This document shows positions 1 through 64,000 of a DNA stretch of 64,000 nucleotides, piece by piece. Position 1 is the stretch's first letter. The number at the start of each line of letters is the position of its first letter. The position numbers and the translations under genes are program-made. The stretch is from Gemmatimonadota bacterium (GTDB lineage: Bacteria; Gemmatimonadota; Gemmatimonadetes; Gemmatimonadales; GWC2-71-9). The stretch is from assembly GCA_003222195.1 (NCBI GenBank), contig QHVB01000030.1, forward strand, positions 1 through 64,000, in the 5' to 3' direction. Below the pieces are notes generated by a model. The model saw only the letters and a program-made list of their open reading frames with translations, ran no database searches and was not told the DNA's origin.

Positions 1-1351
1 TGTCCACCTCAATTCTTCCCCCCTGCAATTCCGCCAGCAATCGCGCGATCGCGAGCCCCAGGCCGGTGCCACCCAGCTCGCGGCTGCGGGACTGATCGAT
101 TCGAAAGAAGCGGTCAAAGATCTTGTCCACATGCTCGGGGGCGATGCTGGTCCCCGTGTCCCGTACGCTCACGCCGACCTCGGTGCCATTGCGTACGATG
201 GCAAATGTCACAGTGCCCTGCGACGTGTAACGCACCGCGTTCGACGCGAGATTGAGCAAGATGTGTCGAGTGCGATCGGCATCGCCGACGGCTTCGACTG
301 GCGGGGATGGGTCGGCGCGCACGACGAGCGACTTGTCCAGGGCCATCGCTTCCGTGATCTCGCGAACTTCGTCGACGACGGCGCTCAAGTCGAACGGGGC
401 ATGTGCCAGCGCTAACTGGCGATTCTCGCCGCGCGCGATGAGCAGCAATTCTTCCACCAGCTTCGTCGTACGGTCGAGCTCCCGTTCCATCGCCACGAGC
501 GCGTCGCGCGTTTCGGCCTCGGTCCGTCCCTCGTCGGACGCCCACTGCACCTGCGCGCGCAGGTGTGTCAGCGGCGTGCGCAGCTCGTGACTCGCGTCGG
601 CGGTGAACGATTGCAAGGCGCGATGCGCGCGATCGACCCGCTCGAGCATGCGATTGATGCTCTCCGACAGCTCCGTCACCTCTGCTTGGCCGGTAGGACT
701 GGTTAAACGCGTGCCGAGCTCCGACGGGCCGATCGCGCGGGTCTCGCTGGTGACTCGCTCCAGCGGTTGGAGGGCGTCGGCGACGGCTTGGCGCGCGCCG
801 CGCGCCGACGCGAGTGCGGCAAGAGGGAGGAGCAGGGCGGCGACGCCCATCAGGACGCCGAGCGGGACGAGGTACGCGTCCCGGCTTGCCACCACGTAGA
901 GATCGAACTCGCCCATCGTGCGATGCAGCACGCGATAGCGCCAGCGCGCCCGCTCGGTGATCGCCGAGACGAGCGCCGCCCGCGCCTGTTCGGGCGACGA
1001 CTCGGGGACGCCCTCAAGGCGCCGCGCGGGCATCCCGGGCGACAAGTAATAGACCTGCGGCATCCCGCCCGCGTTCGTCGTGGTGCGGGTGATGACGACC
1101 TGGCCACCCATCGCGACGAGCTGATCGGCGAGCGCGGAGGGCATGACGCTTCCAGGCCCGCTCGTGGAATCGCGATAGGCGCCGAGCAATGACTGGATGA
1201 CGTCGGCCGAGTGGTCGAGCGAACGGCGCAGCGCCATTTCGGCGGCGGTCGTGAACAGCAGGATGACGACCACGGCGTAGCCCGCCAGCGCGGTCCACGC
1301 GACGCGGCTGAAGCGCCGCGTCAGCACCTCACTCAGGCGGCGTTCAGACAT
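1..1351 (-). CDS. OmpR-partner sensor histidine kinase (3' end beyond window)
   Basis: Read on the minus strand this frame stays open from an ATG at 1351 to the window edge, giving about 450 residues. It has an N-terminal membrane segment (about residues 16-38), an extracytoplasmic region, a second membrane segment, a HAMP-like linker, the H box ASHELRTPLTHLRAQ, an N box with NLASNAVRY, and the ATP-lid signature ending in GGTGLGLAIARLL. The last residues of the ATPase domain lie outside the window. The ATG overlaps the stop of the upstream response regulator by 8 nt, so the pair is co-translated. It should autophosphorylate on the H-box histidine and donate to that regulator. The signal sensed is unknown. 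Confidence 0.93.
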   Translation of the reverse strand, partial: MSERRLSEVLTRRFSRVAWTALAGYAVVVILLFTTAAEMALRRSLDHSADVIQSLLGAYRDSTSGPGSVMPSALADQLVAMGGQVVITRTTTNAGGMPQVYYLSPGMPARRLEGVPESSPEQARAALVSAITERARWRYRVLHRTMGEFDLYVVASRDAYLVPLGVLMGVAALLLPLAALASARGARQAVADALQPLERVTSETRAIGPSELGTRLTSPTGQAEVTELSESINRMLERVDRAHRALQSFTADASHELRTPLTHLRAQVQWASDEGRTEAETRDALVAMERELDRTTKLVEELLLIARGENRQLALAHAPFDLSAVVDEVREITEAMALDKSLVVRADPSPPVEAVGDADRTRHILLNLASNAVRYTSQGTVTFAIVRNGTEVGVSVRDTGTSIAPEHVDKIFDRFFRIDQSRSRELGGTGLGLAIARLLAELQGGRIEVD

Positions 1352-2027
1352 CGCCAGCGGGTTCCATTCGATACCCGACGCCGCGCACCGTCTTGATGGG
1401 TACCGTGCGTCCGCCGAAGCTCAGCTTCTTGCGCAGATAGTTGACGTAGACGTCGACGACGTTCGTTTCGGGATCGAACTTGTAGTTCCACACCGCCTCG
1501 GCAATGCGCGAGCGCGACACGGTGCGACCCACGTTGCGCATCAGGAACTCGAGCAGCGCGAACTCGCGCGGCGAGAGATCCACGAGGCGATCGGACTGCA
1601 TGACGCGCCGCGTCAAGGGGTCGAGTGTTACCTCGCCGACGCGCAGCGTCGCGTCCTTGTGGCGCAGCTCGGCGCGGCGAATCAGGGCGTGGACGCGTGC
1701 GAGCAGCTCCGGCAGATCGAATGGCTTCGTGACGTAGTCGTCGGCACCGCCTTCGAGCCCGCGCACCCGCGACTCGAGCTCGTCTTTCGCCGTGAGCAGC
1801 AGCACCGGAGTCGAAACGCCGCGCTTGCGCAGCTCACTCACGACACTGAAGCCATCGCGCCCCGGCAGCATGACGTCGAGCACGAGGCAACTGAACGTTC
1901 CCTCGAGCGCGCGTTCCAACGCGCGATCGCCGGAGTCGGTCTCCGTGACGCCATAGCCTTCCTCGCGGAACGCCTTGCTCAGGAAGCGCCTGAGATCGCG
2001 ATCGTCTTCGACGAGAAGTATCTGCAC
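1344..2027 (-). CDS. OmpR/PhoB-family response regulator
   Basis: 227 residues starting at GTG. The receiver domain (1-115) has the acidic pair at 7-9, phospho-acceptor Asp51 in CLVLDVMLPGRDG, the T in LLLTAKD and the K in YVTKPF. The C-terminal winged helix (about 130-222) includes LSPREFALLEFLMR and the usual ending VRGVGYRM. It is first in a two-gene unit with the kinase that follows. There is no Shine-Dalgarno sequence. Instead TAGGTT sits at -12 to -7 and TTGCCC 18 bp further upstream, so the GTG is probably also the transcription start. Target genes cannot be told from the sequence. Confidence 0.95.
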   Translation of the reverse strand: MQILLVEDDRDLRRFLSKAFREEGYGVTETDSGDRALERALEGTFSCLVLDVMLPGRDGFSVVSELRKRGVSTPVLLLTAKDELESRVRGLEGGADDYVTKPFDLPELLARVHALIRRAELRHKDATLRVGEVTLDPLTRRVMQSDRLVDLSPREFALLEFLMRNVGRTVSRSRIAEAVWNYKFDPETNVVDVYVNYLRKKLSFGGRTVPIKTVRGVGYRMEPAGDV

Positions 2028-2033
2028 GGGGCT

Positions 2034-2063
2034 AACCTACGGGGGCCGTCGACCCGCGGGCAA
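2034..2063 (-). promoter_or_regulatory. Predicted leaderless promoter of the response regulator
   Basis: On the minus strand TTGCCC (2058-2063) is followed after 18 bp by TAGGTT (2034-2039). The hexamer lies exactly at -12 to -7 from the GTG at 2027, so transcription would begin at the start codon. No Shine-Dalgarno sequence is present between them. Confidence 0.5.
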
Positions 2064-2139
2064 TGTGAAAAGGATGAGAAAGCTCTAAGAATGCGCCCTG
2101 GCACTTCCCTGGAAATGGGCGTTCCGTCATTATCAGCGC

Positions 2140-3192
2140 ATGAACATTGCACTGCTATTGGCCCTGAGCCTCACCGCTCCGCTCGATACCGCGACTTTCG
2201 CCGGCGGCTGCTTCTGGACGATGGAGCACGCGTACGACGATGTGCCGGGCGTGATCTCGGCGACGTCCGGATTCATGGGCGGCAGCATCAAGAACCCGAC
2301 CTACATGCAGGTTGTAGAGGGAAACACCGGCCACCTCGAGTCCGTGCAGGTGATCTACGATCCCGCCAAGGTCAGCTACGAGACGCTGCTCTGGACCTTC
2401 TGGCACAACATCGACCCGTTCCAGGCCGACGGGCAGGCGTGCGACACTGGGCCCAATTATCACACCGCGGTCTTTGTCCGCGGGACTGACCAGCGCCGGG
2501 CGGCCAGCGCGACGCGCCAGCAGATCATTGACCGGTTCCATCGCGAGGTCGCGACCCAGATTCTCACCGCCGGCGCGTTCTACGCGGCCGAAGAGTACCA
2601 TCAGGATTACGCCAAGAAGAATCCAGTGCGCTACGGGATGTATCGCGCCGGCTGCGGCCGCGACAGGCAGCTGAGTGCGATCTGGGGTGACGAGGCAGGC
2701 AAGGTCAGTGCGGCATCATCTACGACTCCAATCAGACAGGCGATGTATACCGTGAAGCCAAAACCGAGCGACGCCGAATTACGCCGCACGCTGACGCCGG
2801 TGCAGTACGAGGTCACGCAACACGAGGCGACCGAGCGGCCGTTCCAGAACGAGTATTGGGACAATCACCAGGAAGGGATCTACGTCGACCTCGTCTCCGG
2901 CGAGCCGCTGTTCAGCTCGCTCGACAAGTTCGATTCGCAGACGGGGTGGCCGAGCTTCACGCGGCCGCTCGAGGCGGGCAACATCCAGGAGAAATCGGAC
3001 CGCTCGCTGTTCATGGAGCGCACCGAAGTGCGCTCCGCGCACGCCAACTCGCACCTCGGCCACGTGTTCGATGACGGGCCGAAGCCGACGGGGCTACGCT
3101 ACTGCATCAATTCGGCGTCGCTGCGGTTTATTCCCGTGGCGCGGCTGGAAGTTGAGGGGTACGGCCAGTACCTGGCCCTGTTCAAGAAGTAG
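2140..3192 (+). CDS. msrAB: Secreted MsrA-MsrB methionine sulfoxide reductase fusion
   Basis: 350 residues. A short hydrophobic N-terminus (1-18) looks like a signal peptide, so repair of oxidised methionine probably takes place outside the cytoplasm. The MsrA domain (about 18-170) has the catalytic motif [10 protein letters not shown], and YHQDY is also typical. The MsrB domain (about 205-345) has [11 protein letters not shown] and the catalytic cysteine in [11 protein letters not shown]. The two CxxC zinc pairs of zinc-type MsrB are absent, so this is a zinc-free MsrB. MsrA precedes MsrB, as in many fusions. There is no Shine-Dalgarno sequence, and CATTAT lies at -12 to -7. A palindromic repeat follows 4 nt after the stop. 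Confidence 0.95.
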
Positions 3193-3196
3193 TGGT

Positions 3197-3224
3197 GTAG
3201 GGGCGCAGCAGGCTGCGCCCCTAC
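3197..3224. repeat. REP-like palindrome, copy 1
   Basis: Arms GTAGGGGCGCAGC and GCTGCGCCCCTAC around a 2-nt centre. It lies between two convergent genes and its last bases supply the TAG stop of the minus-strand gene. It shares its core with copies at 17971, 19515, 32405 and 58817. It could act as a bidirectional terminator or be a dispersed REP/MITE-type element. There is no T-tract beyond CTTTTC on the plus strand. Confidence 0.9.
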
Positions 3225-3553
3225 CTTTTCTGACGTTCGAGCAGACCGACGGCGAGGTGCAGGCGTTCGATCGCTGCGCTGAGGTCCTCGCTCGGTCCTG
3301 AGGACAACTCCCCGACCAACGCGACTTCCCGGAGTAGCTGCAAGGCATTGCGCACGTGTTCAACCGGCCGCTCGGCATTGGGGGTACGCAGGGCCCGGCC
3401 GCGGCGGTCGAGCGTGCTCCGGCGCTCGGACCCGCGGCGCCGGTCGACGACGCGGCGACGCTCTTCTGTCATGGCCATGACAGATTGGCGACGTGGCTCT
3501 GACCGGCGATCGTTGCCGGTGCGACGGTCGGCCCACAGTCTGGTGAATGTCAC
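3221..3553 (-). CDS. Small arginine-rich protein with RRxGxERR/LDRR motifs
   Basis: About 110 residues from a GTG at 3553, or 85 from an ATG at 3478. I prefer the GTG because the repeated DRR motif (DRRTGNDRR) begins just after it. The N-terminal half is a run of RR pairs including DRRRGSERR and STLDRR. The C-terminal 55 residues look like two or three amphipathic helices. The gene at 8646-8894 has the same architecture, so this is a family and not a chance frame. Function is unknown. The charge suggests nucleic-acid or acidic-partner binding, which is inference. The stop lies inside the palindromic repeat. The start is uncertain. Confidence 0.62.
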   Translation of the reverse strand: MTFTRLWADRRTGNDRRSEPRRQSVMAMTEERRRVVDRRRGSERRSTLDRRGRALRTPNAERPVEHVRNALQLLREVALVGELSSGPSEDLSAAIERLHLAVGLLERQKR

Positions 3554-3674
3554 TACGCGGACGCCTCGCGCGGGACGGGGAATACGGTCCAAGGAGCCCG
3601 GCGAAGCTACCACGAAACCAACCCTTTGTCGAATCGTACCATCCAAGGAATAGCCTCACTTCCCGGGACAATTC

Positions 3675-6152
3675 ATGATTCCGCTGCTGCCAGTCGCTAC
3701 GGTCGTATTGGCTCTGCAAGGCGCTGCGTCACCGCCTCCCTCACGCGGGCCGTCAGCGACCACCGCCGTCGCGCAGCGTGCGACGACGCCACCCGTGATC
3801 GATGGGAAAGACAATGACGCCGTCTGGCGCATCGCCCCCGTCATCAAGGATTTCCGGCAGTTTCAACCGACCGAGGACGGAAACCCGAGCTTCGCGACGG
3901 AGGCGAAGGTCGCCTACGACGATCACAATTTCTACGTCTTTGTCCGAGCGTTTGACACGCATCCCGACAGTATCAAGAAGCTCCTCGCCCGCCGTGACGT
4001 CCGCATCTGCTGTGACCAAATCAAGATCATGATCGACTCCTACCACGACCGGCGCACCGGGTTCGAGTTTGCGGTGAACCCGGGCGGGGTGAAGCGCGAT
4101 TACGCGATGTACGGCGACGATCAGCAGGAAGACGATGCGTGGGATGGTGTGTGGGAAGTCGCGACCCAGGTCGACTCGTTGGGCTGGACCGCGGAGTTCC
4201 GGATTCCGCTGTCGCAGCTGCGGTACGCCCACGCGCCGAGCAACACCTTTGGATTTGCCATCTGGCGAGACATCGACCGGCACGGCGGAGAGCGTGTGGG
4301 TTGGCCGCTCTATCGCGTGTCGCGCCGCGGCTTCGTCTCACAGTTGGGCGATGTCGTGGGTCTCGACGGCCTGGCCGCGCCGCGCCGGCTCGAGCTCGCT
4401 CCCTATGCCGTGACAAAAAACGTGCCCAGCGCAGGATTCCAGCACGAGCAGAAGTATGATGCCGGCGCCGATATCAAGTATGGGATTACCTCGAATATCA
4501 CAGTCGACGCGACGGTAAATCCTGATTTCGGGCAGGTCGAAGCCGATCCATCGGTTGTGAATCTGACCTCGTTTGAGACGTTTTATCAGGAACGCCGGCC
4601 GTTCTTCGTCGAGGGGACCGGCATTTTCAATTTCGGCGTCAACTGCAACATCGTGAACTGCAACGGCGAAGGCCTGTTCTATTCGCGCCGTATCGGTCAC
4701 GATCCCAGCCGCATCCTCGGCGCCGCCAAGATCACGGGCCGGCTGCCGGGCGGCCTGACGATCGGCGCAGTCGAGGGAATCACCAAGCGCGCGGCGGACA
4801 GTAACGTGACGCGCGAGCCGTTTACGAATTACGGCGTCTTGCGGCTCTCGCAAGACTTCCGCAACGGGCAGAGCGGCTTCGGCTTCATGGCGACCGCGGT
4901 GAATCGCAACGTCGATCAGTGGACGAGCGGGCTGCGCGATCGGGCCTACGTGGGAGCGGTCGATTTCCGCCATCGGTTTCACGGCGGGGCCTACGAGCTG
5001 ACAGGGTCGTTCGATCTCAGCAGCGTCGGCGGCAGCAGCGCGGCGATCGCCGCCACGCAGCTCAACTCCACGCACAACTACCAGCGCCCCGACGACAACG
5101 TTCGCTTCGACAGCACGCGGACGTCGCTGTCGGGCGACGCCGAAGAGATTTTGCTCACGCGCCGCAACGGGTTCATCCAGTTCCAGACCAGCTACCAACG
5201 CCGCTCTCCGGGATTCGAGATCAATGATCTCGGATTCCTGCTCCGCTCCGATCAGCAAGGCTGGAACACGTGGGGCTCGCTGAACTGGACGAAACCGACC
5301 AAGCTATTTCAGCGCGCGTTCTGGAACTTCAACTGGTGGCAGTTCTGGACGACCGGCGGCTTGCCGACCGATCGCGCCTTCAACACCAACGCGCACGTGC
5401 AGATCAAGAACCAGTGGTTCCTGCACGCCGGCGGCACGATCGGGAATCTCGGCGCCATCTTCTGCGACCGTTGCGCCCGGGGTGGTCCCGCCGTGCGCGG
5501 CAGTCATTACATCGCGCCGTGGGCGGGGTTTGGCGGAGACCAGCGCCGGGTGATCACGCCATTCCTCTTCGTCAACTATTTCAAGGGGGACGAGGGGCAC
5601 TCGACGTCGTTCGGCGCGAGCCCCGAGATCGACGTGCGGCTGGGTTCGCAGCTTCGCAGCTCGGCCAGCCTCAATCTGTCGCACAATATCAATGACACGC
5701 AGGACTTGAGCCCGACGACGGACGTGACCGGCACCCATTACCGGTTCGCGCACCTCGATCAACAGACGACGTCGTTGTCGTTCCGGGTGGACTACACCGC
5801 CACTCCGACGCTTACGGTTCAGGTGTACGCGTCCCCGTTCGTCAGTAAGGGACGCTGGTCCAACCTGCGCGAGCTGTCCGCGACGCCGCGGGCGAGCGCA
5901 TACAGTGATCGCTATCAGCCGTTCACCGGACCGGCTCCCGGGGACTTCAACCTCAAGTTCTTCAACTCGAACCTGGTCGTGCGCTGGGAGTATCGTCCCG
6001 GGTCGACGCTGTTCCTGGTCTGGAGTCAGGGACGGGACGACTTTGAGCCGACGATGGGTACCCGCAACATTACCGGAGACTTCAGACAACTCTTCAACGC
6101 CTATCCGCGGAACACGTTCCTCGTGAAAGCGTCGTACTGGCTGAACCGGTAA
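3675..6152 (+). CDS. DUF5916 outer-membrane barrel with CBM9-like N-domain
   Basis: 825 residues with a signal peptide (about 1-20). Residues about 38-225 form a family-9 carbohydrate-binding-like domain: PVIDGKDNDAVW, then a YDDHNFYVFVRAFD strand and EFRIPLSQLRY. The remainder matches the DUF5916 pattern (VTVDATVNPDFGQVEADPS-like, YQERRPFFVEGTGIF), followed by many alternating beta-strands typical of an outer-membrane barrel and ending in an aromatic-rich strand. The role is not established. In related bacteria such proteins are thought to sit in the outer membrane, possibly in carbohydrate or peptide handling. It stands alone, divergent from the small Arg-rich gene. Confidence 0.88.
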   Translation: MIPLLPVATVVLALQGAASPPPSRGPSATTAVAQRATTPPVIDGKDNDAVWRIAPVIKDFRQFQPTEDGNPSFATEAKVAYDDHNFYVFVRAFDTHPDSIKKLLARRDVRICCDQIKIMIDSYHDRRTGFEFAVNPGGVKRDYAMYGDDQQEDDAWDGVWEVATQVDSLGWTAEFRIPLSQLRYAHAPSNTFGFAIWRDIDRHGGERVGWPLYRVSRRGFVSQLGDVVGLDGLAAPRRLELAPYAVTKNVPSAGFQHEQKYDAGADIKYGITSNITVDATVNPDFGQVEADPSVVNLTSFETFYQERRPFFVEGTGIFNFGVNCNIVNCNGEGLFYSRRIGHDPSRILGAAKITGRLPGGLTIGAVEGITKRAADSNVTREPFTNYGVLRLSQDFRNGQSGFGFMATAVNRNVDQWTSGLRDRAYVGAVDFRHRFHGGAYELTGSFDLSSVGGSSAAIAATQLNSTHNYQRPDDNVRFDSTRTSLSGDAEEILLTRRNGFIQFQTSYQRRSPGFEINDLGFLLRSDQQGWNTWGSLNWTKPTKLFQRAFWNFNWWQFWTTGGLPTDRAFNTNAHVQIKNQWFLHAGGTIGNLGAIFCDRCARGGPAVRGSHYIAPWAGFGGDQRRVITPFLFVNYFKGDEGHSTSFGASPEIDVRLGSQLRSSASLNLSHNINDTQDLSPTTDVTGTHYRFAHLDQQTTSLSFRVDYTATPTLTVQVYASPFVSKGRWSNLRELSATPRASAYSDRYQPFTGPAPGDFNLKFFNSNLVVRWEYRPGSTLFLVWSQGRDDFEPTMGTRNITGDFRQLFNAYPRNTFLVKASYWLNR

Positions 6153-6153
6153 A

Positions 6154-6241
6154 CCGAATGTCCGATGATCAATGTCCAATGTTCAATGTCCAATGTTCAA
6201 TGTCCAATGATCATTGAACATTGGTCATTGATCATTCGGAC
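6154..6241. repeat. CAATGTC/CAATGTT repeat forming a large hairpin
   Basis: An AT-richer island between two convergent genes. Inner arms 6166-6188 and 6212-6234 are complementary over 23 bp with one mismatch. An outer pair CCGAATG (6154-6160) and CATTCGG (6233-6239) extends it. The arms and loop are built from repeats of CAATGTC and CAATGTT. The element overlaps the last three codons of the HAD gene. It may terminate transcription from both sides. Confidence 0.85.
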
Positions 6242-6906
6242 CTGATTCCCAATTCGTCGATGTGCAGCAAGAGGTCCGCGGGGTCTTCATAGACCCGGTA
6301 GGCCCCTGCGCGCTCCAGCTCCTCCTGCCCATACCCACCGGAGAGCAACCCCACACCGAGCGCGCGGGCGCGACGCGCGGCGAGCAGATCCCATACGCTG
6401 TCCCCCACGGCGATGGCCGATTCGATCGGCACGCCGAGCCGGAGCGCGGCGGCGATCCAGAGGTCGGGATTGGGCTTGGCGTGCGCGACGTCGTCCCGAG
6501 TGATCACCGGAACGCCCGGCGGCAGGTTCAGCAGCTTCAGCAGCGGCTGCGCACTCGCCAGCGCGCCACTCGTCGCGACGGCCCACGACACGCCCATCTT
6601 GGTGAGATGCCGCACGAGGTCTTGCGCGCCGGGCAGGGGGCGTACGTCGCGCAGCTGCGCCGCGAACAGTCGTGCGTGCGTCCGCTTGAGCTTGGCCGCC
6701 TCGTTCTCACTCAGCTCGTGGCCCGTCTCGCGGGCCAGGCTATCCGCCAGCAGCCCGCCACTCATGCCGATGCGCCGGTGGATGCGCCAGACGGACAGCT
6801 CGATGCCGCCCAGCTCGAGCGCCTTGTGCCAGGCGAGGGCGTGCTGATAGACGCTGTCAACGAGCGTGCCGTCCAGGTCGAGGAGGAGGGCAGGACGGTC
6901 GGTCAT
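6232..6906 (-). CDS. HAD-superfamily phosphatase, phosphoglycolate-phosphatase type
   Basis: 224 residues. HAD motif I is LLLDLDGTLVDS (residues 8-19; nucleophile Asp10 and acid Asp12). Motif II is VATSG, motif III is the Lys in AHAKPNPDLW, and motif IV is AVGDSVWDLLAAR. A helical cap (about 20-85) marks subfamily I. Likely substrates are small phosphates such as 2-phosphoglycolate or sugar phosphates, but the exact one cannot be read from the sequence. TAGCTT lies at -12 to -7 of the ATG and there is no Shine-Dalgarno sequence, suggesting a leaderless mRNA. The 3' end runs into the hairpin repeat. Confidence 0.9.
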   Translation of the reverse strand: MTDRPALLLDLDGTLVDSVYQHALAWHKALELGGIELSVWRIHRRIGMSGGLLADSLARETGHELSENEAAKLKRTHARLFAAQLRDVRPLPGAQDLVRHLTKMGVSWAVATSGALASAQPLLKLLNLPPGVPVITRDDVAHAKPNPDLWIAAALRLGVPIESAIAVGDSVWDLLAARRARALGVGLLSGGYGQEELERAGAYRVYEDPADLLLHIDELGIRSE

Positions 6907-6935
6907 GACCGGAAGCTACTCGAGGTTCACTTACA

Positions 6936-7066
6936 GCGCGGACATGCAAAAACTAGTTGCACCGACGCACAGCGGTTCACCGGCGACCGGTCGCAGGCGG
7001 TGTTGTCCCACGGACGGCGACCTGTTTCCCGCGGTGCGTCTGTGGCCTAGTAGTGCATGTCCGCGC
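6936..7066. repeat. 131-bp element bounded by 13-bp inverted repeats
   Basis: GCGCGGACATGCA (6936-6948) and its exact complement (7054-7066) bracket a non-coding segment. The segment fills most of the gap between the HAD gene and the subtilase gene. It has no open frame of note. It could be a MITE-like remnant or a long-range hairpin. No clean target-site duplication is visible. Confidence 0.5.
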
Positions 7067-7069
7067 CTT

Positions 7070-8512
7070 TTACTTCCGGACCTTCATCACAGCGGCATAT
7101 GCATCCACAAATCCGGCTCCCACTTCCCACGTCCCATACCCGGGTAGTGGTCGGGCCGTGGACGTCAGCGCTGTGATGACCTGGTCCGGTTTGAGCGTGC
7201 CCCCTGCGGCTTCCTGCATCAGCGCTACAACACCGGCGATGTGCGGCGTAGCCATCGACGTGCCCGACGCACATGTGTAGTACGGCTGATTGAGGAGCGC
7301 GATGTTGCAGATGCGCGCGTCGTGGTTCAGATCGTCGCCATTGAGCACCGTCCCCGTGGATGCGCGCGTCGACACGATGTGGACGCCGGGGGCGGTGATG
7401 TCAGGATGATAGAGCGGGTCTCCAGGGATGCCGCGGGACGAAAAATCGGCGAGCACGTGGGCGCGAGGCTCATTGTTGGTGGGCGCCAGCGGATTCGAGC
7501 CATCGTCCAGCATACAGTGCGACTCCGAGTTGGTCGGATCGGCGACGCCGATCTTGCACCCCGCCGCCACGCCGATCACCCAGGGCGCGACGCTGTACGG
7601 ATTGAGCGTGTTCTGGCCCGGACCATCGTTGCCGGCCGCGAAGACGACCGTGATGCCCCGGCTCGCGACCTTCTTGGTCGCCTCGTTGATCGGATCCTTG
7701 GGATCGAAGGCGCCCGTCGTCCCCCAGGAATTGTTCACGACCTTGATGTTGTAGTGCTGCTGGTGATCGAGGATGTAGTCGAATCCCGCGAGGGCCCAGA
7801 AGATGAACAGCACGTCGCCGGTCCCGATACCGATCAGGTTCGCGCCGGGCGCGACGCCAGTGTAGTAGCCGTTGGACGAGGTCCCGCGCGCCGCGACGAT
7901 GCCGGCGACGTGCGTGCCGTGGCCGACGGAGGTCTCGGAATTGGGGAGATTCTCGACGACCAGGGTGGCGCCCTTGCGAATCGGCTTCGGCGCGTCTTTT
8001 CCGAAGGTGAAGAGATCGTTCTGATTAAAGAGGACTTTCACGTTCTGCACGGTGTACTGCGGATACGCGACATCGGCATTGTAGGCGCCATCGATCCCGC
8101 TATCGAGGATCGCCACGCCGATGCCCTTCCCGGTGATGCCGGCGACGTGCACCGCGTCGGCGCGAATGGCGGGGACGCTCTCGTGCAGCATGTAGTAGTC
8201 GAGCTGCTTGTTGGCGTAGACACCGTCGAGCCCCGGCAGGGCAGAAATCGTCAGCAGCTGCGCCGGCGTCGCGAGCGCCGCGACCATGGAGAAGTTGTCG
8301 AACTGCACGACGCCGGCGCCCGTGTTCAGAATGCCGGTCGTGACCGCATCCTGCGTCGTCTGCGTTTCATCGAAGTTGACGATGTAGATCGCCGCGTCGC
8401 TGGCCACGGCGTCGGCGGTCGGCGCGGAATGGTTGGGTCCCGCGACCGTGCTGCCCCGGTCGCACGCCACGACGGCAAGCAACGCGCCTGCCGCGATGAG
8501 CCACCTCTGCAT
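7070..8512 (-). CDS. Subtilisin-like serine protease lipoprotein (family S8)
   Basis: 480 residues. The N-terminus has a lipobox (AVVAC, Cys17), predicting lipid anchoring in the envelope. Residues about 40-105 resemble an inhibitor_I9-like propeptide. The peptidase domain carries the full triad: Asp137 in VAILDSGID, His198 in GHGTHVAG and Ser419 in SGTSMATPH, with oxyanion Asn295 in AAGNDG. It ends soon after the catalytic domain with no extra C-terminal module. The Shine-Dalgarno GAGG lies about 6 nt before the ATG. It is a monocistronic gene and likely an extracellular protein-degrading or processing enzyme. Confidence 0.95.
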   Translation of the reverse strand: MQRWLIAAGALLAVVACDRGSTVAGPNHSAPTADAVASDAAIYIVNFDETQTTQDAVTTGILNTGAGVVQFDNFSMVAALATPAQLLTISALPGLDGVYANKQLDYYMLHESVPAIRADAVHVAGITGKGIGVAILDSGIDGAYNADVAYPQYTVQNVKVLFNQNDLFTFGKDAPKPIRKGATLVVENLPNSETSVGHGTHVAGIVAARGTSSNGYYTGVAPGANLIGIGTGDVLFIFWALAGFDYILDHQQHYNIKVVNNSWGTTGAFDPKDPINEATKKVASRGITVVFAAGNDGPGQNTLNPYSVAPWVIGVAAGCKIGVADPTNSESHCMLDDGSNPLAPTNNEPRAHVLADFSSRGIPGDPLYHPDITAPGVHIVSTRASTGTVLNGDDLNHDARICNIALLNQPYYTCASGTSMATPHIAGVVALMQEAAGGTLKPDQVITALTSTARPLPGYGTWEVGAGFVDAYAAVMKVRK

Positions 8513-8645
8513 GGAGTCCTCGGGTGTCAGGGATAGGCCCGAGACTCAGCAAGCGATATGCCGATTGTTAACCGCTGAAACCACAACGGCCGGCGATGGA
8601 GGCGGCCGGTGCTGTGGCGCCGGTCCTGTGGCGCTCGCGCGACGG

Positions 8646-8894
8646 CTACTCCGGCTCCATGCGCTCCAGCGCGAAGCGGAGCCGCAGCATCGCGGTGTCG
8701 AGCAGCCGGCGCGAGTCGTCCCGCAGCGCGCCGTGATCCGCCAGTTGTGTGAGCAGCTCGAGGACGGCATGCATCTGCGCCGTCGCTGATTCGACGATCA
8801 TCCGGCGATCGAGCCCGCTGCGCCGCTCGGTCTGTACCGAGACCTCCTTGACCCGCCGCTCTGCGCCCCGTCTGCGATTCGCCACGGTCATCAT
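8646..8894 (-). CDS. Small arginine-rich protein, paralogue of 3221-3553
   Basis: 82 residues from an ATG at 8894 that overlaps the korB stop as ATGA and is preceded by GGAGGTGG, so it is translationally coupled to korB. The N-terminal part has NRRRGAERR and SGLDRR. The C-terminal 50 residues are Leu/Ala-rich and helical. This is the same order of motifs as in the protein at 3221-3553. Function is unknown. Coupling to a 2-oxoacid:ferredoxin oxidoreductase gives a weak hint of a role in redox metabolism or its regulation. Confidence 0.75.
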   Translation of the reverse strand: MMTVANRRRGAERRVKEVSVQTERRSGLDRRMIVESATAQMHAVLELLTQLADHGALRDDSRRLLDTAMLRLRFALERMEPE

Positions 8895-9895
8895 GAGACC
8901 ACCTCCCAGGTGCGCTCGCTGTTCAGCAGTGCGTCCAGGTCTGCGTTCCCGCGTGCGGCACCTTTCTGCGCGTAGACATCGTGTTCGTAGGACTCCCTCG
9001 GATTGCAATAGAGCACACCGATCGCCGTCGGCAAGGGCGGCTCCAGCGCCGCGAGCAACTGTGCCAGGGCGCGGTTGGTCTCATCGTGGACGAGCACGTC
9101 GGGGGCCGTGGCCGGGACGACTTCGAGTTCCAGCGTGCCGGACTTGAGCCGCAACCCCTTCTCCTTGCTCTTCCCGAACACCAGCGGCTTCCCATGCTCG
9201 ACGAGGACCTGGGCGTCCGGGGCCACCTCTTTTCCGGTGATGTGCTCGAACACCGCATCATTGAAGACTACGCAGTTTTGCAGGATCTCGATGAACGAGG
9301 CGCCCCGGTGAGCGTGCGCGCGCTTCAACACCCCGATGAGATGCGGTTGCTGCGTATCGACGGACCGCGCGACGAAGCGGGCGCCGGAGCCCAGTGCGAA
9401 CGCACAGGCCGAAACCGGGTTCTCGATCGAGCCCAGGGGCGTCGAGGGCGAGCGCGTGCCCCGCCGTGACGTCGGCGAGTACTGACCCTTCGTGAGGCCG
9501 TAGATCTCGTTGTTGAACAGGACGATGTTCAGGTCCACGTTGCGGCGCAGTACGTGCAGCATGTGGTTGCCGCCGATGGAGAGACCATCGCCGTCCCCCG
9601 TCATAACCCACACGTCGAGATCGGGATTCGCGAGCTTGATCCCGGTGGCGATCGCGGGCGCGCGACCATGCACGGTGTGGAAGCCGTACGTGGACATGTA
9701 ATAAGGAAAGCGTGCCGCGCAGCCGATGCCGCTCACGAACACCGTGCGCTCGCGCTGGAGTCCCAGCTCGGCGCACGCCTTCTGCACCGCCTTGAGGATG
9801 GCATAGTCGCCGCACCCCGGGCACCAGCGGACTTCCTGGTCTGAGGCGTAGTCCTTGGGCGCGAGCTGCGCGTCGGTGATCGTGGTGACGGTCAT
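8891..9895 (-). CDS. korB: 2-oxoacid:ferredoxin oxidoreductase, beta subunit
   Basis: 334 residues. Binds thiamine diphosphate (GDGDG at 100-104 with the following NN pair) and one [4Fe-4S] cluster (Cys25 and Cys28 in WCPGCGD, Cys59 in GIGCA, and a later Cys in LYCNPRES). With KorA it oxidises a 2-oxoacid, probably 2-oxoglutarate, to the acyl-CoA while reducing ferredoxin. The substrate is inferred from the KorAB subunit arrangement. It overlaps korA by 4 nt (ATGA) and is followed by a coupled small Arg-rich gene. Confidence 0.95.
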   Translation of the reverse strand: MTVTTITDAQLAPKDYASDQEVRWCPGCGDYAILKAVQKACAELGLQRERTVFVSGIGCAARFPYYMSTYGFHTVHGRAPAIATGIKLANPDLDVWVMTGDGDGLSIGGNHMLHVLRRNVDLNIVLFNNEIYGLTKGQYSPTSRRGTRSPSTPLGSIENPVSACAFALGSGARFVARSVDTQQPHLIGVLKRAHAHRGASFIEILQNCVVFNDAVFEHITGKEVAPDAQVLVEHGKPLVFGKSKEKGLRLKSGTLELEVVPATAPDVLVHDETNRALAQLLAALEPPLPTAIGVLYCNPRESYEHDVYAQKGAARGNADLDALLNSERTWEVVS

Positions 9896-11790
9896 CCGGC
9901 TTCGCCTCCTAACCCGCTTGTCTCACGCGGAGGAGGAGCACCACCGCGAATTCGTTGGACAATGTCCGTGACCCGGAATGGCTTTCCGGTGACTTTGCTG
10001 AATCCTTCCGCATCGACCAAGTACTCCGCCCGGAGCAGCTTCACGAGCTGTCCATTGTTCATCTCGGGCACGAGCACGCGATCGTAGCGCTTCAGCAAGT
10101 CACCCAGATTTCGCGGGAACGGACTCAAGTACCGCACGTGGATATGCGCGACATCGCGCCCTTCGTCCTGGGCGATCTTCACGGCCTGATGAATCGCGCC
10201 GAACGTCGATCCCCACCCCACCACCGCGAGCTTGCCGTGATCCGCACCGAGCGCGACGGTCTGGAGCGGAATGTCGCGCGCGATCCCCGCGATCTTGTCT
10301 GCGCGCGCCTTGGTCATGCGGGCATGATTGTCCGGATCGTACGAGATGTGCCCCGAGTCATAGTCGCGCTCGAGCCCGCCGATGCGGTGCTCCAGGTTCG
10401 GCGTGCCGGGTTTGACCCAGGGGCGCGCGAGCGTCTCCGGATCGCGTAAGAAGGGATGGAATCCTTCCGGGTCCGTGCGATAGCTGACGGGGAACTGCGG
10501 CAGATCCGCTTCCTTTGGAATGAGCCACGGCTCGGCGGCGTGGGCCAGATACCCGTCGCTCAACACGATCACCGGCGTCATGTACTTCGTGGCGATGCGT
10601 ACGGCTTCGATCGCGATGTCGAAGCAGTCAGCCGTGGAAGTAGGGGCAAGGACGGCGAGCGGCGCGTCGGCGTTGCGGCCGTGCACCGCCTGAAACAGAT
10701 CGGACTGCTCCGCCTTGGTCGGCATCCCCGTGGATGGGCCGGCGCGCTGTGAATCGATCACGATCAGCGGCAGCTCGGTGGCGATCGCGAGCCCCAGCAT
10801 TTCTGTTTTGAGCGCGATTCCGGGCCCTGAGCTCGACGTCACGCCCAGCGCGCCGGCATACGCGGCGCCCAACGCCGCACCGCTCGCCGCGATCTCATCT
10901 TCGGCCTGGAACGTGACCACGCCGTAGGCGCGCAGGTTGGCCAACGTGTGCAGCAGCGCCGACGCCGGCGTGATGGGGTAGCCGGCGAAGACCATCTTCT
11001 CGATCCCCGCCGCGCGCATCCCGGCCACCAGCCCCCAAGCCAGGCCCTCTGTCCCGCTGACGGTCCGATACCGGCCCGGCCGCGCCTCCGCCTTCGGGAC
11101 CACGTAACCGACCATGTGTTCGGTCATTTCCGCGGTTTCGCCGAACGCGTGTCCGGCGTTCAGCGCGGTGATGTTGGCGTCCGCGATCACCGGTTTCTTG
11201 GCGAACTTCCGTTTGAGCCAGTCGACCGTGGCGGCGCGCTCATAGCCGTACATCCACAACAGCAAGCCGAGCGCCCACATGTTGCGGCAGAGATGGGCTT
11301 CCCGGGACGACAGGCCGTGCGGCTTGACGGCGTCAGCGGTGAGTTTCGTGATGTCGAACTTGAGAACCTGATAGCGCGCGAGGGAATCGTCCTCGAGCGG
11401 ATTGCGCGTGTATCCCGCCTTGTTCAGGTTGCGCTCGTTGAACGCCGCGGTGTCCACGATGACCGTGCCGCCGACCCTGAGATCGTTCAATTCCACGGTG
11501 AGCGCGGCCGGATTCATCGCCACGAGTACGTCGACGGCATCGCCCGGCGTCATGACGTCGGTGCCGCCGAAATGAATCTGGAATGCCGACACGCCGAACG
11601 TCGTGCCGGTCGGCGCCCGAATTTCGGCGGGGAAGTCGGGGAACGTGGAGAAGTCGCTGCCGGCAAGCGCCGTCTCCAGCGTGAACTGCGCACCAGTCAC
11701 CTGCATCCCATCGCCCGAATCGCCGGCGAACCGGATCACGACCGAGTCGCGGCTCTCCCGTTGCGGGCTGACGATGGAGGAGGTGGCCAT
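9892..11790 (-). CDS. korA: 2-oxoacid:ferredoxin oxidoreductase, fused gamma-alpha subunit
   Basis: 632 residues. The N-terminal gamma domain (about 18-200) begins with FAGDSGDGMQVTG. The alpha domain (about 235-600) has the pyrimidine-binding and substrate region (GYPITPAS, FQAEDEIAASGAALGA, TSSSGPGIALKTE). It pairs with KorB downstream (ATGA overlap). It starts 9 nt after the proline dehydrogenase stop, so the three genes probably form one unit linking proline breakdown to 2-oxoglutarate oxidation. TAGATT lies at -12 to -7 of the ATG, so an internal leaderless promoter is also possible. Confidence 0.95.
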   Translation of the reverse strand: MATSSIVSPQRESRDSVVIRFAGDSGDGMQVTGAQFTLETALAGSDFSTFPDFPAEIRAPTGTTFGVSAFQIHFGGTDVMTPGDAVDVLVAMNPAALTVELNDLRVGGTVIVDTAAFNERNLNKAGYTRNPLEDDSLARYQVLKFDITKLTADAVKPHGLSSREAHLCRNMWALGLLLWMYGYERAATVDWLKRKFAKKPVIADANITALNAGHAFGETAEMTEHMVGYVVPKAEARPGRYRTVSGTEGLAWGLVAGMRAAGIEKMVFAGYPITPASALLHTLANLRAYGVVTFQAEDEIAASGAALGAAYAGALGVTSSSGPGIALKTEMLGLAIATELPLIVIDSQRAGPSTGMPTKAEQSDLFQAVHGRNADAPLAVLAPTSTADCFDIAIEAVRIATKYMTPVIVLSDGYLAHAAEPWLIPKEADLPQFPVSYRTDPEGFHPFLRDPETLARPWVKPGTPNLEHRIGGLERDYDSGHISYDPDNHARMTKARADKIAGIARDIPLQTVALGADHGKLAVVGWGSTFGAIHQAVKIAQDEGRDVAHIHVRYLSPFPRNLGDLLKRYDRVLVPEMNNGQLVKLLRAEYLVDAEGFSKVTGKPFRVTDIVQRIRGGAPPPRETSGLGGEAG

Positions 11791-11799
11791 ATCCCTAAT

Positions 11800-12723
11800 C
11801 TATACGACGTTTCGCAGCACGAACCACACGTTCGCCGGCCGTTCGGCAAGGCGCCGCATATACCAGGCGAACCAGGCGCTGCCGTAACTGATTAGCACGC
11901 GGACTTCCGCCCCCGTCGAGGCCAGCTTCCGCTGCTCCGCCGCCCGAATCCCGTACAACATGTGAAACTCGTATGAAGACGGATCGACGCGCTTGTCCGC
12001 GGCCGCCTTGCGGATCCACTCGATGAGCCCGAGGTCGTGCGTTCCAAATACGGGTTTCCCGCGCTGCCGCGCCGCCTCGGCGAGCAGGCGCTGGGCCAGC
12101 TGCCGGTAGCTCTCGTCGACGTCCCGCTTCTTCGGGAAGGCGACGCCGGCGGGCTCGTTGTAGGCCCCTTTGACGAGACGGATCGCGGGGGCGATGGGCA
12201 GCAGGCTTTCGAGGTCCTTCGCGGTCCGGTGTAAGTACGCCTGCAGGCAGACCCCGACATTCGCCCATTCGGCCTTCGCGCGCCGGTACACCTCGAGCGT
12301 CACGTCGACGTACCGCGACTCTTCCATGTCGATCCACAAGAATGACCGCGCCTGCTCGGCGCGCGCGGCGAGCTTCAGCACGTCCTGCACGCACCCCTCC
12401 CGGCTCGCTTCGATTCCCAGATGCGTGAGCTTGACCGAGATGTGCGCCGGGAGTTTGCGCCGCTGGATCTTCTCGAGCGCGCCGAGGTAATGATCGCGCA
12501 CCGCGGCGGCCTCGGCGCGATTCGTGACCTGCTCACCCAACTCTGTGAGCACGCTGCCGAGACCCGCCTTGCCGATTTGCGCGGCCGCTTCGAGCGCGTC
12601 ATCCAGCGTTTCGCCGGGCATGAAGCGCCGCGCGGCTTTCTGAAAGAACCGTCGTTCGCGCAGCTGCCGGGCGAGCCACTGGCTGCGCGACGCTTTGAGG
12701 AGGACAGTGCGTGCAAATCCCAT
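11800..12723 (-). CDS. Proline dehydrogenase (monofunctional, FAD)
   Basis: 307 residues, the usual size for a stand-alone bacterial PRODH. Features include KLTHLGI, FLWIDMEES, the lysine in RLVKGAYNEP, FGTHD and YEFHMLYGIR. Near the C-terminus it has YMRRLAERPANV, the double-arginine motif that binds the proline carboxylate. It oxidises proline to pyrroline-5-carboxylate and passes electrons to quinone. The partner dehydrogenase (pruA) is separate at 37228. It is divergent from the solute-binding lipoprotein gene with 29 bp between the start codons. Confidence 0.95.
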   Translation of the reverse strand: MGFARTVLLKASRSQWLARQLRERRFFQKAARRFMPGETLDDALEAAAQIGKAGLGSVLTELGEQVTNRAEAAAVRDHYLGALEKIQRRKLPAHISVKLTHLGIEASREGCVQDVLKLAARAEQARSFLWIDMEESRYVDVTLEVYRRAKAEWANVGVCLQAYLHRTAKDLESLLPIAPAIRLVKGAYNEPAGVAFPKKRDVDESYRQLAQRLLAEAARQRGKPVFGTHDLGLIEWIRKAAADKRVDPSSYEFHMLYGIRAAEQRKLASTGAEVRVLISYGSAWFAWYMRRLAERPANVWFVLRNVV

Positions 12724-12752
12724 GGAGAGATAGTGTAGTGTATCGTTATTTC

Positions 12753-14033
12753 ATGCCAGCGCGTCGAATTCTGTTGATCGCCTGCCTGAGCGTCGCCGGC
12801 TGCGCGCACCCGCGCGTCGGCGCCCCTGGCGGGCCCGGGGGACCGGGGGCACCGGGACAGGTCGAAGTGCCGGAGGACAAATGCCTGCTGTCCACCGGTT
12901 CCGTTGCGACGCATACGGTCACCGTGACGATCGGGCTCACCGACGCCGTCGATCCGCGCCACGCGCCGCTCGGGCGCAACGACGCCGAGCGAATCGTGTT
13001 TCGCCACCTCTACGAGACCCCCGTCCGGATCGACTGCGACGGCCACGCGGTGCCCGAGCTCTTTGATCAATGGACCAAGGACGACGCCGGCAGGCGCTGG
13101 ACGTTCCGGCTGCGCGACGGCGCGCAGTTTTGGGACGGTGCGCCGGTGACCGCGCAGGACGTCGTGTTCGGCAGGGGCGGTATCGGGTACACGCTCAGCG
13201 CCCCCCCCCCCGCCCCCGACACCCGCGCTGTCACCGTCACGTTGGCGAAGGAAACGAACGACGTTCCGATCGTGCTCGGTGATCGCAGCCTCACGGTCAC
13301 GAAGTCGGCGCCGGACACAAGCTGGCCGATCGGCACGGGGCGCTTCTGGGCAACGAGCGGCACGACGACGGCACAGGAGATTCGGGCGCACAGCCCCCAG
13401 GGCGATACCATCGTTTTCAAGTTTGCGACCAGTGGGGATGCGCGTGATCTGCTCGACGCCGGTGTGGATCTGCTCGTCACCCGCGATCGCGCGCTGCGAG
13501 ATTACGGCGCCACACTGCAGAATCGCACGGTCGTCGCGCTGCCGTGGGACCGCACCTATGTCTTCGTGAGTGGCAGCGCGGAAGCGACGCGGTTCGACGC
13601 TGGTGGTCTGGAGCAAGCAGTGCATGCCGAGGCGCGGCGCGCCGAGGGTGACTTCTGGTGGCGCGATCTGCGGGCCTGTGGCATAGCGCGAGATACCGCA
13701 CCGCCCGCACCAACGACTAAGCGCATTCTCTACGCACGCGCCGATCAGGCCGGCCGTGAGCTGGCGGGCCGTCTGGCCGCGTTGACCCACGCCGTCGCGA
13801 CCGGCCGAGCGCCGGACGACTTCAGCGCGGCGCTCGCCGGGGGCAAAGACTGGGGTTACGTCGTCGCGTTGCCGCGGGTGACGGCCGATGCCTGCCGCTC
13901 CGCCAGGGATCTGTTGCCGTCGTGGCCCGCCACGTTCACGGCGCTCGTCGATACGCGGGCCACAGCGATCGTGCGGCGCGGCGTGGCGCGGTGGACGGTC
14001 GATCAGGACGGGACGGTGCACCTCGCCCCATGA
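12753..14033 (+). CDS. Solute-binding (family 5-like) lipoprotein
   Basis: 426 residues. Starts at an ATG giving a clear lipoprotein signal (SVAGC, Cys17). The first half matches peptide/nickel-type binding proteins: DPRHAPL, ERIVFRHLYETP, FRLRDGAQFWDGAPVTAQDV. It is shorter than the usual 500-600 residues, with an abbreviated second lobe. No permease genes are nearby. Its stop overlaps the next gene, a histidine kinase, as ATGA, so it may serve as the ligand-binding partner of that kinase and not of a transporter (inference). A run of 11 C residues at 13201-13211 encodes a Pro stretch and is a possible slippage site. Confidence 0.8.
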   Translation: MPARRILLIACLSVAGCAHPRVGAPGGPGGPGAPGQVEVPEDKCLLSTGSVATHTVTVTIGLTDAVDPRHAPLGRNDAERIVFRHLYETPVRIDCDGHAVPELFDQWTKDDAGRRWTFRLRDGAQFWDGAPVTAQDVVFGRGGIGYTLSAPPPAPDTRAVTVTLAKETNDVPIVLGDRSLTVTKSAPDTSWPIGTGRFWATSGTTTAQEIRAHSPQGDTIVFKFATSGDARDLLDAGVDLLVTRDRALRDYGATLQNRTVVALPWDRTYVFVSGSAEATRFDAGGLEQAVHAEARRAEGDFWWRDLRACGIARDTAPPAPTTKRILYARADQAGRELAGRLAALTHAVATGRAPDDFSAALAGGKDWGYVVALPRVTADACRSARDLLPSWPATFTALVDTRATAIVRRGVARWTVDQDGTVHLAP

Positions 14034-15499
14034 GCTTCCGCACCCGCCTCCTCATCTCGTTCGGTGTGGTGGTGCTGATTCCCCTGCTCGTCTTCGGGCT
14101 CGGGATCCGGAGTGCGATGTCGCGGCGAGTCACGGGGGAATACGAGCGCCGCGTGTCCGCGCTCGTCGACGTGATTCGCGGCGATATCGCGCGCGAGAAT
14201 GACCGTAGCGCCACGCGGCTGGCGGCGCTCAGAGGATCGCTGGTGGGTGATAGCAAGTTTCGAGCGATGGTCCTGCGCGGCGAGGACAGCGCGTATGTTC
14301 TCGACTACGCCAGCGACGCCATGCGCCTCGCCGGGCTGGGGTACCTCCAGATCCAGGACGACGAGGGACGCGTCGTCTCTTCGGGGCATTTTCGCAACGA
14401 GTTCGGGAGGCTCGGCCCCGCGATACCGCCGGGCGGCCCGACGCTGGTGCGGGGCACCGCCGCGGAAGGGGCGTTCCTGGCGCTCGTGACCAGCGACACC
14501 CTGAGCGTTGCCCGCAAACCGTTCCGGCTGGTCGGCGGCATCGTCGTGGATTCAGCGTTCGTGCAGCGCCTCGCGCGTGACCCCGAGCTCGGCGTCGGTT
14601 TGCGATTGCCCCGCGATTCCACCGCGGCCGACTCCGCGGCGCTCATCGTCGGCGACGTGACATTGCCATACGTCGACGCCGCCGATGGACCGGGAAGTGT
14701 CGAGCAGGGCCGGATTGTCGTCACGCGCTCCGCCGCGCTGCTTACGGCACTGCAGCGCAACGTGAACCTGTGGTTTGCGGCCGCGGTGCTCGTCGCGGCG
14801 CTCGCGGCCCTCCTGCTCGCCGGCTGGCTCTCCACGCGCATCAGTACGCCAGTGGAAGCCCGCATCGCCATCGGCGACCTCGCTCGGCAGGTCAATCACG
14901 ACATCAAGAATGGTCTTGCACCACTGCGGAATGTGTTTCGCCATCTCGCTCAGGTGGCGCGCGAGCAGCCCGGCGATTTGCCGCGGGTGTTCACAGAGCG
15001 GCACGGGACTGTGGAGTCGAGCATCAATTATCTCGAGACGCTCGCCGCCAACTACGCGAAGCTGTCGCCGCAATCGGAGCGAAAGGCCACGGATGTGAAT
15101 GCCGTCGTGCGGGAGACGATCGGCGGCTCCAGTGCGGTGCGGGCCAAGCTGGCGGAAGGGCTGCCCCCAGTGTCGGCCGACGCGCTCGTGTTACGACGGG
15201 TCATCGAGAACCTCGTGAGCAATGCGGTCGATAGTCTCGATGGGAAGAATGGGACCGTCACGGTCACCACGGAGCGGGGCAAGGGCATGGTGCGAATCGC
15301 CGTGAGCGACACGGGGCGGGGAATGACCAAAACCGAGCTGGATCGCGCCTTCAACGACTTCTACACGACAAAACTGGGTGGGACTGGGCTGGGTCTTTCG
15401 ATCGTTCGACGGCTCGTGCTCGATTCCAACGGCTCGCTGAGCGTCGACACCGAACCGGGCAAAGGATCGACATTCATCGTCGAGATTCCGGCGCAATGA
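14030..15499 (+). CDS. Membrane histidine kinase with NtrB-like transmitter
   Basis: 489 residues. Membrane segments are at about 8-28 and 246-268, with a 215-residue periplasmic domain between them. The H box is VNHDIKNGLAPLRNVF with His290, of the HxIKN type typical of kinases that pair with NtrC-family activators. The N box is NLVSNAVDSL, the G1 box is VSDTGRGM, and the lid is GGTGLGLSIVRRL. It is coupled by ATGA overlaps to the solute-binding lipoprotein before it and the sigma-54 activator after it. The three genes therefore look like one sensing cassette. Confidence 0.93.
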   Translation: MSFRTRLLISFGVVVLIPLLVFGLGIRSAMSRRVTGEYERRVSALVDVIRGDIARENDRSATRLAALRGSLVGDSKFRAMVLRGEDSAYVLDYASDAMRLAGLGYLQIQDDEGRVVSSGHFRNEFGRLGPAIPPGGPTLVRGTAAEGAFLALVTSDTLSVARKPFRLVGGIVVDSAFVQRLARDPELGVGLRLPRDSTAADSAALIVGDVTLPYVDAADGPGSVEQGRIVVTRSAALLTALQRNVNLWFAAAVLVAALAALLLAGWLSTRISTPVEARIAIGDLARQVNHDIKNGLAPLRNVFRHLAQVAREQPGDLPRVFTERHGTVESSINYLETLAANYAKLSPQSERKATDVNAVVRETIGGSSAVRAKLAEGLPPVSADALVLRRVIENLVSNAVDSLDGKNGTVTVTTERGKGMVRIAVSDTGRGMTKTELDRAFNDFYTTKLGGTGLGLSIVRRLVLDSNGSLSVDTEPGKGSTFIVEIPAQ

Positions 15500-16863
15500 C
15501 TCTCGTCCTCATCGTTGACGACGTCCCCACCATGGCGGAGCAGTACGCCTACGACCTGAAGCGCCTGCGCGGCTATGACACCCTCATTGCGCAGAGCGGC
15601 CGCACGGCGCTCGAGAGCCTGACGCGCGACTCCGTCGACTGTGTCATCCTCGACCTCGAGATGCCCGGCATGGACGGCTTCGAGGTGCTGCGTTCCGTCG
15701 AGCGCTTGGGATTGCGCGTGCCGGTGATCGTCTACACGGGAACGGGCGACTACGACCGCTGCGCGCAGGCGATTCGCCTCGGCGCCTACAGCTTCATCGA
15801 TAAGGCCGAGCCGATGGAGCGCGTCGCGCAGGAAGTGGAGAACGCGATCGAGCGCCGCCGGCTGACGGCCGAGGTCACGCTGCTGCGGCGCGGCTTTGGG
15901 CTGGAGTCGCCGCTCGTCGGGACGAGCCCCGCCCTTGCCAAGCTCAAGGAAGCGATCGTCCGCGTCGCCCCGGTGCCGAGCCCGGTGCTGGTCGTCGGCG
16001 AGAGCGGAACCGGGAAAGAGCTGGTCGCACGGGAGCTGCACCGCCTCGGCCAGAATCCGAAAGGCCCGTTCGTCGCGCTCAACAGCGCGGCGCTGCCCCA
16101 TGAGCTGGTCGAGAGCGAGCTGTTCGGCCACGAGCGCGGCGCCTTTACCGGTGCCACCGCCACCCGGAAGGGCGCCTTCGAGGCGGCCAGCGGCGGCACG
16201 CTCTTCCTCGACGAAATCGGGGATCTGCCTCAGGCCGCCCAGGCGAAGCTGCTGCGCGTGCTCGAGGAGCGGAAAGTCACGCGGATCGGCGCGAACAAGA
16301 CGATCGATGTGAATGCTCGTGTCGTCGCGGCGACGCATCGCGATCTCGAGAAGGAGCTCGCCGAGGGCCGGTTCCGCGAAGATCTGTTCTATCGGCTGAA
16401 CGTGCACGTGTTGCGCGTGCCGCCGTTGCGCGATCGCTTATCGGACGTCCCCGCGTTGCTCGAGCACCTCGTCGCCGCGACCTGCGAGCGCTTCGGCATG
16501 AAGACGAAGACGATCGCGCCCGAGGTCGTGGAAGCGCTGATGGCGTACGACTGGCGCCGCAACAACATTCGCGAGCTGCGCAACGTGGTCGAGCGGATGC
16601 TCATCGCAACGGACGGAGAGGAATTGACGCGAGCGGCGGTCCCTGGCGAGATCCGCGATGGTCGCAAGTCAGTCCCGCGCACCGCGCACGGCGCACCGCG
16701 CACCTTCGAGGAGCAGAAGCAAGAAGCCGAGCGCCAGATCATCGTGCAGGCGCTCGAACGAAACGAGTGGCACGTCACCAAGACGGCGAAGGAGCTGGGA
16801 CTCTCCGACCACGCCAGCCTGCTGAAAATCATGCGCCGTTTGGGTGTCCAGAGAGACACTTAG
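15496..16863 (+). CDS. NtrC-family sigma-54-dependent response regulator
   Basis: 455 residues. The receiver (1-120) has Asp53 in VILDLEMPGMDG. The AAA+ domain has Walker A GESGTGKE (168-175), the sigma-54 contact loop GAFTGA (215-220), Walker B GTLFLDE, and an arginine-finger region (FREDLFYRLNV). The Fis-type helix-turn-helix at the end contains KTAKELGLSDHASLLKIMRR. It activates RNA polymerase containing sigma-54. A matching -24/-12 promoter lies 91 bp downstream of its stop, before the TPR gene, which makes that gene the obvious first target. Confidence 0.96.
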   Translation: MTLVLIVDDVPTMAEQYAYDLKRLRGYDTLIAQSGRTALESLTRDSVDCVILDLEMPGMDGFEVLRSVERLGLRVPVIVYTGTGDYDRCAQAIRLGAYSFIDKAEPMERVAQEVENAIERRRLTAEVTLLRRGFGLESPLVGTSPALAKLKEAIVRVAPVPSPVLVVGESGTGKELVARELHRLGQNPKGPFVALNSAALPHELVESELFGHERGAFTGATATRKGAFEAASGGTLFLDEIGDLPQAAQAKLLRVLEERKVTRIGANKTIDVNARVVAATHRDLEKELAEGRFREDLFYRLNVHVLRVPPLRDRLSDVPALLEHLVAATCERFGMKTKTIAPEVVEALMAYDWRRNNIRELRNVVERMLIATDGEELTRAAVPGEIRDGRKSVPRTAHGAPRTFEEQKQEAERQIIVQALERNEWHVTKTAKELGLSDHASLLKIMRRLGVQRDT

Positions 16864-16891
16864 GCGGCGCTCCCCGCGGGTTCCGTAGTAC

Positions 16892-16914
16892 ACGAAGGTC
16901 GACCCTCATTTCGT
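16892..16914. promoter_or_regulatory. Possible activator binding site
   Basis: An interrupted inverted repeat, ACGAA...TTCGT, encloses GGTCGACC. It lies 40-62 bp upstream of the -24 element, within the range used by NtrC-type activators. The assignment is inference. Confidence 0.3.
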
Positions 16915-16953
16915 AAGTCATTGAGCACCAACTGACACGCGACACCCGACAGC

Positions 16954-16968
16954 TGGCACCGCTCCTGC
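16954..16968 (+). promoter_or_regulatory. Sigma-54 (-24/-12) promoter
   Basis: TGGCAC (16954-16959), five bases, then CTGC (16965-16968). The invariant GG and GC are correctly spaced, with one mismatch to TGGCACNNNNNTTGC. Transcription would start near 16980, ahead of the GGAGGA ribosome site and the ATG at 17006. It lies just downstream of a sigma-54 activator gene. Confidence 0.7.
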
Positions 16969-17005
16969 CCTTCCTCCGGGCGAACCCCCTGCTCCCGGAG
17001 GAGCC

Positions 17006-17962
17006 ATGTCCTACCAGTTTCAGCTGGATCAGTCCAATCGTTCGCTGCGGTTTCCGGTCATCATGATGGCGGCCATCGTCTGCACGGTGATCGCGGCCTA
17101 CGCATTTGCCGCGTGCGGTGACCGAACGCCCGACCAAGCGCGTGCCAGTGAGCCCGTCTCGCAGCCGACGGCTACAGCACCCGTCAGCAGTGCCAGTAAC
17201 GTCAGCACCGCAAAACCGGCGCTCGTCATTACCGGTCCGGTGACGTTCGAGATGGCGGACTCCGCCTATCGCGAACGGCGCTACGATGACGCGGCCGTCC
17301 TCTTCAAGACCTACACCGAGGGCCGGCCCAGCAACGCCTGGGGCTTCTACATGCTCGGCTTGGCGGCGTGGAAGTCCGGCGATCGCGCGCAGGCCGAGAG
17401 CGCGTTCGTGCAGACGCTCACGCTCGACTCGACGCACGTGAAGAGTCATCTCAATCTCAGCCGCGTGTTGCTGGAGGAAGGGAAGCCGGACAGCGCGTTG
17501 GAGCACATCGAACAGGCGATCGCACTCGATTCGACGTCGAGCGAGCCGCTGCGGCTGCAGGGACGGGTCTTCGAAGCGCAGGGCAAGACTGATGACGCGA
17601 TCGTGGCGTACCAGCGTGCGATCGTGAAGAACGACAGCGACACGTGGGCGATGAACAACCTCGGTGCGCTCTACATCCGGCTGGAGCGGTACGAGGATGC
17701 GATCGGCCCGTTGACCCGTGCCAATGAGCTCGAGGACAAGGTCGCCACGTTCCACAACAACCTCGGCATGGCGCTCGAGTTGACCAGTCGCTTTGCCGAT
17801 GCCATCGAGCAGTATCGCGCGGCGCTGGCGATCGAGGGGACCTATGGGAAGGCTGTAGCGAACCTGCAGCGTGTCGAGCTGGTGAAGCAGGATCCGTCAA
17901 TCACGCGGGTGGATTTGACGGAGCGGTCCAAGCAGTTCCAGCAAGAGATTACGAAATGGTAG
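17006..17962 (+). CDS. TPR-repeat lipoprotein, sigma-54 regulated
   Basis: 318 residues. The N-terminus has a hydrophobic segment ending AFAAC (Cys37), read as a lipobox, although the long polar lead-in means a plain membrane anchor is also possible. Residues about 75-290 form at least six tetratricopeptide repeats (for example AYRERRYDDAAVLFKTY and NNLGALYIRLERYEDAI), which serve as a protein-binding scaffold in the envelope. It has a strong GGAGGA site and the sigma-54 promoter described above, so it is probably switched on by the adjacent NtrC-type regulator. A palindromic repeat follows 8 nt after the stop. Confidence 0.88.
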   Translation: MSYQFQLDQSNRSLRFPVIMMAAIVCTVIAAYAFAACGDRTPDQARASEPVSQPTATAPVSSASNVSTAKPALVITGPVTFEMADSAYRERRYDDAAVLFKTYTEGRPSNAWGFYMLGLAAWKSGDRAQAESAFVQTLTLDSTHVKSHLNLSRVLLEEGKPDSALEHIEQAIALDSTSSEPLRLQGRVFEAQGKTDDAIVAYQRAIVKNDSDTWAMNNLGALYIRLERYEDAIGPLTRANELEDKVATFHNNLGMALELTSRFADAIEQYRAALAIEGTYGKAVANLQRVELVKQDPSITRVDLTERSKQFQQEITKW

Positions 17963-17970
17963 TAACGCAG

Positions 17971-17990
17971 GGGCGCAGCATGCTGCGCCC
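17971..17990. repeat. REP-like palindrome, copy 2
   Basis: A perfect 20-bp palindrome of the core GGGCGCAGCA and its complement, between convergent genes. The outer GTAG/CTAC bases found in copies 1, 3 and 5 are degraded here. Confidence 0.88.
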
Positions 17991-17993
17991 GTA

Positions 17994-18707
17994 CTAATTA
18001 TCCGCGAGCCGCCTCAAGAATCTGTTGAGGCGGCTTTCGCTGCTATGCGGATCCTCACCGATGTAATCCGCGCGCGCTTCGGCGAGAGAGGCGTGGAGCT
18101 CGGTGCGCGCCTCGGCGGCGCGTGAGAAGAGCGACGCCTCTGCGGGGGCTTTCGCCTCGAGCAGATCGGCGGCGAGCGCGAGCATCCGGCCGGCGAACGT
18201 CACGTAGGCTCGGACCATACCCCCACCAGAGGCACCGCGCTCGACCCATTCGGGGAAGCAGCCCGCCCACCACAAAGCCAGCGCCGCGGCGTCGGCCGCC
18301 GCTTCGGCCTGCGCGACGGTGCCCTGCGGCAACGCGGCGACGAAGCGCCACCACTCCGCCATACCGTCCTCGCCTTGCGCGATCGTGCTGTGGCGATGAA
18401 CCGTCGCAAAGACGACGGGCAGTGTCGCCGCGTAGTCGGCAAGCAGAATGTCGCTGATGCCCCGGGTGCGGAGCTGGGCGCGAATCGGGACGTACCAGAG
18501 CAGCGTCAGGGGAAGCGGAGCAGGCGCACCGCCGCGGCCCAAGACCGCTTCGAGGGCGGCCGGGGAATCGAGAACGGTGTCGACGGCGCCCGCCTGCAGC
18601 GCTTCGTCGGCCTCGCGTCCTTCCGAGACATCCATCCGTGCGATCTCGTCTACCAGGCAGGCGAGGTCGCCCCGGGTCAGCTGGCGATGGATGATAGGCC
18701 TGATCAT
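17994..18707 (-). CDS. Conserved-looking protein of unknown function
   Basis: 237 residues from an ATG at 18707 with AAGGGAGG before it. The protein is largely alpha-helical, soluble and Ala/Leu-rich, with no signal peptide or membrane segment. It has a hydrophobic middle (LPLTLLWYVPIRAQL, LADYAATLPVVF), Trp pairs (EWWRF, LWWAGCFPEW), and an Arg-rich tail ending RLNRFLRRLADN. I do not recognise a family. Codon use matches its neighbours and the ribosome site supports a real gene. It lies alone between a TPR gene and efp. Confidence 0.75.
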   Translation of the reverse strand: MIRPIIHRQLTRGDLACLVDEIARMDVSEGREADEALQAGAVDTVLDSPAALEAVLGRGGAPAPLPLTLLWYVPIRAQLRTRGISDILLADYAATLPVVFATVHRHSTIAQGEDGMAEWWRFVAALPQGTVAQAEAAADAAALALWWAGCFPEWVERGASGGGMVRAYVTFAGRMLALAADLLEAKAPAEASLFSRAAEARTELHASLAEARADYIGEDPHSSESRLNRFLRRLADN

Positions 18708-18912
18708 GCTTCCCTCCCTTACGGCGGACTTAGAGGCAAGCTTGGTGCCGGTCATCTATCTGACTATCGATCAATGCCTTAGGTCAGAAACCGCTCCACC
18801 ATGTTGTGGACATTGCGCAGCGGAAAGCTGCAATCCGACACGGGAAGCGGGTGTGAGGCTGCTCACGCTAGTAAACAGCGGCTTGTCAGGCAAGCAGATA
18901 GCACTCGCCCCC

Positions 18913-18941
18913 TTGGAGTGCCAAGGCGGCCGGTTTATGTT
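18913..18941 (+). promoter_or_regulatory. Predicted promoter of efp with almost no leader
   Basis: TTGGAG (18913-18918), 17 bp, then TATGTT (18936-18941). The ATG is only 9 nt beyond, so the leader would be about 2-3 nt. No Shine-Dalgarno sequence lies before the ATG. The same TTGGAG-17 bp arrangement precedes the receiver gene at 53112. Confidence 0.5.
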
Positions 18942-18950
18942 CCCGCTCCC

Positions 18951-19508
18951 ATGAAAGCCACAGACATTCGGAAAGGTCACGTCCTCATGATCGACGGCCA
19001 ACCGTGCCGGGTCATGGACTTCACCCATCGCACTCCCGGCAACCTGCGCGCGTTCGTGCAGGTCCGTTTCCGGAGTCTTGTTTCGGGTAACACGTTCGAT
19101 CAGCGTCTCGCCGCCACCGATTTCCTCAACGAAGCGCGACTCGACACGAAGGAGATGCAGGTCCTGTATCAGGACCAGGGTGGCGTGCACGTGATGGACC
19201 AGCAGACCTATGAGCAGTTCACGCTCGATGAGCGGGCCGTGGGCGAGGACACACCCTGGTTGCAGCCCGAGATGGTGGTGCAGGTGGAGTGGCTGGACGG
19301 CCGGCCGATCGCTATCGAACTACCGTCGGTGATCGAGCTGAAGGTGGTTGAGACTTCACCCGTGATGAAAACCGCCACGAAGACCGCGAGCACCAAGCCG
19401 GCGAAGCTCTCGAACGGCGTGACGGTGCAGGTGCCCGAGTTCATCAATCCGGGCGAAACAGTCCGGGTGGACCCCCGGTCGGGCCAGTATCTGGAGCGGG
19501 CGAAATAG
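18951..19508 (+). CDS. efp: Elongation factor P family protein with asparagine at the tip
   Basis: 185 residues, normal for EF-P. Domain I (1-65) begins KATDIRKGHVLMIDGQPCRV, then an OB domain (FTLDERAVGEDTPWL) and domain III with the family signature LSNGVTVQVPEFINPGETVRVDPRSG-like ending. It relieves ribosome stalling at polyproline. The loop that reaches the peptidyl-transferase centre, normally PGKGxAF or PGRGxAF, reads PGNLRAF. The residue that is usually modified (Lys34 in E. coli) is therefore Asn31 and the next Gly is Leu. Either no modification is needed or this is a divergent paralogue. It is not clearly the YeiP type. Confidence 0.92.
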   Translation: MKATDIRKGHVLMIDGQPCRVMDFTHRTPGNLRAFVQVRFRSLVSGNTFDQRLAATDFLNEARLDTKEMQVLYQDQGGVHVMDQQTYEQFTLDERAVGEDTPWLQPEMVVQVEWLDGRPIAIELPSVIELKVVETSPVMKTATKTASTKPAKLSNGVTVQVPEFINPGETVRVDPRSGQYLERAK

Positions 19509-19514
19509 ACTTGT

Positions 19515-19542
19515 GTAGGGGCGCAGCATGCTGCGCCCCTAC
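19515..19542. repeat. REP-like palindrome, copy 3
   Basis: A perfect 28-bp palindrome (arm GTAGGGGCGCAGCA and its complement) between efp and tag, which converge. It starts 6 nt after the efp stop. Confidence 0.92.
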
Positions 19543-19543
19543 G

Positions 19544-20110
19544 TTATTTGGTCAGCTCGCGATAGCGGTAGCAGGTCACTACATGATCGTTGACCATCCC
19601 CACCGCCTGCATGAACGCGTAGCAGATCGTCGGCCCCACGAATCGGAATCCCCGCTGCACGAGCGCCTTGCTCATGGCCGTGGACTCTTTGGTCTCGGCA
19701 GGGAGGCCGCGCAGCGTCTTCCAGGCATTCACCTTCGGCTTGCCGCCGACGAATTGCCAGAGAAACTGATCGAAGGACTCGCCTGCGTCCTTCATCGTCA
19801 TGAAGGCGCGGGCGTTTCCTACCGCCGATTTCACCTTCTGCCTGTTGCGCACGATGCCAGGATCCCTGAGGATCTTCGCGATCCGGCGGGCGTCATAGCG
19901 CGCCATCTTGTCAGGGTTGAATCCCTCGAACGCGTGCAGAAAGGCGTCGCGTTTGCGCAGGATGATGGCCCACGACAGTCCGGCCTGGAATCCGTCCAGC
20001 ACGAGTTTTCCGAAGAGCTGGCGGTCGTCGTGAACCGGGACGCCCCACTCCGTGTCGTGGTAGGCGATCATCTGGGGGTTGTCTGATAGCCAGGGGCAAC
20101 GTGTTGGCAT
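19544..20110 (-). CDS. tag: DNA-3-methyladenine glycosylase I
   Basis: 188 residues. It begins MPTRCPWLSDNP, with the Cys and the later YHDTEWGVP typical of TagI. It also has LDGFQAGLSWAIILRKRDAF, and HVVTCYR at the end for the zinc-binding set. It removes 3-methyladenine from alkylated DNA. I chose the ATG at 20110 (a TTG two codons earlier is possible) because the RCPW start fits the family and TAGCTT lies exactly at -12 to -7, suggesting a leaderless mRNA. It is a single gene. Confidence 0.95.
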   Translation of the reverse strand: MPTRCPWLSDNPQMIAYHDTEWGVPVHDDRQLFGKLVLDGFQAGLSWAIILRKRDAFLHAFEGFNPDKMARYDARRIAKILRDPGIVRNRQKVKSAVGNARAFMTMKDAGESFDQFLWQFVGGKPKVNAWKTLRGLPAETKESTAMSKALVQRGFRFVGPTICYAFMQAVGMVNDHVVTCYRYRELTK

Positions 20111-20134
20111 CCTCAAAAGCTAGCACCCAATGAA

Positions 20135-20161
20135 AGAGGCCAGGAATTTCTCCTGGCCTCT
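20135..20161 (-). terminator. Intrinsic terminator of the coiled-coil lipoprotein gene
   Basis: An 11-bp perfect stem (AGAGGCCAGGA and its complement) with a 5-nt loop. On the minus strand it is followed by TTTCATT, a short T-rich tract. It lies 23 nt after the lipoprotein stop. Confidence 0.65.
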
Positions 20162-20183
20162 CTTTCGCCGCTGCGGACCTGCC

Positions 20184-21077
20184 TTAGCGGCTGAAGACTT
20201 TCTCCTCGGAGGTTACGGTGCGTTCGGTGACGGGACCAGCCGATCCCTCGAGGATGATCACCAGGAACTTCGAGCTACGCCAGAAATCGACCGCCGACGT
20301 AATCGTGAGGCTCGAGACGCCGGAGTACTTGTTGTGGTCGCGCTGCTCGGCGATGAAGTCCAGATCCTGGAGCGACGCGATGCGGTATTGGGCCCGCGAG
20401 CTCGGCAGCGGAATCGACGTTACCTTGCGGGTGTCGATCGCCGTGAACAGTGACGGATCGAGATTGCGCGCCGGCTGCAGCGTCTTGCCCGTCCGCCAGA
20501 GGATGAAGAGCACGCGACCGCCGCCCTGCTCGGTGAGAATCCCCTTCTTCTTCAGGTCGGCCCGCGTTCCGATCACGTAATAGCCGGTGGACAGGCTGTC
20601 CCGGAGCGCGACGTTCTCGGTGGTCAGCGTATTCACTTGCTCGGTGAGCAGGTCGATGGTCGTCCGCTGCGACGCGATCACCGCCTGCATGTTGCCGACG
20701 GTCGTATCGAGCGTGGAGCGAAGGCTGTCCGACAGGGTGGTGAGGTTCTTGATCCGCTCGCGGCTCTCGTTGAGCGCGCGCTCCGTTTCGCCGACGCGGG
20801 CGACGACGTAGCGCAGCTTGGCAATGAGCGTGTCGTTTGCCGCGGTGATCGGGCTCTCGCTCGACACGTGCAGCCGGTTGTTGCGGATTCTCGCCTTCGC
20901 GAGCTCTGCGTTGACGTCGCTGATGAGGCGCGAGCTGATAGCGACTTCCTGCATCAGGCTGTCCTTCTGCGTGTTGGCCTGCTCCAGCTCGGCGAGCTTG
21001 CGTTCGGTCTCCGCCGATGTCCCGCACGCTGCAGCGGCGAAGACGAGCGCCGCGACCGTGAACCTGAGCTTCGTCAT
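20184..21077 (-). CDS. Coiled-coil lipoprotein of unknown function
   Basis: 297 residues. Signal peptide with lipobox AAAAC (Cys18). Residues about 22-165 are a long coiled coil (heptad-like ERKLAELEQANTQKDSLMQE, then ALNESRERIKNLTTLSDSL). A compact domain follows (about 165-290) opening with YYVIGTRADLKKKGILTEQ, a motif I associate with envelope proteins in Bacteroidetes and relatives. It probably acts as an envelope spacer or scaffold. The ATG has GGGGGAG before it. An intrinsic terminator follows. Confidence 0.82.
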   Translation of the reverse strand: MTKLRFTVAALVFAAAACGTSAETERKLAELEQANTQKDSLMQEVAISSRLISDVNAELAKARIRNNRLHVSSESPITAANDTLIAKLRYVVARVGETERALNESRERIKNLTTLSDSLRSTLDTTVGNMQAVIASQRTTIDLLTEQVNTLTTENVALRDSLSTGYYVIGTRADLKKKGILTEQGGGRVLFILWRTGKTLQPARNLDPSLFTAIDTRKVTSIPLPSSRAQYRIASLQDLDFIAEQRDHNKYSGVSSLTITSAVDFWRSSKFLVIILEGSAGPVTERTVTSEEKVFSR

Positions 21078-21124
21078 TGGGACGACTCCCCCATCGAGAA
21101 TGGTGAGACTAGTTTTTGCCGGCG

Positions 21125-21826
21125 ATGCGACTCCACGTCGGTACGTCCGGCTACAACTTCCCCGAATGGAAGGGAAGCTTCTACCCGCCCAAGCTACCCA
21201 GCGCGAAGTGGCTGGAGTACTACGCGCAACACTTGGGCACCGTCGAGATCAACTACACGTTTTATCGCATGCCCAGCGCCAAAACTATCGCCAGTTGGGA
21301 CGCGGCGACTCCGGCTGGATTCACCTTCGTGGTGAAGGCCCCACAGCGCATTACCCACTTCGCCCGCCTGCGAAACATCGACGAACCGCTCCGATACTTC
21401 TGTGATACAGTTCGCAAGCTGAAAGTCAAGCTGGGACCCGTATTATTCCAATTACCCCCCAATTTTAAAAGAGACCGCGAGCTGTTGGGTGATCTGCTCA
21501 CCCAATTCCCGCCGGATGTCCGCGCGGCGTGTGAGTTCCGTCACGCATCATGGTGGTCAGACGACGTCTACGAGCTGCTGCGGAGCACCAACACCGCGTT
21601 GTGCATCGCGGATACAGAGGAAGGGACGACCCCGCTCGTCGCGACCGCCGACTTCGGGTACGTGCGGCTACGCGACGAGGGCTATGCTGAAGCCGGGCTC
21701 AAGGAGTGGGTACAAAAAATCCAAGCGCTGGGGAGCGCCTGGACTGATGCCTACGTCTTCTTCAAGCACGAAGAGCAAGGAGTTGGCCCCAAGCTGGCGG
21801 CCGAGTTCCAGCGACTCTTCGGCTAG
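21125..21826 (+). CDS. DUF72 family TIM-barrel protein
   Basis: 233 residues. Opens with the family hallmark LHVGTSGYNFPEWKGSFYP, then VEINYTFYRMPS, FTFVVKAPQRITH, GPVLFQLPPNF, CEFRHASWW and VFFKHEEQGVGPKLA. DUF72 (YecE-like) proteins are conserved but have no settled function. A sugar-isomerase-like or DNA-repair-related fold has been suggested. The ATG at 21125 is preferred over the upstream TTG. The stop overlaps the ku stop (convergent). Confidence 0.92.
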   Translation: MRLHVGTSGYNFPEWKGSFYPPKLPSAKWLEYYAQHLGTVEINYTFYRMPSAKTIASWDAATPAGFTFVVKAPQRITHFARLRNIDEPLRYFCDTVRKLKVKLGPVLFQLPPNFKRDRELLGDLLTQFPPDVRAACEFRHASWWSDDVYELLRSTNTALCIADTEEGTTPLVATADFGYVRLRDEGYAEAGLKEWVQKIQALGSAWTDAYVFFKHEEQGVGPKLAAEFQRLFG

Positions 21827-22650
21827 CGCTTGCCCGCGACCTTCCGGCGCTTCGCGGGCTTCTCTTTTCCCTCGGCCGGTGCAGACTCGAGACTCTGTTT
21901 CAGCGCCTGCATCAGGTCGAGCACCTTGGTCTTCGGCGCCTCCTCCGGCTCCTCGGTGATCTGCTTGCCTTCGACCTTCCGCTCGATCTGCTCCATCATG
22001 CGCTCGCGCACGTTGTCCTTGTACCTCTTGGCGTCGAACTCTTCGATAGCCGCCTGGTCGATCAGCTTGATCGCGAGGTCGAGCTCGGGCTTCTTTACCT
22101 CGACTTTGGGGATGGGAACTTCGGCGATGTCGCGGATCTCATCGGCGTAGCGCAGCTGTTCCATGACGAGTCCGCCCTTCAGCGGACGAACCATGATCAG
22201 GTATTGCTTGCCGCGCGCCGCGTACTGGCCGATCGCGACGCGCTTGGTCTTCTCCAGGGCTTCGGCCAGCAGCTTGTAAGCGCGCTCGCCGCCCTTGTCG
22301 GGGCCGAGGAAATAGGTTCGGTCGAGGTAGATGCGATCCACCTGCTCGGCGGGCAGGAATTCCCTGATCTCGACGGCGCCCGTCCCGCGCTCCTCGAGCG
22401 CTTTCAGCTCTTCCGGCGTGAACGTGACGTACTGCCCCTTCTGGAACTCGTAGCCCTTGATCATGTCGCTGCGTTCGACTTTTTCGCCGTCTTTCACGCA
22501 GACATACTGCTGCTTCAGGCGCGAGCCATCCTTCTTGTGGAGCATGTTGAACGAGATCGCGGCCTTCGACTCGCCGGCAGCGAACAGCTGCACGGGCACG
22601 GACACGAGGCCAAACGAGACCGTGGCGGAACCGATGGAGTGGGCAGCCAT
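21823..22650 (-). CDS. ku: DNA-end-binding protein Ku
   Basis: 275 residues, the usual size for bacterial Ku. Starts MAAHSIGSATVSFGLVSVPVQLF and contains the HKKDGSRLKQQYVC region, GYEFQKGQYVTFTPEEL and YFLGPDKGGERAY. It ends in a Lys/Arg-rich tail (KPAKRRKVAGKR) that typically recruits LigD. It forms a ring dimer on broken DNA ends and works with LigD encoded 1.3 kb away. There is no Shine-Dalgarno sequence, and a TAGACA-18-TATCAT promoter places transcription at the ATG itself. Confidence 0.96.
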   Translation of the reverse strand: MAAHSIGSATVSFGLVSVPVQLFAAGESKAAISFNMLHKKDGSRLKQQYVCVKDGEKVERSDMIKGYEFQKGQYVTFTPEELKALEERGTGAVEIREFLPAEQVDRIYLDRTYFLGPDKGGERAYKLLAEALEKTKRVAIGQYAARGKQYLIMVRPLKGGLVMEQLRYADEIRDIAEVPIPKVEVKKPELDLAIKLIDQAAIEEFDAKRYKDNVRERMMEQIERKVEGKQITEEPEEAPKTKVLDLMQALKQSLESAPAEGKEKPAKRRKVAGKR

Positions 22651-22656
22651 ATGATT

Positions 22657-22686
22657 ATGATACGCCGAGCGTTCCGAGCTTGTCTA
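22657..22686 (-). promoter_or_regulatory. Predicted leaderless ku promoter
   Basis: On the minus strand TAGACA (22681-22686), 18 bp, TATCAT (22657-22662). The hexamer is at -12 to -7 of the ku ATG, and the intervening ATAATC has no ribosome site. Confidence 0.6.
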
Positions 22687-22724
22687 GCGCTGGGTTGCGC
22701 AACGGGATAACTCCAAGGCTCTAC

Positions 22725-23903
22725 GTGACTAACTCACCGCCGCCCCCGGCCGCACGTCCCGTCGTGACGTTCGTGATCATCGCGATCAACGTCGCCGTGT
22801 TCATCGCGATGACGGTCGGCGGTGTCTCGCCGGTTGAGCCCACGACGCAGGATCTCGTGAGATGGGGAGCCAGCTATGGCCCCTACGAGCTGAGCACGGA
22901 GTGGTGGCGTGCGTTCACGGCGATGTTCGTGCATATCGGGTTTCTGCACATCCTACTCAACATGTACTGCCTCTACCGTCTCGGACCCCTGGCCGAGCGG
23001 ATGTTGGGACCGTGGAAGTTCGCCGCGCTGTATCTGCTCAGTGGCATGGGCGGGAACGTCGCGAGTGTGGCGGTACATCCGATGATCGTCGCGGCGGGAG
23101 CGTCTGGCGCGATTTTCGGCGTCGCAGGCGCGCTCCTCCCCGTGCTCCACTTCCGGCAAATCCGGGCGCTCGTGAGTCAAGGCGGCCGCGGCCGGCTCGG
23201 TATCGGCGGGTTCATCGTCTACAACCTCGTCCTTGGGTTTGCAAATACCGGCATCGATAACGCGGCGCATATCGGCGGTTTGGTGATCGGCTTCGTGGCT
23301 GGATATGCCGCACCGGTCGCGGGATCGCCGGCAGGTCGGCAGGTCGTTTTGCGAACGCGAGGTGTCCTGGTCGGGCTCGCGCTCTTTCTCGTGGTGGCTT
23401 TTCTATTGGTACGCGAATGGCGGCCAGGTCATGGAGACGACGCGCATCTTGCCCGCGGCGCAGCGTACCTGCATGAAGGGAAGAATGCCGAAGCGATCAG
23501 CGAGTTCGAGCTGGTCCTCCGCCACGACTCGACCAATGCGCTGGCGCTGGAGAACGTCGGTGTCGCCTACATGCGCACCAATCGCCCTCAGGACGCCCTG
23601 GCTCCTCTCGAACGAGCCCAAAGCATCAACCCGAACGACCCGATCGCCAATTACAACCTTGGTCTCGCCAATCTCGCGGTCGATAAGTATGAGACCGCTA
23701 TTTACTACTTGAGCCAGTCTTTGCGAATTCGGCCGAACTATCCCGACGCCTTGGTGCAGCGGGGATTCGCGTATCAGAAGCTGGGCAAGGCAGACAGCGC
23801 TAGCGCCGACTACGAACGCGTCCTAAGCCAGCCGGAAGGGGCGATTAACGACAAGATGCGCGCGGAGGTACGGCGCCTCGTCGCTGCCCTCCCAGGCCGC
23901 TAG
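22725..23903 (+). CDS. Rhomboid serine protease fused to TPR repeats
   Basis: About 392 residues from a GTG at 22725. A TTG at 22680 would add 15. The first 240 residues hold six or seven membrane helices with rhomboid motifs: WWRAFTAMFVHIGFLHILLNM, catalytic Ser in GASGAIFG, and catalytic His in AAHIGGL. After a last membrane helix, three or four TPR units follow (HLARGAAYLHEGKNAEAISEF and so on) to the C-terminus. It cleaves membrane-embedded substrates, and the TPRs may present them. It is divergent from ku and 11 bp before ligD. The exact start is uncertain. Confidence 0.9.
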   Translation: MTNSPPPPAARPVVTFVIIAINVAVFIAMTVGGVSPVEPTTQDLVRWGASYGPYELSTEWWRAFTAMFVHIGFLHILLNMYCLYRLGPLAERMLGPWKFAALYLLSGMGGNVASVAVHPMIVAAGASGAIFGVAGALLPVLHFRQIRALVSQGGRGRLGIGGFIVYNLVLGFANTGIDNAAHIGGLVIGFVAGYAAPVAGSPAGRQVVLRTRGVLVGLALFLVVAFLLVREWRPGHGDDAHLARGAAYLHEGKNAEAISEFELVLRHDSTNALALENVGVAYMRTNRPQDALAPLERAQSINPNDPIANYNLGLANLAVDKYETAIYYLSQSLRIRPNYPDALVQRGFAYQKLGKADSASADYERVLSQPEGAINDKMRAEVRRLVAALPGR

Positions 23904-23914
23904 AATTCCGGCTC

Positions 23915-26470
23915 ATGCCAAGATCAAAATCGACGTCTCCCGATTCGCTGGCGCAGTATCGCGCGAAGCGCGCATTCGATGAGACGCCGGAGCCTGGAGG
24001 CCTAGTCCCAAAACCCGGGCCGAAACCGGGCGGGTTGTTCATTGTGCACATGCACGACGCCACGCGGCTGCATTGGGACCTGCGGCTCGAAATGGATGGC
24101 GTCCTCAGATCCTGGGCGGTTCCCAAGGGGCCGTCCGCGAACCCCACCGACAAACGTCTCGCGGTGAAAGTCGAAGATCACCCCATGGAGTACGGCGACT
24201 TCGAGGGGATCATTCCGGAAGGCAACTACGGCGCCGGCACCGTCATCGTGTGGGACCGCGGCGTGTGGGTGCCGCTCGAGGATGTGCGTGAGGGATTCGA
24301 GAAGCGCAAGCTGCTGTTCGAGCTGCGGGGCTACAAGCTCCGCGGGCGCTGGACGCTGATCAAGCTCAAGAAGACCGAGAAGGAATGGCTGCTGATCAAA
24401 GAGCGTGACGAGTACGTCTCCACTGAGCCGTACTCGAACGAGTCCGTGCTCTCCGGTCTCACCAACGACGAACTGCGCAACGCGACGCAGCGCGCCGAGC
24501 CGATCAAGCAAGAGCTGGAGAAACTCGGCGCGCCAAAGCGCGCGCTGCGTGTCGCAGACACAGAGCTGATGCTGGCGGAGACGCGTGAAGAGCCGTTCTC
24601 GAAGGACGGCTGGATCTTCGAGGTGAAGCTCGACGGCTATCGCATGCGCGCCGCGTGTCAGGATGGCGAGCCGATTCTCTATTCGCGCAAAGGTCTCGAG
24701 TACACGGAGTCCTTCCCGGAGATCGCGCGCGCGGTCAAGGCAATTCCGTTCGAGGGAGTGATTCTGGACGGCGAGCTGGTCGTCCTCAACGAGGCGGGGA
24801 GGCCGAACTTCAATATGCTCCAGGCGCGCGCCAGGCTCGGCGCGCGCGAGGCGCGGCGGGCGGCTATCGAATCGCCCGCGACCCTCTATGTCTTCGATCT
24901 CCTGGCGTTCGGAGGCTACGATCTCCGCAAGTTGCCGCTCGTCAAACGCAAGGAGATTCTCCGTAAGATCCTGCCGCAGACGGGCCCACTCAGGTATTCG
25001 GAGCATTTCGAGAAGAACGGCGAGGCACTGTACGAGCAAGTCGTGAAGCTCGGCCTCGAAGGCATCATGGCGAAGAAGGCCGACAGCCCGTATCGGAGTG
25101 GCCGCTCCAGCGACTGGCTGAAGATCCGCGCCGACCGGATCGACGACTTCGTCGTCGTCGGCTTCACCAAGCCCAAAGGCGCGCGGGGCGGCTTCGGGTC
25201 GCTCCACGTCGGCGCGTACCAAGACCGCAAGCTCATTTACTGCGGCCGAGCGGGGTCAGGGTTCACGGGCGATCAGCTCGAGGAGATCAGCGCGCAGCTT
25301 ACCTCGCTCGTCCGCAAGACGCCGCCGTGTGAGCCGCCCGAGCACGGCGCGCTGCCCAAAGGGCCGGATCACCTTTGGGTCGAGCCAAAGCTGGTCTGCG
25401 ATGTGCGGTACAAGGAGATCACGAAAGATGGGCTCTTACGGCAATCCGTTTTCGTGCGCTTTCGGGATGATAAGAAGCCCGAAGATGTGATGATGCCGGG
25501 GACGGGGGACGAGGGACGGGGGACGAGTGAACCCGAGGCGGGATCCCCCCGTCCCCCGTCCCCCGTCCCTTCTCCCCGAGAAGTCAAGTTGTCGAACCTG
25601 GACAAAGTCTTCTGGCCCGAGGAAGGCTATACCAAGGGCGACCTGATCGAGTACTACCGGTCGATGGCGCCCTGGCTCCTGCCGTATCTCAAGGACCGCC
25701 CTGTCGTGCTCACCCGCTATCCCGACGGGATCAACGGCAAGTCGTTCTACCAGAAAGACGCGCCGGGCTTCGTCCCGGATTGGATTCAGACGATCCCGAT
25801 CTGGAGTGAAGACACGCAGCGCGACATCCAGTATTTCGTCGCGAACGTCGTCGAAACACTGGTCTATCTGGTAAACCTCGGCACGATCCCGCTGCACATC
25901 TGGATGAGTCGCATCGACGATCTCACGCGTCCCGACTGGTGCCTGATCGATCTCGATCCCAAAGACGCACCATTCGAGCACGTCATTACGCTTGCGAAGA
26001 CGATGCGAAAGGTATGCGAACAGGTCGGGATGCCGGCGTTCATCAAGACGACGGGGAAGTCAGGCCTCCACATCATGCTGCCGCTCGGCCGCCAGATGAC
26101 CTATCAGCAGTGTCTGCAGTTCGCGATGTTGTTCGCGCGGCTCGTGACCGACCGCCATCCCGACATCGCCACGACGCAGCGCACGATCAGCAAGCGCGAA
26201 GGGAAAGTCTACGTCGACGCCTTCCAGAACCGCGCCGGCCAGTTGATGGTCGCGGCCTACAGCGTGCGGCCATCGCCCGGCGCTCCCGTCTCGATGCCGA
26301 TCGAGTGGGATGAGGTGAACGCCAAGCTGCGCAACAGCAACTTCACGATCGCGAATGCCCGGAAGCGCATGGAGAAGCTGGGGCACGATCCGGTCATCAA
26401 AGTGCTCGAGCTGAAGCCCACGCTCATGGGCGTGCTGGAACGCCTCAACGAACTCATTGGCGAAGACTGA
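23915..26470 (+). CDS. ligD: Multifunctional ATP-dependent DNA ligase D
   Basis: 851 residues, domain order phosphoesterase, ligase, polymerase. The phosphoesterase (about 35-160) has HDATRLHWDLRLE and WAVPKGPS. The ligase has the adenylated lysine in FEVKLDGYRMR, LDGELVVL, EGIMAKKADSPY and DWLKI. The polymerase (about 560-850) has WCLIDLDPKD for its metal-binding aspartates and KTTGKSGLHIMLPL. It repairs double-strand breaks with Ku. The linker between ligase and polymerase (about 528-552) is encoded by a GGGACG/CGTCCC inverted repeat. The stop overlaps the next gene by 14 nt. Confidence 0.97.
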   Translation: MPRSKSTSPDSLAQYRAKRAFDETPEPGGLVPKPGPKPGGLFIVHMHDATRLHWDLRLEMDGVLRSWAVPKGPSANPTDKRLAVKVEDHPMEYGDFEGIIPEGNYGAGTVIVWDRGVWVPLEDVREGFEKRKLLFELRGYKLRGRWTLIKLKKTEKEWLLIKERDEYVSTEPYSNESVLSGLTNDELRNATQRAEPIKQELEKLGAPKRALRVADTELMLAETREEPFSKDGWIFEVKLDGYRMRAACQDGEPILYSRKGLEYTESFPEIARAVKAIPFEGVILDGELVVLNEAGRPNFNMLQARARLGAREARRAAIESPATLYVFDLLAFGGYDLRKLPLVKRKEILRKILPQTGPLRYSEHFEKNGEALYEQVVKLGLEGIMAKKADSPYRSGRSSDWLKIRADRIDDFVVVGFTKPKGARGGFGSLHVGAYQDRKLIYCGRAGSGFTGDQLEEISAQLTSLVRKTPPCEPPEHGALPKGPDHLWVEPKLVCDVRYKEITKDGLLRQSVFVRFRDDKKPEDVMMPGTGDEGRGTSEPEAGSPRPPSPVPSPREVKLSNLDKVFWPEEGYTKGDLIEYYRSMAPWLLPYLKDRPVVLTRYPDGINGKSFYQKDAPGFVPDWIQTIPIWSEDTQRDIQYFVANVVETLVYLVNLGTIPLHIWMSRIDDLTRPDWCLIDLDPKDAPFEHVITLAKTMRKVCEQVGMPAFIKTTGKSGLHIMLPLGRQMTYQQCLQFAMLFARLVTDRHPDIATTQRTISKREGKVYVDAFQNRAGQLMVAAYSVRPSPGAPVSMPIEWDEVNAKLRNSNFTIANARKRMEKLGHDPVIKVLELKPTLMGVLERLNELIGED
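25498..25570. repeat. In-frame GGGACG/CGTCCC inverted repeat inside ligD
   Basis: Left part: several GGGGGACG-type units (25498-25527). Right part: the complementary CCCCCGTC units (25545-25570). The two can pair into a long GC hairpin. It encodes a Gly/Pro/Ser-rich linker and keeps the reading frame, which suggests a repeat that expanded or inserted at a tolerated site. Confidence 0.75.
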
Positions 26471-27065
26471 CGCGAAGTACGTGTACGTGTTCGCGCACGG
26501 CGCGGGGGCGGGGATGCACCATCCCTTCATGCGGCGCGCGGCGGAGGCGCTCGAGGCCCGCGGCATTAGCGCGCACCGGTTCGATTTTCCCTATATGCAG
26601 GCGAAAAAGAGCCGCCCAGATCCGCCGGCAGTAGCGGAGGACGCGGTCCGCAAGGCGGTGGCCGAGGCCGCGCGCCAGGCGCCCGGGTTGCCGATCTTCG
26701 CCGGCGGGAAGTCATTCGGCGGGCGCATGACGTCGCAGGCGCAGGCGGGGCAGCCTATGCCCGGTGTGCGTGGCCTTGTCTTCTTTGGGTTTCCGCTTCA
26801 CCCGCCCGGCCGGCCCGGCACGAGCCGGGCCGAGCATTTAACGTCTGTTGACGTGCCGATGCTATTTCTACAGGGCACGCGCGATGAATTCGCGCAGCTC
26901 GATTTGCTGCGCGAGGTCGTGCGGAAGCTGGGCGATCGCGCGACGCTGCATCTCATAGAGGAAGGGGACCACTCGTTTAAGGTCCCCAAGCGCACCGGAA
27001 AGACGGAAGCCGACGTCATGAACGAGCTGGCAGACACTTTTCAGCAATGGGCCAACAATGTCTAA
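26457..27065 (+). CDS. KANL3/TEX30-like alpha/beta hydrolase
   Basis: 202 residues from a TTG that overlaps ligD by 14 nt. Has FAHGAGAGMHHPFMRRAAEAL at the N-terminus, the nucleophile elbow GGKSFGGRM (Ser), PMLFLQGTRDEF (acid Asp) and EEGDHSFKVP (His), so a complete triad is visible. The family's substrate is not known. It overlaps the EVE gene by 8 nt, so ligD, this gene and the EVE gene probably share a transcript. Confidence 0.88.
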   Translation: MAKTDAKYVYVFAHGAGAGMHHPFMRRAAEALEARGISAHRFDFPYMQAKKSRPDPPAVAEDAVRKAVAEAARQAPGLPIFAGGKSFGGRMTSQAQAGQPMPGVRGLVFFGFPLHPPGRPGTSRAEHLTSVDVPMLFLQGTRDEFAQLDLLREVVRKLGDRATLHLIEEGDHSFKVPKRTGKTEADVMNELADTFQQWANNV

Positions 27066-27474
27066 CTACTGGTTGGTGAAAACCGAGCCGAGCACCTACA
27101 GCTACGACGATCTCGAGCGCGCGCAGACGGCGGTCTGGGATGGCGTGAAGAACCCCGTGGCGCTCCGGAACCTGAAATCGATGCACCCCGGCGACCAGGT
27201 GCTGGTCTATCACACCGGCGATCAGAAGGCGGTCGTGGGCTGGGCGACCGTGGTCTCGGCACCGTACGCCGATCCCAAGAAGCAGGACCCGAAGCTGATC
27301 GTGATCGATCTCAAGGCGCACCGCCGTCTGCCGCAGCCGGTGACGCTGGCGCAAATCAAGGCGGACAAGACGTTTGTAGACCTGCCGATTGTGCGACAGG
27401 GGCGCCTGTCAGTGAGTCCGGTGACGGCGCCCCAGTGGAAACGGGTTATGCACTTGGCTGGTGCGGAAGACTAA
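27058..27474 (+). CDS. EVE-domain protein
   Basis: 138 residues, almost entirely one EVE domain: YWLVKTEPSTYSYDDL, WDGVKNPVALRNLK, GDQVLVYHTGDQKAVVGWA, and a final PQWKRVM. EVE domains have a PUA-like fold and are thought to bind modified bases in nucleic acid. Placement after ligD fits a nucleic-acid quality role, which is inference. It overlaps the preceding hydrolase gene by 8 nt, and its stop overlaps the convergent small basic gene by 4 nt. Confidence 0.92.
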   Translation: MSNYWLVKTEPSTYSYDDLERAQTAVWDGVKNPVALRNLKSMHPGDQVLVYHTGDQKAVVGWATVVSAPYADPKKQDPKLIVIDLKAHRRLPQPVTLAQIKADKTFVDLPIVRQGRLSVSPVTAPQWKRVMHLAGAED

Positions 27475-27734
27475 CGCTTCGCCTTCTCGGCGCGGGCCGA
27501 GGCAATGCCGGCCGCGATCCCGGCGACGATGGCCGCGCGTCCGGCCGCCTTCAGGACTTTCCCGGTGCGGCGCAACGCCGCCTTGATGCGCATCTGGCGC
27601 TGCTTCGTCTTCGCCCGTTTCTGCGCTTCCGCAAGCAGCTTGTCGGCTTCGCGGGCGGCCGTCGCCGCCCACTTGCGGGCCGTCCTGGCAGCCTTGACCG
27701 CCGCCTTCTTGAAGCGCTCTGCGCTCGCAGCCAT
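27471..27734 (-). CDS. Small basic Ala/Lys-rich protein
   Basis: 87 residues, rich in Ala, Lys and Arg with scarcely any aromatics. Residues 1-60 are a highly charged helix. Residues about 62-80 (GRAAIVAGIAAGIASARAE) are hydrophobic enough to insert or pack. The composition recalls histone H1-like or membrane-associated basic peptides, but no family is recognised. GAGGG precedes the ATG by about 9 nt, supporting translation. Confidence 0.6.
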   Translation of the reverse strand: MAASAERFKKAAVKAARTARKWAATAAREADKLLAEAQKRAKTKQRQMRIKAALRRTGKVLKAAGRAAIVAGIAAGIASARAEKAKR

Positions 27735-27773
27735 GACGTAATCCCTCGGTAAGGGTCGCCTATTGCTACGCCG

Positions 27774-28181
27774 TCAGGCCCCGAGAGTTTCGGCGGCCTT
27801 CCTCACATCTTTCGGCTTGACCCAGAGCAATCCACCGTAGCGACCGCTTCCGGTCCTGACCGCGCTCACCGCCGTCACGTTGATGCCGGCGGCACCGAGC
27901 CGCGACAGCGTGGTGGCGATCGCGCCCACGCGGTCGTCGCCTTCGATCAGGAAAACGGTCTTCGGCTTCGACAGTTTGAGTCCGGCACGCTTCGCGGCCA
28001 TGAGAAATGCCGCCGCATCGACCGGCACGACGTCGATCTGGGATTTGCGCGCGCTTGGGAAGGCGTGGACCGCGAGCAGATTGACGCCCGCATCGCGCAA
28101 CGCGCCGAAGATCCGCGCTCCTTCTCCCGGCTTGTCGGGCGCGGTGACGTAGTAGTAGTCCGCCTTTCGGATGGTGTCCAT
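27774..28181 (-). CDS. ACT-domain protein
   Basis: 135 residues from an ATG with AAGGAGGAAG before it. Contains two ACT-like beta-alpha-beta-beta-alpha-beta halves: YYYVTAPDKPGEGARIFGALRDAGVNLLAV (about 8-37) and FLIEGDDRVGAIATTLSRLGAAGINVTAV (about 74-102). ACT domains usually bind amino acids and control metabolic enzymes, and stand-alone forms act as sensors. The partner is unknown. Confidence 0.85.
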   Translation of the reverse strand: MDTIRKADYYYVTAPDKPGEGARIFGALRDAGVNLLAVHAFPSARKSQIDVVPVDAAAFLMAAKRAGLKLSKPKTVFLIEGDDRVGAIATTLSRLGAAGINVTAVSAVRTGSGRYGGLLWVKPKDVRKAAETLGA

Positions 28182-28264
28182 CGCTTCCTCCTTTTCTCTC
28201 AAGCCTCGCCTGAATACCCGCCTCTGGCAACCAGTGTAATGAAGCCCAGATCGAGAGGCTTCCG

Positions 28265-28270
28265 TACATT
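28265..28270 (+). promoter_or_regulatory. Predicted leaderless -10 element
   Basis: TACATT at exactly -12 to -7 of the ATG at 28277, the same hexamer and distance as before pruA. No Shine-Dalgarno sequence and no clear -35 box. Confidence 0.4.
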
Positions 28271-28276
28271 CCAGTC

Positions 28277-29032
28277 ATGGATACGGTCGCTGTACGACTC
28301 GCGAAGCTCAAACGCGAAGCGCAGAAGGAATGGAAGCGGAAGTGGCGGCAGAAGCTGCGGCAGGCGACACCGGCCAACTCCGCCGAATGGCGCGCGCTCG
28401 GCGCCGACGTGGCGGTCGCGCTGCTCAAGATCGTGATGATCATTGCATTGCCATTTGCGGTCTTGGTGCGCGGCTCTGTGTTCATCTACGAACACGGGAC
28501 GCGATCGGTATGGTTGGCGGTGCTGACCGCCGGGATCCTCACGGGCGGCGTGGTGACGGCTTACGCTGTGTGGATCGCCCGCAGGTTCACCGGGCGCGGC
28601 GGTCGCGGGGGTCGAGGGCTGGTGATGCCGCTCGCGAAATGGGTGGCGCTGCCGCTGGTCGTCTTCTATTGCGGCTATTCCTTGATCTATTTGGCGAGCG
28701 TGAACGCCAAGACCGGGCCCGTGCGGGCCTACTACGGGTCGGTGCATCCGCTGCTGCGCCTGGCACTGTCTACGCTGATTCTCGTGGACCGCGACATGCT
28801 CATCACCGACACGGGCCGGGCACCTGATGACTACGGCCGGATGGGACTGCCGACCAATAGTCGCTCCCGGCACTTCGAGCAGGCCGACGGCTGGATTCAT
28901 GCCGTCGACCTCCGCACGACGGGCCGCGGCTTCATCAAGAACCGCGGCGTGCAGTTCTATTTCTGGTTGATGGGATTCGATACGCGGCGGCACGTCGGCA
29001 CCGCCGATCACCTGCACGTGGAATTGAACTAG
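28277..29032 (+). CDS. Membrane protein with peptidase-like His/Asp motif
   Basis: 251 residues. A basic N-terminal helix (8-30), then membrane segments at about 44-65, 79-100 and 118-140, then an extracytoplasmic domain. That domain carries His199, His208, Asp211 (in IHAVDLRT) and HLHVEL (245-250) at the very end. This pattern recalls the metal ligands of M15-type or related D-Ala-D-Ala peptidases (inference, spacing not identical). It might trim cell-wall peptides or envelope proteins. The last 4 nt overlap the convergent gene. Confidence 0.7.
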   Translation: MDTVAVRLAKLKREAQKEWKRKWRQKLRQATPANSAEWRALGADVAVALLKIVMIIALPFAVLVRGSVFIYEHGTRSVWLAVLTAGILTGGVVTAYAVWIARRFTGRGGRGGRGLVMPLAKWVALPLVVFYCGYSLIYLASVNAKTGPVRAYYGSVHPLLRLALSTLILVDRDMLITDTGRAPDDYGRMGLPTNSRSRHFEQADGWIHAVDLRTTGRGFIKNRGVQFYFWLMGFDTRRHVGTADHLHVELN

Positions 29033-29847
29033 GCGAACAGTTGCTGCAGCTCGGCGAACGGAATCCCGTACGCCTCCAGTGTCCCGTAGGTCCCCTTTTC
29101 TTTCCACTCGCGAGCCATCCGCCGCACCAGGCCGAGCGTGGCGCGCATGGGCGCTGAGCCAAACGTCACGCGCCGCACGCCGAGGGCGGCCAGCTCTTTG
29201 AGCGTGGGGCCGTTGGGCGTGCCAAGGATATTGACCGGCGCGCGAATCTGCTGGACCAGCTGCTCGATCGTGCCGCGATCGCCGACGAACGGGACGAACA
29301 CCGAGTCCGCGCCCGCGTCGCGAAACGCGTTGCCGCGCCGCACCGCCTCGGCGAGTCGCTGGTCGCGCGGCAGCTCCGGCGCTTCGAACGCGTCGGTCCG
29401 AGCGTTGAGAACCAGCCGGACGCCGGTGGCGTCGGCTGCGGCGCGCGCCGCGCCCACCCGCTCGACGGCGAGTTGAAAGTCGATCAGATGCTTCTCCTCC
29501 ATCCGATCCTCGAGATTCATCCCGACGGCACCGGCGTCGATGAGGCGACGAACCGTCTCGCCGACGGCCGTCGGCGTGGTCCCGTAGCCTGCTTCCATAT
29601 CGGCGGTGATGGGAACGGAAATGCGGCGGGTGATGCGAGAAACGGCGGCGAGCATTTCGTCGCGACTGATACGCTCGCCGTCTCGGTAGCCCAGACTGAA
29701 CGCGATCCCCGCGCTCGTCGTCGCGAGGGCGGGGAAGCCCGCTTCCACAAAGATCCGGGCGCTACCGGCGTCCCAGGCGTTCGGCAGGACGAGCATCGGC
29801 CCCTCGACGTGGAGCCGGCGCAGCACTTCGGCTTTGGTCGCGCTCAC
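29029..29847 (-). CDS. Isocitrate lyase/PEP mutase superfamily protein
   Basis: 272 residues from a GTG that overlaps the response-regulator stop (GTGA). Barrel motifs include MLVLPNAWDAGSARIFVEAG, ATTSAGIAFSLGY, ITADMEAGYG, GMNLEDRMEEKHLID and NARTDAFE. The KKCGH-type catalytic loop of true isocitrate lyases is absent. The enzyme probably cleaves or forms a C-C bond next to a carboxylate, as in oxaloacetate decarboxylase or 2,3-dimethylmalate lyase types. Coupling to a two-component system is unusual for such an enzyme. Confidence 0.88.
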   Translation of the reverse strand: MSATKAEVLRRLHVEGPMLVLPNAWDAGSARIFVEAGFPALATTSAGIAFSLGYRDGERISRDEMLAAVSRITRRISVPITADMEAGYGTTPTAVGETVRRLIDAGAVGMNLEDRMEEKHLIDFQLAVERVGAARAAADATGVRLVLNARTDAFEAPELPRDQRLAEAVRRGNAFRDAGADSVFVPFVGDRGTIEQLVQQIRAPVNILGTPNGPTLKELAALGVRRVTFGSAPMRATLGLVRRMAREWKEKGTYGTLEAYGIPFAELQQLFA

Positions 29848-30566
29848 CGCGCCAGACGATAGCCGGTTTTTCGAACGGTGAGAATATGCTTGGGGTTCGC
29901 GGGATCGCGCTCCAGCTTGCGGCGCAGCTCCGCGACGTGCGTGTCCACGGTCCGGCTCATCACTTCGGCGCTGTAGCCCCAGACTTCGACCAGCAGCTCG
30001 GAACGGGTGATGCATGCCCCGTCGCGCCGGATCAAGGCGAGCAACAGGTCGTACTCCTTGGGCGTCAACGCGACGGGCGCGCTGTCCCGCAACACGGTCC
30101 GCGACGGCGTGAGCACCTCGATCTCACCGAACTTGTCGAAGGGCGGGGCCGGGGGCCCGCCATTCTTGCGCGGCTCGACGACGCGGCGCAGCAATGCCTC
30201 GATCCGCGCCAGAAGCTCGAGCACGCCGAACGGCTTCGTGACGTAGTCGTCCGCGCCGAGCCGCAGGCCGCGAACTTTGTCGGCCTCTTCGCCCCGTGCG
30301 GTCAGGATGAGGACCGGCATCCCGTGGCCTTCTTCGCGCAGCGCGCGCAGGACGCGGAAGCCGTCCATCCCGGGCAGCATCAAGTCGAGGACGATCAGAT
30401 CGGGCTTGGACGTCTTGGCGCGCGTCAGGCCGCGGGCACCATCCTTGGCGACTTCGACCTCGTAACCCTCGATCTCGAGGTTGTTGCGCAGCCCGTACGC
30501 GAGGTCGGGGTTGTCCTCGATCACGAGGATCCGTTTTTGATGAGTCATCGGAGGACTCGAGCTCAT
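29844..30566 (-). CDS. OmpR/PhoB-family response regulator
   Basis: 240 residues. Receiver with Asp61 in LIVLDLMLPGMDG and LILTARGEE, Lys in VTKPFG. Winged helix at about 150-238 with LTPKEYDLLLALI, the DNA-contact region SRTVDTHVAELRRKLE, and VRKTGYRL. An ATG six codons later is an alternative start. The ATG overlaps the kinase stop (ATGA), and the stop overlaps the PEP mutase-like GTG. The order is therefore kinase, regulator, enzyme. Confidence 0.95.
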   Translation of the reverse strand: MSSSPPMTHQKRILVIEDNPDLAYGLRNNLEIEGYEVEVAKDGARGLTRAKTSKPDLIVLDLMLPGMDGFRVLRALREEGHGMPVLILTARGEEADKVRGLRLGADDYVTKPFGVLELLARIEALLRRVVEPRKNGGPPAPPFDKFGEIEVLTPSRTVLRDSAPVALTPKEYDLLLALIRRDGACITRSELLVEVWGYSAEVMSRTVDTHVAELRRKLERDPANPKHILTVRKTGYRLAR

Positions 30567-32173
30567 ACGGGCAGCTCGATGACGAAGCGTGTTCCTCCCC
30601 CGACCGCGGGGCCGTTTTCATCGATCCACGCGCGCCCGTGATGCAGGGTCGCCAGCTCCCGCACGACCGCGAGGCCGATGCCGCTGCCCGCGACCGCCGA
30701 CTCACGGTCGCGTTCCAGCCGCCAGAACCGCTCCCACACGCGCTCGCGGTCGGCCCGGGGAATGCCCGGTCCGCCGTCGTCCACCCACAACTTGGCGACG
30801 CCGGTTTCACGGGTCGCGCCGATGCGCACGTCTTGACCCGTGGGTCCGTACTTCACCGCGTTGTCGAGCAGATTCAACAGCATCTGGCGCACCGCGCCCG
30901 GATCGGCGGTGACGACGAGATCTTCCGGGATCGCCGCGGAGAGCGTCGCCCCGCGGGCGGCGGCGAGCGGGGCAAAGCCGTCGATCACCTCCTGGACCAG
31001 CGGACCCAGCGCGGTCGGTTCCGGTGTGATGTGCGAGGTCTGCCGCTCCGAGCGCGAGAAGTGCAACAGGTTCTCGACGAGGTGCGTCAGCCGCCTGGCC
31101 TCCTGATCGATGATCGCCAGCGAGCGGCGCCGCTCTTCGTCGGAGCGCACGCGACCCAACGTCAGCGTCTCGGAAAACATCCGGATCTGTGCCAACGGCG
31201 TGCGCAGCTCGTGCGAGACGCCGGAGATGAAATCGGTGCGGAGCCGGGTGAGCTGAGATTCGCGCCGTAACTGGAAGAGCGCCGTGCCGATCAACACGGC
31301 CGTCAGTCCCAGCAGGCTGAGGATCAGCGAGAGGCGGGACTTCGGCAAGCCACCGATGATCAGCTTATCGGCGACCGCTCCACGCAGCGTCGCCTGGGCG
31401 TAGAGGTCCCCCATGTCGGTGCCGATCGTGTCGCGCGCGGTGAACGGTGACGTGTACTGCGCGGCGGAGCGATAGATCTCGGTTCCAAACCGGTCGGTGA
31501 TGATGATGGAGCCCATCGAATCGTACTCGACCCCACCCGTCAGGGGTCGTGGCAGCAGCGGAAATTTCTCCGTTGCGTGGACGACGAGCGGCCGCAGCGC
31601 GGCCGGCTTGGTTTCGAACCCCAGTGCGGTCCGCAGCGATCCCTGAGAATCGCGCAGCACGGTGTACACGACGTAGCGACGGTCCCAGCCCGGCTGTCCC
31701 AGAATGCTTCCCATGTGCCACGAGGAGTCATAGACCGTGCGCGTGTGCACGGGGAGCGTATCGATCAACCACTTTCGGACTCCGGGCGGGACGGTGTGCC
31801 CGGATGTCTGGAGCTGCCCCGTTGCCAGGTCCATTCGGAACGTGAAGCGGATGTATGGAGCGATTGAGAACTCGTGCTCCATGACGTCAAAATGCAGGTC
31901 CGCCGGGCGGGGAAGCGGTTTGTGCGGCGCCATCTCATGGGCGTGCTGAATCGCTTGCAGCGGCGGTTTGACGGCGTAGAAAATCTCGATGGCGCTGCGC
32001 TGCGCGACGCGTGCGGCCGCGAGTGACGCGTAATCGCGCAACACGCGATCCGCTTGAGCGCGGTGGTAGCGCGCCGTCTCGTACGCCTGGACCGCGAGCG
32101 CGGCTGCCACCGCGAACGCGAGTACCAGCAGCACGCCGACGACGGCGCCGCGTCTCACCCGGAAACGAGTCAT
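30563..32173 (-). CDS. Sensor histidine kinase
   Basis: 536 residues from an ATG at 32173. Membrane helix about 8-30, periplasmic domain about 35-270 with no family I recognise, second membrane helix (SLILSLLGLTAVLIGTALF). H box ISGVSHELRTPLAQIRMF, N box LLNLLDNAVKYG, G1 WVDDGGPGI, lid GSGIGLAVVREL. No HAMP domain is obvious. It partners the overlapping response regulator. No clear Shine-Dalgarno sequence is seen before the ATG. Confidence 0.93.
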   Translation of the reverse strand: MTRFRVRRGAVVGVLLVLAFAVAAALAVQAYETARYHRAQADRVLRDYASLAAARVAQRSAIEIFYAVKPPLQAIQHAHEMAPHKPLPRPADLHFDVMEHEFSIAPYIRFTFRMDLATGQLQTSGHTVPPGVRKWLIDTLPVHTRTVYDSSWHMGSILGQPGWDRRYVVYTVLRDSQGSLRTALGFETKPAALRPLVVHATEKFPLLPRPLTGGVEYDSMGSIIITDRFGTEIYRSAAQYTSPFTARDTIGTDMGDLYAQATLRGAVADKLIIGGLPKSRLSLILSLLGLTAVLIGTALFQLRRESQLTRLRTDFISGVSHELRTPLAQIRMFSETLTLGRVRSDEERRRSLAIIDQEARRLTHLVENLLHFSRSERQTSHITPEPTALGPLVQEVIDGFAPLAAARGATLSAAIPEDLVVTADPGAVRQMLLNLLDNAVKYGPTGQDVRIGATRETGVAKLWVDDGGPGIPRADRERVWERFWRLERDRESAVAGSGIGLAVVRELATLHHGRAWIDENGPAVGGGTRFVIELPV

Positions 32174-32264
32174 CGTTTGAACAATCCCACTTCGACGCGG
32201 AACCGGCAACAGTTTCCCAACTCGACTGGACGGTTCTCTGACACAGTCCCAGCACAGACTCGCT

Positions 32265-32370
32265 TACATTTCCGGACGGAAAAGAGAAGGTCGCGGTGTG
32301 AGTGTCGACGGCCACTCTGCCCGACCTCGCCAACCCGGAGCGCATGAATGGCTCCGGGTTTGGTTTTTTG
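32265..32370 (+). ncRNA. Candidate small RNA
   Basis: This 289-bp gap holds a strong plus-strand terminator with no plus-strand gene before it. A TACATT hexamer (32265-32270), in the same context as the pruA promoter (TTACATTTCCGG), would start a transcript near 32277 and give an RNA of about 90 nt ending in the hairpin. It has no convincing open frame. It matches no RNA family I know. No good -35 box is present. Confidence 0.35.
32332..32370 (+). terminator. Strong plus-strand intrinsic terminator
   Basis: A 10-bp perfect stem (AACCCGGAGC at 32332-32341 and its complement at 32351-32360) with a 9-nt loop, followed by TGGTTTTTTG. The T-tract lies on the plus-strand side only. Confidence 0.75.
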
Positions 32371-32404
32371 AGGCAGTTGGGGCAAGTGAACTGCCGGAAG
32401 AAAA

Positions 32405-32436
32405 ATGGAGGGGCGCAGCATGCTGCGCCCCTCCAT
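32405..32436. repeat. REP-like palindrome, copy 4 (longest)
   Basis: A perfect 32-bp palindrome. Each arm is ATGGAGGGGCGCAGCA or its complement, and the centre is the shared core. It is the only copy not between two convergent protein genes, but it would lie at a convergent junction if the upstream small-RNA candidate is real. Confidence 0.92.
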
Positions 32437-32462
32437 CTCACCGCCTCGCCAAGGTGACCCGG

Positions 32463-32951
32463 CTACCGGTTCGACATTGCCGGCACGACACGCATCCGGC
32501 CCAACATCTCCGCAACCCGTTCCGCCGCGATCCCCAGGACACAACCGATCGCCAGGGCGATCACGATTCGGACACCGCCGTTGATGGCGACTGCGCGCGC
32601 ACCCATGGCGGTGGCGGCGCCGGCAAGCGCGCCCGTGGTATACGACAGCAGCGGGATGCGCGCTTGGAACACCATGCCGAAGACGGCAGCACCGAGGAGT
32701 AGGGCGTCCAGAAGGTCGTTCCGGCCGAGCGCGGTCGACACGGCTGCATACAGCAGGGCCCACACGACTCCGGATGCCGAACCGAGTACGGACTTTTGCA
32801 GTCCCATCACGCCGCCGCCCGCGCCCACGTAGCACGCGAGACCGACGATGACGGGCCAGAGCTGCAACGGCAGCTTGCCGAAATGCGAGATGACGGCCCA
32901 CAGGGCCGCGACGATCGCCAGGCTCAATGCTTTGGTGGTTGAAGCGCTCAT
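32463..32951 (-). CDS. DUF1097 membrane protein
   Basis: 162 residues from an ATG with GGAGGAGG before it. Four to five membrane helices cover most of the chain (ALSLAIVAALWAVISHF, WPVIVGLACYVGAGGGV, DLLDALLLGAAVFGMVF, IVIALAIGCVLGIAAE), a YcdZ-like DUF1097 pattern. Function is not established and possibly transport. It is 78 bp downstream of the nagB fusion on the opposite side of a gap. Confidence 0.82.
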   Translation of the reverse strand: MSASTTKALSLAIVAALWAVISHFGKLPLQLWPVIVGLACYVGAGGGVMGLQKSVLGSASGVVWALLYAAVSTALGRNDLLDALLLGAAVFGMVFQARIPLLSYTTGALAGAATAMGARAVAINGGVRIVIALAIGCVLGIAAERVAEMLGRMRVVPAMSNR

Positions 32952-33029
32952 CGGTTGGGCCTCCTCCAAGAAGGAAGAATGCGGCGCCAACATAATGAAC
33001 GGGCCCTGCTGCGTGCAACGGCTGCGCGG

Positions 33030-34922
33030 CTAAGCCCGTTGAATTACATAGGCTTCCATGGCGTAGTACTCGGGCAGGCCAAGCCGGTCAGCGCGCGCCG
33101 CGGTCTCCAGATTCCGCGCCTCCACCCGTTGCCAGAACTCCCGCTCGTCATAGCCGGGGAACGGGGCGGTGTCCTTCTGCGACTGGTGACGGAAGATGGC
33201 GAGGATCTTCGCGTGCAGCTCGTCCTGCGACAGGGGAACGAGGACGTCGGCCTCGGTCAGCGACCACTCCTGCCACGCGCCACGATACAGCCACACCTCG
33301 GGCTGCTGTCCTTTGTAGCGCTCCAGGGCGCGCTCCACGGCTGCCTTGCACGTGCGATGGGTGCCGTGCGGATCCGAGAGGTCGCCGGCGACGAACACGA
33401 GATCGGGCCGCACCTCGTCGAACAGCCGCAGCACGATGGCGATGTCGTCTTCGGAGAGCGGCCGCTTGCGCACTTCGCCCGTTTGATAGAACGGCAGATC
33501 GAGAAACCGCGCGGCGCTCGGTGGAATGCCGACCGCTGCCAGCGCGGCAATCGCTTCTGATTCGCGAATGAATTTCTTGAGGTTCTGCACGACCGGGATG
33601 TCGACGTCCCCGGGCGCCTTCTGCTCGATCCCGGCACTGATGGTGGCGCGCGCGCGCGTTACGGCCGCCGCATCCAGCCCGAGCGACTTGGCGGCGCGCT
33701 CGACAAAATCGAGATGCCGGGCCACGTCGTGATCGAATACCGCGATGTTGCCGCTCGTCATGTAGGCGACGACGATCTGGTTTTCGTTCTCCCATAGCTT
33801 GCGGAGAATGCCGCCCATCGAGATGACGTCGTCGTCGGGATGGGGCGAGAACACGAGCACGCGCTCGTGCGCCGGCAGCTTGGCGCGGCCGCGAATCTTG
33901 TCGCGGAGCCGGTTGAACACCTGACCGTTGATCGGACCCGCCGCTCCCGCGCGTGCGAGCAGCGGGCTGAGGTGGTTCTCGGCGTAATCACGCGCCGCCA
34001 GTTTGAGCACCGCCTTGCCGGAGCGTTCCGCGAGCCACACGACCGACCGCTCGACCATCGCGGGCGTCCAGTCGACGCCCCCGCTTTCCAGCACCCACGG
34101 TGTCTTGATCCGGGTCAGCTCGGCGGCGGCGGGCAAATCGAGGTAGACGGAGGCGCTGGGGTGCCGCTGCAGGAACGTCGCGGCAACGTCGGGGGAAATC
34201 TCGCCTTCGACGGCGCGCGCCACGATCCCCGCCTTGTGCTCGCCGGTCGCCATCAGCGCGATCTCCCTGGCATCGAGGATCGTGGCGACACCCATGGTGA
34301 TCGCTTCGCGCGGCACATTCTCTACGCCGAAGAAATCGGCCGCGGCGTCTCTGCGAGTCAGCGTATCGAGGGTGACGATGCGGGTCCGCGACGACGCATC
34401 GGATCCCGGCTCGTTGAAGCCGATGTGTCCCGTCTTGCCGATGCCGAGCAGTTGGAAGTCGATGCCGCCGGCCGCCCGAATCGCCTCTTCATACGCGGCG
34501 CAGGCCTCCACCACCCGCTCGCGCGGGATCGTGCCGTCGGGGATATGGACGTTCTCCTTCGCGATGTTCACCAGGGCGAAGAAGTTCTCCCACATGTAGC
34601 GGTGATAGCTGTGGGTACTGTCGGGCGCCATCGGATAGTACTCGTCCAGATTGAACGTGACGACGCGCGAGAAATCGACGTCGCCCGCCTGATGGCGGCG
34701 GATTAGCTCTTCATAGACCCCGAGGGGAGTGCTGCCGGTGGCGAGCCCGAGCACCGCGCGGCCCTTGGCGCGGGTCTCGCGCTGAATGATCTCGACGATG
34801 CGGTCGGCGACCGCGATCGCGAGATCCTCATGCTCGGGAAAGACGACGGTCCGGAGCCGCTCGCGGTCGCGCGAGCTCTCGATCGTGGGAGGTAAGGCGC
34901 GGCGTGCGGCGGCCTTCGCCAT
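33030..34922 (-). CDS. nagB: Glucosamine-6-phosphate deaminase fused to PIG-L deacetylase
   Basis: 630 residues. Residues about 25-270 are a NagB domain (GLATGSTPLGVYEEL, FNLDEYYPM, GIGKTGHIGFNEPGS), which converts glucosamine-6-phosphate to fructose-6-phosphate and ammonia. Residues about 370-600 are a PIG-L/LmbE domain with VFSPHPDDDVISMGG and DPHGTHR, a zinc de-N-acetylase fold. The usual HPDDE has become HPDDD. Such long NagB proteins are known in Bacteroidetes. The fusion could deacetylate and then deaminate amino sugars (inference). The ATG directly follows the TAG of the preceding gene, so the two are co-transcribed. Confidence 0.95.
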   Translation of the reverse strand: MAKAAARRALPPTIESSRDRERLRTVVFPEHEDLAIAVADRIVEIIQRETRAKGRAVLGLATGSTPLGVYEELIRRHQAGDVDFSRVVTFNLDEYYPMAPDSTHSYHRYMWENFFALVNIAKENVHIPDGTIPRERVVEACAAYEEAIRAAGGIDFQLLGIGKTGHIGFNEPGSDASSRTRIVTLDTLTRRDAAADFFGVENVPREAITMGVATILDAREIALMATGEHKAGIVARAVEGEISPDVAATFLQRHPSASVYLDLPAAAELTRIKTPWVLESGGVDWTPAMVERSVVWLAERSGKAVLKLAARDYAENHLSPLLARAGAAGPINGQVFNRLRDKIRGRAKLPAHERVLVFSPHPDDDVISMGGILRKLWENENQIVVAYMTSGNIAVFDHDVARHLDFVERAAKSLGLDAAAVTRARATISAGIEQKAPGDVDIPVVQNLKKFIRESEAIAALAAVGIPPSAARFLDLPFYQTGEVRKRPLSEDDIAIVLRLFDEVRPDLVFVAGDLSDPHGTHRTCKAAVERALERYKGQQPEVWLYRGAWQEWSLTEADVLVPLSQDELHAKILAIFRHQSQKDTAPFPGYDEREFWQRVEARNLETAARADRLGLPEYYAMEAYVIQRA

Positions 34923-35567
34923 CTACGCCTTCACTTCGATCGTCGCCCCACGCTTATACCGCACGTACAACCACGCCATCGGGACGATCAGCATGCCGGC
35001 GGCGATGATCGTGAGGGCGAGCAGGAGGGCGGCCAGCAGCACGGCCTGCTGCGAGGCCTGCGCCGCCTGGAACATGGCGGCATCCTGTTTCGCGAGCAGG
35101 ACGATCATGGCCTGGCGCGCATCCGTGCTGGGGGCTTGCCCGGTGCTCGAGCTGGTCAGGCCGCCCAGGACCCTCTGCACCAGGGCGCGCTCCTGATCGT
35201 CCGCCATGGCGTTGCCGAGATCGGCGAGCTGCATCCGCAGCGACCGGCCCAGGCTATCCCGCTGCGCGATTGCTTCGGCGCGGCGGAACCGCGGATCGGA
35301 GCTGGTGGCCATTTCCCGCCAAACCTCGAGCCCGGCGTTGTAGCGGTGCAGCTTTTCGGACGTCCGAGCACCCCGGGCCACGGTTTCCGCGGCTTCCCGC
35401 AGGGAGAAGATCAGCCAGAGCCCGATTACCAGGGCCAAGGCGAGGGTAACGGCGCTGATCGTGACGGCTATGCCGGGCCGGATGAAGGTATAGTCCTTCA
35501 TGGCGACGGCGAAGGACGAGCGGCCGACGGAGGGCCGAGACGGGAAGCCAGGAGGTGGCGTCGTCAT
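34923..35567 (-). CDS. Two-helix membrane protein resembling a sensor input module
   Basis: About 214 residues from an ATG at 35567; starts at 35624 or 35501 are also possible. A membrane helix (about 31-55) is followed by about 100 residues of extracytoplasmic helices (AAETVARGARTSEKLHRYN, MQLADLGNAMADDQER) and a second membrane helix near the end (LLAALLLALTIIAAGMLIV), then a short basic tail. This is the layout of a four-helix-bundle sensor input, but no kinase or chemoreceptor domain follows. It sits immediately before nagB and is divergent from the degenerate kinase-like gene, which may be its partner. Confidence 0.65.
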   Translation of the reverse strand: MTTPPPGFPSRPSVGRSSFAVAMKDYTFIRPGIAVTISAVTLALALVIGLWLIFSLREAAETVARGARTSEKLHRYNAGLEVWREMATSSDPRFRRAEAIAQRDSLGRSLRMQLADLGNAMADDQERALVQRVLGGLTSSSTGQAPSTDARQAMIVLLAKQDAAMFQAAQASQQAVLLAALLLALTIIAAGMLIVPMAWLYVRYKRGATIEVKA

Positions 35568-35681
35568 GGGGCCAGACGCTAGTGTGCGCTTGACGGCGCT
35601 GCAAGGGGGCGCAATTTCTACCATGCGCCCCTCGCTCCCCACCCGACACCCGATCGCTCGTGGGATGCCGATGGAGGATAG

Positions 35682-36716
35682 TTGAGCGCTGTAGCTTTTC
35701 GCGGTGATGAAGGCGAGGTCTTGCGCCAAGCGAGCGCGGTGGTGGGGCGCCCGGTCGTCCTGTGGGAAGTTATCGGGACGCGGCAGGCGGTCGCTCGCGC
35801 GAGCAGCGGTCCCGATATTGGTGCACACCCTCCCGGTTTTAATCTGGACGCGATCCTGCAACGCTGGAGCATGCGGGTTCCTGTCGGCTCTCGCTGGGTC
35901 ACAGCTCCCGGTCCCACACCGGAGGCTTGGGTCGTCGCTCCGGTGCGCTCCCGGCCGCCGGCCCCGCCGCCGGGCGGCCGTGAGCGACGCAGCAAGGAGC
36001 GACTCGCTCTCGAGCTCGCCGGCCTTGCCCTCGGATCAATCGGCGCACCAACCATTGGTGCTGGGGAGACGACCGTCCCGTCTTCCGGGATGCTCCTACA
36101 TCAAGCCGCCAATCCGTTGACCGCAGCGCGCGCCGGCCTGCAGCTCGCGATGGAGTCGATCGGCCGCTGGGTCGATCTCGCCGCCGACCGCCGGCTCATG
36201 CTGCTGGATGATCTCGGCGAGGTGCTGGAAGACATTGACCGCACGACCGAGCTGCTCCGCGCCGTGCGCGAACATGGCACGACGCGCGGCGCTGCGCCCG
36301 CTGGTCGCCCCGAGCGCTTCGACGCGGTGCGGGTCATCCGCTCCTGTCTCACGCTTGAACGGCGGCTGCTCCGGGACCGCGGCATCGATCTCGACTTCAC
36401 GACAGCGCTTGAGGCGAAATACTTGAAGGGAGATCCGAACGCGTTGTTCGATCTGCTGGTAAACCTGGTGCGGAACGCCGCCGAGGCCGGCGGAGAAGCG
36501 CCGTCCCCCGTGTTGGTCCAGCTCGACCTCAAGGGCAGGGAACTTGAGTTGACCGTGCGCGGGCGCGGGAGTGCGGCGAACCTGGAGAAGCTGCGCGGCG
36601 TCGCCGAGACCACCTTCGGGGGCACGGTCACGGTGGAATCGGCGCTGGCCACGGGAACGAAATTCACGATCGCGCTGCCGCTCCCGCCACAGCGCGAGGC
36701 GGAGCACCGCACCTAA
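35682..36716 (+). CDS. Soluble kinase-like protein with degenerate ATPase domain
   Basis: 344 residues from a TTG with GGAGGAT before it. Residues 1-100 are an undefined N-domain. An H-box-like helix MLLHQAANPLTAARAGLQLA (about 135-155) and an N box NLVRNAAEAGG follow. The G1 box, normally DxGxG, reads VRGRGSAANLE, and the ATP lid is absent. The last strands VTVESALATGTKFTIALPL fit the fold. It may have lost kinase activity and act as a phosphotransfer or docking protein. It is divergent from a membrane protein that looks like a sensor input. Confidence 0.75.
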   Translation: MSAVAFRGDEGEVLRQASAVVGRPVVLWEVIGTRQAVARASSGPDIGAHPPGFNLDAILQRWSMRVPVGSRWVTAPGPTPEAWVVAPVRSRPPAPPPGGRERRSKERLALELAGLALGSIGAPTIGAGETTVPSSGMLLHQAANPLTAARAGLQLAMESIGRWVDLAADRRLMLLDDLGEVLEDIDRTTELLRAVREHGTTRGAAPAGRPERFDAVRVIRSCLTLERRLLRDRGIDLDFTTALEAKYLKGDPNALFDLLVNLVRNAAEAGGEAPSPVLVQLDLKGRELELTVRGRGSAANLEKLRGVAETTFGGTVTVESALATGTKFTIALPLPPQREAEHRT

Positions 36717-37183
36717 GCGAGCAGCGCCTGAAGGTCGAGCGGCCGCGTGTGCATCCGGATGCTGCCGTCCGCGCCACGCGGCCATTCGTTTTCCGGCCGA
36801 TCGCGGTACAGCTCGATGCCGTTGCCGTCGGGATCACGGAGGTAGATCGCCTCGCTCACACCGTGATCCGACGCGCCTTCCAGCGGAATCCCGTGATCGA
36901 GCACTCGACGCACGGCAGCGGCAAGGGCGGCACGGTCGGCAAAGAGGATTGCGAAATGATAGAGACCTGTCGTTCCCGCCGGCGGGCGCGGCGCGCCTCG
37001 GCCGGCCCACGTGTTCAGACCGATGTGATGATGGTAACCGCCCGCGGAGATAAACACGGCGTCGGGTCCGTACCGGGCGGTCACTTCGAAGCCTAGGATA
37101 TCGCGGTAGAAAGCCAGCGCGCGGTCGAGATCGCTGACCGTGAGGTGCACATGGCCGATTCTCGTTCGGGGATCGATCGTCAT
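36713..37183 (-). CDS. VOC-family dioxygenase/glyoxalase-like protein
   Basis: 156 residues. A two-module vicinal-oxygen-chelate fold: IGHVHLTVSDLDRALAFYRDILGF (first His ligand), YHHHIGLNTW, LYHFAIL (second ligand) and LRDPDGNGIELYRDRP (Glu ligand). The overall pattern is close to CatE-type catechol-2,3-dioxygenases. The substrate is unknown. GGAGGTGAC precedes the ATG. The stop overlaps the convergent kinase-like gene by 4 nt. Confidence 0.9.
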   Translation of the reverse strand: MTIDPRTRIGHVHLTVSDLDRALAFYRDILGFEVTARYGPDAVFISAGGYHHHIGLNTWAGRGAPRPPAGTTGLYHFAILFADRAALAAAVRRVLDHGIPLEGASDHGVSEAIYLRDPDGNGIELYRDRPENEWPRGADGSIRMHTRPLDLQALLA

Positions 37184-37215
37184 GTCACCTCCAGAACACG
37201 CCGGGGTTCCCCGGT

Positions 37216-37221
37216 TACATT
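37216..37221 (+). promoter_or_regulatory. Predicted leaderless -10 element of pruA
   Basis: TACATT at exactly -12 to -7 of the pruA ATG. No Shine-Dalgarno sequence lies between. The wider context TTACATTTCCGG also occurs at 32264, before the small-RNA candidate. Confidence 0.5.
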
Positions 37222-37227
37222 TCCGGC

Positions 37228-38859
37228 ATGAACGCAGCCAAGATTCCTACCCCGATCAACGAGCCCGTCTTCCCCTACGCCCCCGGCTCGCGCGAGCGAG
37301 GGGAGCTCAAACAAGCCCTCAAAGATCTGAGCGGCCGTCAAATCGAGATCCCCGTCGTGATCGGTGGGAAGGAGATCCGAACCGGGAAGACGGTCGACGC
37401 CGTGATGCCGCACTGCCATCGCCACGTCCTCGCTAAGGTGCATCAGGCCGGCCCCGAAGAGGTCGCGGGAGCCATCAACGCGGCGCGCGACGCCTGGCGC
37501 GAATGGTCCAGCTGGAGTTTCGCCGACCGCGCGGCCGTTTTCCTCAAGGCCGCGGACCTGCTGGCGACGCGCTGGCGCGCCATGGTAAACGCGGCCACGA
37601 TGCTCGGCCAAAGCAAAACCGCCTTCCAGGCCGAGATCGATGCGGCGTGCGAATTGATCGACTTCTGGCGCTTCAATGTCCACTACGCCGAACGAATCCA
37701 CGCCGAGCAACCGCTGTCGGTCGCGGGGAGCGGGATGTGGAATGCGATGGACTACCGTGGGCTCGAAGGATTCGTCTACGCCATCACACCCTTCAACTTC
37801 ACGGCGATCGGCGGCAACCTGCCGACGTCGCCCGCGATGATGGGGTGCACGGTCGTCTGGAAACCCGCCGCGACGGCGTCCTACTCGAATTACCTCGTCT
37901 TCCGGCTGTTGCAGGAGGCGGGGCTGCCGCCGGGTGTCATCAACTTCGTTCCGGGCCCCGCGGCCGTCATCAGTGAACGGCTGCTCGCCGACCGCCATCT
38001 CGGCGGGATCCACTTCACCGGGTCCACCGAAGTTTTCCAGACACTCTGGAAGCAGGTCGCCACCAACCTCACCAGTTACGCCGACTACCCGCGGCTCGTC
38101 GGCGAGACGGGCGGCAAGGACTTCATCCTTGCCCACGCGAGCGCCGACGTTGACGCGCTGGCGACCGGTATCGTGCGCGGGGCGTTCGAATACCAGGGCC
38201 AGAAATGCAGTGCCGCGTCTCGCGCCTACATCCCCGAATCGCTCTGGCCCAAGCTGCGCGACCGCGTGCTCGGCTTGCTCACCGACGTGCGCGTCGGTGA
38301 CCCGGCCGATTTCCGCAACTTCATGGCGGCCGTGATCGATCGGAAATCGTTCGACAAGATCAAGGGCTACATCGAGCGGGCGAGGAACGATACCAAAGCC
38401 AAGATCCTGTTCGGCGGCGAGTGCGACGACGCGGACGGTTACTTCGTGCACCCGACACTCATTCAGGTCGAGGACCCGGCGTATCGCACGATGTGCGAAG
38501 AGATCTTCGGTCCGGTGCTGTCGCTGTACGTCTATCCCGACAAGAAATGGAAAGAGACGCTGGAGCTGGTGGATCGCACGTCTCCCTACGCGCTGACGGG
38601 CGCCGTGTTTTCGCAGGATCGCGCCGTGCTTGCTGAAGCCAGCTCCGCGCTGCGGTACTCGGCTGGGAACTTCTACCTCAATGACAAGCCGACCGGCGCG
38701 GTGGTGGGTCAGCAACCGTTCGGCGGTGGCAGAGCCAGCGGCACGAACGACAAAGCCGGCAGCCTGCTCAATCTGATTCGCTGGACCAGCGCCCGCGCAG
38801 TGAAGGAGAACTTCGTGCCGCCGCGCGATCCCTGGTATCCGTTCATGGCGGAGGCTTGA
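37228..38859 (+). CDS. pruA: L-glutamate gamma-semialdehyde dehydrogenase
   Basis: 543 residues, the normal size for the stand-alone enzyme. Catalytic Cys lies in YQGQKCSAASRAY, the general-base Glu in RLVGETGGKDF, and NAD-binding HFTGSTEVF and TPFNFTAIGGN. EEIFGPVLSLYVYPD and NDKPTGAVVGQQPFGGGR are typical of this subfamily. It completes proline catabolism, giving glutamate. The proline dehydrogenase is 25 kb away (11800-12723). The stop overlaps the following TTG start. Confidence 0.97.
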   Translation: MNAAKIPTPINEPVFPYAPGSRERGELKQALKDLSGRQIEIPVVIGGKEIRTGKTVDAVMPHCHRHVLAKVHQAGPEEVAGAINAARDAWREWSSWSFADRAAVFLKAADLLATRWRAMVNAATMLGQSKTAFQAEIDAACELIDFWRFNVHYAERIHAEQPLSVAGSGMWNAMDYRGLEGFVYAITPFNFTAIGGNLPTSPAMMGCTVVWKPAATASYSNYLVFRLLQEAGLPPGVINFVPGPAAVISERLLADRHLGGIHFTGSTEVFQTLWKQVATNLTSYADYPRLVGETGGKDFILAHASADVDALATGIVRGAFEYQGQKCSAASRAYIPESLWPKLRDRVLGLLTDVRVGDPADFRNFMAAVIDRKSFDKIKGYIERARNDTKAKILFGGECDDADGYFVHPTLIQVEDPAYRTMCEEIFGPVLSLYVYPDKKWKETLELVDRTSPYALTGAVFSQDRAVLAEASSALRYSAGNFYLNDKPTGAVVGQQPFGGGRASGTNDKAGSLLNLIRWTSARAVKENFVPPRDPWYPFMAEA

Positions 38860-39389
38860 AGGCGCCGCTGCTGGTGTGGGCGATGGCGGCGGCGTTTCTC
38901 CTGCTGGTGGCGTCGTTGTTGATCGGTGCGTTCACGAAGCCGGAGTTTCCGCCTTATGCAATCGGGCCGCATGCCGATAGCACGTACACACTCGATGCCT
39001 CGCGGGGCGATGAGTGGCGCTGGTGGGGGGGGGGCGACCTCGGCTTTAGGCGCAATCACGTCATCACCGCTCCCGGGGCCGGCGCCATCGACCTGGGTTC
39101 CGTGGCGTTCGACTCGGCGACGGAGCTTCCAGCCGACGGGTACATCGCCACGAGCTTCGCCGCCGACACCGCCAACGCCGCGATCGGGAAATGGTACGAC
39201 TACAGCATGTGGTCGCACCTGCTGACGTCCAGGCATCATGTGTATGCGATCCGCTCGCGTACCGGACAGCTCGCCAAGCTCGAGATCCTGGCCTACTACT
39301 GCCGCGAGGTCGGCGCTGCCTGCTACACGATCCGGTACAAACAAGCACGCCCCCGGATGAGAAGCACCGGGGGCGTGCGGGTCAATTAA
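38856..39389 (+). CDS. HmuY-like envelope protein
   Basis: 177 residues from a TTG (TTGA overlap with the pruA stop; GGAGG before it). N-terminal membrane anchor (5-26), then a beta-rich domain with WYDYSMWSHLLTSRHHVYAIRSRTG and KLEILAYYC...CYTIRY. The KLxILxYY pattern recalls HmuY-type haem-binding lipoproteins, although that assignment is tentative. Two cysteines near the end could form a disulfide. A run of 10 G residues (39025-39034) lies in frame and could slip, switching the gene off. Confidence 0.7.
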   Translation: MKAPLLVWAMAAAFLLLVASLLIGAFTKPEFPPYAIGPHADSTYTLDASRGDEWRWWGGGDLGFRRNHVITAPGAGAIDLGSVAFDSATELPADGYIATSFAADTANAAIGKWYDYSMWSHLLTSRHHVYAIRSRTGQLAKLEILAYYCREVGAACYTIRYKQARPRMRSTGGVRVN

Positions 39390-39402
39390 GAGGACCGCGA
39401 GG

Positions 39403-39576
39403 CTACTTCGGCGGCAGGATCTTGAACATACCGGTCCCGCACACGGGACAGACACCCTTCAGCGCGGGGCGGCCGTTGGCCATCTTCACCTGCTGGGCGT
39501 TCGAGATCTTCCGCTTCGCCTTACACTTCACACAGTAACCCTCATCCGCGGCCATCGGTGTCTTTCCCTTTGCCAT
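39403..39576 (-). CDS. DUF5679-like zinc-ribbon protein
   Basis: 57 residues, too short for most gene callers but convincing. GGAGG precedes the ATG, and the chain has two Cys pairs, YCVKCKAKRKI and GVCPVCGTGMFKIL, forming a zinc ribbon. The basic body suggests nucleic-acid or ribosome contact. DUF5679 proteins are short ribbon proteins of unknown role. It lies between the HmuY-like gene (convergent) and the CDGSH gene (same strand). Confidence 0.85.
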   Translation of the reverse strand: MAKGKTPMAADEGYCVKCKAKRKISNAQQVKMANGRPALKGVCPVCGTGMFKILPPK

Positions 39577-39651
39577 TTTCGGTCACTCCTCCAGTTCAGG
39601 GGCACAGGGGAGAACGGGAAGTCTAAGCGCAGACAACATAATAAGGTCGCG

Positions 39652-39879
39652 CTAGCCGGTGGTAACTTGCCCGTCCTGGAACCCGTTGCGTTTGTGCGTT
39701 CCGTCACAAAACGGTTTGGTCGCCGAGCCCCCACATCTGCACAGCACAACGACTTCCGCCGGTTTGCCGTCTTTCCGGGGCGGGGGCGTCAATTCCCGCC
39801 CGTCGGGCGTCACGATCCGCACCGGACCCTCGACGATTAGCGGACCGTTCGATTTGGGCGTTATGGTCACCTGGGTCAT
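39652..39879 (-). CDS. CDGSH iron-sulfur domain protein
   Basis: 75 residues. The CDGSH motif CRCGGSATKPFCDGTH (three Cys, one His) binds a [2Fe-2S] cluster. The N-terminal strands (ITPKSNGPLIVEGPVRIV) match the family. It likely acts in electron or cluster transfer in the cytoplasm. TATATT lies at -13 to -8 of the ATG with no Shine-Dalgarno sequence. Only 49 bp separate its start from the divergent DUF255 gene. Confidence 0.93.
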   Translation of the reverse strand: MTQVTITPKSNGPLIVEGPVRIVTPDGRELTPPPRKDGKPAEVVVLCRCGGSATKPFCDGTHKRNGFQDGQVTTG

Positions 39880-39928
39880 AGCCGCCAATATAGCGGCACG
39901 GTTTCCGAGGAGGCGGGGTATCTCCGGC

Positions 39929-41455
39929 GTGCGCGGGTTGTTCCTGGTGCTCTGCGCCGGCGTTGTGGCGTGTATTGGCGAGCGTGGGCCGCTCACGAAC
40001 CGGATGGCCCATTCCCCGACGACCTATCTTGCGCGCGCGGCGCGCCAGCCGGTGCGGTGGCAGCCGTGGGGACGCGATGCCTTCACGCTCGCCGCGAAAC
40101 TCGATCGCCCGATCCTGCTGTACGTCGGCAGCGATACCTGCCACTGGTGTGCCGAGACCGATCGCGCGATCTACACCGATCCCGAAATCGGTGCCCTCAT
40201 CAACACGCTCTTCGTCCCTGTTCGCGTCGATCGCGACGAGCGGCCCGACGTGGCGCAGCGCTACCAGGCGGCCGTCGAGCGCCTCGCAGGGTTACGGGGA
40301 TGGCCGCTCACCGTCTTCCTCACGGCGGATGGCTCGGCCTTTTTCGGCGGCACGTATTTCCCCGCGGATGATCCAATCACCGGACGTGGGTTGAAGCAGC
40401 TGCTCCCTGAAGTGGCGAAGAGCTATCGCGAGCAACGCTCCTTCGTCGTCCAGCAGGCGGCGCGGGTTCGCGAGCTCGTGCTCACGGGAAACCGTGAGCT
40501 CAGTGGAACACTGCGGCCTTCCCTGGTGCAGCAGGGAATCGTCGACGTCAGGCGCGATCTCGACGAGGCGGTTCGCAGCCGAACAGTTGCCGGGAATGTC
40601 ATGGACGCCCAGGCCGCGTCGCTGCTGCTCCGCGACACGACCGCCCGTGCGTCGGCGCTCCGGGCGCTGGATTTCATGCTCGACACAACCGCCGGGGTTG
40701 CCGGCGAGGATCCCGCGGGGCTGGTTCGCGCGGCCCTTGTGGGAACGGTCGCCGAGGCCTGGATCGTCACCGCCGACAACCACTACCGGGAAGCGGGCCG
40801 AGCCCTCGTGCGGAGCCTGGCCGACGAGCTGCCTTCCGCGGATCACGCCAGTTCCGGTGGCAGCCAGGCTGTCTTCACTGACCAGGAGGCGTACATCATC
40901 GAGAAGGTGCTGCTCGCCGCCGCCACGTTGGGTGAGTCGACAGCGACCCGGCGTGCGCGGGCGGCGCTCGATGGTGTCCTGCTGCGAACGTACGCGCGGG
41001 GCTGGGGCGTCCGCCACTCGGTTGCGCCGGGTCCGCGAGACAGTGGAACACCACCAGGTTTGCTGCAGGACCAGGTCGAGATGGCACTCGCCTGCATTGC
41101 AGCCCATCAGGTCAGCGGTGAAGGCGGTTATCTGGACGTCGCGCTCGACCTCGCCGCAGTCACAGAGAGTGGCTATGCCGATCCCGCGGGCGGCTACTTC
41201 GATATCGCGGATGCAGCGCCGTCTTCACTCCCCGGGCTTGCCGACCGGACGAAACACGTCCTCGATGATGTGCTGCCCGGCGCCAACGCCGGGACGGCAT
41301 TGCTCCTGGCTCGGCTCGCGCAGGTGACCGGCGACCAGGCGTACCGGCGTCGTGCTCAGCGCACGCTGGAGGCCTTTGTGGGGGCCATCTCCGGCACCGG
41401 TGTCCGTGCTGCGACGTATCTGGCTGCAGCACGAGAAACGCTGCAGATACCGTGA
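39929..41455 (+). CDS. DUF255 thioredoxin-like lipoprotein
   Basis: About 508 residues from a GTG giving a lipoprotein signal (AGVVAC, Cys15). Residues about 40-175 are a DUF255 domain: WQPWGRDAFTLAAKLDRPILL, the redox pair in CHWC, FVPVRVDRDERPDV and GWPLTVFLTADG with FFGGTYFP. The rest (about 230-500) is helical, like the alpha/alpha barrel of YyaL-type proteins. It might act on disulfides in the envelope. The start could lie elsewhere because the AGGAGG lies 14 nt upstream. Confidence 0.85.
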   Translation: MRGLFLVLCAGVVACIGERGPLTNRMAHSPTTYLARAARQPVRWQPWGRDAFTLAAKLDRPILLYVGSDTCHWCAETDRAIYTDPEIGALINTLFVPVRVDRDERPDVAQRYQAAVERLAGLRGWPLTVFLTADGSAFFGGTYFPADDPITGRGLKQLLPEVAKSYREQRSFVVQQAARVRELVLTGNRELSGTLRPSLVQQGIVDVRRDLDEAVRSRTVAGNVMDAQAASLLLRDTTARASALRALDFMLDTTAGVAGEDPAGLVRAALVGTVAEAWIVTADNHYREAGRALVRSLADELPSADHASSGGSQAVFTDQEAYIIEKVLLAAATLGESTATRRARAALDGVLLRTYARGWGVRHSVAPGPRDSGTPPGLLQDQVEMALACIAAHQVSGEGGYLDVALDLAAVTESGYADPAGGYFDIADAAPSSLPGLADRTKHVLDDVLPGANAGTALLLARLAQVTGDQAYRRRAQRTLEAFVGAISGTGVRAATYLAAARETLQIP

Positions 41456-41483
41456 CCAACACTGCCCCCCTGGGGTCCCTGTA

Positions 41484-42029
41484 ATGGTGAATGAAGACGC
41501 CGACGTAGTCGCCCGGGTGCTCGCTGGCGATGGGGAGGCGTTCGGGATTCTCATCCGGCGATATGAGCCGGGTCTGCTTCGCTTCGCAACGCGGATGCTC
41601 GGGAATCCCGACGCGGCGGCGGATGCGGTGGCTGAGAGTTTCGTGCGCGCCTATCGGCATTTGGCACAATGCCGCGATCCGTCGCGGCTGCGGAGCTGGC
41701 TGTACCGGATTACCGGGAATCGCTGTCGCAGCCATCTCGCCCGGCGGCACACGAACGACATTCCGCTGAGCGAGGCCCCCGCGCCAGCGCTGGCGGAGGC
41801 GTCGGACGCCTGGGAAATACTCGAGCGCAGTGAGCAGGTCGCACTCGTAGAGCGGGCGCTCGCGGCGTTGCCGGCCGAAAAACGTGAGGCGTTCGTCCTG
41901 AAGCACGTGGAAGGGATGAGCTACGAGGAGATGGCGGCGGTGACCGGGGCACGCATCCCCACGCTCAAGATGCGGGTGCATCGGGCGCGGGAAGCGTTGC
42001 TGGAGGCGCTGGAGGAGGTCGTACGATGA
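41484..42029 (+). CDS. ECF RNA polymerase sigma factor
   Basis: 181 residues. Region 2 (about 25-95): FGILIRRYEPGLLRFATRMLGNPDAAADAVAESFVRAYRHL-like. Region 4 (about 125-175): ALAALPAEKREAFVLKHVEGMSYEEMAAVTG and LKMRVHRAREAL. It directs polymerase to its own regulon. It is followed by a coupled membrane gene (ATGA overlap) that is the likely anti-sigma factor. GTG one codon later is an alternative start. Confidence 0.93.
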   Translation: MVNEDADVVARVLAGDGEAFGILIRRYEPGLLRFATRMLGNPDAAADAVAESFVRAYRHLAQCRDPSRLRSWLYRITGNRCRSHLARRHTNDIPLSEAPAPALAEASDAWEILERSEQVALVERALAALPAEKREAFVLKHVEGMSYEEMAAVTGARIPTLKMRVHRAREALLEALEEVVR

Positions 42030-42661
42030 GCCCAATTGATCCGCGGTTGCAGGAGGCGCTCGATGCGGAGCGTGATCCCGGCGAATTGCCGGCGGATCTG
42101 CGGGAGGCGTACGCCCGGCTGATGTCGGCGGCGGAGCTGCTCCAGACGACGCCAAGGCTGAGCGTCGCCACTCGCATCATGACGGAGATCGGCCGGCTCC
42201 CCGCGCCCGTTCACTCCGATGGTCCGATGCGCCGTATCATTCGCTGGTTCGGGCGGCCACGGGCTGTCACGCTGCGACTGCGTCCGGCCTGGACTCTGGC
42301 GCTGGCGGTCGGTCTCGGGGCGATGCTGCTGCTGTCCTTTCAGCAAGACTCGACTCCTACGCCCGGCGCGAGCGAGGGCATCGCGAATTTCATCGGTCAT
42401 TTCCCGGGAGCCACGTCGGTGGAAGTCGTCGGCTCGTTCAATAACTGGAGTCGCGGCGCAATCCACCTGAATGACGACGATCATGACGGCATCTGGCACG
42501 GTGCGGTGGTCCTGCCGGCCGGGGCGCACGAATACATGTTCGTCGTCGACGGCGAGCGCTGGGTGCCTGATCCACTCGCCGGCCGCTACGTCGATGACGG
42601 ATTCGGTGCCGGCCAGGAGAATTCGCTCCTCTTCGTGCGACCAGCGGCCGCGCAGCCATGA
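42026..42661 (+). CDS. Membrane anti-sigma-like protein with glycogen-binding-like domain
   Basis: 211 residues. The cytoplasmic N-terminal part (1-80) is helical, in the position of an anti-sigma domain but without the zinc HxxxCxxC motif. A membrane helix is at about 90-107. The periplasmic part (about 125-205) is a CBM48/AMPK-type domain: VEVVGSFNNWSRGAIHL, GIWHGAVVLPAGAHEYMFVVDGERW, PLAGRYVDDGFG. Overlaps on both sides (ATGA) link it to the sigma factor and a secreted protein. It may release the sigma factor in response to a polysaccharide (inference). Confidence 0.85.
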   Translation: MSPIDPRLQEALDAERDPGELPADLREAYARLMSAAELLQTTPRLSVATRIMTEIGRLPAPVHSDGPMRRIIRWFGRPRAVTLRLRPAWTLALAVGLGAMLLLSFQQDSTPTPGASEGIANFIGHFPGATSVEVVGSFNNWSRGAIHLNDDDHDGIWHGAVVLPAGAHEYMFVVDGERWVPDPLAGRYVDDGFGAGQENSLLFVRPAAAQP

Positions 42662-43311
42662 GGTGTAAGCTCTCCGTCGTGCTGGTGCTGGTCGCAGGCC
42701 CCCTCACGGCCCAAAGCGGATCGACCCGGCTGGCGGGCCGGGTCCCGGCGGCCGTGCTTCCGGCCATCGACTCCATCATCGGGACGGCACTCGCTGAGAG
42801 CCTGCCGACCGAGCCGCTCGTTCAAAAGGCCCTCGAGGGCAGTGCCAAGAACATTCCTCCTGACCGGCTCGTGAGCGGCGTCCGGCGCGGCCTGCTGCAG
42901 CTCCGCCAGGCGCGCATCATCGTGAGCCACGCCGTCCCCCAGGGCCAGCCGGTGCCGGAGGGGCATGTCGCTGCCGTGGCGGCGGCGCTCGCTCGCGGCC
43001 TTCCCGGGCCGATCGTGGAGCGGCTCCTGGCGATGGCGCCGAACGAGCCGCCTGGGCCCACGCTGCATGCGGCTGCCGACCTGGTGGCCCATCGCTTTGA
43101 TCCCGATTCCGCTGCGGAGCTGCTGCTGGAAGCGCATAACAAAGGCTTGCGGGGCGTGCGGTTACTCGATGTGGCCGTGGCCGCGGACCACGAGCTCCAG
43201 CGCCCCGGGGGCCGAACTCGTGCCGAAGCGATGGCCCACGTCAGGGCGATGTTGCCGAACGTGCCGGTGCCGGAATCGGCCGTGACGCGACATGGAACGA
43301 AGGGGTCGTAA
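42658..43311 (+). CDS. Secreted protein of unknown function
   Basis: 217 residues with a signal peptide (cleavage about 19, LTAQS). The rest is helical, Ala/Leu/Pro-rich and has no cysteines in the mature part. No family is recognised. It is coupled by ATGA to the anti-sigma-like gene, so it may be part of the same signalling unit or a co-regulated target. A weak hairpin, GGGTCG/CGACCC (43303-43320), spans its stop. Confidence 0.8.
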   Translation: MRCKLSVVLVLVAGPLTAQSGSTRLAGRVPAAVLPAIDSIIGTALAESLPTEPLVQKALEGSAKNIPPDRLVSGVRRGLLQLRQARIIVSHAVPQGQPVPEGHVAAVAAALARGLPGPIVERLLAMAPNEPPGPTLHAAADLVAHRFDPDSAAELLLEAHNKGLRGVRLLDVAVAADHELQRPGGRTRAEAMAHVRAMLPNVPVPESAVTRHGTKGS

Positions 43312-43338
43312 GAGCGACCCTAAACCCGAGGCTTTTTA

Positions 43339-43542
43339 ATGCTTCAGTCCGCACTCCTCCTCCTGGCTCTTGCTGGGCAACAGCCCACGCAACAGCCGGC
43401 CGCGGCGCCTGCGAAGCCCGCAGCGAACGCGTCTCAGCAGGCTGACACCTCCAAGGCGAAGCATCGCACGCGCCGGGCCCGCAAGGCGAAACCGGCGACG
43501 GCGCCCGCTGCTGCGCCGCGTGATACGACCAAGAAGCCCTGA
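43339..43542 (+). CDS. Small secreted Ala/Pro/Lys-rich protein
   Basis: 67 residues. A hydrophobic start (LQSALLLLALAGQQ) looks like a signal peptide, and the rest is low-complexity Ala, Pro, Lys, Arg and Thr. GAGG lies 8-9 nt before the ATG. It has no known family and could be a spurious frame. It ends next to argJ (convergent). Confidence 0.45.
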   Translation: MLQSALLLLALAGQQPTQQPAAAPAKPAANASQQADTSKAKHRTRRARKAKPATAPAAAPRDTTKKP

Positions 43543-44784
43543 TTACGAGGTGTAGTCTGAGTTGATCCGGACGTAGTCCGGGGAAAGATCGCAGGTCCAC
43601 ACCACCGCCTCCGCTCGACCCAAGCCAAGGTCGAGCCGGAGGCGGATGGCTTTTTGCTCGAAAATGGCGCGCGCCTGCTTCGGATCGGCGAGCGCGGTGG
43701 CGCCGCCGCTCGCGAGGGTGAGCCAGCCCTCCGCCCCTCCGTCCGAGCCCGCCTGCAGCGTGATGCGCTCGGCGACGAGCGCAACGCCGGCGACGCCGGC
43801 CGCCGCGAGCACGCGGCCCCAATTGGGATCGCCGCCGTAGATCGCCGTCTTCACCAGCGTCGAGCGGGCGATCGCGCGGCCCACTTCGCGTGCGTGCGCT
43901 TCGGTCTGGGCCCCCACGATCTGAATCTCGAGCCGCTTCGTCGCGCCTTCGCCGTCTGCGACGATGGCGAGCGCGAGCGTGCGCGCCACCGCGGTCACCG
44001 CCTCTTCGAACAGCTTCCACGTTGCGCCGTCGCGTGAGGGGTCGACGCCCGCCTGCCCGTTGGCGAGCAGCAGCACGGTGTCGTTGGTACTCGTATCGCC
44101 GTCCACTGAGATCGCATTGAACGTGCGGTCGACGACGTGCTTCCAGAACGAGCGCAGCGTGCCGGGCTCGGACACGGCGTCCGTGGTGAGCACGGCGAGC
44201 AGCGTCGCCATGTCGGGATGGATCATGCCGGCGCCCTTGGCCATGCCACCGATCGTCACGGGGCCGGCGGGTGTTTCGAGGCGAACCGCGCAGTGCTTGG
44301 GACGGGTGTCGGTCGTCATGATCGCCCGCGCCGCGTCGGCACCGCCTTCCGGCGAGAGCTTCGCGGCCGCAGCCCGCAGGCCGCGTTCGACTTTATCCAC
44401 AGGCAGCGGCGCGCCGATCACGCCGGTCGAGAGCACCAGCGCCGTCCGCGGTGGCAGGCCGGCTGCCTCTTCGGCGCAGCGCGCCATCGCGCGCGCGGCC
44501 TCGAGTCCGGCGGCGCCGGTGCACGCATTCGCGACGCGGGCATTCATCGCGACGGCACGGACGCGTCCCGGCCGCTCACTCAGGAATTGCGCATCGTAGA
44601 TGACGGGGGCGGCGCGCAGCGCATTTTTCGTGAAGGCACCGGCGGTGGCGCAACTCGTCGCGCTGACGAGCAGCGCCACGTCGAGCGCGCCGTCCGCTTT
44701 CAGACCGGCGTGCGCGGCGGCGGCGGTGAAACCGCCGGGCGATGTCGCCGAGCCGCCGTCGATCGTGGAGAATCCGGAAGACAT
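43543..44784 (-). CDS. argJ: Ornithine acetyltransferase / N-acetylglutamate synthase
   Basis: 413 residues. Autocleavage to alpha and beta chains is predicted before the Thr in GMIHPDMATLLAVLTTDA. Other signatures are NARVANACTGAAG, STGVIGAPLP, SVDGDTSTNDTVLLLANG and IYGGDPNWGRVLAAAG. It transfers acetyl from N-acetylornithine to glutamate, recycling acetyl groups in arginine synthesis. The gene is alone, with no other arg genes in the window. An extended -10 (TGCTATGAT on the minus strand) lies 30 bp before the ATG. Confidence 0.96.
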   Translation of the reverse strand: MSSGFSTIDGGSATSPGGFTAAAAHAGLKADGALDVALLVSATSCATAGAFTKNALRAAPVIYDAQFLSERPGRVRAVAMNARVANACTGAAGLEAARAMARCAEEAAGLPPRTALVLSTGVIGAPLPVDKVERGLRAAAAKLSPEGGADAARAIMTTDTRPKHCAVRLETPAGPVTIGGMAKGAGMIHPDMATLLAVLTTDAVSEPGTLRSFWKHVVDRTFNAISVDGDTSTNDTVLLLANGQAGVDPSRDGATWKLFEEAVTAVARTLALAIVADGEGATKRLEIQIVGAQTEAHAREVGRAIARSTLVKTAIYGGDPNWGRVLAAAGVAGVALVAERITLQAGSDGGAEGWLTLASGGATALADPKQARAIFEQKAIRLRLDLGLGRAEAVVWTCDLSPDYVRINSDYTS

Positions 44785-44813
44785 TGTGCTTGTGTAACAG
44801 TGCTCCGTTTCTT

Positions 44814-44822
44814 ATCATAGCA
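44814..44822 (-). promoter_or_regulatory. Extended -10 promoter of argJ
   Basis: TGCTATGAT on the minus strand (TGnTATAAT type), about 30 bp before the argJ ATG. The -35 region is weak, as is usual for extended -10 promoters. Confidence 0.45.
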
Positions 44823-44847
44823 CAACCTTCCAGGGGGGACCCGTTCG

Positions 44848-45981
44848 ATGTCGGATCCGTTCCTCAGTTCCGACGAATACGACGAACGTGCACATCAGCT
44901 CTACAACGAAGGACAATACGACGAGGCCATCGACACGCTGCGCGAGGGGTTGAGTCTCTACCCCCACGCCGTCGAGCTGCATGTCGGTATGGGCTATGCG
45001 CGGCTCGCGCGCGAGGAGTTCGCGTGGGCGCGCCGCTCATTCGAGGAAGCGCGCGGCCTCGATCCCGATCACGAGGACACACTCGCCGGTCTCGGCGAAG
45101 TGTTGCTCAAGTTCGGCGAGCGTGCGGCCGCGCTCGCCTGCTTCGATCGGGTCCTCGCCCTCGGTTTCCGGGACGATCACGATCTCATGTTGCAGATCGG
45201 GCGCGCGCTGTTTCGCGAAGGGGTGCTCGATCAGGCTCGGCGCTTTTTCGAGGGCGCGCTGAGTGCGCATCCCGACTCGGCCGACGCCGCAGCCTGTGTG
45301 GGCTATGCGGCGCACCGCCTGGCGGACGAAGGCGGCAGCTTGCACTGGCTCCGCCGCGCGCTCGAGCTGGACGCGAGCCTCGGGGAAGCCCGCATCTACC
45401 TCGCGAACCTGCTGTACGACCGCGGCGAATACGAAGCCGCCCTCTTCCATCTCGAGCGTACCGGCCCCGAGGAGCATTACGACGCGCTCGCGATCTGGCG
45501 CCTCGTGGAGCTGAAGAAAAGTGTCTATCGCCTGCCCGACGACGATCCCGAGCTCGTGCCGTGGAACGAACGCTTGAATGAGCTGGCCGGCGATGCCGCC
45601 CCCGAAGACCTCCTGCTCTCGGAGATCGAGGCGATGACGCCGGACGGCCAGATCCGCGATCCGCGCCAGCTGGAGCTGTTCGGCACGCTGCTCACCGAGC
45701 TGCAGGGCATGAAATACAAAGTCGGCGAGGGGGCGGCGAAGGGCGGCGAGCTGCACCGCGTCAGCACGGTGTCCGGCTCGACCTATGTCGGCACCTGGGA
45801 AGACATCGTCCGCCAGATGAAAGACGACGCGGTCGAATGGGCCGGCGGCTCGCTCGAGGAGTACATGGAGGCCAGCGCCAAGCGCTGGCGCAAGCAGACG
45901 GGCGTGGCGATCCCGGCGACGGATCCGGAGAGCTTTCTCCGGGCCGGCGCTGACGCCGGAGTTCTAAGAATCCTGCATTAG
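44848..45981 (+). CDS. TPR-repeat protein
   Basis: 377 residues, cytoplasmic (no signal). Six to seven TPR units occupy about 8-220 (AHQLYNEGQYDEAIDTLREG, LGEVLLKFGERAAALACFDRV, ARIYLANLLYDRGEYEAALFHL). The C-terminal 150 residues form a separate domain with EDLLLSEIEAMTPDGQIRDP, STYVGTWEDIVRQMKDDA and YMEASAKRWRKQTGV. It is probably a scaffold, and I do not recognise the C-domain. GGGGGGA precedes the ATG. The stop overlaps the convergent DoxX gene by 4 nt. Confidence 0.85.
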   Translation: MSDPFLSSDEYDERAHQLYNEGQYDEAIDTLREGLSLYPHAVELHVGMGYARLAREEFAWARRSFEEARGLDPDHEDTLAGLGEVLLKFGERAAALACFDRVLALGFRDDHDLMLQIGRALFREGVLDQARRFFEGALSAHPDSADAAACVGYAAHRLADEGGSLHWLRRALELDASLGEARIYLANLLYDRGEYEAALFHLERTGPEEHYDALAIWRLVELKKSVYRLPDDDPELVPWNERLNELAGDAAPEDLLLSEIEAMTPDGQIRDPRQLELFGTLLTELQGMKYKVGEGAAKGGELHRVSTVSGSTYVGTWEDIVRQMKDDAVEWAGGSLEEYMEASAKRWRKQTGVAIPATDPESFLRAGADAGVLRILH

Positions 45982-46337
45982 ACGGTCTTCTTGAATCGGA
46001 TCCCGATCGACAGGGGCCCGTCGCCCAACGCCATGAGGGTGACGGCCCCGGCGAGCAGCAGTGCCTCGAGCTCGAAGTTGGCGTGATGCGGGAGTTTGTC
46101 GGCCAGGATCTTCACCGCCATCAGTACTGCCATCGCGGTGGCCCACAGGCGGGTCCACATCCCGAGTAGCACGCACACCGCCCCGACAGTCTCGACCAGA
46201 ATGACGACCAGGGTCACCAGCGCGGTGATCGAAAGCCGCGGGATGCCGCCGTGGATCCGATCGAGGCCGTGGAGCAAGAACACGCCGCCCACCGCCAGGC
46301 GCATGAAGAAAGCCGCATACGGCGTCAATGCGTTCAC
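45978..46337 (-). CDS. DoxX family membrane protein
   Basis: 119 residues from a GTG with GGAG before it. Four membrane helices with DoxX features: FFMRLAVGGVFLLHGLDRI at the N-terminus, LVTLVVILVETVGAVCVLLGMW, and FELEALLLAGAVTLMALGDGPLSI at the end. Usually a quinone or thiosulfate-related or poorly defined membrane protein. It lies 10 bp downstream of the cyclic-nucleotide-binding gene, so the two are likely one operon. Confidence 0.9.
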   Translation of the reverse strand: MNALTPYAAFFMRLAVGGVFLLHGLDRIHGGIPRLSITALVTLVVILVETVGAVCVLLGMWTRLWATAMAVLMAVKILADKLPHHANFELEALLLAGAVTLMALGDGPLSIGIRFKKTV

Positions 46338-46347
46338 GAGGTCTCCG

Positions 46348-46806
46348 TTAAAACATGGACATCGCGAGGAACGACCGCAGATTGTCGTTCGTCACGCGCA
46401 GCCGGGCGGACAGGAGCCGCACGACGGACCACAGCACCCTGTAGGCGACGTCGCGATTGAAGTCGAGCAGCAGCTCGAAATCGGACCTCGAAATCGTGAT
46501 GAGGGTACAGGCGGTGTTCGCGATCGCGTCGGTGGAGCGCTCGGAGCGGTCGAAAATCGACATTTCGCCGAAGCAGGCACCCGGCTTCAGCACCGCGAGT
46601 GCTTCTTCACCCGAGCCGGGGATCGTCCGCGAGATCCGGACTTCGCCGTCCGAAATCAGGAATAAGCGGTTGCCCGGCTCGCCTTCCTTGAAGACGAATT
46701 GGCCGACGGTGAACTTCTGTTCGCGACACACTTCCGCGACGCGGGCCAGCTCGCCGTCGTCGAGATCCTGAAAGATGGCCGCTTGCTTGAGCAGCTTGAG
46801 GTCCAC
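46348..46806 (-). CDS. Cyclic-nucleotide-binding domain protein without DNA-binding domain
   Basis: 152 residues from a GTG. The domain covers about 8-125: IFQDLDDGELARVAEVCREQKF, FKEGEPGNRLFLISDGEVRI and the phosphate-binding-cassette region LKPGACFGEMSIFDRSERSTDAIA. The HTH of Crp/Fnr proteins is missing. After the domain only a helix follows (VVRLLSARLRVTNDNLR). It could sense cAMP or c-di-GMP and act on a partner protein, possibly DoxX next to it. Confidence 0.92.
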   Translation of the reverse strand: MDLKLLKQAAIFQDLDDGELARVAEVCREQKFTVGQFVFKEGEPGNRLFLISDGEVRISRTIPGSGEEALAVLKPGACFGEMSIFDRSERSTDAIANTACTLITISRSDFELLLDFNRDVAYRVLWSVVRLLSARLRVTNDNLRSFLAMSMF

Positions 46807-46821
46807 GGAGGCTAAGGTAGG

Positions 46822-47364
46822 GTGAAACCGCGTTTTGCGGTAGCCGACGCCCTGACGGCGCTGCGTTTTCCGCTCGCGGTCCTATTTCCCGTGGTGCGCT
46901 CGCCCATGTGGCAGCTCGCGATCATCGCGGCCGCCGCGGCGAGCGACGTGGGCGACGGCTGGCTCGCCCGGCGGCATGGTTCGTCGCGTGCCGGCGCGGT
47001 CCTCGACCCGATCGCGGACAAATTCTTCATGGTCGTTGCGTTCGTGACGATCGCCCGCCGCGGGTTGCTCGCCTGGTATGAGGTGCTCGGCGTTCTGCTG
47101 CGGGACATTCTGGCCGTGCTCGGATTTCTCGCGACCTGGCTGCTGCGCCGTCCGGTGGCGGTGCCGGCGCGCGCGGGGGGCAAGGCCGTGACGATCGCCC
47201 AGCTGCTCACACTGGTGGCGGCGATCGCCGATTGGACCTACACTCGACATCTCGCATGGGCCACCGCCGCGATTGCCGTCTACGCTCTGTGGGACTACGG
47301 CCGCACCGCGGCGGGAACTCGCGGGGGGGCACGTCGCAAAGACGGCGCGCAAGCCGTCCCATGA
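46822..47364 (+). CDS. CDP-alcohol phosphatidyltransferase
   Basis: 180 residues from a GTG. Active-site motif DGWLAR-x8-G-x3-D-x3-D is visible (DVGDGWLARRH, then GAVLDPIADK), with about five membrane helices. It joins CDP-diacylglycerol to an alcohol, as in PgsA or cardiolipin-type synthases. Which alcohol cannot be said. It is divergent from the cyclic-nucleotide gene with 15 bp between starts. Confidence 0.93.
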   Translation: MKPRFAVADALTALRFPLAVLFPVVRSPMWQLAIIAAAAASDVGDGWLARRHGSSRAGAVLDPIADKFFMVVAFVTIARRGLLAWYEVLGVLLRDILAVLGFLATWLLRRPVAVPARAGGKAVTIAQLLTLVAAIADWTYTRHLAWATAAIAVYALWDYGRTAAGTRGGARRKDGAQAVP

Positions 47365-47399
47365 ACTGTCCCACCCGGAATGGGAGGTCGGTGCCTGGA

Positions 47400-47921
47400 A
47401 TGCGGATCGTCACGTTGGCGCTCGCCCTCGGCGCGATGCTCGTCGCCGACGGTGCGGCCCAACAATTCGTCCCGCCAAAAAACGCCAAGCATGGCGGAAC
47501 CCGCCTCGGGCTGTTCGGATTCGGCGTGCGCGGCGGCGTCGATTTCAGACGATCGGCGCAGCTGGTGCTGGGAAGCACGCTGGACATCGGCGATCTCTTC
47601 TCCAATCGTCTGCGGCTGCGGCCCTCGGCGGAAGTCGGTCTGTTCAACGGAGCCAACACCTACGTCGGCAATTTCGAAGTGCTCTGGCGCTTCACCGCCG
47701 ACGAAGAGGTGGCCACGCCGTACATCGGCGGAGGGATAGGCGTCGCGGGTCGTGACGGGTGCGGTTCCGATCCGGGGTGTCCGGGCCTGTGGCTCAACAC
47801 CGTCTTCGGATTCGAGCTGCGGTATCGCTCCACGTTCAACTGGCTCATCGAATATCACGGCATGGACAGGATGCGCCGGCACCGGCTGTACATCGGTCTG
47901 ACGACACGGCGGGGGAACTGA
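47400..47921 (+). CDS. Outer-membrane beta-barrel-like protein
   Basis: 173 residues from an ATG at 47400, chosen because it gives a clean signal peptide (cleavage about 22, GAAQQ) and GGGAGG lies upstream. An ATG at 47361 overlapping the previous stop is possible. Alternating strands (LGLFGFGVRGGVDF, LRLRPSAEVGLF, YIGGGIGVAG, RHRLYIGLTTR) end close to the C-terminus, as in small eight-strand barrels. Two cysteines (GCGSDPGC) may pair. No known substrate. Confidence 0.75.
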   Translation: MRIVTLALALGAMLVADGAAQQFVPPKNAKHGGTRLGLFGFGVRGGVDFRRSAQLVLGSTLDIGDLFSNRLRLRPSAEVGLFNGANTYVGNFEVLWRFTADEEVATPYIGGGIGVAGRDGCGSDPGCPGLWLNTVFGFELRYRSTFNWLIEYHGMDRMRRHRLYIGLTTRRGN

Positions 47922-47922
47922 T

Positions 47923-48330
47923 ATGGCAAGAACCGCCGAAGTGACGACGCGCTGGCTCAAGCACCTCCAGTTCGAAGGCAGCGGGACCGGACGCCCCGCG
48001 ATTCTGGTGGACGGCGATTCGGCGGCGGCTACATCGCCGGCCGAGATGCTGTTGCTCGCCGCCGCGACCTGCACGGCATCGGATGTCGTCATCATTCTGC
48101 AGAAGCAGCGCGTCAAGCTCGAGATCCTGGAGATCGCGGTGCGCGGGACGCGCCGTGACGAGGAGCCGCGCCGTTACACCGCGATTGCGTTTCACTTCCG
48201 CGTACGCGGGGAAGGCGCGGATGAGACCAAAGTGCGGCGCGCCGTCGACCTCTCGCTGGAGAAGTACTGCTCGGTCGTCGCGTCGCTCGCGCCCGACATT
48301 GCGATCAGTTACGACGTCGCCATTGCGTAG
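47923..48330 (+). CDS. OsmC-family protein
   Basis: 135 residues. SPAEMLLLAAATCTASDVVIILQKQ contains the first redox Cys region, and LEKYCSVVASL the second Cys. Both are at the positions used by OsmC/Ohr peroxidases to reduce organic hydroperoxides. It starts 2 nt after the previous stop and overlaps the next gene by 8 nt. Confidence 0.93.
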   Translation: MARTAEVTTRWLKHLQFEGSGTGRPAILVDGDSAAATSPAEMLLLAAATCTASDVVIILQKQRVKLEILEIAVRGTRRDEEPRRYTAIAFHFRVRGEGADETKVRRAVDLSLEKYCSVVASLAPDIAISYDVAIA

Positions 48331-48805
48331 TATCGCGGTTCCCGTCTCCCTCCTGGCTCTCGCGTCGTTCCCGGCCCCGCTGGCACACGCGCAGCAACTG
48401 ACCGCCACCGAACTCAGTCTGGGCGCGGCGACGGCCATGACCCATCGCTCGTTCGTCGGCGCGGAGCTCGCGCTCGCCCATCGTCCAGCGGCCGACACGC
48501 GAGTCGCGCTCGCGCTCGCCGGCGGTACCGTGGCGGAGCGCGCGGCGCTGCGGGCGCAGCTGACGGTGCAGCTCCTGGTGAATTCCGCGGCTCGGTCCGG
48601 TCCGGGACTGTATGCCGGGATGGGAGCGGCGTTCAGTGCCCGTCGCAGCACTCCGGGTCAGGGATTCTTGGCGGTATTGCTGGGCTTTGAAGGCGCGCCG
48701 GGACGGAGACAAGCCTGGTATGCCGAGCTCGGCTTCGCGGGTGGGGTGCGGGTGGCGGCGGGATGGCGGATGCGCTGGTTCCCCAGCTGGTGGCGAGACA
48801 GGTAG
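48323..48805 (+). CDS. Secreted beta-rich protein
   Basis: 160 residues from a TTG overlapping the osmC-like stop. Signal peptide (SIAVPVSLLALASFPAPLAHA, cleavage about 21). The mature part has alternating strands (TELSLGAATAMT, ADTRVALALAGG, GVRVAAGWRMRWF) suggestive of a small outer-membrane barrel. No cysteines. Family not recognised. A terminator lies just downstream. Confidence 0.65.
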   Translation: MRSIAVPVSLLALASFPAPLAHAQQLTATELSLGAATAMTHRSFVGAELALAHRPAADTRVALALAGGTVAERAALRAQLTVQLLVNSAARSGPGLYAGMGAAFSARRSTPGQGFLAVLLGFEGAPGRRQAWYAELGFAGGVRVAAGWRMRWFPSWWRDR

Positions 48806-48807
48806 TG

Positions 48808-48839
48808 AAAAAAAAGGGCGCCCACTTTGCGGGCGCCCT
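48808..48839 (-). terminator. Intrinsic terminator, strong on the minus strand
   Basis: Stem AGGGCGCCC (48815-48823) with its complement (48831-48839) and a 7-nt loop. Read on the minus strand the stem is followed by eight T. It ends the small gene at 48859 and may also stop plus-strand transcripts. Confidence 0.85.
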
Positions 48840-48858
48840 CCTTCCGAAACGATTGCCG

Positions 48859-49128
48859 TCAGGCGTTCACAACGACGGGAGTGTTGCGCGGCACGACGGG
48901 GCGGCAATAGCGCTCGCCCAGGACGCGCAGCTCGTGCAATTCCGTCTCGGTGAGGTCGGCGAAGCGATCTGCAAGATACAGCAACGTGTCGTCAAACCAT
49001 TCCTTCTGATGCTCAGGCCCGGCCTCCAGTACGCCGCAGCGGAGAATGTGCGAGAACAACTCGTCTCGCGCCTGCTCGAAGCTAGTGGGAATCGCATACT
49101 TCCGGGGCTCACCACGGTTTTTGGCCAT
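48859..49128 (-). CDS. Small soluble protein of unknown function
   Basis: 89 residues from an ATG with AAAGGAAAG before it. Helical and acidic in the middle (FEQARDELFSHILRCGVLEAG, WFDDTLLYLADRFADLTETEL), ending GERYCRPVVPRN. Two cysteines. No family recognised, but the codon pattern, ribosome site and own terminator argue for a real gene. It is divergent from the operon at 49242. Confidence 0.7.
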   Translation of the reverse strand: MAKNRGEPRKYAIPTSFEQARDELFSHILRCGVLEAGPEHQKEWFDDTLLYLADRFADLTETELHELRVLGERYCRPVVPRNTPVVVNA

Positions 49129-49190
49129 GCAGGAACTTTCCTTTCGGGTTGGGAGCTCGTAAAAACGGCGCCGCAAGATAATTGGTTGTG

Positions 49191-49227
49191 TGGTATAATG
49201 CCACAGCAGGGACACGGGTTCCCGTGT
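49191..49227 (+). promoter_or_regulatory. Extended -10 promoter with palindromic operator
   Basis: TGGTATAAT (49191-49199) is an ideal extended -10. Twelve bp further on, ACACGGG-TT-CCCGTGT (49212-49227) is a perfect 16-bp inverted repeat close to the transcription start, well placed to bind a dimeric repressor. It precedes the ribosome site of the gene at 49242 and the disulfide genes behind it. Confidence 0.6.
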
Positions 49228-49241
49228 GCCGGGAGGTAGCG

Positions 49242-49556
49242 ATGAGCGAAGAAATTTATGGGCCCGAGCGAGCGCAACGTCTCGTGGCGCTGCTCCGGGC
49301 TTTAGCCGCGCGCATACAAGAGCTGGACCGGACGGGCCGGTTGCTCGATGCGGCGCCGGAGCTGCAAAAACTGCTGGGCAACGCCCGCAGTGAGCTGTTT
49401 CACTACGAAGTGCGCAGCACCTACGACACGCCGGACGTGGCCGAGAGCCGTCGCATCGTCGACGAGGCGCTGGGTGGCGAGCTCTCACTCGACGATCCGG
49501 ACGATGACGAGCCCTGGCGAGGTGGAAGGGGAGGGGGAGGAAACCGCGAGGCATGA
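49242..49556 (+). CDS. Small helical protein of the disulfide operon
   Basis: 104 residues from an ATG with GGGAGG before it. Mainly helices (RAQRLVALLRALAARIQELDR, LDAAPELQKLLGNARSELFHYEV), then an acidic tail (DDPDDDEPW). No family recognised. It is coupled by ATGA to the DsbA-like gene. Confidence 0.75.
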   Translation: MSEEIYGPERAQRLVALLRALAARIQELDRTGRLLDAAPELQKLLGNARSELFHYEVRSTYDTPDVAESRRIVDEALGGELSLDDPDDDEPWRGGRGGGGNREA

Positions 49557-50236
49557 ATCGATTCTACGTGGTGTTGACCGTGGTGGCCGTTGTGCTGGGA
49601 ATCACGGTGTTTATGCTGCTGCGTACGGGCGGCGGCGCGCCCGCGGCAGCGGCCGGCCCGCCACCCACCGTCGCGGACGACGGCTTTCGCGGGTACTCGC
49701 TCGGTCAGGCAAGCGCGCCGGTCGAGATCACCGAGTATCTGGACTTCGAGTGTCCGGTGTGCGCGACGTTCGCCACCGTCCAGCTGCCGACGATCAAGGA
49801 GCAGTTGATCAACACCGGCCGAGTGCGGTGGAAATTCCGCGACTATCCTCTTCCGATTCACAAGTATTCGCGCTTCGCCGCGCACGCGGCGCAGTGCGCG
49901 GGTGCGCAGGGGCGATACTTCGAGATGCAGGACCAGTTGTTCGCGCACCACCAGTGGGCACAGACGGGCAAGGATCCCTCAAGCCTCTTCCGCAGTCTCG
50001 CGCAGGCCGCCGGCGTCGACCTGAACGCGTACGACGCGTGCATGCAGGCCGGCCGCTACGCGCAGCGCATCGAATACAGCCGGAAAGAAGGCGATTCGTT
50101 ACGCGTCGACGGCACGCCGACGTTTTTCGCGAACGGCAAGAAGCTCGACTTCCGCCGGCTCCCGGGTTCTGACGATTTCAAAGCGATCGCCGACAGTATC
50201 ATCGCCCACGCGCGGACTCCGAAGCCGCGGAGTTGA
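49553..50236 (+). CDS. DsbA-like periplasmic thiol oxidoreductase
   Basis: 227 residues with an N-terminal membrane anchor (about 5-23). Thioredoxin fold: VEITEYLDFECPVCATF carries the CPVC active site, WKFRDYPLPIHKYS, and the cis-Pro region RVDGTPTFFANGK. It resembles Thioredoxin_4/DsbA members that form disulfides in exported proteins. It is followed at 1-nt overlap by VKOR, which would reoxidise it. Confidence 0.93.
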   Translation: MNRFYVVLTVVAVVLGITVFMLLRTGGGAPAAAAGPPPTVADDGFRGYSLGQASAPVEITEYLDFECPVCATFATVQLPTIKEQLINTGRVRWKFRDYPLPIHKYSRFAAHAAQCAGAQGRYFEMQDQLFAHHQWAQTGKDPSSLFRSLAQAAGVDLNAYDACMQAGRYAQRIEYSRKEGDSLRVDGTPTFFANGKKLDFRRLPGSDDFKAIADSIIAHARTPKPRS

Positions 50237-50706
50237 TGCGCCACCGCCAGGCGATCGCGCTGCTCGCGCTCGTCGGCCTGTTCGTCGCACTCTACCTCTG
50301 GCTGCACGCGCTCGGCTTCGGCGGGGCGATCAAGTGCGGCGCATCGGGCGGGTGCGAGACGGTGCAGACGAGCCAGTGGGCCGTCTTCCTCGGCATGCCC
50401 GTCGCGTTCTATGGAGTGGTCGGCTACCTCGCGCTGCTGGTCGTGGCGCTGGCCGCGTTGCGGCCGACGGCACTGGCGCAACGCCGCTGGAACAGCCTGC
50501 TCGCCGCGCTGGCGAGCGTGGGGTTTCTCTTCACGATCTATTTGACGTATCTCGAGCTGTTCGTCATCCACGCCCTCTGTCGCTGGTGCGTGGGCTCGGC
50601 GGTCATTGTCACGCTGACCTGGATCGTGTCCTTGCTGTCGCTCAGGTCTCCTGGGATTCGTACTGATCCCGCAGCTTCGCCACAACAGCCGGGTCCGCGA
50701 GTGTAG
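50236..50706 (+). CDS. Vitamin K epoxide reductase family protein
   Basis: 156 residues, four membrane helices. Conserved pair [13 protein letters not shown] near the N-terminus, a Ser in TSQW, and the CxxC active site in [10 protein letters not shown]. It passes electrons from the DsbA-like protein to quinone, replacing DsbB. An ATG overlapping the previous stop (TGATG) is the start. The last 65 bp overlap the convergent acs gene. Confidence 0.95.
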
Positions 50707-52588
50707 TCGTATCTCCCAGCGCTCGTCCTTCGGCGATGTCTTTCAGCAGTCGACGCATGATTTTCCCGCTGCGGGTCTTCGGGAGATCGGCTGAAAAGAG
50801 AATGTCGTCGGGCTTCGCCAGCGCACCGATCTTTTTGGCGACGTGATTCTTCAGCTCCTCCCGGAGTGCGTCGGTTCCCTGTCTTCCTTCTTTGAGCGTC
50901 ACGAACGCCGCGAGCGCCTGGCCCTTCAGGTCGTGCGCGCGTCCCACGACCGCGGCCTCGGCCACTGCCGAGTGGTCCACCAGTGCGCTCTCGACTTCCA
51001 TCGTGCCGATGCGGTGGCCGGCGACGTTGAGCACGTCATCCACGCGTCCGAGAAGCCAGAAGTAGCCCTCCTCATCGCGCTTCGCGCCGTCACCAGCGAA
51101 ATAGATGTTCTTCCACTTGCTCCAGTAGACCTGGCGATAGCGTTCGTCGTCGCCCCAGATCGTGCGGAGCATGCCGGGCCACGGTTTCGGGATGGCGAGA
51201 TAGCCGCCGCCGACTTTCACCTCGTTCCCTTCGCCGTCGAGGAGCACCGCTTCAATGCCTGGAAACGGAACGGTCGCCGATCCGGGTTTCGTGGCGGTCA
51301 CGCCGGGCAGCGGCGTGATCATGATGCCGCCGGTCTCCGTTTGCCACCACGTGTCGACGATGGGACAGCGCCCGCCGCCGATGTTCTGCTGATACCACAT
51401 CCATGCCTCCGGATTGATTGGCTCTCCAACCGAGCCGAGGAGCCGTAGCTTGGAAAGATCGTGCCGTGCCGGCAGCTCGTTGCCCCACTTCATGAACGCG
51501 CGGATCGCCGTCGGCGCCGTGTAGAAGACGGTGACGCCGTGCTTCGCGCAGATCGACCAGAACCGGTCTTTGCCGGGATGATCGGGGGCGCCCTCGTACA
51601 TCACCTCCGTAACACCGAGCGCCAGCGGGCCGTATACGACGTAGGAGTGTCCGGTCACCCAACCGACATCCGCCGTGCACCAGAACACATCCGAGTCTTT
51701 GAGATCGAACACCCACTTGGTCGTCGCGTACACGTGCGTCAGGTAGCCGCCGGTCGTATGCAGGATGCCTTTCGGCTTCCCCGTCGTGCCCGACGTGTAG
51801 AGGATGTAGAGCGGATCCTCGGCATCCATCGCTTCGGGGGGACAGTCCTTCGACGCACCGGCCATCAGTTCCGACCACCACAGGTCGCGGCCGGTCTTGA
51901 ACGAGACCGTCTGGCCGGTGCGCCGCAGCACCACGACGTGCTCGATGCTCGGTGTACCGGCGAGTGCGTCATCCGCGTTCGACTTCAGGGGCACGATGGC
52001 GCCTCGGCGATAGCCGCCGTCCGCGGTGATGAGGATCTTCGCGCCGGCGTCATTGATCCGGTCGCGCAGCGACTCGGCGGAGAAACCGCCGAACACGACG
52101 GTGTGGACCGCGCCGATACGGGCGCACGCCAGCATCGCCACCGCGACCTCGGGTACCATGGGCAGATAAATCGCGACCCGATCCCCTCGCCCGATGCCCA
52201 GGTTTTTCAGCACGTTCGCGAACTTGTTGACCTCGGCGTGCAGCTCGCCGTAGGTGATGCGCCGCACCTCGCCGGGAGGCTCACCCTCCCAGATGAGGGC
52301 GACGCGGCCGCTGCGGCCCGCGCGCACGTGCCGGTCGAGACAATTCACGGAGGCGTTGAGCTTGCCGCCGAGGAACCATTTGGCGTGGGGCGGCTTCCAT
52401 TCCAGCACGCGGTCCCAGGGACGGCTCCATTCCAGTTGCTTCGCCCAGTCCGCCCAGTAACCTTCCCGATCTCGCCGCGCCCGCTCATGCGGCGTGGTGT
52501 CCCGCACGTGGGCCTGCGCCCTGAAGGAATCAGGAGGGGGGAAGCGCCGCTGCTCGTCGAGAAGCGTCTCGATCCGGTCAGTCGTCAT
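50642..52588 (-). CDS. acs: Acetyl-CoA synthetase
   Basis: 648 residues, the normal length. Motifs: [15 protein letters not shown] (P-loop), [33 protein letters not shown], and the regulatory-lysine region [12 protein letters not shown] near the end. It turns acetate, ATP and CoA into acetyl-CoA. Near-leaderless promoter: TTGCTA, 16 bp, TAATAT at -14 to -9 on the minus strand. The 3' end overlaps the VKOR gene by 65 bp, which is long for a convergent overlap. Confidence 0.97.
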
Positions 52589-52596
52589 GGTTCAGG

Positions 52597-52624
52597 ATAT
52601 TAAGGAAGAGGGGGACTCTAGCAA
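52597..52624 (-). promoter_or_regulatory. Predicted near-leaderless acs promoter
   Basis: TTGCTA (52619-52624), 16 bp, TAATAT (52597-52602) on the minus strand. The -10 hexamer ends 8 nt before the ATG and there is no Shine-Dalgarno sequence. Confidence 0.45.
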
Positions 52625-52755
52625 GTTGCACCGCGCCGTTCGGTATGCGGCAGGCGCGGTGCGTGAGCGGGCTCACCGGTTTTGGACAACCGCTTGATAC
52701 AGCGCGGCTTAGATAGCATGGCATTGGAGTGGCATACACCACCACGGGAGGAATC

Positions 52756-53097
52756 ATGTCACCATTGCCCGTGGAGCACACACTGATGTCAACGCGCCCG
52801 ATGGAGAAGACGATCGCGGCTCCGGAGCGGCTCGATCTCGAGTCCCGCACGGTGTTTCGCCGCGCGGCCGGGGAGGTGCTGGACCTGCTCGCTGAGGGGG
52901 CCGGCCGCCTGGTGATCGATCTGTCGGGGACGCGCTCGGTCGACAGCGCCGGTCTTGGCGCCTTGATGCTGATCCAGCGCAAGGCCGCCGAGCGCCGCCA
53001 AACCGTGTGCCTGCGCGGGGCCAACGAGGAGCTGCGTTTCCTGCTCGTCCTCACCAAGCTCGACGACCTGTTCGAATTGGAGACTGGCGTTTCCTGA
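52756..53097 (+). CDS. STAS-domain anti-sigma-antagonist-like protein
   Basis: 113 residues from an ATG with GGGAGGA before it. The STAS domain has LVIDLSGTRSVDSAGLGALM, including the Ser usually phosphorylated by an anti-sigma kinase. It would bind a partner when unphosphorylated. No matching kinase is in the window. It is followed after 14 bp by a receiver gene whose own promoter lies in this gene's 3' end. Confidence 0.92.
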   Translation: MSPLPVEHTLMSTRPMEKTIAAPERLDLESRTVFRRAAGEVLDLLAEGAGRLVIDLSGTRSVDSAGLGALMLIQRKAAERRQTVCLRGANEELRFLLVLTKLDDLFELETGVS

Positions 53098-53105
53098 CGT
53101 AAATT
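53077..53105 (+). promoter_or_regulatory. Predicted leaderless promoter of the receiver gene
   Basis: TTGGAG (53077-53082), 17 bp, TAAATT (53100-53105), at -12 to -7 of the ATG at 53112. It lies across the end of the STAS gene, so the receiver and ccm genes can be transcribed independently. Confidence 0.6.
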
Positions 53106-53111
53106 GGCGCG

Positions 53112-53474
53112 ATGGCGCCGTCGCCGCGCAAAGTCCTCTTCGTCGAAGACGAAGCCGCCCTCCAATACTCGTACGAGCGGTTTTTTGAAGGTAAGTACAC
53201 CATGGCCTACGCGCCGAACGGCGCGGAAGCCATGCGCCAGCTGAGTACCTTCCAGCCCGACGTCCTGGTCCTCGACATGCGGTTGCCCGATACCGACGGC
53301 ATCGCCCTGCTGCAGCGCATTCGGGAGACGCAGCCCACGCTGCCTGTCGTCGTCACGACCGCATATGTGAGCATGGAGCCATTGATGAACGTGCTCGACC
53401 TGGGGCACAGCCGCTATCTGGTCAAACCCTACGAACTGAGCGAGCTCGCGGCCGCGATCGATGCTGCGGGCTGA
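53112..53474 (+). CDS. Single-domain response regulator
   Basis: 120 residues, receiver only. Acidic pair in VLFVEDEAA, phospho-acceptor Asp55 in VLVLDMRLPDTDG, Thr in VVTTAYV, Lys in YLVKPYE. No output domain, so it acts by protein contact. It overlaps the ccmA start by 14 nt, making it the first gene of the cytochrome c maturation operon, an unusual partner. Confidence 0.93.
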   Translation: MAPSPRKVLFVEDEAALQYSYERFFEGKYTMAYAPNGAEAMRQLSTFQPDVLVLDMRLPDTDGIALLQRIRETQPTLPVVVTTAYVSMEPLMNVLDLGHSRYLVKPYELSELAAAIDAAG

Positions 53475-54117
53475 GGGCCTGCGGCACAGTTTCGGAGCGG
53501 TCAGAGCCCTCGACGAGATTTCGTTCACCGTACAGCCCGGTCAGACGCTTGCCATCTTCGGTCCGAACGGCGCCGGCAAGACCACACTGCTGAAGGTGCT
53601 CGCCGGACTGATACAACCGCAACGGGGGCGAGCGGAGGTCGCCGGAGGACGCCGGGCGATCGGATGGATTGGTCACCAACCGCAGCTCTACGCGCCGCTC
53701 ACCGTGCGCGAGAATCTCCGCTTTTGGGCGTCATTGTACGGCGTATCGGTCCCCGGTGAGCTTCTTTCGCGCTTGGGGCTCGAGGAGCACGCGGACCGTC
53801 CGGTCCGCGCGCTCTCACGCGGGCTGGTGCAGCGCGTTGCGATCGCACGTGCGCTGCTGCACGACCCAACGGTGTTGCTGCTCGACGAGCCGTTCACCGG
53901 ACTCGATCGCGTGGCCGCCGAGGCGCTGAGCCGGCTGCTGGCGCAGCATGGTGCGGCGGGTCGCGCGACCGTGCTGGTGACCCACAACGTGGAAGAGGGC
54001 ACGGGACTCGCGACCCATGTCGCGTTCATGCGCGCGGGACGGTTCGTGCATTTCGCGCCCCGTGCAGGCCGCGGCCCTCAGCAGGTGGGCGAGGAGTATC
54101 GCAATGCCATTGCCTGA
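53461..54117 (+). CDS. ccmA: Haem-export ABC transporter ATP-binding subunit
   Basis: 218 residues. Walker A FGPNGAGKTTLLKVL, signature LSRGLVQRVAIARALL, Walker B TVLLLDEPFTGLD, switch His in VLVTHNVEEG. With CcmB, CcmC and CcmD it powers haem delivery to CcmE in cytochrome c biogenesis. It overlaps both neighbours by 14 nt. Confidence 0.93.
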   Translation: MLRAEGLRHSFGAVRALDEISFTVQPGQTLAIFGPNGAGKTTLLKVLAGLIQPQRGRAEVAGGRRAIGWIGHQPQLYAPLTVRENLRFWASLYGVSVPGELLSRLGLEEHADRPVRALSRGLVQRVAIARALLHDPTVLLLDEPFTGLDRVAAEALSRLLAQHGAAGRATVLVTHNVEEGTGLATHVAFMRAGRFVHFAPRAGRGPQQVGEEYRNAIA

Positions 54118-54790
54118 CCTCCTGCGTCACTCCTGGTCCGTCGCGGCAAAAGACCTGTTGGTCGAGTTTCGGTCGCGCACCGCGATTCTCTCGGTGGCGG
54201 TGTTCGTGGTCCTGGTGCTCGTCGTGTTCAATTTTGGACGCGATCCCACGGCCGTTTCCAACGTCGACCTCGCGCCCAGCATCCTATGGGTAACCTTCAC
54301 CTTTGCGGCGATCCTCGCCTTGAATCGCGCTTTTCAGCTCGAGCTCGAGAACCAGGCCCTCGATGGACTGCTGCTCGCACCGATCGACCGGAGCAGCATC
54401 TACCTCGGCAAGCTGGTCGCGAATCTCGTCTTCGTTGCGACGATCGAGCTGATCGGCGTCCCGTTGCTGGCGCTCTTCTTCAACGTGCGCGTGCTGCCGT
54501 ACCTGGGTCCTCTGGCTGCATTGATCGCATTGGCGACCGTGGGATTCGTCGCGGTAGGGACGCTCTTCAGCGCCATGACGGTGCGTACTCGCTTCGCGGA
54601 GTTGTTGCTGCCGGTCCTGCTGTTGCCCTTCATGATCCCGCCGCTGAGCTGGGCCGTGCTGGCGACCGGCCGGTTGCTGGCGGGCCGTCCCTTGAGCGAG
54701 ATCGTGGGCTGGCTTAACATGCTGGCCGTCTATGACATCGTCTTCGTTGCCTTGGCCTTGCTCCTGTTTCCCGCGACGGTGAACGAATGA
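54104..54790 (+). CDS. ccmB: Haem exporter protein B
   Basis: 228 residues, six membrane helices. Starts MPLPDLLRHSWSVAAKDLLVEFRSR as is typical, with FQLELENQALDGLLLAPIDRSSIYLGKL and LLPFMIPPL. Membrane subunit of the CcmAB transporter. The start overlaps ccmA by 14 nt (GAGGAG site upstream) and the stop overlaps ccmC as ATGA. Confidence 0.93.
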   Translation: MPLPDLLRHSWSVAAKDLLVEFRSRTAILSVAVFVVLVLVVFNFGRDPTAVSNVDLAPSILWVTFTFAAILALNRAFQLELENQALDGLLLAPIDRSSIYLGKLVANLVFVATIELIGVPLLALFFNVRVLPYLGPLAALIALATVGFVAVGTLFSAMTVRTRFAELLLPVLLLPFMIPPLSWAVLATGRLLAGRPLSEIVGWLNMLAVYDIVFVALALLLFPATVNE

Positions 54791-55470
54791 GAATGCTGCG
54801 CGCGGGACGGTGGATCACCGTGGTCGGCCTGGTCTTACTCGCCGGCGTCTACGTCCGGGCGCTCGCGTACACGCCGGTCGAGCAGTCGCAGGGTCTGGCG
54901 CAGAAGATTTTCTATTTGCACGTGCCCGCGGCGATCTGGGCCGAGCTGGCGATGGTGTTCGTGGGGCTGGCGAGCGTCTTCTATCTGTTTACGAAAGACC
55001 CCCGGCTCGACCGGTTCGCCGCTGCCTCGGCGGAAGTGGGCACGGTGTTTTGCGCGATCGTCCTGACGACCGGTCCGATCTGGGGGAAGCCGATCTGGGG
55101 CACCTGGTGGACCTGGGACGCCCGCCTGACGTTCACCCTCTTTCTCTTTCTGCTCTATGTCGGTTATCTGCTGCTGCGGGGCGCCGTGACGGATCCCGCC
55201 GCGCGGGCACGCTTCGCCGCGGTGCTCGGCATTTGCGGCATGTGCGAAGTCCCGTTCATCCATCTCAGCGTGTACATGTTTCCCACGCTGCATCCGATGC
55301 CGATCGTGCTGAAACCCGGCGCGCCGTCGTTGCCGTGGAGCATGCTGTCGACGTGGCTCTTCTCGTTGGGTGTGTTCACGCTGCTCTACGTGGGCTTCGT
55401 GGTGCAGCGCTATGCGCTGAGTTATCTGCGGGAGCAGCTGGAAGCGGTGGGAGAGGTAGGACATGCTTGA
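54787..55470 (+). CDS. ccmC: Haem-handling cytochrome c assembly protein CcmC
   Basis: 227 residues, six membrane helices. The Trp-rich haem-binding loop GPIWGKPIWGTWWTWDARLT (WWD domain) and the flanking His residues (FYLHVPAAIWAE; HLSVYMF) are present. It attaches haem to CcmE. CcmE, CcmF and CcmH are not in the window. Confidence 0.95.
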   Translation: MRMLRAGRWITVVGLVLLAGVYVRALAYTPVEQSQGLAQKIFYLHVPAAIWAELAMVFVGLASVFYLFTKDPRLDRFAAASAEVGTVFCAIVLTTGPIWGKPIWGTWWTWDARLTFTLFLFLLYVGYLLLRGAVTDPAARARFAAVLGICGMCEVPFIHLSVYMFPTLHPMPIVLKPGAPSLPWSMLSTWLFSLGVFTLLYVGFVVQRYALSYLREQLEAVGEVGHA

Positions 55471-55585
55471 GCAGGTCCCGCAGAACGGCGGCTACATGAT
55501 CGCCGCGTACAGCGTGGCGGCCGGAATCCTCATCGGCTACGCGGTGTCACTGTACCTGCGCGCGCGCCGCAGCCTTCGCGCGTAG
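55463..55585 (+). CDS. ccmD: Small haem-exporter protein CcmD
   Basis: 40 residues. Overlaps ccmC by 8 nt. One membrane helix (GYMIAAYSVAAGILIGYAVS) followed by a basic tail LRARRSLRA is the standard CcmD pattern. It releases holo-CcmE from CcmC. Its position at the end of the ccmABC run supports the call. The 3' end overlaps the convergent TPR gene by 39 nt. Confidence 0.88.
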   Translation: MLEQVPQNGGYMIAAYSVAAGILIGYAVSLYLRARRSLRA

Positions 55586-56143
55586 CTCCGCCCGCGCTTC
55601 GGGCAAGCGGCTGTGCCCGTCGGGCACCTGCGTCGCCCACAGATTCAGCGCTTCGTCCGCGGCTTCATGATCCCCCGCATCGTAGAGCGCCTGCGCGTTG
55701 TGCCACAGCGCGGTTGCGCCCCCACCCGCCGCGTAGGCGCGCGCAAAGCGTGCAGCGGCCTCGGCAAAGCGCCCCACGCGCTGATACAGGGTACCGGCCG
55801 CCATCGCGGCATCGGCGCGCTCCTCGAGCGCCAGCGCCTGCTCGAACGCGCCCAGCGCCTCGTCCTGCCGGAACACCATCTGGAGGGCTTCACCGAGCAG
55901 CATCCAGGCGTCGGCGTGATCGGGGAAGCGGAGCGTGGCCGTGCGTGCGGCTTCGACCGCGCCCCACCGGTCATCGAGCGCGCGCGACAGGTGTACCAGC
56001 GCGGGGTACGTATCGGCGAACCCCGGCGCGAACCTGGCGCCGAGCTTCAGCCACGTGAGAGCGCGGCGTGGAGCATCGCGTTGTGAGGCCGCGGCGCGGC
56101 GCAGGCAAAAGCGGCCGAGTGCCGCGCGGAGTGAGCGGATCAT
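55547..56143 (-). CDS. TPR-repeat protein
   Basis: 198 residues, cytoplasmic. About four TPR units: ALTWLKLGARFAPGFADTYPAL, ADAWMLLGEALQMVFRQDEALGAF, AAMAAGTLYQRVGRFAEAAARF and ATALWHNAQALYDAGDHEAADEAL. The ATG at 56143 has no Shine-Dalgarno sequence but has a leaderless promoter, TTGCAA-18-CATTAT. It may assist cytochrome c assembly, as some TPR proteins (CcmH/NrfG type) do, but it lacks an export signal. Confidence 0.85.
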   Translation of the reverse strand: MIRSLRAALGRFCLRRAAASQRDAPRRALTWLKLGARFAPGFADTYPALVHLSRALDDRWGAVEAARTATLRFPDHADAWMLLGEALQMVFRQDEALGAFEQALALEERADAAMAAGTLYQRVGRFAEAAARFARAYAAGGGATALWHNAQALYDAGDHEAADEALNLWATQVPDGHSRLPEARAELRAKAAARAQVQ

Positions 56144-56149
56144 TGCTTG

Positions 56150-56179
56150 ATAATGGGGAGAGCCACGGTGAGATTGCAA
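56150..56179 (-). promoter_or_regulatory. Predicted leaderless promoter of the TPR gene
   Basis: TTGCAA (56174-56179), 18 bp, CATTAT (56150-56155) on the minus strand, at -12 to -7 of the ATG at 56143. The elements lie just upstream of the divergent hemD start. Confidence 0.55.
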
Positions 56180-56185
56180 CGGCGC

Positions 56186-56962
56186 ATGGCAGCAACCTTG
56201 CAAGGGCGCCGCATCGTGGTCACCCGCACGCGCGAACAAGCGGGCGATCTGGTACGAGCGCTCGAAGACCGGGGCGCCGTGACCGTGATCGCTCCCGTCA
56301 TTCGTATCCAGCCGCTCGAGAATCTTGGGGCGCTGCGCGCCGCGCTCACCGGGCTCTCCGCCTACCGCTGGGTCGTCTTCACGAGCCAGAACGCCGTGCA
56401 GATCGTCTTCGATCGTCTCGTCGCGTGGGGCCTCACGCCCCGCGTGTTCAGGTCCACCGCGGTCGCCGCCATCGGTACAGCGACGGCCGACGCGCTGACA
56501 CTCCGCGGTGTGGTGCCGGCGCTCGTGCCGGAAGAGTTCGTCGCGGAGTCACTGGCGGAAGGGTTGATCCGCCACCACGGAACGCTGGCCGGTGCTCGCG
56601 TGCTGATCCCGAGCGCCGAGGATGGGCGAGAAGTGCTTGGCACGACGTTGCGACAGCACGGTGCCGAGATCGAAACGATTGCGGTGTATCGGACCGTGCC
56701 GGTCCGGAGTGATCTCAGCGCGCTTGCGGCGGAGATCCGGGGCGGCGGCATCGACGCGATCACGTTCACGTCGTCGTCCACGGTTCGATCCTTCGTCGAC
56801 TTGGTGGGACCCGCGGCCGCGACGGGCGGGCGATTCGTCGCCGCCACGATCGGCCCCGTCACCGCGGAAACCGCGCGCGAGCTCGGGTTGCGCGACATCA
56901 TCGAGGCGGAGCCGCACACCGTCCAGGGATTGGTCGACGCTTTGGCCAGGCGGTTCGGATGA
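56186..56962 (+). CDS. hemD: Uroporphyrinogen-III synthase
   Basis: 258 residues from the ATG at 56186, chosen since GRRIVVTRTREQAGDL near the start matches the family. An ATG at 56153 is possible. Two Rossmann-like halves with WVVFTSQNAVQIVF, AAIGTATADAL, VLIPSAEDGREVL, IDAITFTSSSTVRSFVDL and IGPVTAETARELGL. It closes hydroxymethylbilane to uroporphyrinogen III. It overlaps hemC by 4 nt. Confidence 0.93.
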   Translation: MAATLQGRRIVVTRTREQAGDLVRALEDRGAVTVIAPVIRIQPLENLGALRAALTGLSAYRWVVFTSQNAVQIVFDRLVAWGLTPRVFRSTAVAAIGTATADALTLRGVVPALVPEEFVAESLAEGLIRHHGTLAGARVLIPSAEDGREVLGTTLRQHGAEIETIAVYRTVPVRSDLSALAAEIRGGGIDAITFTSSSTVRSFVDLVGPAAATGGRFVAATIGPVTAETARELGLRDIIEAEPHTVQGLVDALARRFG

Positions 56963-57849
56963 AGATCGGGACGCGTGGCAGCCAACTCGCGCGCTGGCAG
57001 GCGGACTGGGTGCGAGACCGGCTCGCTGCACACGATGCCCGCGCCGAGATCGTCGTGATCAGAACCCGCGGCGACGCCGAAGTTGATCGGCCGCTCCACG
57101 AGCTCGAAGGAAAGGGCTTCTTCACCAAGGAAATCGAAGATGCGCTGCTCGACGGCCGCATCGACGTCGCGGTCCATTCGCTCAAGGATCTTCCCACGAC
57201 GTTGCCCAAAGGCTTGGCGGTGGGCGCCATTCCGACGCGCCACGATCCACGCGAAGCGCTCGTCAACGGCCGATCGCTCGCCGATCTCCCGGCCGGCGCG
57301 CGGGTCGGCACATCCAGCCTCAGGCGCATCGCCCAAGTGCGGTTTCTGCGGCCCGATCTCGAGGTCGTTCCGCTGCGAGGCAACGTGCCCACGCGCGTCC
57401 GCAAGGTCGAGAGTCGGGAGCTGGATGCCGCGCTCCTCGCGATCGCTGGACTCGAGCGTCTGGGACTCGGGGATAAAGGCTCCGTGATCGATCCGCTCGA
57501 TGTGATGCCGGCGCCGGGGCAGGGCGCACTGGGCGTAGAGATTCGGGCAGATGACAAGGCGACGCGAAAAGCGCTGCGGTCGCTGCACGACGACGCCAGC
57601 GCCGTCGCGGTGACCGCGGAGCGTGCTCTCCTCGCGGCGCTGGGCGGGGGCTGTCAGGCGCCTGTTGCTGCGTGGGTGAGCAGGGAGCAGGGAGCTGAGA
57701 GCAGGTTGTACGGGCGGGTTACGGATCGCGACGGCGCAGTTCAGCTCACTGCCTCGGCCGAGCTCGACCCCGGGAAACCGGAAGCCGCCGGCGAAGCCGT
57801 GGCCCGCTTGCTGGAGAGTGAAGGCGCCGCGAGCTTACTCGCCCGATGA
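56959..57849 (+). CDS. hemC: Porphobilinogen deaminase
   Basis: 296 residues. [18 protein letters not shown] at the start, [34 protein letters not shown], and the cofactor-binding Cys in [12 protein letters not shown]. It joins four porphobilinogens into hydroxymethylbilane. Overlaps ATGA on both sides make hemDCB a tight operon next to the ccm genes. Confidence 0.97.
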
Positions 57850-58820
57850 CCGCACAATTCCCGATTCGCCGCATGCGGCGGCTGCGTCGCACCGCCGGCC
57901 TTCGCCGCCTCGTCGCGGAGACACACGTCGTACCTTCGCAGCTCGTGTGGCCGCAGTTCGTTGTGCATGGCGAAGGAGTGCGCCGCCCCATCGCCGCCCT
58001 TCCCGGCGTGGCGCAGCTCTCCATCGATCAGCTGGTGAAGGACGCCGAGCGGGCGGCATCGCTCGGGCTGGGCGGCATCATTCTCTTTGGGATTCCGGCG
58101 ACGAAGGACGCCACCGGCTCGGAGGCTTACGACGACCAGGGAATCGTGCAGCAGGCCATCCGGGCAGTGAAACGCGCGGTGCCGGACCTGCTCGTCATCG
58201 GCGACGTCTGCCTCTGCGAGTACACCGATCACGGGCATTGCGGCGTCATCCGCGACGGCGACGTCGACAACGATTCGTCCGTCTACCTGCTCGGCAAGAC
58301 CGCCGTGATGCAGGCGCGCGCCGGCGCGGACCTGGTGGCGCCGAGCGACATGATGGACGGCCGCGTCGCCGGCATCCGCAAGGCACTCGACGCCGGCGGC
58401 TTCTCCCACGTGCCGATCATGTCGTACGCGGCGAAGTTCGCATCGGCGTTCTACGGACCGTTTCGCGAGGCGGCCGGCTCGACGCCGCAGTTCGGCGATC
58501 GCCAGTCGTATCAAATGGCCGTGGCGAATGGTGATGAGGCGATGAAAGAGATCGAGCTCGATCTCGACGAAGGTGCGGACATCGTGATGGTGAAGCCGGC
58601 CGGTCCGTGCCTCGATCTCCTCCGGCGCGCCAAGGAGCGCTTCGGTTCGCCGCTCGGGGCGTATCAGGTGAGTGGCGAGTACGCGATGATCAAGGCCGCG
58701 GCCGAGCGCGGCATGCTCGACGAGACCAGAGCGATGTGGGAGTCGGTGACGGCGATTCGGCGGGCCGGCGCGGATATCATCCTGACCTATTTCGCGCCGG
58801 ATCTGGCCGAACAACTGTAG
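57846..58820 (+). CDS. hemB: Delta-aminolevulinic acid dehydratase
   Basis: 324 residues. The zinc site [14 protein letters not shown] has all three cysteines (zinc-dependent form). Schiff-base lysines lie in [14 protein letters not shown] and [13 protein letters not shown]. Also [10 protein letters not shown]. It makes porphobilinogen. The TAG stop lies inside the palindromic repeat, so the repeat may serve as both gene end and terminator. Confidence 0.97.
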
Positions 58821-58844
58821 GGGCGCAGCATGGTGCGCCCCTAC
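58817..58844. repeat. REP-like palindrome, copy 5
   Basis: Arms GTAGGGGCGCAGCA and TGGTGCGCCCCTAC, one mismatch from perfect. It supplies the hemB stop codon. It lies between the convergent hemB and aquaporin genes. Confidence 0.9.
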
Positions 58845-58860
58845 CGCGATATCCGATAGC

Positions 58861-59538
58861 CTACCTCAAATCGGTCGCGCCGGGCGGCAAGAGGAGATAC
58901 CGCCACAACCCAGCAGCCGCGGCAGCGCCGACGAGCGGTCCAAGCCAATAGACCGCCTGGGCGTGCCAGTCCCAAGAAACCAGGGCCGGACCAAAGGCGC
59001 GAGCCGGATTCAGCGCCGCGCCGGTGAGCACGCCGCCACCCAGGACGCACACGACCACGACCAGACCGATCGCGAATCCCGCGACGCGCTCCCGTTGCGC
59101 TGAGACCCCTGTCCCGTAGACGGCGCTCACGAGGAAGAAGGTGAACAGCGCCTCGAGCCCCACCGCGGCCCAAAAGCCGATGGCACCCGAAACCTGCGGA
59201 GTGCCAAGTGACATCATGCGCGCCGCCGATGCGGGGAAGAGCAGCTTGATGAACAGCGCGCCGACGATCGCGCCGAGCAGCTGCGCGACCACGTAGCGGC
59301 CCAACGTCAAGGTATCGATCTGTTTGCCGAGCCATAATGCGAAGCTCACCGCCGGATTGATGTGCCCGCCGGAGATCGGCATCATGATCGTGACGACGAG
59401 AGCGAGTCCGATACCATTCGCCAGAGCGACGCCCAACGCGCCGGCGGCGTTCGCGACGGCGCTGCCTGCGCCCACGAGCACGAAGAGGGCGGTACCGACG
59501 AATTCCGCCGCGGGAGCTCGGAGAGACCGGTAATTCAC
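58861..59538 (-). CDS. Aquaporin-family channel
   Basis: 225 residues from a GTG (GAGGT before it), six membrane helices. The two NPA boxes are present, GGHINPAVSFAL and GAALNPARAFGPAL. The Arg after the second NPA and nearby small residues fit a water channel better than a glycerol channel (inference). It starts 30 bp after the KAS II gene of the large operon and may be its last gene. Confidence 0.94.
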   Translation of the reverse strand: MNYRSLRAPAAEFVGTALFVLVGAGSAVANAAGALGVALANGIGLALVVTIMMPISGGHINPAVSFALWLGKQIDTLTLGRYVVAQLLGAIVGALFIKLLFPASAARMMSLGTPQVSGAIGFWAAVGLEALFTFFLVSAVYGTGVSAQRERVAGFAIGLVVVVCVLGGGVLTGAALNPARAFGPALVSWDWHAQAVYWLGPLVGAAAAAGLWRYLLLPPGATDLR

Positions 59539-59568
59539 GAGTGACCTCGGGTTGAAAGCCGGGCCAAT

Positions 59569-60819
59569 CTACCGGGCGCCACCGTCAGGCCGCAACACCA
59601 ACGCCGCGTTGATTCCGCCGAATCCAAACGAGTTGGAAACGACAGCGGCCGGGAAGGCAGTCCTGCCGCCCGGCAGGCAGTCGAGATCGCAGTGGGGATC
59701 GGGATGTTCCAGGTTGATCGTGGGGGGCAGCCAGCCTCGCGCCAAGGCAAGCGCGCAGATCGCCGCCTCGATTGCGCCACTCGCCCCCAGCGCGTGGCCG
59801 TAATAGCCCTTGGTCCCGCTGACGGCCAACCGGTAGGCGTGATCCCCGAACACCTGTTTGATCGCCGACGTCTCGGTCGGATCGTTGAGCGGCGTGGACG
59901 AGCCGTGCGCGTTGATGTAGCCGACCTCGGCGGGCGACACGTCGCCGTCGGCGAGCGCCAGCCGCATCGCCCGTGCCGCCTGCCGTCCGTCCGGGCGCGG
60001 CGCGGTCATGTGATAGGCGTCATTCGTGTACGCGTGGCCGACGACTTCGGCGTAGATCTTCGCTCCCCGCGCGAGCGCGCGGCTCCGCTCCTCGAGCACC
60101 AGCACGGCCGCTCCCTCGCCCATCACGAAGCCGTCGCGTCCCGCATCGAACGGGCGGGACGCGCGCGCGGGATCGTCGTTGCGGGTACTCATCGCGCGGA
60201 TGACGCTGAATGCCGCGAACGTCAGGGGAGCGAGCGGGGCCTCGGCGCCGCCCGCGAGCATCACGTCGGCGCGGCCATCGCGCACCACGTGAAATGCCTC
60301 GCCGATGGCGATCGTGCCCGACGCGCAGCTCATCGCGTTCGTGGCGTTCGGTCCCGTGAATCCGAACTCGATCGCGATGTTGCAGCTCGCGGCGCCGCAG
60401 AACACCGCCAGTGCGAGCGACGGATCCAAGCCGCGCGGTCCCTCGGCGAGATAGCGGGGCACCTGGGATTCCGCGAACGACACGCCGCCCAGCGCCGAGC
60501 CCATCATCGTGCCCACGCGGTCACCGTCTTCCTGCCGCGGAGAGATCTGCGCGTCGGCCAGCGCCAGACCCGCGCTGGTCACCGCCAACTGCGAAAAGCG
60601 ATCGAGCCGCTTGGCCCGCTTGGCGTCCAGGTGATCCTGCGGCCGGAAATCGGGAATCTCGGCGGCCATGTGACTGCGGAACGGCGTCGGATCGAACCGC
60701 GTGAGGGTCCGCACCGCGGAGGTGCGGGCCTCAAGGCCGCTCCATAAACCGTCAGCTGCCGTCCCGATAGGCGTGACGGCGCCGACCCCGGTGATGACGA
60801 CCCGACGGAAACTCTTCAT
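59569..60819 (-). CDS. 3-oxoacyl-ACP synthase II (KAS II type)
   Basis: 416 residues with AAGGAG before the ATG. Cys165 in NAMSCASGT, His305 in NAHGSSTPLND, and Lys337 and His342 in TKGYYGHALGASG form the catalytic set. It extends acyl chains by condensing with malonyl-ACP. The motifs differ from housekeeping FabF (usually TACATG, HGTSTPLGD, TKSMTGHLLGA), so a specialised lipid or polyketide is likely. It overlaps the SRPBCC gene by 4 nt. Confidence 0.92.
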   Translation of the reverse strand: MKSFRRVVITGVGAVTPIGTAADGLWSGLEARTSAVRTLTRFDPTPFRSHMAAEIPDFRPQDHLDAKRAKRLDRFSQLAVTSAGLALADAQISPRQEDGDRVGTMMGSALGGVSFAESQVPRYLAEGPRGLDPSLALAVFCGAASCNIAIEFGFTGPNATNAMSCASGTIAIGEAFHVVRDGRADVMLAGGAEAPLAPLTFAAFSVIRAMSTRNDDPARASRPFDAGRDGFVMGEGAAVLVLEERSRALARGAKIYAEVVGHAYTNDAYHMTAPRPDGRQAARAMRLALADGDVSPAEVGYINAHGSSTPLNDPTETSAIKQVFGDHAYRLAVSGTKGYYGHALGASGAIEAAICALALARGWLPPTINLEHPDPHCDLDCLPGGRTAFPAAVVSNSFGFGGINAALVLRPDGGAR

Positions 60820-61280
60820 GAGACTCCTTCCGCGGCTCGTTTGAGCCCTGAGAGTGTGCGCGACGCGATTCCGTGGATGAAGATCGGGCCGATGACGAGA
60901 TTCGCGGCCAGTCGCCCGATGAGCGGCCACGTCGGTCCCCGCCACGTGTGGACGATCTCGACCTCCACGCCTCCTTCAGAACCTTCACCATCCTCCACCA
61001 ACCTCCACACAACTTGCATCCCTCGCGTGATACCCCGCACGTGCCGATACCGAATTTCTCCGGCCGGACGGTCCACCGTCATCTCGGAAACCCACCAGGT
61101 GGGATACTTGATGAGACCACCGCCGAACGGCCGCCAGGCCGCCATTTCGACCAGACCATCGTCCAGCACGCGAACCCAGCGGTAGTGCGGAAGGATGGAG
61201 GGCCAGCGGACCACGGTGCTCGCGGCGGCGAAAACCCGGGAGAACGGCGCGTGAACGCGAATGCGATCGACGGTACGCAT
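60816..61280 (-). CDS. SRPBCC (START-like) cyclase/lipid-binding protein
   Basis: 154 residues. Starts RTVDRIRVHAPFSRVFAAA, then RWPSILPHYRWVRV and MAAWRPFGGGLIKY, with a C-terminal helix, as in the polyketide cyclase/aromatase group. It could fold or shield the product of the KAS II. The ATG is at the last base of the flavin reductase stop (TGATG). Confidence 0.85.
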   Translation of the reverse strand: MRTVDRIRVHAPFSRVFAAASTVVRWPSILPHYRWVRVLDDGLVEMAAWRPFGGGLIKYPTWWVSEMTVDRPAGEIRYRHVRGITRGMQVVWRLVEDGEGSEGGVEVEIVHTWRGPTWPLIGRLAANLVIGPIFIHGIASRTLSGLKRAAEGVS

Positions 61281-61801
61281 CAGCGGCTGAGGCCGGCGTA
61301 GCCTCCTCTATAGTAGAGGAGCGGCCGCCGGTCGCTGACGTCTCCGCCGACGACGAGGCCGAGGAACACGGTGTGATCGCCGGCCGCCATCGCGCTGCGC
61401 TTTTCGCACTCGATGTGGGCGACGACGCCCTCGATGACAATCCCGCGATCGTTTTCGCGGTAGCTCACACCGCGAAAACGATCCTGCTCCTCTGCGGCGA
61501 AGCGCCGCGACAGCGCCTCCTGATCGGCCGAAAGAATGTTGAGCACGAAGTGCGTGCCACTCTCCAGTGCCGCATGCATGTCGTGCGTTTTGTCCACGGA
61601 GACGAGGATGAGCGGCGGATCGAGCGAGACCGACGCGACCGAGCTGGCCGTCATGCCGATGGGATCGCCTTTCGGCGTGCGGCTGGTCAGCACGGTGACG
61701 CCCGTGGCGAAGCGGCCGAGCAGCTGGCGGAACAGCGGCGGCTCGACGCCACTGCCGCCCCCCCCGCCCCCCCCGCCCCCCCCGCCCCCTCGCGGGGTCA
61801 A
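61280..61801 (-). CDS. Flavin reductase-like protein with polyglycine start
   Basis: 173 residues from a TTG overlapping the preceding stop (TTGA). FRQLLGRFATGVTVLTS, GMTASSVASVSLDPPLIL and AGDHTVFLGLVVGGD are typical of FMN-binding reductases that supply reduced flavin to a monooxygenase. Residues 5-16 are twelve glycines from a 9-bp C-rich repeat. There is no other start between the stop and the conserved FRQLL, so the glycines are probably translated. The start remains uncertain. Confidence 0.82.
   Translation of the reverse strand: MTPRGGGGGGGGGGGGSGVEPPLFRQLLGRFATGVTVLTSRTPKGDPIGMTASSVASVSLDPPLILVSVDKTHDMHAALESGTHFVLNILSADQEALSRRFAAEEQDRFRGVSYRENDRGIVIEGVVAHIECEKRSAMAAGDHTVFLGLVVGGDVSDRRPLLYYRGGYAGLSR
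61758..61789. repeat. C8G minisatellite encoding polyglycine
   Basis: Three runs of eight C separated by single G, then five C. The period is 9 bp, so unit gain or loss keeps the flavin-reductase frame, whereas slippage inside a run breaks it. Confidence 0.9.
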
Positions 61802-62976
61802 AGGACGAGACTCGCGAGCACGCCCGGAGCCAGCGCGGCACGCGCGGGAATACAGTTGCCGGTGGCCCGGACGAGCAGGTCGGCGAGCTCCGGGCGCCGG
61901 ATCAACCGTCCGACGACGCGCTCGATCAATGCCGGCCATCCCACGGCGACACCGATGATCCGCTCGAGCAGCCATTTGCCCGTGAACTCACGCAGCCGGG
62001 CGCGCGCGTATTGCCGCAGATCGGCGCCCGTCGCCAGCGAGTCCAGAATCGCGGCGGCCGCGAGCTCCGCGCCGCGCAGCGCGCTGTAGATGCCCTGGCC
62101 CGTGAAGGGATCGAAGAAGTCGGCGGCATCGCCGACGAGCAGCGCGCCGTCGCCTGCCGGCTGTCGCGACCAGCGCGCAAACGGTCCGGTGGCGAGCACG
62201 CGCCGGACGATGCGCGTCGGGTCGAAGCGTCCGGCGACACCCGGAAAGCGATTCAGCTCGTCGAAGAACCGCTCGCCGCGGTGTGCCTGGTCGAGGGGCA
62301 GCACGAGCGCGACCGTCGTGACGCCGGAGCCGATCGGCCCGAGCCCGACATAGCCGGGCCGTCCCACGTGCATTTCGCCGAGGTCGTTCACGTCGCGCGC
62401 ATCCGCGACGTGCGCGGTGAACGCGACTCGGTAGGGCGCCGTACGAAAAACCTTACCCAGGCGACGCGCGACAATCGAGCGTAACCCGTCGGCCCCCACA
62501 ACCACTCGCGCGCGAACCGCATCTCGCATCCCGCTTCTCGCATCCCGCGTGACGACGCCGCCAACGGTGCCGTACTGGTAGATGAGCTCTTCGACCTTCA
62601 CTCCTTCGCGCACCTCCGCTCCCGCGGCTTCCGCGGCATTTCGCAGGATCGTATCGAACGTCGACCGGGGAAGCGCAAAGCTGAACGTCTCGAACCGGCC
62701 AACGACGCCCGCGCCGCTCGGGGCGACCACTTTCATTCCGGTCAGGTGCGCCGGCGCCGCGGCGATCACGGCCTCGAGGACGCCGTTGCCGAGGCGCTCG
62801 AGCACGCGGGTCGATTCGGGGCTGAGATATTCGGAGCAGGGCTTGTCGCGGGGAAAGCGGGCGCGGTCGAGGAGCAGGACACGCGCTCCCGCGCGCGCAA
62901 GCAGCAGCGCGGTTGCGGATCCCGCCGGGCCGGCGCCGGCAACGACCACATCCCAATGCGGCGAGCCGGTGCTCAC
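61798..62976 (-). CDS. Geranylgeranyl-reductase-type FAD oxidoreductase
   Basis: 392 residues from a GTG overlapping the DUF92 stop (GTGA). The FAD Rossmann motif VVVAGAGPAGSATALLLA, LLDRARFPRDKPCSEYLSP (Cys typical of this group) and GDAADFFDPFTGQGI are present. It reduces isoprenoid double bonds or hydroxylates. The flavin reductase beside it would suit a monooxygenase role. Confidence 0.9.
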   Translation of the reverse strand: MSTGSPHWDVVVAGAGPAGSATALLLARAGARVLLLDRARFPRDKPCSEYLSPESTRVLERLGNGVLEAVIAAAPAHLTGMKVVAPSGAGVVGRFETFSFALPRSTFDTILRNAAEAAGAEVREGVKVEELIYQYGTVGGVVTRDARSGMRDAVRARVVVGADGLRSIVARRLGKVFRTAPYRVAFTAHVADARDVNDLGEMHVGRPGYVGLGPIGSGVTTVALVLPLDQAHRGERFFDELNRFPGVAGRFDPTRIVRRVLATGPFARWSRQPAGDGALLVGDAADFFDPFTGQGIYSALRGAELAAAAILDSLATGADLRQYARARLREFTGKWLLERIIGVAVGWPALIERVVGRLIRRPELADLLVRATGNCIPARAALAPGVLASLVL

Positions 62977-63548
62977 GCGATGAGTCCCGCGCATGCGGCT
63001 CCAGTCAGGGTAGCCGCCAGGTTCACGGCGTCGTTGTCCACCCACCGGACGTTTCCTTGGACCGTCGCACCGAGCAGCGAGTCCACCAGCATTCCCGCGA
63101 CTCCCGCTGCTGCGATGACCAGCGCGCCCCGCTGTCCGAAGACGTACGACAGGCCGGCAATGAATCCCGCCCCCACGATTCCACCAGCGGTACCGAGCAG
63201 CGTCATACCGCCGTCCGTGCCGGGCGCGACGCGCCGCCCATTGGTGATGAGGCGAGGCGCGATCGGTGAATGCCTGCCGATCTCCGTGGCCCAGGTATCG
63301 GCGGTGGCGGCAGCGAGGGCACCGGCGAAAACGATCCAGCTGCCCGCGAGTGCTGCAAGTGCGGCGACGCCGCCGTTCGCGACGACTTGCCGAGCATTAC
63401 GTCCGCCGCCCTTCGCCGCCGTCGTTAGCAGGCTCGACGAAATGAAAAAGGCGAGGAGCAGCACGAATCCCCGCCAGCCGAGTCCCCAGATTGTCGCCAG
63501 GCCGACCGCGAGCGCCGCCGTGGCGCCCCGTCCGGTCAGCCATCTCAC
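62973..63548 (-). CDS. DUF92 (VTE6-like) membrane protein
   Basis: 191 residues from a GTG overlapping the anti-sigma stop (GTGA). Five or six membrane helices with GGRNARQVVANGG, AAATADTWATEIG, GTDGGMTLLGT and VDSLLGATVQG, all typical of the DUF92/VTE6 family. Plant VTE6 phosphorylates phytyl-phosphate, and the bacterial role is unproven. Together with the FAD reductase it hints at isoprenoid chain handling. Confidence 0.93.
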   Translation of the reverse strand: MRWLTGRGATAALAVGLATIWGLGWRGFVLLLAFFISSSLLTTAAKGGGRNARQVVANGGVAALAALAGSWIVFAGALAAATADTWATEIGRHSPIAPRLITNGRRVAPGTDGGMTLLGTAGGIVGAGFIAGLSYVFGQRGALVIAAAGVAGMLVDSLLGATVQGNVRWVDNDAVNLAATLTGAACAGLIA

Positions 63549-63769
63549 TCGCCGAATAGCTCCCGCAGGACGCGCTTCTTGAGCTCCGCCGGCGCGCCCT
63601 GCGCGCGGCACCGCGCCCGCAGGAACTTCAGGAACAGCTCCTCGAAGTCGTACTGCTCTCCGCACGGCGGGCAGTCCTCGAGATGCTCGCGAATTTCCCG
63701 CTCGAGCTCGGGCGTCAGCTCGCGGTCCAGAAATTCATAGAGGTGCTCGACACACTCGCGACAATTCAT
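63545..63769 (-). CDS. Zinc-binding anti-sigma factor
   Basis: 74 residues. [18 protein letters not shown] and [18 protein letters not shown] give the HxxxCxxC zinc motif of the RsrA/ChrR class (mycothiol-system type). Thiol oxidation normally frees the sigma factor. It overlaps the sigma gene by ATGA. Confidence 0.94.
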
Positions 63770-64000
63770 GCAGGGCTTCCTTTGATGTATCCCATCTCGA
63801 CGGCGTAGTCGTAGAGCTTGCCTTGCAGCAACTGGCGCGCGCGAAACAGCCGCGACTTCACAGTCCCGACCGGGACTTGCAGAATGCCCGCGATCTCCTG
63901 ATACGACATCCCTTCGACATCGCTCAACACCAGTGTTTCGCGGAACGCCACCGGAAGCTGGTCGATCGCCCGGAGCACCTGATCATCCACGATCTTGTCG
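63766..64000 (-). CDS. ECF sigma factor, SigR/RpoE type (5' end beyond window)
   Basis: 78 C-terminal residues in view. They hold region 4: [48 protein letters not shown] in pattern, then [10 protein letters not shown]. The frame is open to the edge, so region 2 lies outside the window. It heads a seven-gene operon and likely controls it in response to thiol stress through the zinc anti-sigma factor. Confidence 0.93.

Follow-up and report, generated by a model that had tools for sequence, protein, structure and literature searches.

ECF sigma factors provide a main signalling route in bacteria. The closest described relatives of the system presented here are the anti-sigma factors RseA of Escherichia coli, RsiW of Bacillus subtilis and MucA, which have a helical N-terminal domain with the motifs LDGE (helix 1) and RVMA (helix 4), cross the membrane with one helix, are encoded behind an ECF sigma gene and act in autoregulated systems. 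The locus described here, from a Gemmatimonadota genome, has all of these features, with autoregulation as a prediction, but its anti-sigma factor carries a CBM48 domain as periplasmic part, many members of the family have the helix 4 part only, and the operon adds a third gene (gene C) and often an OMP-like protein with CBM48. The N-terminal domains of such proteins are class I anti-sigma domains (ASDI, the RseA/RsiW/ChrR/RskA type), in which zinc-binding and zinc-free forms are mixed across the tree, zinc-free forms are common, and helix 4 binds region 2 of the sigma factor (PMC7406223). About 79% of Gemmatimonadetes ECF sigma factors are linked to an ASDI, a bias called unexplained (PMC7406223).

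Anti-sigma factors with carbohydrate-binding modules have a known precedent in the RsgI proteins of Clostridium thermocellum, which are paired with SigI. These biomass sensors also join an anti-sigma domain to an extracellular carbohydrate-binding module through a single membrane helix and are a mechanistic analogue, but here the sigma factor is ECF, the N-domain is class I and not RsgI_N, the module is CBM48 and there are no cellulosome genes. Membership in SigI/RsgI was rejected on Pfam matches, with regions 2 and 4_2 of an ECF sigma factor found and no RsgI_N among the families matched by the 84 aligned members. FecI/FecR/FecA cell-surface signalling likewise has an ECF sigma factor, a membrane anti-sigma factor and an outer-membrane partner, for which there is a candidate in the present loci, although the OMP-like protein here carries a CBM48 domain. 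FecR-type membership was also rejected, as no FecR or STN Pfam match occurs among the 84 members, all of which carry CBM48. The glycogen-binding domain of AMPK beta shares the CBM48 fold and both stacking tryptophans, whereas the domain described here is fused to an anti-sigma domain, appears to be extracytoplasmic and has mostly Ala or Met in place of Lys126. A text search of a library of open-access papers returned no description of CBM48/AMPK1_CBM anti-sigma factors; the 2021 ECF re-classification may list the group. Very probably, the locus encodes an autoregulated module of an ECF sigma factor and a class I anti-sigma factor with an extracytoplasmic CBM48 sensor, from which the sigma factor would be freed by a ligand or a partner protein.

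Organization of the locus

The window, that is, the whole stretch of DNA analyzed (64,000 nucleotides), contains the following features of the cassette:

41452-41477, + strand: putative promoter P1, GTGAC-N17-GGTC (de novo motif upstream of homologous sigma genes)
41484-42029, + strand: ECF sigma factor, 181 aa, regions 2 and 4 only (Pfam Sigma70_r2, PF04542, 6.2e-16; Sigma70_r4_2, PF08281, 8e-15)
42026-42661, + strand: membrane/CBM gene (Pfam AMPK1_CBM 6.7e-9 and CBM_48 1.6e-7, both above the Pfam cut-offs)
42026-42283, + strand: zinc-free class I anti-sigma domain, presumably cytoplasmic, formed by residues 1-86 of the membrane protein (AF2 helices, family profile against the PDB)
42284-42334, + strand: single transmembrane helix, residues 87-103 (hydropathy and AF2)
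42374-42640, + strand: CBM48/AMPK1_CBM domain, residues 117-205, inferred periplasmic (Pfam, VIA-align, conserved tryptophans)
42658-43311, + strand: gene C, secreted all-helical protein, 217 aa, no Pfam model (AF2 model)
43282-43307, + strand: putative promoter P2, GTGAC-N17-GGTC, before gene D (same site in seven relatives)
43339-43542, + strand: gene D, small secreted Ala/Pro/Lys-rich protein, 67 aa (ORF conserved in relatives, signal-like N-terminus)

Three genes occupy 41484-43311 in the order ECF sigma factor, single-pass membrane protein with CBM48, and the secreted helical protein of gene C, and both gene junctions are ATGA overlaps of 4 nt. The Pfam matches and these overlaps bear out the first-pass annotation, made from the sequence alone, which had placed a sigma gene, a membrane gene and a coupled gene at these positions. 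Its proposal of one membrane helix also agrees with the hydropathy profile (residues 85-103) and the AF2 helix (residues 87-103), and the secreted protein that it saw behind the membrane gene corresponds to gene C, whose signal-like N-terminus, as read from the sequence, suggests export. Putative promoter P1 (41452-41477) and gene D with its own putative promoter (43282-43542) lie outside the region that it described. At the right edge of the window, a further ECF sigma gene and a gene for a zf-HC2 (zinc) anti-sigma factor are found on the minus strand, at 63662-64000 and beyond (G000:C48:63662-64272).

The AF2 model of gene C is all-helical (pLDDT 90.9, pTM 0.83). Pfam scans of gene C and of gene D gave no family for either. 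A known fold was sought for gene C and rejected, with no Foldseek match at E ≤0.001 and a best VIA-align Z of 9.7 to designed helical proteins, which is within the range of common helical arrangements.

The N-terminal anti-sigma domain

In the AF2 model of the membrane protein (pLDDT 85.8), helices 6-12, 23-40 and 47-57 lie on the presumed cytoplasmic side, followed by a linker helix before the membrane helix. A structure search with the full model returned a match list filled by the CBM domain, so the N-part was examined by sequence profile. The window's N-part alone matched the NCBIfam model NF052375 "anti-sigma factor" at E 9e-4, and a Pfam scan of it matched nothing relevant. As this single-sequence match is weak, the case for an anti-sigma factor is built on the family profile. 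When all PDB sequences were searched with a profile built from 31 long-form N-domains, RsiW (7.3e-7), RseA (0.0046), MucA (0.12) and another RseA-type entry (0.18) were the top four, followed by unrelated proteins. A profile of the zinc-free Gemmatimonadota members only, searched against the same set, again had RseA (0.007) and RsiW (0.011) as its first two matches. NF052375 matches 15 of the 31 long-form members, and the family shares with known class I anti-sigma factors the LDGE motif in helix 1, whose D13 is more than 90% conserved, and RVMA in helix 4. By family-profile homology, the N-part is thus assigned as a class I anti-sigma (ASDI) domain, which supports the anti-sigma role suggested for the membrane protein in the first-pass annotation.

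One claim of that annotation fails. It had taken the lack of a zinc motif to mark a different anti-sigma class. The motif H-x3-C-x2-C is indeed absent from the window's N-part, which has no Cys, but class I itself mixes zinc-binding and zinc-free domains across the tree (PMC7406223), and so the reading as a different class falls. The RsiW and RseA profile matches also rule out a separate class, as do the relatives with zinc: zf-HC2 is matched by 3 of 84 homologues, and H-x3-C-x2-C is kept in distant relatives with the same architecture and locus (for example L045 and L047).

In about two thirds of the members, the part before the membrane has only some 40-70 residues, and a single D-x-RVM segment resembling helix 4 is retained in most of these. 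The shortened N-parts are probably real, since their starts are pinned by the overlap with the sigma gene. A profile of the short-form N-domains found no anti-sigma match in the PDB. By analogy with helix 4 of class I domains, short-form members may bind their sigma factor at region 2 alone. Examples with the single helix-4-like segment, a natural minimal anti-sigma domain in an N-part of about 45-65 residues, include L014-L023, L120 and L132.

The CBM48 domain

The Pfam match of the membrane protein covers residues 119-179 (36.3 bits against a cut-off of 26.8). Foldseek and VIA-align both match residues 116-205 of the AF2 model to the AMPK beta CBM (PDB 1z0m), with a Z of 12.2 and an rmsd of 1.6 over 81 residues at about 31% identity. 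As far as a predicted model can say, this confirms the CBM fold of the C-terminal domain, in line with the CBM48/AMPK-like domain that had been proposed for the periplasmic side; a failure to fold as a CBM was not seen. In proteins of other genomes (L056, L060, L092, L097, L112), several CBM48-type domains occur in tandem.

In AMPK, the critical glycan contacts are W100, K126, W133 and N150 (PMC4032982; glycan contacts also in PMC2642990), and mutations of the contacts markedly lower binding (PMC2642990, PMC4032982). The equivalent of W100 is W141, kept in 84 of 84 homologues, that of W133 is W179 (73/84) and that of N150 is N199 (52/84). The K126 equivalent, residue 171, is Ala in 40 and Met in 22 of the 84. 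Glycan binding is plausible because the tryptophan platform is conserved, though the lysine is lost, and glycan sensing by the domain is to the same degree plausible from these residues.

Distribution and duplication of the cassette

With gene C as the lone query, homologues of it were detected in 183 of 298 Gemmatimonadota genomes. Of the 88 loci fetched in this way, 83 show an ECF sigma gene on the same strand, upstream of gene C, and the remaining five are truncated at a contig or locus end; the sigma/anti-sigma order with gene C is therefore kept wherever the contig allows (83/83). All 84 aligned membrane-protein homologues match CBM48/AMPK1_CBM, and together with the sigma gene upstream in every uncut locus this places the arrangement far beyond chance. 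In 78 of 107 cases, the membrane gene begins within the end of the sigma gene, with an overlap of 4 or 8 nt. An OMP-like protein that carries a CBM48 domain at its own C-terminus is also encoded in many cassettes, and 68/88 loci show a long ORF with such a domain. Given its strict co-conservation with the sigma/anti-sigma pair, our guess is that gene C could be a partner or accessory in sensing. The sigma gene and the CBM48 membrane protein also occur together in MAGs labelled Myxococcales (L050), Syntrophobacteria (L042), Desantisbacteria (L045), Clostridia (L047), Bipolaricaulota/Acetothermia (L057, L061-L064), Deltaproteobacteria (L065) and Atribacteria (L078).

Within the genome of the window, a search for CBM48 gave matches at six places. 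Three are the membrane gene of the window and two paralogues (C1 and C18), two are in longer secreted or OMP-like proteins that adjoin the C1 and C18 cassettes, and one is a weak match. All three cassette genes are paralogous between the copies, with identities of 42-48% for the sigma factor, 28-41% for the membrane protein and 30-33% for gene C. The three sigma factors are distinct among the ∼20 ECF-like matches in the genome, at 305-311 bits versus at most 131 with a profile built from these three. Outside the cassettes, CBM_48 is clear in one protein of the genome, an alpha-amylase-family enzyme. The family is a conserved and repeatedly duplicated sigma/anti-sigma family in Gemmatimonadota.

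Promoter motif and candidate regulon

A motif search without a prior pattern was run upstream of 107 homologous sigma genes, with shuffled sets as control. The pair GTGAC-N17-GGTC is present in 31 of the 107 upstream sequences, while any such pair reached at most 6 in one shuffled set. A fitted matrix (TGTGAC, 17-18 nt, GGTCTA-like), trained on the same sequences that it scored, exceeds the 99% level of Markov shuffles in 77/107 sigma genes. When the matrix was trained on one part of the loci and scored on the other, the motif was found in 36/64 and 16/43, with 6 and 15 matches on the reverse strand, part of them divergent promoters. About half of the 77 motif-bearing sigma genes (39, counted by rows) have exactly 8 nt between GGTC and the start codon. 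At this distance, transcription is expected to start at or beside the start codon, and the spacing suggests that the sigma transcript is probably leaderless. A putative promoter at its own start further predicts that the sigma gene is autoregulated.

In the window, P1 ends 6 nt before the ATG of the sigma gene (9 nt before an alternative GTG). Its -35 element overlaps the stop codon (41453-41455) of an upstream DUF255/thioredoxin-like gene. Only P1 (41452) and P2 (43282) score at least 15 on either strand of the 64 kb, and both are within the cassette. The pair is kept in seven relatives (L008, L009, L010, L012, L037, L039, L040), and coding constraint does not explain P2, because all or most of it falls outside gene C in L039 and L040. 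A small ORF with a signal-like N-terminus, as in gene D, follows P2 in six of them (L008, L009, L010, L012, L037, L039).

Each of the three cassettes in the genome has a sigma promoter and a second promoter of the same variant. The variant is GTGAC-N17-GGTC at P1 and P2 of the window cassette; GTGACG-N18-GGTAT in C18, before the sigma gene and before a divergent DUF4382 lipoprotein; and in C1, GTTACC-ACTCTTTA before the sigma gene and GTTACC-AATCTTTA before a divergent gene for a sigma-like protein with region 2 only. The latter protein (L001 2741-3068, + strand) has 108 aa and matches Sigma70_r2 at 8e-5, just below the cut-off; a region-2-only protein is also found upstream of the cassette in L049. 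Such proteins are possibly sigma mimics or anti-sigma decoys.

Across the loci, the motif also lies before gene C (8 sites), before the OMP-like CBM48 gene (4) and before DUF4382/DUF4397 lipoproteins. Lipoproteins of DUF4382 type (ACYQDD...LTDAPFPYDSV) are divergent from or near the cassette behind the same motif in L002, L011, L014, L016, L017 and L019, and further such loci are L020, L021, L023, L025, L159 and L162; Pfam confirmed the assignment for L002, L159 and L162. In L135, L138 and probably L143, a DUF4397 lipoprotein takes this place. Strict pattern searches of the window's own genome recovered the cassette sites of C18 and C1, with other matches near the control level. No carbohydrate enzymes were seen among the predicted target genes identified, and few are tied to the sigma/anti-sigma cassettes. 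From its predicted members, the regulon reads as one for envelope and secreted proteins.

Proposed mechanism and alternative explanations

The autoregulated sigma/anti-sigma module combines computed parts (gene order, anti-sigma homology, CBM48 fold and recurrent promoter motif) with inferred ones (sigma binding, topology, ligand, proteolysis and transcription start). In the resting state, the N-terminal helices of the membrane protein would hold the sigma factor. The input would come from contact of the periplasmic CBM48 domain with an alpha-glucan-like polymer or with a partner, for example the OMP-like CBM48 protein or the gene C product. This would lead to loss of anti-sigma activity, for which regulated proteolysis involving an RseP-type protease is the most likely route on the basis of family precedent; the genome has two M50-type proteases, which is permissive but not specific for it. 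The freed sigma factor would drive TGTGAC-N17/18-GGTC promoters, and with them its own operon, gene C, the OMP-like CBM48 gene, DUF4382/DUF4397 lipoproteins and small secreted proteins.

What the domain senses can be read in two ways. It may be a glycan sensor proper, where CBM48 binds an alpha-1,4-glucan (glycogen, starch, or a periplasmic or capsular glucan) and the binding itself frees the sigma factor, as plant polysaccharides do for RsgI. This is quite possible, at somewhat less than an even chance: the fold matches an AMPK beta CBM that was solved with cyclodextrin, and the equivalents of W100, W133 and N150 are kept, but contact mutations in AMPK markedly cut binding and most members have Ala or Met at the K126 position. 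Non-sensory CBM48 enzymes retain the FNxW tryptophan as well, and no amylases are among the predicted targets, which comprise lipoproteins, OMP-like proteins and small secreted proteins. The same lysine loss and envelope-directed regulon are in line with a protein sensor, in which CBM48 binds no sugar and contacts the OMP-like CBM48 protein or gene C, reporting the state of the outer membrane or of secretion in the manner of RseA, RseB and OMPs. The frequent long CBM48 ORF (68/88 loci), in some cases with a sigma promoter of its own, and the strict co-conservation of gene C fit this tentative reading, which we rate slightly lower, while the conserved tryptophan platform would be needless in a purely protein-protein role.

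It is very unlikely that the membrane protein is not an anti-sigma factor at all and is an unrelated or positively acting partner merely coupled to the sigma gene. The weak single-sequence match of the N-domain and the reduced N-part of most relatives would agree with such a partner, but the family profile finds RsiW, RseA and MucA first, finds RseA and RsiW again without zinc or foreign members, zf-HC2 is present in distant members, and the coupling to ECF sigma genes is universal. Extending the sigma/anti-sigma module, a speculative and rather doubtful possibility is a phylum-wide extracytoplasmic alpha-glucan-sensing sigma system in which the anti-sigma factor and a secreted or outer-membrane target share CBM48, an envelope regulon is controlled by leaderless autoregulated promoters, and zinc-binding three-helix anti-sigma domains have shrunk to a remnant resembling helix 4.

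Implications

The cassette defines a sigma/anti-sigma family with a sensory domain, for which a promoter and targets are predicted and which could be tested in a relative from Gemmatimonas (L076), a genus with cultured members. Among ECF systems, the family would correspond to the RsgI polysaccharide sensors, and the natural range from long to short N-parts could help to show how small a working anti-sigma domain can be. The Gemmatimonadota that carry the cassette are soil bacteria. With a CBM48 domain placed outside the inner membrane on the protein that would hold the sigma factor, the cell may switch on envelope genes when it meets a sugar polymer or a partner protein.
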